Shown here in pieces: positions 1 through 33,253 of a stretch of DNA of 33,253 nucleotides (its first letter is position 1; every line of letters starts with the position of its first letter). The position numbers and the translations under genes are program-made. Origin of the DNA: Candidatus Caccousia avistercoris (GTDB lineage Bacteria > Bacillota > Clostridia > Oscillospirales > Acutalibacteraceae); assembly GCA_018715025.1 (NCBI GenBank), contig DVMK01000036.1:1-33253 (forward strand), in the 5' to 3' direction. Below the pieces are notes generated by a model. The model was not told the DNA's origin. It did not search any database and saw only the letters and a program-made list of their open reading frames with translations.

Positions 1-1
1 C

Positions 2-1324
2 CTAGTTCCGGTAATTGTCCCACACGCTCTTGACGGCGGCCGGGTCGGTAAGGCCGTTGTAGGTGTAGCTTTTCTCCCCCGGGCTGGTGGTGGTGATGAA
101 GTGGGTGATGACGGAGGTGCCGTCGATGCCCTTCCACTCAAAGGTGTCGTAGGGGAGGAAATTTTGGTCGTTCCAGCTGATCTTCGTGGTGATGAAGGTT
201 TCAATTTCGCTCTTTTTCAAAATCTGGGGCAGGGCGGCAGAGTAGCCGAATACGTCCGGCAGCCACAGGTAGGTGCTCTTGTTGCCGAACTCCTGCTCGA
301 AGAAGCGGGTGCCGTACAGGATTTGGCGCACCAGGGATTCGCCGGAAGGCAGGTTGCAGTCGCACTCTACCCACATGCCGCCGGCGGGCTCCCACCGGCC
401 TTCCCTGGCCCGGTTCTTAATGTACTGGTACACCTCCGGGTAGTCGTGGCGCACAAAGTCGTACTGCTGGGGCTGGGTGTGCATAAACACATAATCCGGG
501 TATTGCTCCATCAGCCGGTTGACGGTAGAGAAGGAGCGGGCGCACTTTTCCCGGGTGTGGCACAGCCGCCACAGCCAGGCCGAGTCAATGTGAGTGTGGC
601 CCACCACGGTGACGGCCACCTTTTTGGCCTCCTCCGGCAGCTCGCTTTCCAGGAAGGAAACCGCCCTGGCGCAGGAGTCGAAGAATTCCTGGGAGCCTGG
701 GTCGCTGGTTTCCACCATGTCCCAGGCTTTGGCGGCCAGGTTCAGCACATGGCCCTTCTCCGGGTTGGTGTCCTCCAGCACCTGGTGAGAGCCCAGCAGG
801 CAGCGCAGCCAGTAGTACAGGCTGTCCGCGCCGGGATCCAGCACGGCCAGGGCGGCCAGCTTGATCTTGTGGTCGTTGTTGCGGGGGCGGCCGCCGCCCA
901 CCAGGCCGGACCAAAGGCGGAACTGCAGGCGCAGCTTTTCGCCGGGGGCGGCGGAAAGGGGAACGTCCTGGTGGTTTTGGTCCACGCCCTGCCAGGGGGT
1001 GCCGTTGACGTACAGCAGGCTTTCAAAGCCGCTGTTGTTGCCGCCGCCGGTGATGCCGAAATCGAAGCGGCCCCACAGGTTTTCGGTAAAATCCTCCGGA
1101 ACGGCGACGGTGGCGTCCAGCCACACATACCGGTCGTAGCCGCTCCAAATATCCCCCAGGCGGAAAATTTCCTTTCCGGGAACGGCCGGGGGCTGTTCGC
1201 CGTTTTTGCCGCTGTCCTCCGCGGCGGCAAAGCTTTCAATGGGAAGCTGCTTTTTCCAGCGCTCTTCCCGCAGGCGGCCTGCCGCCCGGTTCAGACGTTC
1301 ATAGTCATAAAAACGAAATGGCAT
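2..1324 (-). CDS. GH38 alpha-mannosidase, N-terminal portion (440 aa); ORF closes at an in-frame TAG at the window edge
   Basis: Motifs VGHTHIDSAWLWRL, TQPQQYDFV, GGMWVECDCNLPSGESLVRQ and YLWLPDVFGYSAALPQIL are characteristic of GH38. The family is normally about 800-1050 aa, so this is incomplete. Confidence 0.9.
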   Translation of the reverse strand: MPFRFYDYERLNRAAGRLREERWKKQLPIESFAAAEDSGKNGEQPPAVPGKEIFRLGDIWSGYDRYVWLDATVAVPEDFTENLWGRFDFGITGGGNNSGFESLLYVNGTPWQGVDQNHQDVPLSAAPGEKLRLQFRLWSGLVGGGRPRNNDHKIKLAALAVLDPGADSLYYWLRCLLGSHQVLEDTNPEKGHVLNLAAKAWDMVETSDPGSQEFFDSCARAVSFLESELPEEAKKVAVTVVGHTHIDSAWLWRLCHTREKCARSFSTVNRLMEQYPDYVFMHTQPQQYDFVRHDYPEVYQYIKNRAREGRWEPAGGMWVECDCNLPSGESLVRQILYGTRFFEQEFGNKSTYLWLPDVFGYSAALPQILKKSEIETFITTKISWNDQNFLPYDTFEWKGIDGTSVITHFITTTSPGEKSYTYNGLTDPAAVKSVWDNYRN

Positions 1325-1387
1325 GACAGTATCTCCTTTTCACAAACAGACATTTCCCCAGCAAGCCGGAAACGTCATTCTCCCTTA

Positions 1388-1415
1388 ATCATACACATTT
1401 CTATCTTGTTTGCAA
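1388..1415 (-). promoter_or_regulatory. Putative sigma-A promoter of the GH38 gene (TTGCAA-16-TATGAT)
   Basis: Minus strand reads TTGCAAACAAGATAGAAATGTGTATGAT, upstream of the start at 1324. Confidence 0.5.
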
Positions 1416-1467
1416 TGTGTTTTTTCTCCTTTTCCGCAAAAAAAATTTTGCAGATTATTTGAATAAA

Positions 1468-3492
1468 TTATACAAATAATTCCTGGGAAATCCGCCCTTC
1501 CGCCGCTTTTCTCCAGTCGCAGTGCATGTGGGAGGCCGCCTCCTGCCATGGGACGAAATACCCCGCCCCATGGGAGCAGAACACCGAGCCCGCCGGGTTT
1601 TCTGTGTCTGCCTCGGGCCGGTAGGGGGAAGCGGCCAGCACCTCCGCTTCGTTGTGGCAGGGCTCGCAGCCGTCAAAGCGGAGGGAGAGGGCGCCGCGGC
1701 CCCTGGTGAAGGCGGTCAGCTCCTTCTGGTAGGGGAGGAAGGCGGCGGCGGGGGCCCGGCCCGTTACCACCGCCGCGCCCCCCTCCTGCAGGGGCGGCTC
1801 CGCCGTGCCGCACAGCCGCTGTACGTCGGCCAGAACCCGGCCGGCGTACTCCTGGGGAACGGAAATCCGGAAAGCGCACCAGGGCTCCAGCAAAAGGCAG
1901 TCCGCCTGCATGAGCCCCTGGCGAAGGGCCCGGTACACCGCTTCGCGAAAATCGCCCCCCTCGGTGTGTTTCAGGTGGGCCCGGCCGGTGAGCAGGGCCA
2001 CGTGCAGGTCGGTGACAGGCGCGCCGGTGAGCACCCCTGCAATGGGCCGCTCAAACACGTGGGTGCGGATGAGGTTCTGCCAGTTTTTGTCCAGCACATC
2101 CAGCGGGCACAGGCTTTCAAAGGTGATGCCGCTGCCCCGCGGGCCGGGGGAGAGCAGAAAGTGAACCTCCGCGTAATGGCGCAGGGGCTCGAAGTGGCCG
2201 CAGGCGTGCACCGTATTCCGGATCGTCTCCTGGTACATGACCCGGCACTCCCCAAAGGTCACCTCCAGCTGAAACCGCTCCCGCAGGATTTCCTGCAGGA
2301 TTTCCAGCTGCACCTCCCCCATTACGTGAACCCGAAGCTCCTGCAGGGCTTCGTTCCATTCCACCGAAAGAGCGGGTTCCTCCTCCTCCAGGGTGCGGAA
2401 GGCGGCCAGCACCGGGCGGGGATCCTGCGGCCCCGCCCACTGCACCCGGGAGAGCAGCATGGGGGCAAGCTCCCACCCGGTGCGGAAGCGCCTGGCCCCC
2501 AGGCCCTCGCCGGGCCGCAGGCCGGAAAATCCGGCGGCGCAGCACAGCTCACCGGCGCGCACCTGCTGCACCGGGATCCGTTTTTCCCCCTGGCACCGGT
2601 ACAGGGCCGTCACCTTTTCCTTCTGGACGGAGCCGTCCGCCGCCAGGGTGTCCGCCTCCTCCCGGCAGGCGAGGGTTCCCGCCGTCACCTTCAGGTAGGT
2701 CAGGCGGGCGTCGGCCCGGCGCACCTTGTAGGCCACGGCGGAAAAGGGCTCTTTCTCCTTTTCTTCATAGCCGGTTTCCGTCAGCCAATCCATGGCCCGC
2801 AGGAATTCCTCCACCCCCAGGCCCTGCAGGGCGGAGCCGGAAAAACAGGGGAACAGTTTTCGCTGCCGCACCAGGCGGCGCAGGGCGGGCTGCCATTCCT
2901 CCTGGGGAACGCCCCCTTCCAGGTACTGTTCCAGCAGGGCGTCGTCCAGGGCCGCCAGCTCCTCTGCCAGGGGCTCCTCCACCTGCCCGGCAAAGCCGTC
3001 CATTGGCAGGACGGCGGGGCTGCACTTCCTCCGCAGCTCCTCCAGGGCGCGCTCCACGCTGGCCCCCGGGCGGTCTGTCTTGTTCAGGAACAGGAACGCC
3101 GGCAGCCGGTAGTGGGCCAGCAGCCGCCACAGGGTTTCTGTGTGGGCCTGCACCCCCTCGGCGCAGCTGACCACCAGCACGGCGTAGTCCAGCACCTGCA
3201 GGGCCCGCTCCATTTCCGGGGCGAAGTCGGTGTGGCCGGGGGTGTCCAGCAAAAACCAGCGGGTCCCCCCGTAAGAAAATTCCGCCTGGCCGGAAAACAC
3301 GGTGATTCCCCGCTCCCGTTCCACCGGCTCCGCATCCAGGAAGGCGTCGCCGTGGTCCACCCGGCCCCGGCTGCGCAGGGCGCCGCCCAGGTACAGAAGC
3401 TGCTCTGAAAGGGTGGTTTTCCCCGCGTCCACATGGGCCAGCACGCCCAGCGTCACCCGCTTGCCCGGCTGCGCCGCCGCTCCTTTCTCCAT
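1468..3492 (-). CDS. TetM/EF-G-like translation-factor GTPase (ribosomal-protection-like family)
   Basis: G motifs AHVDAGKTT, DTPGHTDF and NKTD; EF-G-like domain IV/V region (LLEPWCAFRISVPQEYAGRVLADVQ). Start re-assigned to ATG at 3492 (MEKGAAAQPGKRVTLGVLAHVDAGKTT) preceded by AAAGGGGG; the listed ORF is N-terminally over-extended. Confidence 0.85.
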   Translation of the reverse strand: MEKGAAAQPGKRVTLGVLAHVDAGKTTLSEQLLYLGGALRSRGRVDHGDAFLDAEPVERERGITVFSGQAEFSYGGTRWFLLDTPGHTDFAPEMERALQVLDYAVLVVSCAEGVQAHTETLWRLLAHYRLPAFLFLNKTDRPGASVERALEELRRKCSPAVLPMDGFAGQVEEPLAEELAALDDALLEQYLEGGVPQEEWQPALRRLVRQRKLFPCFSGSALQGLGVEEFLRAMDWLTETGYEEKEKEPFSAVAYKVRRADARLTYLKVTAGTLACREEADTLAADGSVQKEKVTALYRCQGEKRIPVQQVRAGELCCAAGFSGLRPGEGLGARRFRTGWELAPMLLSRVQWAGPQDPRPVLAAFRTLEEEEPALSVEWNEALQELRVHVMGEVQLEILQEILRERFQLEVTFGECRVMYQETIRNTVHACGHFEPLRHYAEVHFLLSPGPRGSGITFESLCPLDVLDKNWQNLIRTHVFERPIAGVLTGAPVTDLHVALLTGRAHLKHTEGGDFREAVYRALRQGLMQADCLLLEPWCAFRISVPQEYAGRVLADVQRLCGTAEPPLQEGGAAVVTGRAPAAAFLPYQKELTAFTRGRGALSLRFDGCEPCHNEAEVLAASPYRPEADTENPAGSVFCSHGAGYFVPWQEAASHMHCDWRKAAEGRISQELFV

Positions 3493-3636
3493 AAAAAATC
3501 CCCCTTTCCGCAATATGCCTATCATACCACAGAAAAGGGGGAGCGTCGATAGGGGGGAGGGAAAAGGGAGGGATGGGAAAGTGCTTGCAGGGGAAATCTG
3601 CCTTCTTGAACCAAGATTATGGAGACAGCACAAAAA

Positions 3637-3684
3637 GAGCCCTGAGCTGGAATATTTGGATCGGTTCACGCCAGCGGTGGGCTC
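3637..3684. terminator. Bidirectional rho-independent terminator-like hairpin
   Basis: GAGCCC...GCTGG / CCAGC...GGGCTC followed by ATTTTTTG on + and TTTTTGTG on -. Located just after the GH51-DUF6171 operon. Confidence 0.6.
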
Positions 3685-3711
3685 ATTTTTTGCTGCACAA
3701 ATCTTACCGCC

Positions 3712-3990
3712 TCAGCCCCACCTGCGGGGGGAAGCCGGGCATCGGGCGGAACGCTTGGCCGCCCGGATCTCCACATAGCATCCGCACAGCTGGCAGGTGG
3801 CGTTCACCAGCTGGACGCATTCCCGGCAGGCGGCCAGCCTGGCCTGGTACTCCTTGTCAGGGGTGCGCTCCCGCGGGGGCATACGCTCCCGGCAGAGGCG
3901 GACGCTTTCCAGGTACTCTTCCATGCCCAGTTCTTTCATCAGGCACCGGCGGCATACCCGATCCCCCGCCGCCCGGCTTGCCCCTTCCAC
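3712..3990 (-). CDS. DUF6171-like small Cys-rich protein (putative zinc-binding)
   Basis: Pattern CRRC...CRECVQLVNATCQLCGCYVEIRAAKRSARCP. GTG start directly after the GH51 stop, with GAGG overlapping that stop. Confidence 0.7.
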   Translation of the reverse strand: MEGASRAAGDRVCRRCLMKELGMEEYLESVRLCRERMPPRERTPDKEYQARLAACRECVQLVNATCQLCGCYVEIRAAKRSARCPASPRRWG

Positions 3991-3993
3991 AGC

Positions 3994-5466
3994 CTACCTC
4001 AGCTCTACCGCCGCCACGCTGCAGGGGGGCAGGCGGAAGCGCAGGCTCTGGGCGTCCCGTTCCAGGGCTTCCTCCCTGGGGCATACGGCGCATGGGCTGG
4101 AAAAGCTGTTGTAGCTTCCCATTTCCCCGGCCAGCAGGCGCAGCGAGGCCTCCGCCTTTTCCCGCCCGGGGACGCGCAGGCGGATTTCCTGGGCCTCCTC
4201 TGCGGAAAGGTTGGCTACGGTAATGTGGATGCGGCCCTCCCCGTCCATAGAGGCGGACTGGTGCAGGGCGGGCACCCTCCAGGGGCCCGCCCCGGCTTCC
4301 CCGGCCTCCACATAGCTTTCCAGCAGGGCGGCGTCCTGGTGCTCCTTGTACAAATCAAACACGTGGTAGGTGGGGGTGAGCACCATGTCCTCTCCCTCTG
4401 TCAGCACAAGGGCCTGCAGTACGTTCACAGTCTGGGCCAGGTTGGCCATGACCACGCCGCCGGCATGACGGTTGAAAATATTCAGGGTGACGGCGGCCGT
4501 CAGGGCGTCGCGCATGGTGTTCTGCTGGAAGAGGAAGCCGGGGTTGGTGCCGGGTTCCACGTCGTACCAGTTGCCCCACTCGTCCACAATAAGGCCCACG
4601 CGGCCTTCCGGGTCGTACCGGCGCATAATGCGCAGGTGGTTTTCCACCAGTTCCTCCATGCGCAGGGCTTTTTTCAGGGTGGCGTAATATTCCTCCCGGG
4701 AGAAATCCAGCGCGCTCCCCTTGGCTTCCCAGCTTTCTCCGGGAACGGTGTAGTAGTGCAGGGTGAGGCCGTCCATAAACCGCCCGGCAGACTGCATCAC
4801 CTTCTCCGTCCATTCATAATCATCCGCGTTGGGGCCGCAGGCAATTTTGAACACCTTGTTTTCCCCGTAACTGCGCACATAGGTGGCGTAGCGCCGGTAC
4901 AGGTCGGCGTAGTACTCTGGGCGCATGTTGCCGCCGCAGCCCCAGTTTTCGTTGCCCACGCCGAAATATTTCAGCCGCCAGGGCTCTTCGCGGCCGTTGA
5001 CCCGGCGCAGATCCGCCATGGGGGACACGCCGCCGAAGGTCATGTACTCCACCCACTCGCTCATCTCCTGCACCGTGCCGCTGCCCAGGTTGCCGTTCAC
5101 ATAGGGCTCGCAGCCCAGCTGGCGGCAAAGCTCCATAAACTCATGGGTGCCGAAGGAATTGTCCTCCACCACGCCGCCCCAGTGGGTGTTCACCATGCGC
5201 TTGCGGGTTTCCCTGGGGCCTATGCCGTCCTTCCAGTGGTATTCGTCGGCAAAGCAGCCGCCCGGCCACCGCAGCACCGGAATGCGGATGCGCCGCAGGG
5301 CCTGTACAATATCCTGCCGGATGCCCTTTTCATTGGGAATGGTGCTTTCCTCCCCCACAAAAAAGCCGTTGTAGATGCACCGGCCCAGATGTTCGGAAAA
5401 ATGGCCGTACAGGAAACGGCTGATAACGGCGCCCCGCCGCAGGGGATTTACATAGAGAACTGCCAT
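3994..5466 (-). CDS. GH51 alpha-L-arabinofuranosidase
   Basis: [48 protein letters not shown] (acid/base), [30 protein letters not shown] (nucleophile). Start at ATG 5466 after GAAGGAGGAATTTGCC. Confidence 0.93.
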
Positions 5467-5532
5467 GGCAAATTCCTCCTTCACAATACGCTTTCCATAT
5501 AATTTTTGACAAAAATGGGTGCTGTTGGAATA

Positions 5533-5561
5533 AGTATAGCTTATTGCCTGGGGAGAAGCAA
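5533..5561 (-). promoter_or_regulatory. Putative sigma-A promoter of the GH51 gene (TTGCTT-17-TATACT)
   Basis: Minus strand TTGCTTCTCCCCAGGCAATAAGCTATACT. Confidence 0.55.
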
Positions 5562-5738
5562 TTGTTTTTGCTACAAAGGCAAAGCAGAAAAGTTTACCTC
5601 TAAAAAATGTCTTAACACTGCACAAAAAGCATGAGCAGGAGGATGATTTCCATCCTCCCACTCATGCCTCTTTCTGTATTGCCGGTTTGCCGGCGGTTTC
5701 TCAGCCAAGCAGGCTGCGGCTGCAGGGGCTGGCGGCTG

Positions 5739-6989
5739 TCAGGGGTACAGCGCCTCCGCCATGCCCATGGCCTGGGCGTCGTCCCAGGTGTGGCCCTCCA
5801 TCTTCGCCGCCTCAACGCCGGCATAGAGGAACCCGTAATCCCCCCGGCCCCGATCGGCCGTAGGATCAAAATAGAGCCAGCGCCCCTCTATTTTTGCCAA
5901 AGCCCACATGTGGTTTTCCCCCGCCCATTCCCCTGAAACAGTGACGCAGGGAACGCCTGCCTGCTGCAGGAGCAGCCGGAAGGCCTGGGCGTAGCCGCCG
6001 CAGATGGCCAGGCCGTCATGGAGGGCGCCGTAGGCGGTGGTAGAATCGTAGGGCATTTCACCCGGCGTGGAATAATAGCGGAAGTCGTAGCGGACGTGCT
6101 CTGTCAGGTACGCGTAAAGGGCCTGTGCCTGTTCCGCTTCGCCCATCCCTTCCGTGACCGTCTGGCGGTAAATTTCTTCTGCCAGCGAGTCCAATTCTTC
6201 CAGTCGCGCAAGGGCCTCATCCATGCTCATTCCGCCCAGAGGCGTAACCATAATGCTTGTGGCGTCCCGGCTCAGCTGGCAGTAAAGGTAGCTTTCCCCC
6301 ACCTGCTGAAGCGCCCGGTTCATGTCATCCACCTGCAGGGCAGGGTTGGTGATGCGGATGGGAATATTTTCCTGATTTTTCAGCCCTTCCCTTGCGACCT
6401 GAATTAGGTCCGCCATGGAATCCACCTGGGCACCCTGGAAACCGTCGGGGAAATCGCCTGTGCGGTAGGGCATGTAAGAGATGGAACAGTGCAGAAGGCC
6501 GTCCGCCCCTATCTCTGCGGTGAGATCATAGGCGTACTTGGCCTGCGGATTTTCGTTCAGGATGGCGTAATAGAGATTCTTCACCGCCATGGGCAGATCT
6601 TCCTGGCCTGTTATGGCAGACACATCAAAGGCAGGGGGCTGCTCCACCTCCGCAATAGCCTGAGCCAGCCTTTCCTGAAGCTCCTGCAGGCTGGAAACCG
6701 CCGTATCTTCCGGCTCCACAGGGGGCTGCGGCTGAGAGGATTCCTCGGGCCCTGACGGCTCCGCAGGAAGCTGCGGCTGGGAGGATTCCTCCGGTTCTGC
6801 CGATTCCTCAGGAAGCTGCGGCTGGGAGGATTCTTCTGGCCCCGGTAAAGCCTGGCTGACAGACGATCCGCTGGACAGCGTTTCCCCCGCTCCGGCCGGG
6901 CTGGAGTCCTGCCGCGCCGAGCAGGCGGAAAAAAACAGCAAGGCTGCGCAGAGAAGCAAAGCCGCGCACATTCGTTTCATATTCAACAT
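5739..6989 (-). CDS. Transglutaminase-like domain lipoprotein
   Basis: Signal peptide with lipobox-like FFSAC; Pro/Glu/Ser-rich linker; core motif AYGALHDGLAICGGYAQAFRLLLQQAGVPCVTVSGEW..ENHMWALAKIEGRWLYFDPTAD (Cys/His/Asp triad). Confidence 0.88.
   Translation of the reverse strand: MLNMKRMCAALLLCAALLFFSACSARQDSSPAGAGETLSSGSSVSQALPGPEESSQPQLPEESAEPEESSQPQLPAEPSGPEESSQPQPPVEPEDTAVSSLQELQERLAQAIAEVEQPPAFDVSAITGQEDLPMAVKNLYYAILNENPQAKYAYDLTAEIGADGLLHCSISYMPYRTGDFPDGFQGAQVDSMADLIQVAREGLKNQENIPIRITNPALQVDDMNRALQQVGESYLYCQLSRDATSIMVTPLGGMSMDEALARLEELDSLAEEIYRQTVTEGMGEAEQAQALYAYLTEHVRYDFRYYSTPGEMPYDSTTAYGALHDGLAICGGYAQAFRLLLQQAGVPCVTVSGEWAGENHMWALAKIEGRWLYFDPTADRGRGDYGFLYAGVEAAKMEGHTWDDAQAMGMAEALYP
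6705..6839 (-). repeat. Three tandem 45-bp coding repeats (15-aa units PEESSQPQLPxExxx)
   Basis: PEESSQPQLPEESAE / PEESSQPQLPAEPSG / PEESSQPQPPVEPED read directly in the lipoprotein linker. Confidence 0.85.
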
Positions 6990-7095
6990 CTCTCCCCCGA
7001 AATGAACTATTCAACTAATAGACGCGCCGGGGACGGAAAAAGTTCTGTGGAAAAGAAGACGCCCGGAAATAATTTTTTCCATGCCGTCCCACAGC

Positions 7096-7142
7096 GAAAA
7101 GCGAGGCCGGACGCCCTTTTTCAGGGGCGCGGCCTCGCTTTC
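7096..7142. terminator. Rho-independent terminator-like hairpin downstream of hydF
   Basis: AAAGCGAGGCC..CGCCC TTTTTCAG GGGCG.CGGCCTCGCTTT; T-rich on the minus strand after the stem. Confidence 0.7.
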
Positions 7143-7209
7143 TGCTTCCATAATATAATTATTTTTTGCGCAAAAGAAAAACAGGAGGGGGCAGGCCGCC
7201 CGGCCCGCC

Positions 7210-8403
7210 CTACCAGCTGATCTTGTCCAGAATGCCGGAAAGGTAGGCGATGGCCACGCCGTAGTTGGTCATGGGCACGCCCTGGCGCTTGGCCTGCTCC
7301 ACCCGGGCCAGCACATACTTCCGGTTGAACATGCAGGCCCCGCAGTGGATGATGAGATCATACCCGGAAAGATCCTGGGGGAAGTCGGTACCGCTTACGA
7401 TTTGCACAGAGAGCCCCTCCCCGGCCCGCTTCCGCAGCATGCGGGGGATCTTCTCCCGGCCGATGTCCTCCGTGAGGGGGGCGTGGGTGCAGGCCTCGGC
7501 AATAAGCACGCGGGAATGCTCTGTCAGGCTGCCGATGGCGGCGGCGCTTTCCGCGAAGTAGGCCAGGTCCCCCTTGTACCCGGCGAACAGCACCGAGAAG
7601 GAGGTGAGCAGGGACTGGGGCGGCTTTTTGTCGTACACCTGGCGGAAGATCTGGCTGTCGGTGATGATGAGCTTGGGCGGGGCCGCCAGCGAGGCCAGCG
7701 CCTGCTCCAGGGTGTCGCCGGTACAGCAGGAAACCAGGCATTTTTTGTCCAGAAGCTCCCGGATGGTCTGCACCTGGGGCAGGATGAGCCGCCCCTTGGG
7801 GGCCTGGATGTCCTGGGGCATGACCAGCAGCACCTGGTCGCCGGGGCCGCACAGGGCGCCGGTGATGCTGGGCTGCTCAAAGTCCTCCGGCAAAGCGCGG
7901 ATGAGGGCCTCCCGCAGGGCGGGGATCCCCTCGCCGGTGGCGGCGCTTACCAGCAGGGCCGGCGCGCCGCAGGCCTCCCCGGCCCGGCGGGCCAGGGCCA
8001 GGGCTTCTTCCCTGCCCTCGTCCGCCTTGTTCACCACGGGGATGACGGGGGTTTTCTGCTCCCGGAAGCGGGCCAGCCAGGCCAGCTCCTCCTCCAGGCC
8101 GCCGCCGGAAAACACCAGCAGGGCCACGTCCGTTTTCCGGGCGGCTTCCTCTGTTTTTTCCACCCGCAGGCGGCCCAGCTCGCCCACGTCGTCAAACCCT
8201 GCCGTGTCAATGAACACACAGGGGCCTATGCCGTGAATTTCCATGGCCTTGTACACCGGGTCGGCGGTGGTGCCGGCCACCTGAGAGACCAGGGCCGCCT
8301 GCTGCCCGGTGAGGGCGTTTACCAGCGAGGATTTCCCGCTGTTCCGCTTGCCGAAAATGCCGATGTGCAGCCGGTTGGCCCGGGGGGTGTCTGTCAGGCT
8401 CAT
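7210..8403 (-). CDS. hydF: [FeFe] hydrogenase H-cluster maturation GTPase HydF
   Basis: GIFGKRNSGKSSLVNALTGQ, DTAGFDD, C-terminal EACTHAPL and IIHCGACMFNRKYV Fe-S motifs; adjacent to hydG and hydE. Confidence 0.95.
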   Translation of the reverse strand: MSLTDTPRANRLHIGIFGKRNSGKSSLVNALTGQQAALVSQVAGTTADPVYKAMEIHGIGPCVFIDTAGFDDVGELGRLRVEKTEEAARKTDVALLVFSGGGLEEELAWLARFREQKTPVIPVVNKADEGREEALALARRAGEACGAPALLVSAATGEGIPALREALIRALPEDFEQPSITGALCGPGDQVLLVMPQDIQAPKGRLILPQVQTIRELLDKKCLVSCCTGDTLEQALASLAAPPKLIITDSQIFRQVYDKKPPQSLLTSFSVLFAGYKGDLAYFAESAAAIGSLTEHSRVLIAEACTHAPLTEDIGREKIPRMLRKRAGEGLSVQIVSGTDFPQDLSGYDLIIHCGACMFNRKYVLARVEQAKRQGVPMTNYGVAIAYLSGILDKISW

Positions 8404-8422
8404 AAGCGTCCTCCTTCCCCGG

Positions 8423-9844
8423 TCAGAACCGGAAGTCCCGGCGCCCGCCGTGGATGTCGCTGATGTGCTCCTCCGCGATGCGGCGCACCTTCTCGTTGGG
8501 AATCTTTTTCAGTTCCTCCCGGATCACCTGCTCCCCAATCTCCCTGGTGGCGGGGGAGGCGTAGTCCTCCAAATACTCCTTCAGCGTCATCAGCGCGTTG
8601 GGCTGGCAGCAGTTTACAATCTGCCCGGATTTCAGCAGGGACATGAACCGGTCGCCGGTGCGGCCCTCCCGGTAGCAGGCGGTGCAGAAGCTGGGAATGT
8701 AGCCCAGCCGCAGCAGCCAGTCCACCACCTGGTCCAGGGTGCGGTTGTCGCTCACGTCAAACTGGCAGGAGTTCTCGTCCTCCGGCTCCGGTTCCTCATA
8801 GCCGCCCACGCTGGTGCGGGAACCGCCGCCAATTTGGGAAACGCCCAGCTGAAGCACCCGCTCCCGGCTCTTTTTCGACTCCCGGGCCGAGATGATCATG
8901 CCGGTGTAGGGCACGGCCAGCCGGATGAGCGCCACAATCTTGGCGAACATATCGTCCGAGATGGAGTTGGCGAAATCCTCCGGGTTGATGTCGTCCGCCG
9001 GGCGGATGCGGGGCACGCTGATGGTGTGGGGCCCCACCCCGTGTACGGCCTCCAGATGCTCCGCATGCATCAGCAGGCCCACAAAGTCGTAGCGGTACAG
9101 GTCAAGGCCGAACAGCACGCCGATGCCCACGTCGTCTATGCCGCCCTCCATGGCCCGGTCCATCGCCTCTGTGTGGTAGGCGTAGTTGTGCTTGGGGCCT
9201 GTGGGGTGCAGCTTTTCGTAATTTTCCTTATGGTACGTTTCCTGGAACAGGATGTAGGTGCCGATCTCCGCTTCCTTCAGCTTCCGGTAATTTTCCACCG
9301 TGGTGGCGGCGATGTTCACATTCACCCGGCGGATGGCCCCGTTCTTGTGCTTAATGCTGTAAATGGTGCGGATGCTTTCCAGTACGTATTCAATGGGGCA
9401 ATTCTGGGGGTCCTCGCCGGTTTCCAGGGCCAGGCGCTTGTGGCCCATGTCCTGCAGGGCGATGACCTCCCGGCGGATCTCCTCCTGGGTGAGCTTCTTC
9501 CTGGTAATGGTCTTGTTCTGGTGGTGGTAGGGGCAGTAGACGCAGCCGTTCACGCAGTAATTGGAAAGATACAGGGGCGCCACCAGCACAATCCGCCTGC
9601 CGTAAAACCGTTCCTTGATTTGGATGGCCAGCTCTTCCACCCGCCGGTTCACATCCTCCAGCTCGCAGTCCAGCAAAACGGCGGCTTCCCGGTGGGTAAG
9701 GCCCTTGCACTGGGCCGCTTTTTCCAGAATCCCCTCAATCAGGGGGCGGTTTGCCTTATTCTGTTCCGCGTAGGCCAGCGTTTCCTGGATTTCCCCGTCG
9801 TTGATGAATTCCTCTGCCTGCAGGGATTTGGGATCGTATTTCAT
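8423..9844 (-). CDS. hydG: [FeFe] hydrogenase H-cluster radical SAM maturase HydG
   Basis: Radical SAM CVNGCVYCPYHHQNK; C-terminal second cluster motif CTAC(x22)C; gene context. Confidence 0.95.
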   Translation of the reverse strand: MKYDPKSLQAEEFINDGEIQETLAYAEQNKANRPLIEGILEKAAQCKGLTHREAAVLLDCELEDVNRRVEELAIQIKERFYGRRIVLVAPLYLSNYCVNGCVYCPYHHQNKTITRKKLTQEEIRREVIALQDMGHKRLALETGEDPQNCPIEYVLESIRTIYSIKHKNGAIRRVNVNIAATTVENYRKLKEAEIGTYILFQETYHKENYEKLHPTGPKHNYAYHTEAMDRAMEGGIDDVGIGVLFGLDLYRYDFVGLLMHAEHLEAVHGVGPHTISVPRIRPADDINPEDFANSISDDMFAKIVALIRLAVPYTGMIISARESKKSRERVLQLGVSQIGGGSRTSVGGYEEPEPEDENSCQFDVSDNRTLDQVVDWLLRLGYIPSFCTACYREGRTGDRFMSLLKSGQIVNCCQPNALMTLKEYLEDYASPATREIGEQVIREELKKIPNEKVRRIAEEHISDIHGGRRDFRF

Positions 9845-9847
9845 AGC

Positions 9848-10969
9848 TCATTCTTCTTTCTGCGCTCTCTGCGCCAGTGAATTTCCTCCCGGGCAAGGCC
9901 CGGCGGGGCGGTAGTCCCCGCGCTCCGCCGGAAGCGTGAAGCCGATGGCCGCCATGCGCCGTTCCAGGGCGGCGCGGCCCTCGGCCGCCTCCTCGTCCAT
10001 ACAGATTTTGTTGTCGTACAGGGTATACTTCCGCCGCACCCCCACCGGCGAAAGGTTGGGCATGACCACATTGGCCCCGCTGAGCACCCCCTGCTCCCGG
10101 CCGTTTTCCAGCAGGGTGCCCAGGGCGGTGGTGGCCGGGATGAGGGCGTCCGGCAGCATGAGCCGCAGCAGGGCCACAAGGAAGAGCGTCTGCTCTGCCG
10201 AGCCCGCGGGCTCCGCCCCCAGAGGCGTGTCCCTGTGGGGTACGAAGGGGCCGATGCCCACCATGGCCGGGGAAAGCTCCCGAATGAAGCAAAGGTCCTG
10301 GGCCAGACAGTCTGCCGTCTGGCCCGGCGAGCCCACCATGAAGCCGGTGCCCACCTGGTAGCCGATCTCTTTCAGGTCCCACAGGCAGCGCTTCCGGTTT
10401 TCCAGGCTCAGCTCCGGCGGGTGCAGGCGGCGGTAATGGGCCGGGTCTGCCGTTTCGTGCCGCAGCAGGTACCGGTCGGCCCCCGCGTCAAACAGCGCCT
10501 GGTACGAGGCCCGGCTCCGTTCCCCCACCGAAAGGGTCACGGCGCAGCCGGGCCAGCGGGCTTTGATTTCCCCCACCAGGGCGCAGAGCCTTTCGTCGGT
10601 GAAGTACGGGTCCTCGCCCCCCTGCAGCACAAAGGTGCGGAACCCCAGCCCGTACCCGGCCTGGCAGCAGGCCAGAATCTCCTCCTGTGTAAGGCGGTAC
10701 CGCTCCGCCCGCCGGTTGCCCCGGCGGATGCCGCAGTACAGGCAGTCGTTTTTACAGTAATTGGTAAATTCGATCAGGCCCCTGGTGTACACCCGGCTTC
10801 CAAACCGGGCCCGGGCGGCCGCCCCGGCCCGCTCCCGGGCGAAGGCCATGTCCTCTGCGGCGGCATGCTCCAGCAAAAACCGCCATTCCCTCCTGGCAAG
10901 GCGGCGGTCCCGCTCCAGCTTTTCCAGCAGGGCGCGGGGGGAGGCGCCGCCCCTTTCCCAGTGCTCCAT
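9848..10969 (-). CDS. hydE: [FeFe] hydrogenase H-cluster radical SAM maturase HydE
   Basis: Radical SAM CKNDCLYCGIRRGN; FVLQGGEDPYFTDERL; GFMVGSPGQT; 3-nt gap to hydG. Confidence 0.95.
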   Translation of the reverse strand: MEHWERGGASPRALLEKLERDRRLARREWRFLLEHAAAEDMAFARERAGAAARARFGSRVYTRGLIEFTNYCKNDCLYCGIRRGNRRAERYRLTQEEILACCQAGYGLGFRTFVLQGGEDPYFTDERLCALVGEIKARWPGCAVTLSVGERSRASYQALFDAGADRYLLRHETADPAHYRRLHPPELSLENRKRCLWDLKEIGYQVGTGFMVGSPGQTADCLAQDLCFIRELSPAMVGIGPFVPHRDTPLGAEPAGSAEQTLFLVALLRLMLPDALIPATTALGTLLENGREQGVLSGANVVMPNLSPVGVRRKYTLYDNKICMDEEAAEGRAALERRMAAIGFTLPAERGDYRPAGPCPGGNSLAQRAQKEE

Positions 10970-11032
10970 TTCCTTTCCTCCGGTGCAAGGCGTCCGCAGC
11001 GCGGCCTTCGTCAGAATCCGCAGCCGTTTTCG

Positions 11033-11052
11033 CCGTAATCTGTCTATTACGG
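11033..11052. promoter_or_regulatory. Putative operator: perfect inverted repeat CCGTAAT-6-ATTACGG in the hydEGF promoter region
   Basis: ccgtaat ctgtct attacgg. Lies immediately downstream of the minus-strand -10. Confidence 0.45.
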
Positions 11053-11058
11053 TACACT

Positions 11059-11087
11059 ATTATACTACAACTTCTCAGAAAACACAA
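11059..11087 (-). promoter_or_regulatory. Putative sigma-A promoter of hydEGF (TTGTGT-17-TATAAT)
   Basis: Minus strand TTGTGTTTTCTGAGAAGTTGTAGTATAAT upstream of hydE. Confidence 0.55.
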
Positions 11088-11176
11088 GAAACTCGACCGG
11101 CGCCGGGCCGGGCGGGTAGACGGAGGGCGAAACTTCTGGTATACTGGGGAAAAACGCCGTGGGGAGGAATGGAAGG

Positions 11177-12061
11177 ATGGAACAGGGGGAACGCTGCCTC
11201 CAGGCGGAGCGGAGCATCCAGAAAAAATACCGGAAAAGTATTTGGAATAAATTTGTGGGCGGACTGAAGGATTACGAGATGATCCAGGAGGGGGACCGGA
11301 TTGCCGTGTGCATCTCCGGCGGCAAGGATTCCATGCTGCTGGCCAAGTGCATGCAGCTGCTGCAGCGGTACAGCCCCACCCGGTTTCAGCTGACATATTT
11401 GGTGATGGACCCGGGCTACAGCCCGGAAAACAGGGCGAGGATTGAGGAGAACGCCGCCCTGCTGGGCCTGCCGGTGACGGTGGAGGAGACGAACCTGTTC
11501 CAGGCCGCCGAGGCGGCGGAAAAATCCCCCTGCTACCTGTGCGCCCGCATGCGGCGGGGCTGCCTGTACCGCCTGGCCCGGGAGCACGGCTGCAACAAGA
11601 TCGCCCTGGGCCACCACCTGGACGACGTGGTGGAAACCGTGCTGCTCAGCATGTTCTACGGTGCCGAAATGAAAACCATGATGCCCAAGCTGCACAGCAG
11701 CCACTTCCCCGGCATGGAGCTCATCCGCCCCCTGTACCTGGTGAAGGAGGCGGACATTGTGGCCTGGGCCAGGTACAACGGGCTGGAGTTCATCCGCTGC
11801 GCCTGCCGCCTGACGGCCGGCACGGCCGAGGGGGTGCTGGACTCGAAGCGGCAGGAGATGAAAGCCCTTCTGGCAGAGCTGCGGAAGCGGAACCCCAGCG
11901 TGGACTGGAACATTTTCCACAGCTTCCACAACGTAAACCTGGGCACCCTGGTGGGCTACACCACCGGCCGGGAGGATTTCCCCTTCCTGGCAGAGTACAG
12001 CCGGCCCGGTTCCCCCTACTGTTCCCTGGGGGAGGAGGCGTCTTTTTCCGGGGAAAATTGA
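11177..12061 (+). CDS. TtcA-like PP-loop ATPase (tRNA 2-thiocytidine biosynthesis family)
   Basis: PP-loop CISGGKDSMLLAKCM; CYLCARMRRG; LGHHLDDVVETVLLSMFYG; downstream RCACRL. ATG at 11177 preceded by GGAGG. Confidence 0.85.
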   Translation: MEQGERCLQAERSIQKKYRKSIWNKFVGGLKDYEMIQEGDRIAVCISGGKDSMLLAKCMQLLQRYSPTRFQLTYLVMDPGYSPENRARIEENAALLGLPVTVEETNLFQAAEAAEKSPCYLCARMRRGCLYRLAREHGCNKIALGHHLDDVVETVLLSMFYGAEMKTMMPKLHSSHFPGMELIRPLYLVKEADIVAWARYNGLEFIRCACRLTAGTAEGVLDSKRQEMKALLAELRKRNPSVDWNIFHSFHNVNLGTLVGYTTGREDFPFLAEYSRPGSPYCSLGEEASFSGEN

Positions 12062-12184
12062 CATTTTTCCCATTGTGGGGTACCCTTATGGTACCGGGGG
12101 AAGGCGCGCCCCGCTGCCCCGCCCCCTTTCCTTGAAAGAATGCCCCAGACAGATCGAACGATATTTGGCGAGGGAGGCCGTTTC

Positions 12185-13357
12185 ATGAGCAGTCAGTTTG
12201 ACGAAATTATCGACCGCAGGCACACGTTCAGTGAAAAGTACGACGATTACGAGAGCTTCGGCAAGCCCCAGGACGCCATGCCCCTCTGGGTGGCGGATAT
12301 GGACTTCCGCTCTCCCCCTTCGGTGCGGGAGGCCCTGCAGCAGCTGGTGCAGCGGGGGGTGTTCGGCTACAGCCGGGTGGATGAAACCTACTTCGCGCCG
12401 ATTCAGGACTGGTACCGCACCCGCTTCGGCTGGGAGCCCCAGTACCAGTGGCTGGTGTGCACCCCCGGGGTGGTGTACGGGTTTTCCGCCGCCCTGCAGG
12501 CCCTGACGGAGGAGGGCGACGGGGTCATGATTCAGGAGCCGGTGTACCCGCCCTTCCGGGGAGCGGTGCAGGCCAACGGCCGCCGGGTGGTGAACAGCCC
12601 CCTGCGGGAGGAAAACGGCCGGTACCAGATGGAGCCCCCGGAGGAGATGGAGCGGCGCATGGTGGAAAACCATGTGAAGGCCTTCCTGCTGTGCAGCCCC
12701 CACAACCCGGTGGGCCGGGTGTGGACCCGGGAAGAGCTGCTCACCATAGGCCGGCTGTGCCAGAAGCACGGGATCTACGTGATCTGCGATGAAATCCACG
12801 GGGATTTTGTGTTCCCGGGCCATAAGCACCATGTGTTTGCCTCCCTGGATCCCCAGTTCGCCTCCTTCACCGTCACCTGCACGGCCCCCAGCAAGACCTT
12901 TAACCTGGCGGGGCTGCAGACCTCGAACCTGTTCGTTCCCAACCCGGAAATCCGGGAAAGGCTTCGCCGTGTGCTGGGCCGCCTGCACTACGAGCAGCCC
13001 AACCTGGCCGGCCTGACGGCCTGCATGGCGGCTTACCAGGGCGGCGCGCCCTGGCTGGAGGAGCTGCTTCTCTACCTGCAGGGGAACGTGGCCTTCACCC
13101 GGGACTTCCTGCGGGAAAACCTGCCTCAACTCCGCTTCCCTGAGCCGGAGGGCACCTACCTGCTGTGGATGGACTTCCGCGCCCTGGGTATGGAGGAAAA
13201 GGAGCTGGACCACTTCCTCACCCACAAGGCCAAGCTGTGGCTGAACATGGGCGGTTCCTTCGGCGAGGCGGGCCGCGGCTTCGCCCGCATGAACATCGGC
13301 TGCCCCCGGTCTGTGCTGGAAAAGGCCCTGCGGCAGCTGAAGGACGCCATTGGGTAA
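12185..13357 (+). CDS. PatB/MalY-family PLP-dependent aminotransferase / C-S lyase
   Basis: MPLWVADMDFRSPPSVREAL, GYSRVDETYFAPIQDWYRTRFGW, CSPHNPVGRVWTREEL, DEIHGDFVFPGHKHHVF, SKTFNLAGLQTSNLFVPN. ATG at 12185 preceded by GGGAGG. Confidence 0.93.
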   Translation: MSSQFDEIIDRRHTFSEKYDDYESFGKPQDAMPLWVADMDFRSPPSVREALQQLVQRGVFGYSRVDETYFAPIQDWYRTRFGWEPQYQWLVCTPGVVYGFSAALQALTEEGDGVMIQEPVYPPFRGAVQANGRRVVNSPLREENGRYQMEPPEEMERRMVENHVKAFLLCSPHNPVGRVWTREELLTIGRLCQKHGIYVICDEIHGDFVFPGHKHHVFASLDPQFASFTVTCTAPSKTFNLAGLQTSNLFVPNPEIRERLRRVLGRLHYEQPNLAGLTACMAAYQGGAPWLEELLLYLQGNVAFTRDFLRENLPQLRFPEPEGTYLLWMDFRALGMEEKELDHFLTHKAKLWLNMGGSFGEAGRGFARMNIGCPRSVLEKALRQLKDAIG

Positions 13358-13377
13358 ACAACGGGATTCTTTCCATA

Positions 13378-13412
13378 AAAAACTCCCCTCCGGCCGGAGG
13401 GGAGTTTTTTCG
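13378..13412. terminator. Bidirectional rho-independent terminator
   Basis: AAAAAACTCCCCTCCGGCCGGAGGGGAGTTTTTT between convergent genes. Confidence 0.92.
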
Positions 13413-13433
13413 CTCTTTTCTATCAGGAAAGGG

Positions 13434-15776
13434 TCAGCGCACCGGACAGACGCCGTTGGCGCATTCGCTGTCGCCGATGTCCAGAAGGGATTCCTCGTGC
13501 TCGAATTTGGAGATGAGGGAGGGGTTGAAGGGCTTCATGGCCGCCTTGCGCTTCTCGTACTCCTCCCGGGAAATGGCCTCGTAGGGGAGCAGCTCGTAGA
13601 AGCTGTCGTCATAGCTGAGGAACGAGAGGGCCACCACATCGTCCCAGTTGTTCCAGACCCATTCCTCCACCTGCTCCCACTCGTTGTCGCGCACATGGAC
13701 GGTGATGGAGCAGTTGTGGTCCACATAATGCGTCATGAACAGCTTGTAATTTTCCAGCTGCTCCACGGCGGAAACGTCCGCCTTCACCCGGCCCTCGGGG
13801 GCCTTCACGGGGAATTCCACCACCTTGGTGCGGCAGGTTTCCGGGTCCTGGCCCACCTCGGGGAACACCGGGTAGCCAAGCTCCTCGCACACCTTGCACA
13901 GAGGGTCGGTGGCGGTGATGCGCACCCGGCGCACATAGTAGGGGGCGTGGGAGTAATGCACGCCGCTGGACACGGTGGGCAGCAGCGAAAGGGTGCCCTC
14001 CGGCTTTACCGTGGTCACCAGCAGGGGTTCCCTCTGGCCCAGCTGGCCGGCAATCTTTTTCGCGGCCTCGTGGGCGGTTTCCCGCAGCTTTTCCAGCAGG
14101 CGGGCCTGATCCTCCCGGGTGAGGCCCGCAGCGTTCACCATGTCCTGCCAGCCGGTGAGGGAGCAGCCCAGCAGGCGGTCCCGCTGCTGCACCCGGTTCC
14201 ACTCGTGCATTTCCAGCTCACGGCAGGTCATGCGGTAGCCGGCCCGGGCAGAAAGCCGCTGGGCTTCCAGCAGGGCCTCTTCGTCCAGCACGCCGCCGCG
14301 GACAAAGGCCATCACGTTCAGGGTGGTCAGGTTGCACATGCCGTGGCTGTCCAGCAGGATTTCCCCGCAGGGGTTGCAGCCGCGGAAGTTGGGGCGGCGC
14401 TTCAGGCCCGCCTCCTCGTTGACCCAGCCCGGCTCGCCGGAGTACCGCATCTGCTGCAGATGCCAGTGAAGCTGCTCCCGGGTGGGCTTGTGCCGGTAGA
14501 AGATGGAGTTGTTGCTCATTTGCCGGTGAGCGATGGATTTGTCAATCTCCCAGCGGCCGTTTACCTGGCGGTACAGGCTGCCCTTGGCCTTGATGCACTC
14601 CTCGTCGTCCTGGTCGATGAGCCCGATCTCCGAGGTGCGGCGCACCCCGCCGGACACCACGTTTTCCCCGATGATGTTGGCAATATCCAGAAGATCGATG
14701 GGGGCCAGCTGCACCATGCGGGATTCGCCGCGGGCCCCGGCCTTGCTGATGACCTTGTGGATCTTGTCCAGCATGGCCATCATGGACTCGTAGCCGCTGG
14801 CGGTGCCGCCGAACACCTTCAGCCGCTCCCCTCTGGGGCGGATGCTGTCATATTCCACAATCACCGTGTCGATTTTGCTGTATTCGCTGTTGGTGAGAAT
14901 TTGGAAATAATGCTCCAGCGCCTGGGCCCAGCCCTCTTTGGAGTCGCCGATGGCGATGGTGACGGTGTTGGCGGTGAAATCCAGGTTGGTGTACTCCAGC
15001 CGGTCCTTCACCGGGCGGGGGGAGTAGGCCTTGTGGAGGATCTTCATGTCCGTGCGGATTTTCGGCAGCTTTTCCGCATCCTCCTTCAGCACGCGCACCC
15101 CCACGCCGCTGCCCACCATGAGCAGGTAAAACAGGTCGTGGTAGGCGTGGAAGCTGTCAATAACCTCAAAGGCGCAATTGTAGTTGGCCATGGGGTACGC
15201 GTCCGCCACCGGGGTGTTGCCCACCCACAGGGTGCGGCCCGACAGAAACTGGCGCAGGTGGTAGACGTTGTCGTACAGCTGCTCCGCCTCCTCCCGCGAG
15301 GTGGGCGCCAGCGAGCAGTTGTACTCTACCGCCCGGCGCACCGTCTCCCACCAGAATTCCCGCCGGCCGTACTTGGGCAGGTAGCGGGAATAGGTGCGGG
15401 AATACACAAAGGAGCCCAGCTGCTCCATGGGGTTGGGGGCATGCTTGTACTTGCTGAGGAACTCACGGGAAAGCAGCCCCTCCCGCCAATCCTCCCTGCC
15501 CCGCTCCTTCTCCTTCTCAATGCGGTACAGGATGTAGGCCTTGGCGGTGCGGAAGCGCTGCTGCTCAAACAGGCACTCCTCCACAGTGTCCTGAATGGTT
15601 TCAATGCCCACCGTTTCCTGCTGGGCGGCCTGCAGCTTTTGGACGATGGCCTCTGTGGTGCGGGCTACGGCCTCGTCGTCGTGCTCCCCCGCGGCAGCGG
15701 CGGCAAGGCTGATGGCCCTGCTGATGAATTCCTTCTCAAAGGGAACCACCGCGCCGTTCCTCTTGCGTACATACAT
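13434..15776 (-). CDS. nrdJ: Adenosylcobalamin-dependent (class II) ribonucleoside-triphosphate reductase with N-terminal ATP-cone
   Basis: N-terminal ATP-cone-like (VRKRNGAVVPFEKEFISRAI...); SFVYSRTYSRYLPKYGRREFWWETVRRAVEYN; NCAFEVIDSFHAYHDLFYLLMVGSGVGV; FRGCNPCGEI; C-terminal CANGVC redox pair. Confidence 0.93.
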   Translation of the reverse strand: MYVRKRNGAVVPFEKEFISRAISLAAAAAGEHDDEAVARTTEAIVQKLQAAQQETVGIETIQDTVEECLFEQQRFRTAKAYILYRIEKEKERGREDWREGLLSREFLSKYKHAPNPMEQLGSFVYSRTYSRYLPKYGRREFWWETVRRAVEYNCSLAPTSREEAEQLYDNVYHLRQFLSGRTLWVGNTPVADAYPMANYNCAFEVIDSFHAYHDLFYLLMVGSGVGVRVLKEDAEKLPKIRTDMKILHKAYSPRPVKDRLEYTNLDFTANTVTIAIGDSKEGWAQALEHYFQILTNSEYSKIDTVIVEYDSIRPRGERLKVFGGTASGYESMMAMLDKIHKVISKAGARGESRMVQLAPIDLLDIANIIGENVVSGGVRRTSEIGLIDQDDEECIKAKGSLYRQVNGRWEIDKSIAHRQMSNNSIFYRHKPTREQLHWHLQQMRYSGEPGWVNEEAGLKRRPNFRGCNPCGEILLDSHGMCNLTTLNVMAFVRGGVLDEEALLEAQRLSARAGYRMTCRELEMHEWNRVQQRDRLLGCSLTGWQDMVNAAGLTREDQARLLEKLRETAHEAAKKIAGQLGQREPLLVTTVKPEGTLSLLPTVSSGVHYSHAPYYVRRVRITATDPLCKVCEELGYPVFPEVGQDPETCRTKVVEFPVKAPEGRVKADVSAVEQLENYKLFMTHYVDHNCSITVHVRDNEWEQVEEWVWNNWDDVVALSFLSYDDSFYELLPYEAISREEYEKRKAAMKPFNPSLISKFEHEESLLDIGDSECANGVCPVR

Positions 15777-15796
15777 TGTATTTTCCCCCTTCAGTT

Positions 15797-15843
15797 ATAC
15801 CAAATGTAGTATGGTCAAAAAATCGGAATCAAACATCTTGTAT
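15797..15843. promoter_or_regulatory. Putative tandem NrdR boxes upstream of nrdJ
   Basis: Boxes ATACTACATTTGGTAT (minus strand, 15797-15812) and ATCAAACATCTTGTAT (plus strand, 15828-15843), start-to-start 31 bp. The second overlaps the -10 edge. Consensus recalled from knowledge of NrdR sites. Confidence 0.55.
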
Positions 15844-15869
15844 TATACCACGAAGGGGAGAAAAAGCAA
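15842..15869 (-). promoter_or_regulatory. Putative nrdJ promoter (TTGCTT-16-TATAAT, extended -10 TGGTATAAT)
   Basis: Minus strand TTGCTTTTTCTCCCCTTCGTGGTATAAT. Confidence 0.6.
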
Positions 15870-15900
15870 GAGCAATTTCCGCGGGCCGCGCGGCAGGCGT

Positions 15901-17706
15901 TCAGCTCAGCTCGAACATGCCGTTGTACAGCTGGTAGTACATCCCCTTCTGGGCCAGCAGCTCCTCGTGGCTGCCCCGCTCCACAATCCGGCCCTGGTCC
16001 AGCACCAGGATGGCGTCGGCGTTGCGCACCGTGCTGAGCCGGTGGGCGATGACGAACACCGTGCGGCCCTCCATCAGCTGGTCCATGCCCTTTTCAATGA
16101 GGGCCTCGGTGCGGGTGTCGATGGAGGAGGTGGCCTCGTCCAGAATGAGCACGGGCGGGTCTGCCACGGCGGCCCGGGCGATGGCCAGAAGCTGGCGCTG
16201 CCCCTGGGAAAGGTTCGCCCCGTCGGAGGTTACCATGGTGTCGTAGCCCTGGGGCAGGCGGCGGATGAAGGAATCCGCGCTGGCAATGCGGGCGGCCCGC
16301 TCCACCTCCTCCTGGGTGGCGTCCAGCTTGCCGAAGCGGATGTTGTCCGCCACGGTGCCGGTGAACAGGTGGGTGTCCTGCAGCACGATGCCCAGGGAGC
16401 GGCGCAGGCTGGCCTTGCGGATGTCCCGCACGTCGAAGCCGTCGTAGGTGACGCGGCCCTTCTGCACGTCGTAGAACCGGTTGATCAAATTGGTGATGGT
16501 GGTTTTCCCCGCGCCGGTGCTGCCCACAAAGGCGATTTTCTGGCCCGGCTTGGCGTACAGGCTGATCCCCTTCAAAATGGGCCGCCCCACCTCGTAGCCG
16601 AAGTCTACCTGTTCAAAGCGCACGTCCCCCCGCAGGGGCGTCCGCGCGCCGTCCTCCCGCTGCCAGAACCAGCGCCCGCCCTGGGCGGCCAGCTCTACGC
16701 GGCCCTCGTCCGTTTCCGGCTCCTGGTCCATTACCTGGAACACCCGCTCGGCCCCGGCCAGGGCGGCCAGCAGAAAGTTGCTCTGCTGGGTGAACTGGTT
16801 GATGGGCGCGGCCGCCTGCCGCACAAACACCAGGTAGCTGGCCAGGCTGCCCAGGTCGGTGGTGCCGTTCATGGCCATAATGCCGCCCAGCACCGCCACA
16901 ATGGCGTAGTTGACGTAGGAGATGCTCACCACGGCGGGCACCATGGTGGCGGCGTAAGACTGGGCCCCGGTGCCGGCCCGGCGCAGGGCTTCGTTTTTCT
17001 GCCGGAAGCCCTTCAGGTTTTCATCCTCGTGGCTGAACACCTTCACCACCTTCTGGCCGTTCACCATCTCTTCAATGTACCCGTCCAGGTCGCCCAGGCT
17101 GGCCTGCTGGCGGGTGTAGTACGCCTTGCTGCGCCTGCCGCTGAACCGCACGTACCAGAACATGACCCCGTAGCACACAGCCACTACCAGGGAAAGCCGC
17201 CAGTTGAGAAGGAACAGGATCACCAAAGTGCCCGCCATCTGGATAAAGCTCTGAATGGCCATGGCGAAGCTGTTGTTCAGCGCGTCAGAGATGGTGTCCA
17301 CGTCGTTGGTAAAGTAGCTCATCACATCCCCATGGCGCCTGGTGTCAAAAAAGCGCAGGGGGAGCTTCTGCAGGTGGGCGAACAAATCCCGCCGGATGTC
17401 GAACAGCACCTTCTGGGCGGCCCGCACCATAACCTGGGTGTAGCCGTAGGCGCAGGCCGCCCCCACAGCGTAAATGGCGGCGGTCGCCGCTACGCCGGCA
17501 GCCAGGGCGGCGGTTCCGCCCTCCTGCAGGCTGTTTACCACCGGGCGGATCATATATGTGCCCAGCAGGTTGGCCAGAGCGCTGACGGTCACCAGAAGGG
17601 CCACCGCCAGCAGCAGGAATTTGTGCCGCCCCATGTAGGAAAGGAGGGTGCGCACGGTGTACCCCAGATCCTTAGGCTTTTTCGCACTGAGCTGCCGCGC
17701 CGCCAT
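15901..17706 (-). CDS. ABC exporter subunit (TMD-NBD fusion), consensus ATPase site
   Basis: GSTGAGKTT, LSQGQRQLLAIARA, VLILDEATSSID, FVIAHRLSTVRNAD. ATG at 17706, overlapping the upstream subunit's stop region. Confidence 0.92.
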   Translation of the reverse strand: MAARQLSAKKPKDLGYTVRTLLSYMGRHKFLLLAVALLVTVSALANLLGTYMIRPVVNSLQEGGTAALAAGVAATAAIYAVGAACAYGYTQVMVRAAQKVLFDIRRDLFAHLQKLPLRFFDTRRHGDVMSYFTNDVDTISDALNNSFAMAIQSFIQMAGTLVILFLLNWRLSLVVAVCYGVMFWYVRFSGRRSKAYYTRQQASLGDLDGYIEEMVNGQKVVKVFSHEDENLKGFRQKNEALRRAGTGAQSYAATMVPAVVSISYVNYAIVAVLGGIMAMNGTTDLGSLASYLVFVRQAAAPINQFTQQSNFLLAALAGAERVFQVMDQEPETDEGRVELAAQGGRWFWQREDGARTPLRGDVRFEQVDFGYEVGRPILKGISLYAKPGQKIAFVGSTGAGKTTITNLINRFYDVQKGRVTYDGFDVRDIRKASLRRSLGIVLQDTHLFTGTVADNIRFGKLDATQEEVERAARIASADSFIRRLPQGYDTMVTSDGANLSQGQRQLLAIARAAVADPPVLILDEATSSIDTRTEALIEKGMDQLMEGRTVFVIAHRLSTVRNADAILVLDQGRIVERGSHEELLAQKGMYYQLYNGMFELS

Positions 17707-19435
17707 AGGACGCACCCCCTTTCTTCTGGGAAGCATAAATTTCCTGGTAAATGGGGTCTGACGCCAGAAGCTCCTGGTGGGTGCCCGCTGCGTGAACCCT
17801 GCCGTCGTCCAGCACAATAATCTGGTCCGCGCCCATGACGGAGGAAATCCGCTGGGCGATGATGATTTTCGTGACCCCTTCCAGCCGGGCCAGGGCGCTG
17901 CGGATCTGGGCTTCGGTGGCGGTGTCCACCGCGCTGGTGGAATCGTCCAGAATCAGCACCCTGGGCTTTTTCAGCAGGGCCCGGGCAATACAGAGGCGCT
18001 GCTTCTGCCCGCCGGAAAGGTTCACGCCCCCCTGGCCCAGGTCGGTGTCGAGCCCCTTGGGCAGTTTTTCCAGAAACTCGCTGGCGCAGGCGGCCCGGCA
18101 GGCGGCCCACAGCTCCCCGTCGCCGGCCCCCCGGCCGCCCCACTGCAGGTTTTCCCGCACAGTGCCGGAAAAGAGCACGTTTTTCTGCAGCACAATGCCC
18201 ACCGCGTCCCGCAGGCTGCGCAGGCTGTACTGCCGCACGTCGCGGCCGCCCACCAGCACCGTCCCCTGGGTGGCGTCGTACAGCCGGGGGATGAGCTGAA
18301 CCAGGGTAGTTTTGGCAGAGCCCGTCCCACCCAGAACGCCCACAGTCTGCCCGGCGGGGATGCGCAGGTTCACCTGGGAAAGGGCGTACTCCCTGGCGCC
18401 GCTGTCATATTTGAAAGAGACGCCGCGGAATTCCACGCTGCCGTCGGGCACCTCCTCCACCGGGTTTTCCGGCGAGGTGAGCACCACCTGTTCGTCCAGC
18501 ACCTGGCCTATGCGGCGGGCGCTGGCCAGCGACCTGGTGAGCAGCAGAAACACATTGGAGATCATCATCATGGAATTCATCACCTGGAACACATAGCTGA
18601 GGAAGCCGGTGAGATCCCCCACCTGCAGGGTGGAATGCAGGATCATGCCGCCGCCGAACCACATGATGAGCACCACGGCGGTGTACATGACCACCTGGAA
18701 GGCGGGCAGGTTCAGCACGGCGAAGCGGAAGGTGTTCTGGCTTGTCTTCATGAGGGACTCGTTCACCTGGCGGAATTTTTCCTCCTCATACTCGTCCCTG
18801 ACGAAGGCCTTTACCGCCCGGATGGCGGCGAGGCCCTCCTGCACCACGCTGTTCAGCCTGTCCACCGCCTTCTGCAGCGGGCCGTACATGGGGGCGATTT
18901 TCCGCACAATGAAAAAGAGGACGACCCCCAGCAGGGGGGCGCACACCAGAAAGACCAGGGCCAGGGCCGGGTTCATCCAGAAGGAGAGGGCCACGCCCAT
19001 CACCAGCATGACGGGCCCCCGCACCAGCGGCCGGAACCCGCCGTTCACCGCGTTCTGCAGCACGGTCACGTCGGTGGTCATGCGGGTGACCAGGGAGGAG
19101 GTCTCAAAATGATCCAGATTGGCGAAAGAAAACTGCTGCACCCTCTCGTACTGGGCCTGGCGCACCTGGGCGCCCCAGCCGTAGGCGGCCTTCGCCGCAA
19201 ACCGGGCGTACAGCAGGCCCGTGCCCAGGGAAAGAAGGGCGCACACGCCCATCTGTACGCCCTTCTGCAGAATGAACCCCATGTCCCGGTTGGCCGCCCC
19301 CTCGTCGATGAGGGAAGCCATCAGCAGGGGGATGAACAGCTCGAAGCCGGTTTCTGCCACAATGAGCAGGGCGCCCAGCGCCATGTCGCGCCGGTAGGGG
19401 CCAAGGTAGCGGAGCAGGCGCTTCAGGTCACGCAT
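17672..19435 (-). CDS. ABC exporter subunit (TMD-NBD fusion), degenerate ATPase site
   Basis: GGTGSAKTT, LSGGQKQRLCIARALL, VLILDDSTSAVD, IIIAQRISSVMGAD. Confidence 0.92.
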   Translation of the reverse strand: MRDLKRLLRYLGPYRRDMALGALLIVAETGFELFIPLLMASLIDEGAANRDMGFILQKGVQMGVCALLSLGTGLLYARFAAKAAYGWGAQVRQAQYERVQQFSFANLDHFETSSLVTRMTTDVTVLQNAVNGGFRPLVRGPVMLVMGVALSFWMNPALALVFLVCAPLLGVVLFFIVRKIAPMYGPLQKAVDRLNSVVQEGLAAIRAVKAFVRDEYEEEKFRQVNESLMKTSQNTFRFAVLNLPAFQVVMYTAVVLIMWFGGGMILHSTLQVGDLTGFLSYVFQVMNSMMMISNVFLLLTRSLASARRIGQVLDEQVVLTSPENPVEEVPDGSVEFRGVSFKYDSGAREYALSQVNLRIPAGQTVGVLGGTGSAKTTLVQLIPRLYDATQGTVLVGGRDVRQYSLRSLRDAVGIVLQKNVLFSGTVRENLQWGGRGAGDGELWAACRAACASEFLEKLPKGLDTDLGQGGVNLSGGQKQRLCIARALLKKPRVLILDDSTSAVDTATEAQIRSALARLEGVTKIIIAQRISSVMGADQIIVLDDGRVHAAGTHQELLASDPIYQEIYASQKKGGASYGGAAAQCEKA

Positions 19436-19862
19436 GGCCGTCCCCCTCCTCCCTCAGGTTGCGGTAGGCCCTGGCCAGGTAGGCAGAGAACTGCGCCTGC
19501 TCCTGGGGGGTGAAATCTGCCAGCATTTTGTCCTCCAGCTCCCGGCAGCGGTTCCGCCACAGGCGGTTGGCCTGCCGCCCGCGCTCTGTGCACGCCACCT
19601 GGTTGCAGCGCCGATTCCCCTCGTCCATTTTCCTGGTGACAAAGCCGCCCTTTTCCAAAGAATCCAGCATACGGGAAACCGCCGCAGAATCAATGTCGAA
19701 ATATTCCGCAATCTGGTTCTGCCTGCTGGGGCCGTTGTCGGCCAAATAAGCCAGAAGCTTGGGCTGGCCCACCTCCAGCCCCGCTTCCCCCAGGCAGGGG
19801 CGCAGGTACGCCCGCTGGGCGTGGAACAGGCGGTACACCAGCATGTGAAAGCTTCGTTCCAT
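19428..19862 (-). CDS. MarR-family transcriptional regulator
   Basis: Winged-helix core LAYLADNGPSRQNQIAEYFDIDSAAVSRMLDSLEKGGFVTRKMDEGNRRCNQVACTERGRQ. ATG at 19862; stop overlaps the ABC subunit start (ATGCGTGA). Confidence 0.88.
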   Translation of the reverse strand: MERSFHMLVYRLFHAQRAYLRPCLGEAGLEVGQPKLLAYLADNGPSRQNQIAEYFDIDSAAVSRMLDSLEKGGFVTRKMDEGNRRCNQVACTERGRQANRLWRNRCRELEDKMLADFTPQEQAQFSAYLARAYRNLREEGDGHA

Positions 19863-19882
19863 GACTTCTTCCCCCTTTATTA

Positions 19883-19909
19883 TTGACAGGTCAATAGTTA
19901 ATCTGTCAA
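19883..19909. promoter_or_regulatory. Putative MarR autoregulatory operator (TTGACAG-13-CTGTCAA)
   Basis: ttgacaggtcaatagttaatctgtcaa between a TATAAT (minus) and the marR ATG. Confidence 0.5.
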
Positions 19910-20061
19910 CTATTATATCCCTGCGGAAGGATTTGTCAAGGCGGAGCAGCGCCCCCGGAAATGCTTCCGGCGGTGGCGGAAAAAGAGTTCCTGTGCTATA
20001 ATCCTTCTCAGCAGCGTTTGTTCCGCCCCGCCCGGGCAGGAAAAAGGAGGAGAGGAAGCCT

Positions 20062-20803
20062 ATGCAAGAACAGAAAACGATCCCCCTGCATATCGCCAAA
20101 GAGCAGGAGGGCTCTTACTTCACCCTGCCGGTGGAGGTCCCGGCGCATGTGGAAAGGCTTGACATTGCCTATGAATACCCCCGATATGAAGAGGTTTCCC
20201 ACGAGGGGTGGACAGAGCGCCGGGAGGTGTGCGTGGTGGATCTTGCCGTCAGCGCGCCGGGCGGCGCCTATGTGGGTTCCTCCGGCTCTGACCGCAGCCG
20301 CATCTGGATCTGCAGCGCAGGCAGCGCGCAGGGGTACGATTCGGTTCCCATTTCCCCAGGCACATGGGAGATTATTGTGGGCGCTTATAAAATTCCTGCG
20401 GAAGGGGCCGACGTGCGCTACACCGTGACCTTTACCAGGAAGGAGCTCCGGCTGTTCCGGGGGGACACCCACCTTCACACGCTGGGCTCCGACGGCTCCA
20501 TGAGCGTGCTGGACGCCGCCCGCTGCGCTCAATTCCGCGGCTTGAATTTTATCTTCCTTTCCGACCACAACAATTTTGCCCAGAATTTTTCCAGGGTCAG
20601 CGTGCCGGGCGTCACCGTGCTGCCCGGCACGGAATGGACGCACTACAAGGGGCACTGCGGCATGCTGGGGGTAGAACGCCCCTACCGCAGCGCGTTCTGC
20701 GTCAACACCCGGGAGGAAGCCGCCGCCAAGCTGGAGGAAGCCAGGGCCAACGGGGCCGCTGTTGTTCTCAACCACCCCTTCTGCCCCAGCTGCGGCTGGA
20801 AGA
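20062..20803 (+). pseudogene. PHP-domain phosphoesterase-like gene, 3'-truncated; reading frame then enters a GGDEF fragment out of frame
   Basis: AAGGAGG SD then MQEQKTIPLHIAKEQ...GDTHLHTLGSDGSM...FLSDHNNF...GTEWTHYKGHCG...VVLNHPFCPSCGWK. Recognisable PHP sequence stops at about 20803, after which the ORF translates the next region in the wrong frame to 21267. Confidence 0.75.
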
Positions 20804-21197
20804 TGTGGATTATTTCAAAAGGATCAACGACCAATACGGCCACCCGGAGGGGGATCGCTGCCTGGAAGGCGCCGCCCGGGAGCTGCGGAAGGTTTTCGAG
20901 CAGGAAGGGATTCTGGGCCGGCTGGGCGGCGATGAATTCGCGGTGCTGCTGTACCTTCCCATCCCCCGGGAAAGGTTGGAGGAAAAGCTGCGCCGCCTGC
21001 AGGAGAGACTCCGCCACATTGAGACGGAAGGCGGGCTTTCCTGCAGCATTGGGGCTCTTCCCGTGGCGGAAGAGCAGTCTGCGGAAGAGCTTTACCAAAG
21101 TGCTGACCGGCTGCTGTACCAGGCAAAGGAGCAGGGCCGCGGCCGGTATGTGGTGGGAGAGCCGGAAGGGGCAGGCTCCCCCGGCGGCGCGTCCTGA
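20802..21197 (+). pseudogene. GGDEF (diguanylate cyclase) domain fragment lacking its N-terminus
   Basis: DVDYFKRINDQYGHPEGDRCLEGAARELRKVFEQEGILGRLGGDEFAVLLYLP...SADRLLYQAKEQGRGRYVV; starts abruptly inside the GGDEF fold with no start codon or SD of its own. Confidence 0.8.
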
Positions 21198-21208
21198 CGG
21201 AAAAAGAG

Positions 21209-21236
21209 GAAAAACCTCCTGTTTTGGAGGTTTTTC
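21209..21236 (+). terminator. Rho-independent terminator
   Basis: GAAAAACCTCCTGTTTTGGAGGTTTTTC. Confidence 0.85.
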
Positions 21237-21265
21237 TTGCTTTTGCGGAGAAGATGTATTACAAT
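21237..21265 (+). promoter_or_regulatory. Putative promoter of the NCS2 permease (TTGCTT-17-TACAAT)
   Basis: ttgcttttgcggagaagatgtattacaat. Confidence 0.55.
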
Positions 21266-21271
21266 GAATAA

Positions 21272-21371
21272 GTATTCACCGGAAGGGGATTCCCCCGGAA
21301 GGTACAGCGGCACTTTTTGTCTGAGGGAACAACCGCGAGGGCGGTTAAATAACTAAGGAGGGTCAATCTTT
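21272..21371 (+). other. Structured 5' leader of the NCS2 permease (candidate cis-regulatory RNA of unknown class)
   Basis: Two hairpins visible: CCGG..GGGGATTCCCC.CGG and AACCGC-GAGG-GCGGTT, the latter shortly before the AAGGAGG SD. Confidence 0.4.
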
Positions 21372-22742
21372 ATGGAACGTTTCTTCAAGCTGAAGGAGAA
21401 CGGCACCACGGTGAGCCGAGAGATCATCGCGGGCCTGACTACCTTCTTCGCCATGGCCTACATCATTGTGGTCAACCCCAACGTGCTGAGCGGCCAGGCT
21501 GCCGGCACTGAGCTGATGCCCTGGGGCGCGGTATTCCTCGCCACCATCATCGCCTCCATCATCGGCACCCTGATTATGGGCCTGGTGGCCAATGTGCCCT
21601 ACGCGCAGGCCCCCGGCATGGGCCTGAACGCCTTCTTCGTGTACACCGTCTGCCTGGGGCTGGGCTTCACCTGGCAGCAGACCCTGTCCATGGTGTTCAT
21701 CTGCGGCCTCATCAACATTTTCATCACCGTTACCAAAATCCGCAAGTACATCATCAAGGCCATTCCCCGCAGCCTGCAGAACGCCATCGGCGGCGGCATC
21801 GGCCTGTTTGTGGCGTACATCGGCATTCTGAATGTGGGCATTGTAAACTTTGATTCCGGCGTGCCCGCCCTGGCCACCCTGAACCAGCCCGCCCTGTGGC
21901 TGTTCATCATCGGCCTGGTGCTCACCATTGTGCTGCAGGTTTGCAAGGTGAAGGGCGCTATCCTCATCGGCATTGTAGCCACCACCCTCATTGGCATTCC
22001 TATGGGCGTGACCGTCACCGCCAACACCATCAGCTTCCAGGATGCCTGCCAGCAGCTGCCCACCACCTTCGGCGCCATCTTCACCAGCGCGGGCCTGCCC
22101 TCCCTCTTCTCTGATATGGCGAAGCTGCCCCTGGTGCTGGTCACTATTTTCGCCTTCAGCATCTCCGACACCTTCGACACCATCGGCACCTTCATCGGCA
22201 CCGGCCGCCGCACCGGCATTTTCAGCGACGAGGACGAGCGTTCCATGGAAACCAATCCGGGCTTCAAATCCAAGATGGACAAGGCCCTGTTTGCTGACGC
22301 CACCGCCACCTCCATCGGCGCTATTTTCGGCACCTCCAACACCACCACCTTTGTAGAGAGCGCCGCGGGCATCGGCGCTGGCGGCCGCACCGGCCTCACC
22401 AGCGTGGTGGTTGCCCTTTGCTTTGCCGCCAGCGCTTTCCTGGCCACCTTTGTGAGCGCCATCCCCTCCGCCGCCACCGCCCCCGCGCTGGTAGCCGTAG
22501 GCATCATGATGGCCTCCTCCTTCCGGGAGATTAAGTGGGACGACTTTGACGAGGCGGTGCCCGCTTTCTTCGCCGGCGTATTCATGGCCCTCTGCTACAG
22601 CATCTCCTACGGCATTGCCGCCGGTTTCATCTTCTACTGCATCACCAAAGTGTGCAAGGGGAAGGCCAAGGAAGTCCATCCTATCCTCTGGGTGGCTACC
22701 GCACTGTTCATCCTGAACTTCATTCTGCTGGCGATTATCTAA
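21372..22742 (+). CDS. NCS2 family purine permease (AzgA/PbuG-like)
   Basis: REIIAGLTTFFAMAYIIVVNPNVLS, VPYAQAPGMGLNAFFVYTV, FSISDTFDTIGTFIGTGRRTG, GTSNTTTFVESAAGIGAGGRTGLTS; polytopic. Confidence 0.95.
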   Translation: MERFFKLKENGTTVSREIIAGLTTFFAMAYIIVVNPNVLSGQAAGTELMPWGAVFLATIIASIIGTLIMGLVANVPYAQAPGMGLNAFFVYTVCLGLGFTWQQTLSMVFICGLINIFITVTKIRKYIIKAIPRSLQNAIGGGIGLFVAYIGILNVGIVNFDSGVPALATLNQPALWLFIIGLVLTIVLQVCKVKGAILIGIVATTLIGIPMGVTVTANTISFQDACQQLPTTFGAIFTSAGLPSLFSDMAKLPLVLVTIFAFSISDTFDTIGTFIGTGRRTGIFSDEDERSMETNPGFKSKMDKALFADATATSIGAIFGTSNTTTFVESAAGIGAGGRTGLTSVVVALCFAASAFLATFVSAIPSAATAPALVAVGIMMASSFREIKWDDFDEAVPAFFAGVFMALCYSISYGIAAGFIFYCITKVCKGKAKEVHPILWVATALFILNFILLAII

Positions 22743-22772
22743 AGGTTCAGGGGCAAAATTCCAAAAACTCCC

Positions 22773-22810
22773 GCAAGGGCGGAAGCGCATTGCTTCCGCC
22801 CTTGCTTTTT
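22773..22810 (+). terminator. Rho-independent terminator of the NCS2 gene
   Basis: GCAAGGGCGGAAGC GCATT GCTTCCGCCCTTGC TTTTT. Confidence 0.9.
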
Positions 22811-22830
22811 GTCTTGCTTGAAAAACAGGC

Positions 22831-22861
22831 AAAAAACCGCCCTCACATTCTGTGAGGGCGG
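22831..22861 (-). terminator. Rho-independent terminator of tadA
   Basis: Minus strand CCGCCCTCACAGAATGTGAGGGCGG TTTTTT. Confidence 0.88.
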
Positions 22862-22868
22862 CTGAGAA

Positions 22869-23351
22869 TTATGTTTCAGAAGGCCTCTGCTGCCGCTTTT
22901 CCCGCAGCCTGCGGAAAAAGTCCCGCAAAGCGGCGGCACACTCCTCCTCCAGCACACCGGCGGTCACCTGGGGCCTGTGGTTGTAGGGCAGGGCGAACAG
23001 ATCCACCACCGAGCCGCAGGAACCGGCCTTCGGGTCGCCCGCCCCGTACACCACCCGGGCCAGCCGGGCGTTGATGATGGCCCCCGCGCACATGGGGCAG
23101 GGCTCCAGGGTGACGTACAGGCTGCACTGCCACAGCCGCCACCCCCCCAGGGCGCGGCAGGCGGCGTCAATGGCCTCCAGCTCTGCGTGGCACAGGGCGT
23201 TTTTGGCCTGTTCCCGCCGGTTGCGGCCTGCGCCCACCACCTGGCCGTCCTTCACCACCACCGCGCCCACGGGCACCTCCCCCTGGGCGGCGGCTTCCCG
23301 GGCCAGGGCCAGGGCTGCCCGCATGAAATACTCGTCGTCACGCTGTTCCAT
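22869..23351 (-). CDS. tadA: tRNA-specific adenosine deaminase TadA
   Basis: EVPVGAVVVKDGQVVGAGRN, CHAELEAIDAACRALGGWRLWQCSLYVTLEPCPMCAGAIINARLARVVYGAGDPKAGSCGS. Confidence 0.95.
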   Translation of the reverse strand: MEQRDDEYFMRAALALAREAAAQGEVPVGAVVVKDGQVVGAGRNRREQAKNALCHAELEAIDAACRALGGWRLWQCSLYVTLEPCPMCAGAIINARLARVVYGAGDPKAGSCGSVVDLFALPYNHRPQVTAGVLEEECAAALRDFFRRLREKRQQRPSET

Positions 23352-23364
23352 AGCCCGCCCCCGC

Positions 23365-24399
23365 TCAGTAGTAGATCAGGTAAGAAACGCAGGAGATAAG
23401 CACATAGCACAGGAACACAATGACGCCGGGGTTGCCGAACAGGGCCCCCGCCTTGCCGCCGGTGGTGAGCAGCGACGGCCTGGGCTGGGGCAGGCGGAAC
23501 AGCCCCCCTTTGGAGCGCAGCAGCAAGAAAAGCAGGGCGGCGGCCCCCAGTACCCACAGCACGATGGGGAACACTGTGCCGTATACGACGGCCGCCGCAG
23601 TGCCCTGGTACAGCTCGATGAGCTGGTAGGCGGCGGAAAGCCCGTTGTTCAGGGCGTGCACCAGAATGGGAAGCCAGATGCTGCCCGACTTTACCGCCAG
23701 GAAGGCCATGACAAGCCCGCAGGGGAAGGCGAACACAATTTGGGCGAAATTGCCGTGCATGGCGGCAAACAGAAAGGACGAGGCCACTATGGCAAAGCCT
23801 GTGCCGAAGCGGCGCAGACTTCCTAAAATTACCCCGCGGAACAGGAATTCCTCCACCAGGGGCGGGATGACGGCGCTGGAAATGACGAAAAGCACCGCCA
23901 CCTCAGGGGACTGGGAAAGGGGGGAGGAAGGCATGTCGCCGCTGAAGCCCATGCCCTGCAGAAGGATTGTCACCAGGTTGGCCGGGTAGTTGGCCAGGTT
24001 GCAGACGGCGGCGCCGAACAGCACCAGGGGAACGGCCGTGGCCAGGGAAACGCGCCCCATGGGAAGCGCGGCGGAAAGGGGCATGCGCAGCCCCCACATG
24101 AGAAGGAGGGCGGGCAGAAAAAAGCCCGTCAGGTAGCACAGGTTTGAGATGTAATAGTACTGGTTGTCCGCCATCTGGCTTGCGCTGAGGGTGAACAGCA
24201 GGCTGCAGAAGGTAAACAGCAGGTTCAGCAGCAGAATGGCGCCCAGCGACGCCCAGCCGGCCCAGCTGCACCGCCGCCGCAGCAGCTTGCTCTCTGCGGC
24301 CCGGTTCCGCAGAAGATCCTCCTGGTACGGGCTGCGCTGGGGGAAGAAGCCGGCCTGGCCCTGGCCGGGAAAATATGGGTATGACGGGGGATAATACAT
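23365..24399 (-). CDS. CPBP-family intramembrane metalloprotease
   Basis: EEFLFRGVILGSLRR, FLFAAMHGNFAQ, PILVHALNN; polytopic. ATG at 24399 preceded by GGAGGGGTGCTGTG. Confidence 0.9.
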   Translation of the reverse strand: MYYPPSYPYFPGQGQAGFFPQRSPYQEDLLRNRAAESKLLRRRCSWAGWASLGAILLLNLLFTFCSLLFTLSASQMADNQYYYISNLCYLTGFFLPALLLMWGLRMPLSAALPMGRVSLATAVPLVLFGAAVCNLANYPANLVTILLQGMGFSGDMPSSPLSQSPEVAVLFVISSAVIPPLVEEFLFRGVILGSLRRFGTGFAIVASSFLFAAMHGNFAQIVFAFPCGLVMAFLAVKSGSIWLPILVHALNNGLSAAYQLIELYQGTAAAVVYGTVFPIVLWVLGAAALLFLLLRSKGGLFRLPQPRPSLLTTGGKAGALFGNPGVIVFLCYVLISCVSYLIYY

Positions 24400-24650
24400 C
24401 ACAGCACCCCTCCTGTATTCTTTCGTTTTGGGCCTTGCGCGGCCCTTTTCCCATTGTAGCATAAAAGGGGAGGGGCGTAAACAGCGCCGGGCAATAATTC
24501 ACAGACCGGTAAAATTTCACAGGGCCCATTTTTCGAGATTTCACAAAAAATACGAAATTTGGGGGTGGATCCTTCGCCGGATTTACGCTATAATAAATCA
24601 TAACGCGCACTGCGCGGTGAATTCACATAAAGGGACGAGGAATAGAAACC

Positions 24651-26000
24651 ATGAAACGAATTGCATCTGTATTGATGGCGCTGCTGCTGGCCATTGGCTG
24701 TGCCGTGCCTGCCTTCGCCGACGTGAAGGAGTACACCATCCCCGACATGGACATGACGGTGGAGCTTCCGGATGATCTGTATATTTTCGAGCGGGAGGAT
24801 GTGAGCATCCTGAGCCCGCACCCTGACCTGGAGAAGGCGGGCATTGACGATGTGCAGGGCCTTTCCCAGCAAATGCAGGATTACGGGATCTACCTGACCG
24901 CCGTTTCCCAGGATCAGCAGCTCACCATTAACATTTCCAAAAAAGAGAGCTCCACCACCCAAAGCGTGTACAACCTGAAGGACTTGACGGACGAGGAATT
25001 CGAGAGCTTTTTGGGCACCATGGAGCAGACGGAGGAAAACCCCGAGCTGGAGGAGTACGAGGTGGCCCGCTATGACGGCCAGCCGGAACGGCCCTTCTTC
25101 ACCCTGCGCCTGAAGGCCAGCGGCGAAACGCTGGGCCAGCTGGAAGAGCTGTGTTACGTCACCGTTGTGAACGGCTTCTCCATTACGGTAGACGGCGTGG
25201 CCCAGGGGGAAATGACCGACGAACAGGCCGCCATCGTGAAGCAGATTGCCGACAGCGTACACATCACCCAGGAGCTGGAAACCCCCGCCCAGGAGGAGAT
25301 TACCCCCATGGCGCTGCTTTCTCTGCTTCTGCCGGTGATCGTGATTCTCATTCTTGTTCTGGTCTCTGTGATCATGCGCATTCGCCGCCGCAAGGCCATG
25401 AAGGAGCGCAAGCTTCTGGCCGACCGGCTTTCTGAGTACCGCAGGCAGCAGAAAAAGCTTGAGGAGGAGGCCGCCGGGCAGGGTGTGGTTCTGGAAGAGC
25501 CCGCCGCCCTGTTCCGCAATTCCACCGAGTACAACGAAGAGGTGGCCCACGCCTTCTGCGCCTTCCATTTCCTGCGCCGCCGGATCGGCACCATGGCTGC
25601 CTACGCTATTTTCGGCGTTCTGATGGTGGCCGCCGCCGTTTTTGTGGATTCCGAGTGGTATATGCGGCTTATTTTCGCCGGCGCGGGCATCTTCCTGATC
25701 GTGTGGGAATGCCTGCTGCCCGGGAAAATGTTCAACAACGTCATGGCCACCTTCCGCAAATCCAAAAACAAGGTGAACGAGTACACCTTCCGGGAGGAGG
25801 ACTTCCGTGTGGCAGGCATCCAGGCCGCATCGGTGTACCCTTATTTCCAAATCACCAGGGCTTACGAGACCTCCCGCTATTTCTACCTGTACTTCGGCGA
25901 GGATCAGGCCTATTATTTGAAAAAGGATGGCTTCACCGTGGGGGACGCCGCCCAGTTCCGGGAATTCCTGAAAAGGAAGCTGGGCAAAAACTTTAAATGA
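24651..26000 (+). CDS. Secreted/membrane protein with a signal peptide, two TM regions and a C-terminal YcxB-like domain
   Basis: MKRIASVLMALLLAIGCAVPAFA; TM LLSLLLPVIVILILVLVSVIM; C-terminal SRYFYLYFGEDQAYYLKKDGFTVGDAAQFREFLKRKLGKNF resembles YcxB-like tails. Confidence 0.7.
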   Translation: MKRIASVLMALLLAIGCAVPAFADVKEYTIPDMDMTVELPDDLYIFEREDVSILSPHPDLEKAGIDDVQGLSQQMQDYGIYLTAVSQDQQLTINISKKESSTTQSVYNLKDLTDEEFESFLGTMEQTEENPELEEYEVARYDGQPERPFFTLRLKASGETLGQLEELCYVTVVNGFSITVDGVAQGEMTDEQAAIVKQIADSVHITQELETPAQEEITPMALLSLLLPVIVILILVLVSVIMRIRRRKAMKERKLLADRLSEYRRQQKKLEEEAAGQGVVLEEPAALFRNSTEYNEEVAHAFCAFHFLRRRIGTMAAYAIFGVLMVAAAVFVDSEWYMRLIFAGAGIFLIVWECLLPGKMFNNVMATFRKSKNKVNEYTFREEDFRVAGIQAASVYPYFQITRAYETSRYFYLYFGEDQAYYLKKDGFTVGDAAQFREFLKRKLGKNFK

Positions 26001-26008
26001 ACGCAGGC

Positions 26009-26039
26009 AAGCCGGGGCGAAGCGACCCGGCTTGTTTTT
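26009..26039 (+). terminator. Rho-independent terminator
   Basis: AAGCCGGGGCGAAGCGACCCGGCTTGTTTTT. Confidence 0.82.
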
Positions 26040-26083
26040 GTGGGGCCAGGGCCCCCAGCCTGCGGCAGGCAGGAGATTTGCTT

Positions 26084-26785
26084 ATGACAACGTCAAACAA
26101 AAAAGAGGGCGGCCTGGCCCAGCGTGTGGCGGGGGAGATCCTCTCCCTCATCACCATTGAAAAGGCGTTCCGCCCAGGGGATAAGCTGCCCAACGAGCTG
26201 GAGCTGGCCGCCCGGCTGGGGGTGAGCCGTACCACCCTGCGGGAGGGGATCCGCATCCTTTCCTCCCGCAATGTGCTGGAAATCCGCCGGGGCAGGGGCA
26301 CCTTTGTGGCCGTGCGGGGCGAGCACGAGCCCCCCATTGCCCGGGGCGATCTGCTGCGCGCCCCGGTGAATGTGAAATCCCTCTATGAAATGCGGCTTAT
26401 GGTAGAGCCTCAGACGGCCTACTACGCCGCCAAGCGGGCTTCCCAGGAGGAGCTGGAGCGCATCCTCATGTACGGGGAACAGGAGGAGCGGGAGATTGCC
26501 CAGGGGAAGGACCGCACCAAAACGGAGCAGGCCTTTCACAAATCCATCGCCATGGCCGCGCACAACGAGTTTGTGGAACGGCTGCTGCCCATAATTTACG
26601 AGGCCATCGACTCTGGCGTGCGCCTTTCCGAGGAGCGGGCCGGCGTGGTGCAGGACACCCGCGCCGACCACCGCATGCTCATGAACGCCCTCAGGGCCCG
26701 GGACGCGCTGGCCGCCCGGGCCGCCATGGAGCTGCACATTCTTCACGCCATGCGTGCCTTTGGCATCTGCGACGAAGCTTACTAG
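26084..26785 (+). CDS. FadR-type (GntR family, FCD domain) transcriptional regulator
   Basis: N-terminal wHTH FRPGDKLPNELELAARLGVSRTTLREGIRILSSRNVLEIRRGRGTFV; FCD-like C-terminal domain. ATG 26084 preceded by AGGAG. Confidence 0.9.
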   Translation: MTTSNKKEGGLAQRVAGEILSLITIEKAFRPGDKLPNELELAARLGVSRTTLREGIRILSSRNVLEIRRGRGTFVAVRGEHEPPIARGDLLRAPVNVKSLYEMRLMVEPQTAYYAAKRASQEELERILMYGEQEEREIAQGKDRTKTEQAFHKSIAMAAHNEFVERLLPIIYEAIDSGVRLSEERAGVVQDTRADHRMLMNALRARDALAARAAMELHILHAMRAFGICDEAY

Positions 26786-26794
26786 GAGGCGCTT

Positions 26795-26905
26795 ATGGAA
26801 CGTTTTTACCGCGTCCGCCCGCCGGGGCGCGTTCCCCTGGGCAGGGCGCTGCTTCACGCCGCCCTGGTGCTGGCCATGGGCGTTCTGCTTTCCCTGGCGC
26901 TTTGA
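26795..26905 (+). CDS. 36-aa single-TM microprotein MERFYRVRPPGRVPLGRALLHAALVLAMGVLLSLAL
   Basis: AGGAGG overlapping the FadR stop (ACTAGGAGGCGCTTATG); hydrophobic C-terminal helix; below the 60-aa ORF-track threshold. Confidence 0.6.
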   Translation: MERFYRVRPPGRVPLGRALLHAALVLAMGVLLSLAL

Positions 26906-26935
26906 GGGGCGGCCCGCAAAACCGGGAAAAAATCC

Positions 26936-26967
26936 GCAAATTGTTAATTAAAATTTCTCCAATTTGC
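26936..26967. promoter_or_regulatory. Inverted repeat GCAAATTG-16-CAATTTGC upstream of the Smr/ABC operon
   Basis: Read directly; a TATAAT lies at 26981-26986. Confidence 0.4.
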
Positions 26968-27026
26968 AGATGGAGTATAGTATAATAGGAAAAGAATGAT
27001 ACAAGACCAGAAGAAGAGGGATTCGT

Positions 27027-27302
27027 ATGGTGACAAGGCGGAAGGGAAACGTGTTGGAGGCGGACATTCACGGCATGAGCGCCATGCAGGCGAAGAAGGC
27101 CCTGGAACAGCTTCTCTCCCGCGCCGACGATTCCCTGCAGGAGCTGGTGGTAATCCACGGCTACAACGGGGGGCAGGTCCTGCGGGACATGGTGCAGCGG
27201 CAGCTGAAGCACCGGCGCATTGCCGCCAAGCTGCTCAGCCTGAACCCGGGGGCCACCAGGCTTCTGCTGAAAAAGCGAGGTGACGGAGATGGCCTTCGTT
27301 GA
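27027..27302 (+). CDS. Small stand-alone Smr-domain protein
   Basis: LEADIHGMSAMQAKKALEQLL...LVVIHGYNGGQVLRDMVQRQLKHR matches Smr (xDxHG ... HGxGxGxLR) organisation. Confidence 0.8.
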   Translation: MVTRRKGNVLEADIHGMSAMQAKKALEQLLSRADDSLQELVVIHGYNGGQVLRDMVQRQLKHRRIAAKLLSLNPGATRLLLKKRGDGDGLR

Positions 27303-27990
27303 GTTTCGGGATGTGACAAAGTTTTACCAGATGGGCGGCCACCAGATCGCCGCGGCCGACGGGGTGAATTTCCAGATTGAAAAGGGCGAGTTCGTGGTGA
27401 TCGTGGGCCCCAGCGGGGCGGGAAAGACCACCGTGCTGAACATGCTGGGGGGCATGGATTCCTGCTCCGGCGGGGAAATCTGGCTGGACGGCAGCCTGAT
27501 CAGCGCCTACAGCCGGAAGCAGCTCACCGAGTACCGCCGGTACGACGTGGGCTTTGTGTTCCAGTTTTACAACCTGGTGCAGAACCTGACGGCCCTGGAA
27601 AATGTGGAGCTGGCCTCGGAAATCTGCCGGGATCCGCTGGATCCCCGGGAGGTCCTGCGGGAGGTGGGCCTGGAGGACCGCATGGGCAACTTCCCCGCCC
27701 AGCTTTCCGGCGGCGAGCAGCAGCGGGTAGCCATTGCCAGGGCCATTGCCAAAAACCCCAAGCTGCTGCTGTGCGACGAGCCCACCGGCGCTTTGGACTA
27801 TAATACCGGCAAGGCGATTCTGCGCCTTCTGCAGGACACCTGCCGCGGCACAGGCCGCACGGTGGTGGTCATTACCCATAACCAGGCCTTTACCGCCCTG
27901 GCAGACCGGGTCATCCGCATCCGGAGCGGCAGGGTGACGGAAATGCTCACCAATCCGTCCCCCGCCTCTGCGGAAAGCATTGAATGGTAA
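27289..27990 (+). CDS. ABC transporter ATP-binding protein (MacB/LolD-like)
   Basis: [64 protein letters not shown] 27289 after GAGGTG; overlaps the Smr stop. Confidence 0.93.
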
Positions 27991-28018
27991 GGAAGGAATC
28001 ACAGGGGGCGTATCGTAT

Positions 28019-31000
28019 ATGCGCATAAAGTCCTTCTATAAAGATATCGGGCGGGCCGTCACCCACTCCTGGAGCCGTTTCCTGGCGCTGCTTGTCATTG
28101 TGGCGCTGGGTTCCGGTATGTACAGCGGCCTGCGCGCCACCGCGCCCGACATGCGCGCCACCGCAGACCAATATTTTGACAGCAGCCGTTTTATGGACGT
28201 CCATTTGGTCAGCACCTTCGGCTTTACCCAGGAGGACGTGGAGGCCATCCGCGCCGCCGAAGGCGTGGAGAATGTGATGGCCGGCTACACAGCCGACGTG
28301 CTCTCCCGGGTGGGGGAGCGCGACCTGGTGCTGCGCCTGCACAGCCTGCCGGAGTATATGGGGGAGGACAACGGGGATTACCTGAACCGCCCCACCCTGC
28401 TGGCCGGGCGCATGCCGGAAAAGTCAGGGGAATGCGTGCTGAGCACCGACTCCCTGGAAAACGATCCGGTTTCCCTGGGGGACACGATTGTGATCGAGGA
28501 CACCGACGGCACCCTGGAGGACAACCTGGCCCGCAGCGAATTTACCGTGGTGGGCTTTGTGGAGTCCTCCTATTATATTTCTGTCAGCCTGGGCTCCAGC
28601 ACCATTGGCAGCGGCACGCTGGACCGGTATATGTACCTGCTCAGCGAGGATTTTTCTCAGGAATATTACACGGATTTGTTCGCCACCGTGACAGGCGCCG
28701 CCGCGCTGGACACCTTCACGCAGGAGTACCAGGATACGGTGGACCCGGTGCTGGACCGGCTGGAGGTGCTGGCCGAGGATCGGGCGGAGATCCGCTACCA
28801 GGATATCCGCGACGAGGCCCGGCAGGAGCTGGACGACGCCCAGAACACCTACGACGAGGAAAAGGCCAAGGCCGAGCAGGAGCTGGCCGATGCGGAGCAG
28901 GAGCTGCTGGACGCAGAGCAGGAGGTGGCCGACGGGGAACAGGAGCTGGCCGATTCCCGCCAGAAGCTGCTGGACGCAGAGCAGGAGCTGCAGGACGGCC
29001 GGGAAGAGCTGGCCGACGCCCAGCAGTCTTATGAGGACGGCCTGCGCCAGCTGGAGGAAGGAAAGCAGGAGTATGAGGACGGCGTGAAGGAGATCGCCGA
29101 CGGCCGGGAGCAGTGGATGGACGGCTATTCCCAGTACCTGACCGGCCTGAACCAGTACGAGTACGGCCTTTCTCAGCTGGAAATGCAGAAAGAGGACGCC
29201 TACGCCCAGCTGGCGGACGCCCGCAAGCAGCTGAACGACGCCCAGAAAGAGCTGAACGACGCGAAAGAGCAGCTGGAAGAGCAGAAGGAAAATTACAACC
29301 TGGCCAAGCAGCTGTCCGGCGTGGTGGACAGCCTGCTGGAATCCAAGCCGGAGGATCCGGAAACCCCGGAGGAGCCGCAGATTTCCTCCGAGGAGGAGGC
29401 CGCCGCCTTCCTGCAGGAGCTCATGGGCCAAAACCCGGCCGACGCAATGACGGCGGTGAGCGGGCTGGATGAATCCAGCAAGAGTTATTTGTCAAATTAT
29501 ATACAAACAGTATTGGAAAATCCAGACGTACCAGAGGAGCAGCAGGCCCTTCTGCGGCAGCTGCTGGCCTTGCTGGGCGGCTCCGGCGAAGAGGAAGGCG
29601 GCGGGGAGCTCACAGAGGACAATGTGGCGGACTTCCTGCAGGAGCTGGCCGGGATGGACGAGGCCCAGGCAGCTGAGAAGCTGATGGGGCTGAGCCGGGA
29701 CGAGCTCGTCATCCTCTCGGACTACTTGCACAGCGCGGTGGACCAGTACGAGGACGGCAGGGCGCAGATTTCCAGCGCCAACTGGCAGCTGCGGGAGGCC
29801 AGGGCAGAGTACAACCGGCAGAAGGCGGAAGCGGACGAACAGTTTGCCGAAGCCGAGCAGGAGCTGGCCGACGCCAAGGCAGAGCTGGACGACGCCGCCC
29901 AGGAGCTGGAGGATTCCAAGGCGGAGCTGGACGACGGGGAGCAGCAGCTGGTGGACGCCAAGGCGGAAATTGAGGAAAACGAACAGAAGCTGGCGGACGC
30001 CGAGAAGGAGCTTGCCGACGGCCGCCAGGAGCTGGCCGACGCGGAACAGGAAATCCGCGACGGCTGGCAGGAGCTGGCCGACGGCGAGGCGGACTTGAAC
30101 GATGCGAAGCAGGAACTGGCCGACGGCTGGCAGGAATATGAGGACGGCCGGCAGGAGGCGGAGCAGGAGCTGGCCGACGGGGCGAAAGAGCTGAACGACG
30201 CCCGGGACGAGCTGGCCAAGCTGGAACGGCCCGAGTGGTACGTGCTGGGCCGGGACGCCAACGTGGGCTACGTAAGCTTTGAAGGCGACTGCGACCGCAT
30301 GGAGTCCCTCTCCACGGTGTTCCCGGTTATGTTCTTCCTGGTGGCCGCGCTGGTGGCCCTCACCACCATGACCCGCATGGTGGAGGAAGAGCGCGGCGTC
30401 ATCGGCACCTACAAGGCCCTGGGCTACGGCAGGGGGAAAATCGCCTCCAAATACCTGCTGTACGCCGCCATCCCCACCCTGCTGGGCAGCGTGTGTGGCG
30501 TGCTGCTGGGCTTCCAGACCCTGCCCCGGGTGTGCTGGAGCGCGTATTTGATGATGTACAACGCCCCCGCCCTGATCAGCGGCTTCCATTGGGCTTACGC
30601 GCTGACGGGCACGGCCGCGTCCGTGCTGTGCACCCTGGGCGCCACCTGGCTGGTGTGCCGTTCCGAGCTGAAGGAAACCCCCGCCGCCCTGCTGCTGCCC
30701 AAGGTCCCCAAGGCGGGCAAGCGCATTCTGCTGGAGCGGCTGGGATTTGTGTGGAAGCGGCTGAAATTCACCCAGAAGGTGACCTGCCGCAACCTGTTCC
30801 GCTACAAGCGCCGCCTGTTTATGACGGTGGTGGGCATTGCGGGCGCCACGGGCCTTCTGCTCACCGGCTTCGGCATCAAGGATTCCATTGCCGATATTGT
30901 GGAAAAGCAATATAGCGACATTTACCGCTACGACACTGTGATAAGCTTGAAGGACGGCGAGGTGAGCGAGGGGCTGCGCTCTGTGCTGGAAAGCGACGCC

Positions 31001-31891
31001 TTCAGCGGCTGGCTGCCGGTGATGAAGAAGGCGGTTGACATTGAGGCTGGCGAAAACTCCCTTTCCGGCTATGTGTTTGTGCCCCAGGAGACGGAACGCC
31101 TGAAGGAATTTGTCTCTCTGCGCAGCCGCACCACCGGCGAGGACGTCCCCTTCGGGGAGGACTCCGTGGTTCTGACAGAGAAGGCCGCCGACATCCTGGG
31201 GGTGGAGGTAGGCGGCACCATCACGCTGGAAAACGAAAGCAGCCGGAAGATCAATTTGACGGTGACGGGCATTACCGAAAATTATGTGTACCATTATGTG
31301 TACATCGCCCCGGAGCTGTTCCAGCAGGAAATGAACGATCCCGTCGAGATTACCGAGGTGGAGGCCGTCTGTGTTCAGGGCCCGGAGGAGCGGGAGGCGA
31401 CGGCCCGCCTTCTGCAGGAGCAGGAGGGAGTGGCCACCGCAGGCTTTACCGAGGACACGCGCGCTTCCTTCGACGACCTGGTGGAAAGCCTGAACGTAAT
31501 CATTGTTGTGATTATTTTCTGTGCCGGAGCCCTCGCCTTTGTGGTATTATATAACCTGACGAACATCAACATTACCGAGCGCCAGCGGGAGCTGGCCACC
31601 ATCAAGGTGCTGGGCTTCTTCGACGGCGAGGTGGCGGGTTACATTTACCGGGAAACCACCATCCTTTCCCTGCTGGGGTGCCTGTTCGGGCTGGGCTTCG
31701 GGGTGGTGCTCCACTCCTTTGTCATCCAGACGGTGGAGGTGGACATGGTGATGTTCAGCCGTTCTATCGCCTCCCTGAGCTTCTTGTGGAGCGTCCTCAT
31801 TACCATGGTGTTCACAGCCGTTGTGGACGTCATTATGCTCCCCAAAATGAAGCATATCAACATGGTGGAAAGCCTGAAATCAGTGGATTAA
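28019..31891 (+). CDS. Giant FtsX-like ABC permease with a long extracytoplasmic coiled coil
   Basis: N-terminal TM, two FtsX-type TM blocks (VFPVMFFLVAALVALTTMTRMVEEERGVIGTYKALGYG; NLTNINITERQRELATIKVLGFFDGEV), heptad EQELADA repeats between. ATG at 28019. Confidence 0.9.
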   Translation: MRIKSFYKDIGRAVTHSWSRFLALLVIVALGSGMYSGLRATAPDMRATADQYFDSSRFMDVHLVSTFGFTQEDVEAIRAAEGVENVMAGYTADVLSRVGERDLVLRLHSLPEYMGEDNGDYLNRPTLLAGRMPEKSGECVLSTDSLENDPVSLGDTIVIEDTDGTLEDNLARSEFTVVGFVESSYYISVSLGSSTIGSGTLDRYMYLLSEDFSQEYYTDLFATVTGAAALDTFTQEYQDTVDPVLDRLEVLAEDRAEIRYQDIRDEARQELDDAQNTYDEEKAKAEQELADAEQELLDAEQEVADGEQELADSRQKLLDAEQELQDGREELADAQQSYEDGLRQLEEGKQEYEDGVKEIADGREQWMDGYSQYLTGLNQYEYGLSQLEMQKEDAYAQLADARKQLNDAQKELNDAKEQLEEQKENYNLAKQLSGVVDSLLESKPEDPETPEEPQISSEEEAAAFLQELMGQNPADAMTAVSGLDESSKSYLSNYIQTVLENPDVPEEQQALLRQLLALLGGSGEEEGGGELTEDNVADFLQELAGMDEAQAAEKLMGLSRDELVILSDYLHSAVDQYEDGRAQISSANWQLREARAEYNRQKAEADEQFAEAEQELADAKAELDDAAQELEDSKAELDDGEQQLVDAKAEIEENEQKLADAEKELADGRQELADAEQEIRDGWQELADGEADLNDAKQELADGWQEYEDGRQEAEQELADGAKELNDARDELAKLERPEWYVLGRDANVGYVSFEGDCDRMESLSTVFPVMFFLVAALVALTTMTRMVEEERGVIGTYKALGYGRGKIASKYLLYAAIPTLLGSVCGVLLGFQTLPRVCWSAYLMMYNAPALISGFHWAYALTGTAASVLCTLGATWLVCRSELKETPAALLLPKVPKAGKRILLERLGFVWKRLKFTQKVTCRNLFRYKRRLFMTVVGIAGATGLLLTGFGIKDSIADIVEKQYSDIYRYDTVISLKDGEVSEGLRSVLESDAFSGWLPVMKKAVDIEAGENSLSGYVFVPQETERLKEFVSLRSRTTGEDVPFGEDSVVLTEKAADILGVEVGGTITLENESSRKINLTVTGITENYVYHYVYIAPELFQQEMNDPVEITEVEAVCVQGPEEREATARLLQEQEGVATAGFTEDTRASFDDLVESLNVIIVVIIFCAGALAFVVLYNLTNINITERQRELATIKVLGFFDGEVAGYIYRETTILSLLGCLFGLGFGVVLHSFVIQTVEVDMVMFSRSIASLSFLWSVLITMVFTAVVDVIMLPKMKHINMVESLKSVD
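28874..29020 (+). repeat. Seven imperfect 21-bp tandem coding repeats (EQELADA heptads)
   Basis: gagcaggagctggccgatgcg / gagcaggagctgctggacgca / gagcaggaggtggccgacggg / gaacaggagctggccgattcc / cgccagaagctgctggacgca / gagcaggagctgcaggacggc / cgggaagagctggccgacgcc. Confidence 0.85.
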
Positions 31892-31936
31892 TTTTTAGAT
31901 TTGCCCCAGGGCAAGCGGCAGAGGAGTGCGGGACAA

Positions 31937-33112
31937 TTGAAAATTGAGGATCTTCGGAACATTTTCACCGGCAGCCGGGTGGAGCTGATCGAGCTGAGCG
32001 GGGAATACATTTACTATGCGGAGGAAAAGCAGGAGGAGGGGCTGAACAGCCTGTTCCTGCTGGAGTACAACCGGCGCACCAAGCGGGAGCGGGTGGTGGC
32101 CAACTATATTTTGAACGATCCTTCCTTTGTGCACCATTATTTTGCCTTTCCGGCAGATATTGTGATGCTCATTGAGGACGGCGGAAGCGAGCTCTGGATC
32201 CTCTCCCTGGACAAGGAGAGCGGCCGGGAGCGCACCATGGCCCGCCTCAGCCTGATCGGCGGCTTTCAGGGCTGCGCCGCCCTGGACAGCAGCCACCTGC
32301 TGGTGTGGACGCAGGAGAATGAGAAAAGCCGCGAGCTGTTCCGGGCTTACCGCTCCATGACAGGCCAAGAGCGGGTCTGCTACCTGTACGACCTGGCGGA
32401 GGGAAAATACTACTATGTGAAGGACCCCCGCCTCTGCGCCGCCCAGCCGGGCGAGGTGGTGCCCTGCCAGGTGCAGGGGGCGGAGCAGCTTCTGGTGCTG
32501 GAGCCTCACGGCGACGAGGCGGAAAAGCGGAAATGCTACCGGAACCGCCGCTGGCTGGGGGAGGATGTGAACGACAACGTGTGGCTGTGCCCTGTGCTGG
32601 ACGCGGTGGTGTCCATCAAGGCGGGGGAGCCGAAAACGCCCATGGATCTGGTGCTCAGCGTGGGCACCGGCGGGCTGCTGCGCTATGCCGGCCTGGATTC
32701 CCAGGGCCTTTATTTCCGGGCGGAATACTTCCCTGACAGCGACCAGCGCCTGGTGGTGCTGCGCCGGGAGGACGGCGGCAAGGAGGCCGTCTGCTCCCTT
32801 CCCCAGGGGGAGGGGGACCGGCTTCTGTTCCAGTCCGGCGGGGCCGGGCCCTTCCGGGCTTACCTGGTGCAGGACAAGGGAGAAGAGTACCAAGTCAGGG
32901 GCCTTTACGGCGCTTCGCTGGACACGGCCTTTTCCAAGGAATTGGGAGAACTGGTTGCCTGCGTGGAGGACCGCTACCTGGTGGCCCGGTACATACTGGC
33001 AGACGAAACCGACTCGTTTGAATTCCACTCGGTGCGCGACGCCCAGACGGGAAGCCAGCAGAGCTACGAGTGCCGCTGCGCCGTCCTGGACCAAACCGTG
33101 GTGCTGTATTGA
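31937..33112 (+). CDS. Uncharacterised cytoplasmic protein, possibly beta-propeller-like
   Basis: No signal peptide; beta-strand-rich repeated pattern (VELIELSGEYIYYAEE.., DIVMLIEDGGSELWILSLD.., HLLVWTQENEKS..). TTG start at 31937 preceded by GAGGAG is favoured over TTG at 31901. Confidence 0.65.
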   Translation: MKIEDLRNIFTGSRVELIELSGEYIYYAEEKQEEGLNSLFLLEYNRRTKRERVVANYILNDPSFVHHYFAFPADIVMLIEDGGSELWILSLDKESGRERTMARLSLIGGFQGCAALDSSHLLVWTQENEKSRELFRAYRSMTGQERVCYLYDLAEGKYYYVKDPRLCAAQPGEVVPCQVQGAEQLLVLEPHGDEAEKRKCYRNRRWLGEDVNDNVWLCPVLDAVVSIKAGEPKTPMDLVLSVGTGGLLRYAGLDSQGLYFRAEYFPDSDQRLVVLRREDGGKEAVCSLPQGEGDRLLFQSGGAGPFRAYLVQDKGEEYQVRGLYGASLDTAFSKELGELVACVEDRYLVARYILADETDSFEFHSVRDAQTGSQQSYECRCAVLDQTVVLY

Positions 33113-33167
33113 GTGCTTGCGCCCTCCTCCCCTTTGCGCCCGGCAAAATCCCCTGCGGAATTTTTTC

Positions 33168-33196
33168 TTGACAAATCCGGGCGTTTAGAGTATATT
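33168..33196 (+). promoter_or_regulatory. Strong sigma-A promoter (TTGACA-17-TATATT) driving a gene beyond the window
   Basis: TTGACAAATCCGGGCGTTTAGAGTATATT. Confidence 0.75.
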
Positions 33197-33203
33197 AAAA
33201 TTT

Positions 33204-33253
33204 ATCACGTTAGTATTGCAAAAAGACAGATGCTGTGATGGGGAAGGAATGCG
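33204..33253 (+). ncRNA. Possible start of a T-box leader (truncated by window edge)
   Basis: AGACAGATGCTGTGATGGGGAAGGAATGCG resembles the 5' strand of T-box Stem I, directly downstream of a strong promoter with no near start codon. Confidence 0.35.

Follow-up and report, generated by a model that had tools for sequence, protein, structure and literature searches.

In the 33,253-nucleotide stretch of the Candidatus Caccousia avistercoris draft genome analysed here (the window; contig 113), the 5' part of a CehA/McbA-type PHP metallohydrolase gene meets, at position 20802, the 3' part of a diguanylate cyclase gene read in a different frame. We lean towards the view that the joint was made in the bacterium by an ordinary, chance deletion or rearrangement of the non-homologous (illegitimate) kind, which destroyed both genes. 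An assembly or library chimera is the serious competitor, to which we give less than even credence. The locus comprises the following features (positions in the window, strand, description).

20062..20802, plus strand: 5' part (codons 1-247) of a CehA/McbA-type PHP metallohydrolase gene, without the ~190 C-terminal residues that include GGSDFH (profile and alignments)
20802..20802, no strand: joint, with one base (G) assignable to both parents (nucleotide comparison with loci L008, L009 and L010 and with L117, L118 and L120)
20802..21197, plus strand: 3' part of a diguanylate cyclase gene, beginning within the GGDEF domain at the first DxDxFK Asp and running to the stop codon (profiles and alignments)
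20062..21267, plus strand: chance frame of 401 codons, which begins with the PHP gene and passes out of frame through the GGDEF part (open reading frame)
20634..21197, plus strand: chance open reading frame that shares the GGDEF frame; its start lies within the PHP gene and is not the native cyclase start (open reading frame and alignment)
21209..21236, no strand: hairpin after the GGDEF stop, terminator-like and scored on the minus strand (terminator-like character)

Two truncated genes

The PHP gene starts at 20062 behind a good ribosome-binding site, aaaaaggaggagagg. Its product matches NCBIfam NF038032 (CehA/McbA family metallohydrolase) with E=1.7e-23 and 83.5 bits, against a curated cut-off of 80 bits, and the retained part thus belongs to the family by homology. 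The match covers profile positions 3-130 of 315 and ends at residue 247, while the intact relative L009 covers positions 3-315. Residues 11-247 are 54% identical to L008-L010; the PHP relatives run ~190 residues past the break (WGFDIAPFDAVEIWNGPL...GGSDFHRPG...). A functional member of the family would have the full-length domain with HxH and GGSDFH-type motifs, and GGSDFH is absent here. Across the source draft genome the missing tail was not found (best E=0.03). In L008 and L010 the intact homologue immediately follows ABC permease-like genes and precedes a large gene that is conserved in both loci, a context absent from the window.

From 20802 onwards, a different frame reads DVDYFKRINDQYGH...RLGGDEF... 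up to a stop codon at 21195-21197. This part matches Pfam PF00990 (GGDEF) with E=3.3e-28 and 98.9 bits over profile positions 39-160 of 161 only, and TIGR00254 over positions 41-166. GGDEF homology and the RLGGDEF motif identify it as a diguanylate cyclase remnant; a functional cyclase would have a complete domain and its own start codon, and the sole start found is the chance one inside the PHP gene. The remnant has no N-terminal membrane part, and its GGDEF domain lacks ~38 positions at the front, among them the first strand. The best orthologues, at 47-48% identity, come from the same genus (G003:C5) and the same family (G165:C92 and G156:C19), and the cyclase orthologues are membrane proteins of about 455-470 amino acids with a complete GGDEF domain (PF00990 positions 1-160). 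A search for the cyclase N-terminus across the source genome did not find it, yielding only a 232-aa frame (E=7e-5) that matches the ECF-S-like part of the orthologues.

The N-terminal membrane part of these orthologues (L117:8082-9482, L118:2600-4015 and L120:7537-8943) resembles an ECF-S component (PF12822, sub-threshold). Judged by this likeness, they may be GGDEF proteins with an ECF-S-like sensor, one that looks like the S component (the substrate-binding subunit) of ECF vitamin transporters.

A preliminary description of this DNA had placed the end of PHP homology at about 20803 and the beginning of GGDEF homology, in the other frame, at 20802, with the PHP gene deprived of its 3' part and the GGDEF gene of its 5' part. 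The truncated profile matches and the alignments bear this out, the position being correct within 1-2 bases.

Structure and origin of the joint

The last PHP codon is AAG (20800-20802) and the first GGDEF codon is GAT (20802-20804), G20802 being common to both. Alignments against 16 full-length PHP proteins and four cyclases break at this same base. Where the PHP relatives L008 and L009 read TGC GGC TGG AAG TGG GGC, the window reads TGC GGC TGG AAG ATG TGG ATT. The residue before the first Asp of DxDxFK is L, I, V, M or F in 23 of 24 distinct sequences from the fetched loci, and the window alone has Glu; since all 23 other cyclase sequences carry a hydrophobic residue here, the Glu most likely stems from the PHP gene. 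Estimated from orthologues and not from the true parents, the overlap at the joint would amount to about one base; an A at the end of the lost codon could make it two. An overlap this short points to non-homologous joining.

The preliminary description had suggested a deletion, perhaps at a short sequence present in both parental genes such as the 15-mer gaagatgtggattat(ttc). This shared sequence found no support: copies of the window aside, none of the fetched loci contains the 15-mer, the PHP relatives read TGGAAGTGGGGC at this place, and the GGDEF relatives lack the GAA codon. Comparison with the orthologues found no several-base repeat common to both parents, such as a deletion between short direct repeats would use. 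The claim that no transposon sits at the joint stands; no tRNA, Rfam match, other mobile element or long repeat was seen there either. The 26-base joint sequence, TGCGGCTGGAAGATGTGGATTATTTC, was not found in viral contigs, and our literature search on short-homology deletions and chimeric contigs found nothing specific.

The relatives compared are distant: L008-L010, from other uncultured Clostridia, for PHP, and L117, L118 and L120 for the cyclase. Same-species genomes were sought and not found, and the nearest PHP relative has 54% protein identity. In the neighbourhoods of 24 PHP and four GGDEF relatives, all of them distant, the two genes are never adjacent; most neighbourhoods extend ~8-9 kb to each side, and several are shortened by contig ends. 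A deletion between two adjacent genes is thus a putative origin.

In the explanation that we favour, an illegitimate event would have brought PHP codon 247 up against mid-gene sequence of a membrane diguanylate cyclase, the overlap being ~1 base. Both genes would be destroyed by it: the PHP gene would lose the metal ligands on the GGSDFH side, and the cyclase would be left without its N-terminal membrane part and with a catalytic domain cut short at the front. In PHP enzymes both domain ends have to supply metal ligands, and the first strand is required for the GGDEF fold; judged from these known folds, both genes should therefore be null if the joint is real. We infer a joint that is recent and present in the cell, an origin by deletion and not by inversion or insertion, and inactive products.

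Several observations speak for a real joint. K-mer assemblers do not normally merge two paths on an overlap of ~1 bp, which lies below their word length, so the short overlap mildly favours a real junction. There are no runs of N at the joint, and the missing halves were not detected on the other contigs of the bin. Tetranucleotide usage correlates at 0.95 between the two sides and at 0.98 and 0.95 between the sides and other contigs of the genome, compared with 0.46-0.88 for loci of other genomes; the composition of both sides fits one genome. Finally, the ribonucleotide reductase (RNR) marker in the left flank is 88-90% identical within the genus, as is typical of it.

Alternatively, the two stretches may be unlinked or lie further apart in the genome and have been brought together by a misjoin, through a scaffolder or gap-closer overlap, a chimeric library molecule or a collapse of strain variants. 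We regard this as less probable than a real event, and still as a substantial possibility. The draft is fragmented (269 contigs totalling 2.6 Mb; completeness 85%, contamination 0.7%), and the missing halves may be unassembled. The joint lies inside two coding genes that are unlinked in relatives, and beyond truncation the remnants show no further damage on either side; this is compatible with a recent event, and an assembly chimera predicts it equally well. In G003, the nearest genus member, genes from the left and right flanks lie on separate contigs: RNR on C2, the ABC gene on C30 and the NCS2-type permease on C1. Against this, gene order is poorly conserved between the compared species anyway, and the ~1 bp overlap, partly on general knowledge of assemblers, is too short for a k-mer misjoin. 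The permease, the right-hand neighbour of the joint (assigned by eye and not by profile), matches most closely in G013 (86%) and G003 (84%), other genus members reaching 42-43%; this pattern is neutral between a real joint and an artefact.

A working fusion, whether a PHP-GGDEF product of frameshifting or a novel chimera of 401 amino acids, is very improbable. The PHP frame does stay open for 154 more codons beyond the joint, to 21267, but open wrong frames are common at 60-62% G+C, and the extension is likely a by-product of this composition. Moreover, the relatives have two separate full-length proteins, never fused, and the GGDEF domain starts mid-domain with a polar residue in a core strand. 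There is just as slight a chance that the joint has become fixed within the species and that the truncated PHP protein, with its out-of-frame tail of 154 residues, is made and has gained a use, as a gene born by chimerism. Least credible of all is a sequencing indel within one native gene, compatible as it is with the two differing frames: the halves match unrelated full-length families, each extending far past the joint, and the parents being separate genes excludes the single-frame gene in relatives that the preliminary description had named as a refuting outcome. Two related candidates were rejected, a frameshift in a single native fusion gene (relatives have two separate proteins) and a programmed frameshift (the cyclase begins mid-domain).

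Signals and genes around the locus

Read on the plus strand, the stem of the hairpin at 21209..21236 likewise ends in a T-rich run. Upstream of the PHP gene, the interval 19863-20061 contains a sigma-70 consensus promoter (19939-19912, minus strand; TTGACA-16-TATAAT, 12/12) facing a MarR-family gene. Beside it lie TTGAC/GTCAA repeats, ttgacaggtcaatagttaatctgtcaac, which could form an autoregulatory operator controlling MarR together with the two ABC exporter genes that follow. Elsewhere in the window, 7210-10969 (minus strand) encodes HydF and two adjacent radical SAM proteins, probably the [FeFe]-hydrogenase maturation set HydF, HydG and HydE.

Consequences and comparison with known systems

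If the joint is real, two dispensable genes would have been lost in a routine way. The preliminary description had a PHP enzyme and a c-di-GMP synthase lost together, which is right for these two genes; the genome retains further GGDEF genes (C99, C118 and C197) and another PHP gene (C188), and loss of a whole pathway therefore does not follow. For annotation, automatic pipelines can be expected to report a 401-aa 'PHP domain protein' here and possibly a 187-aa 'diguanylate cyclase', neither likely a working gene. The joint at 20802 also flags a spot of the contig for misjoin checking.

Altogether, the locus holds either two ordinary gene remnants that meet at a non-homologous joint or the seam of a chimeric contig, and neither would be surprising. 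Known here from the assembly alone, it resembles the gene-remnant pairs at illegitimate deletion joints in the abrupt meeting of two truncated genes with negligible overlap. Compared with the CehA/McbA family of the PHP superfamily, the remnant lacks the C-terminal ~190 residues with WNGP and GGSDFH, but keeps DTHLHT, SDHNN, GTEWTH, NHPFC and the N-terminal extension to residue 247. Unlike a membrane diguanylate cyclase with an ECF-S-like N-terminus, the second remnant has neither the membrane part nor the first ~38 positions of the GGDEF domain, yet it retains this domain from DxDxFK to the end, with its motif intact.
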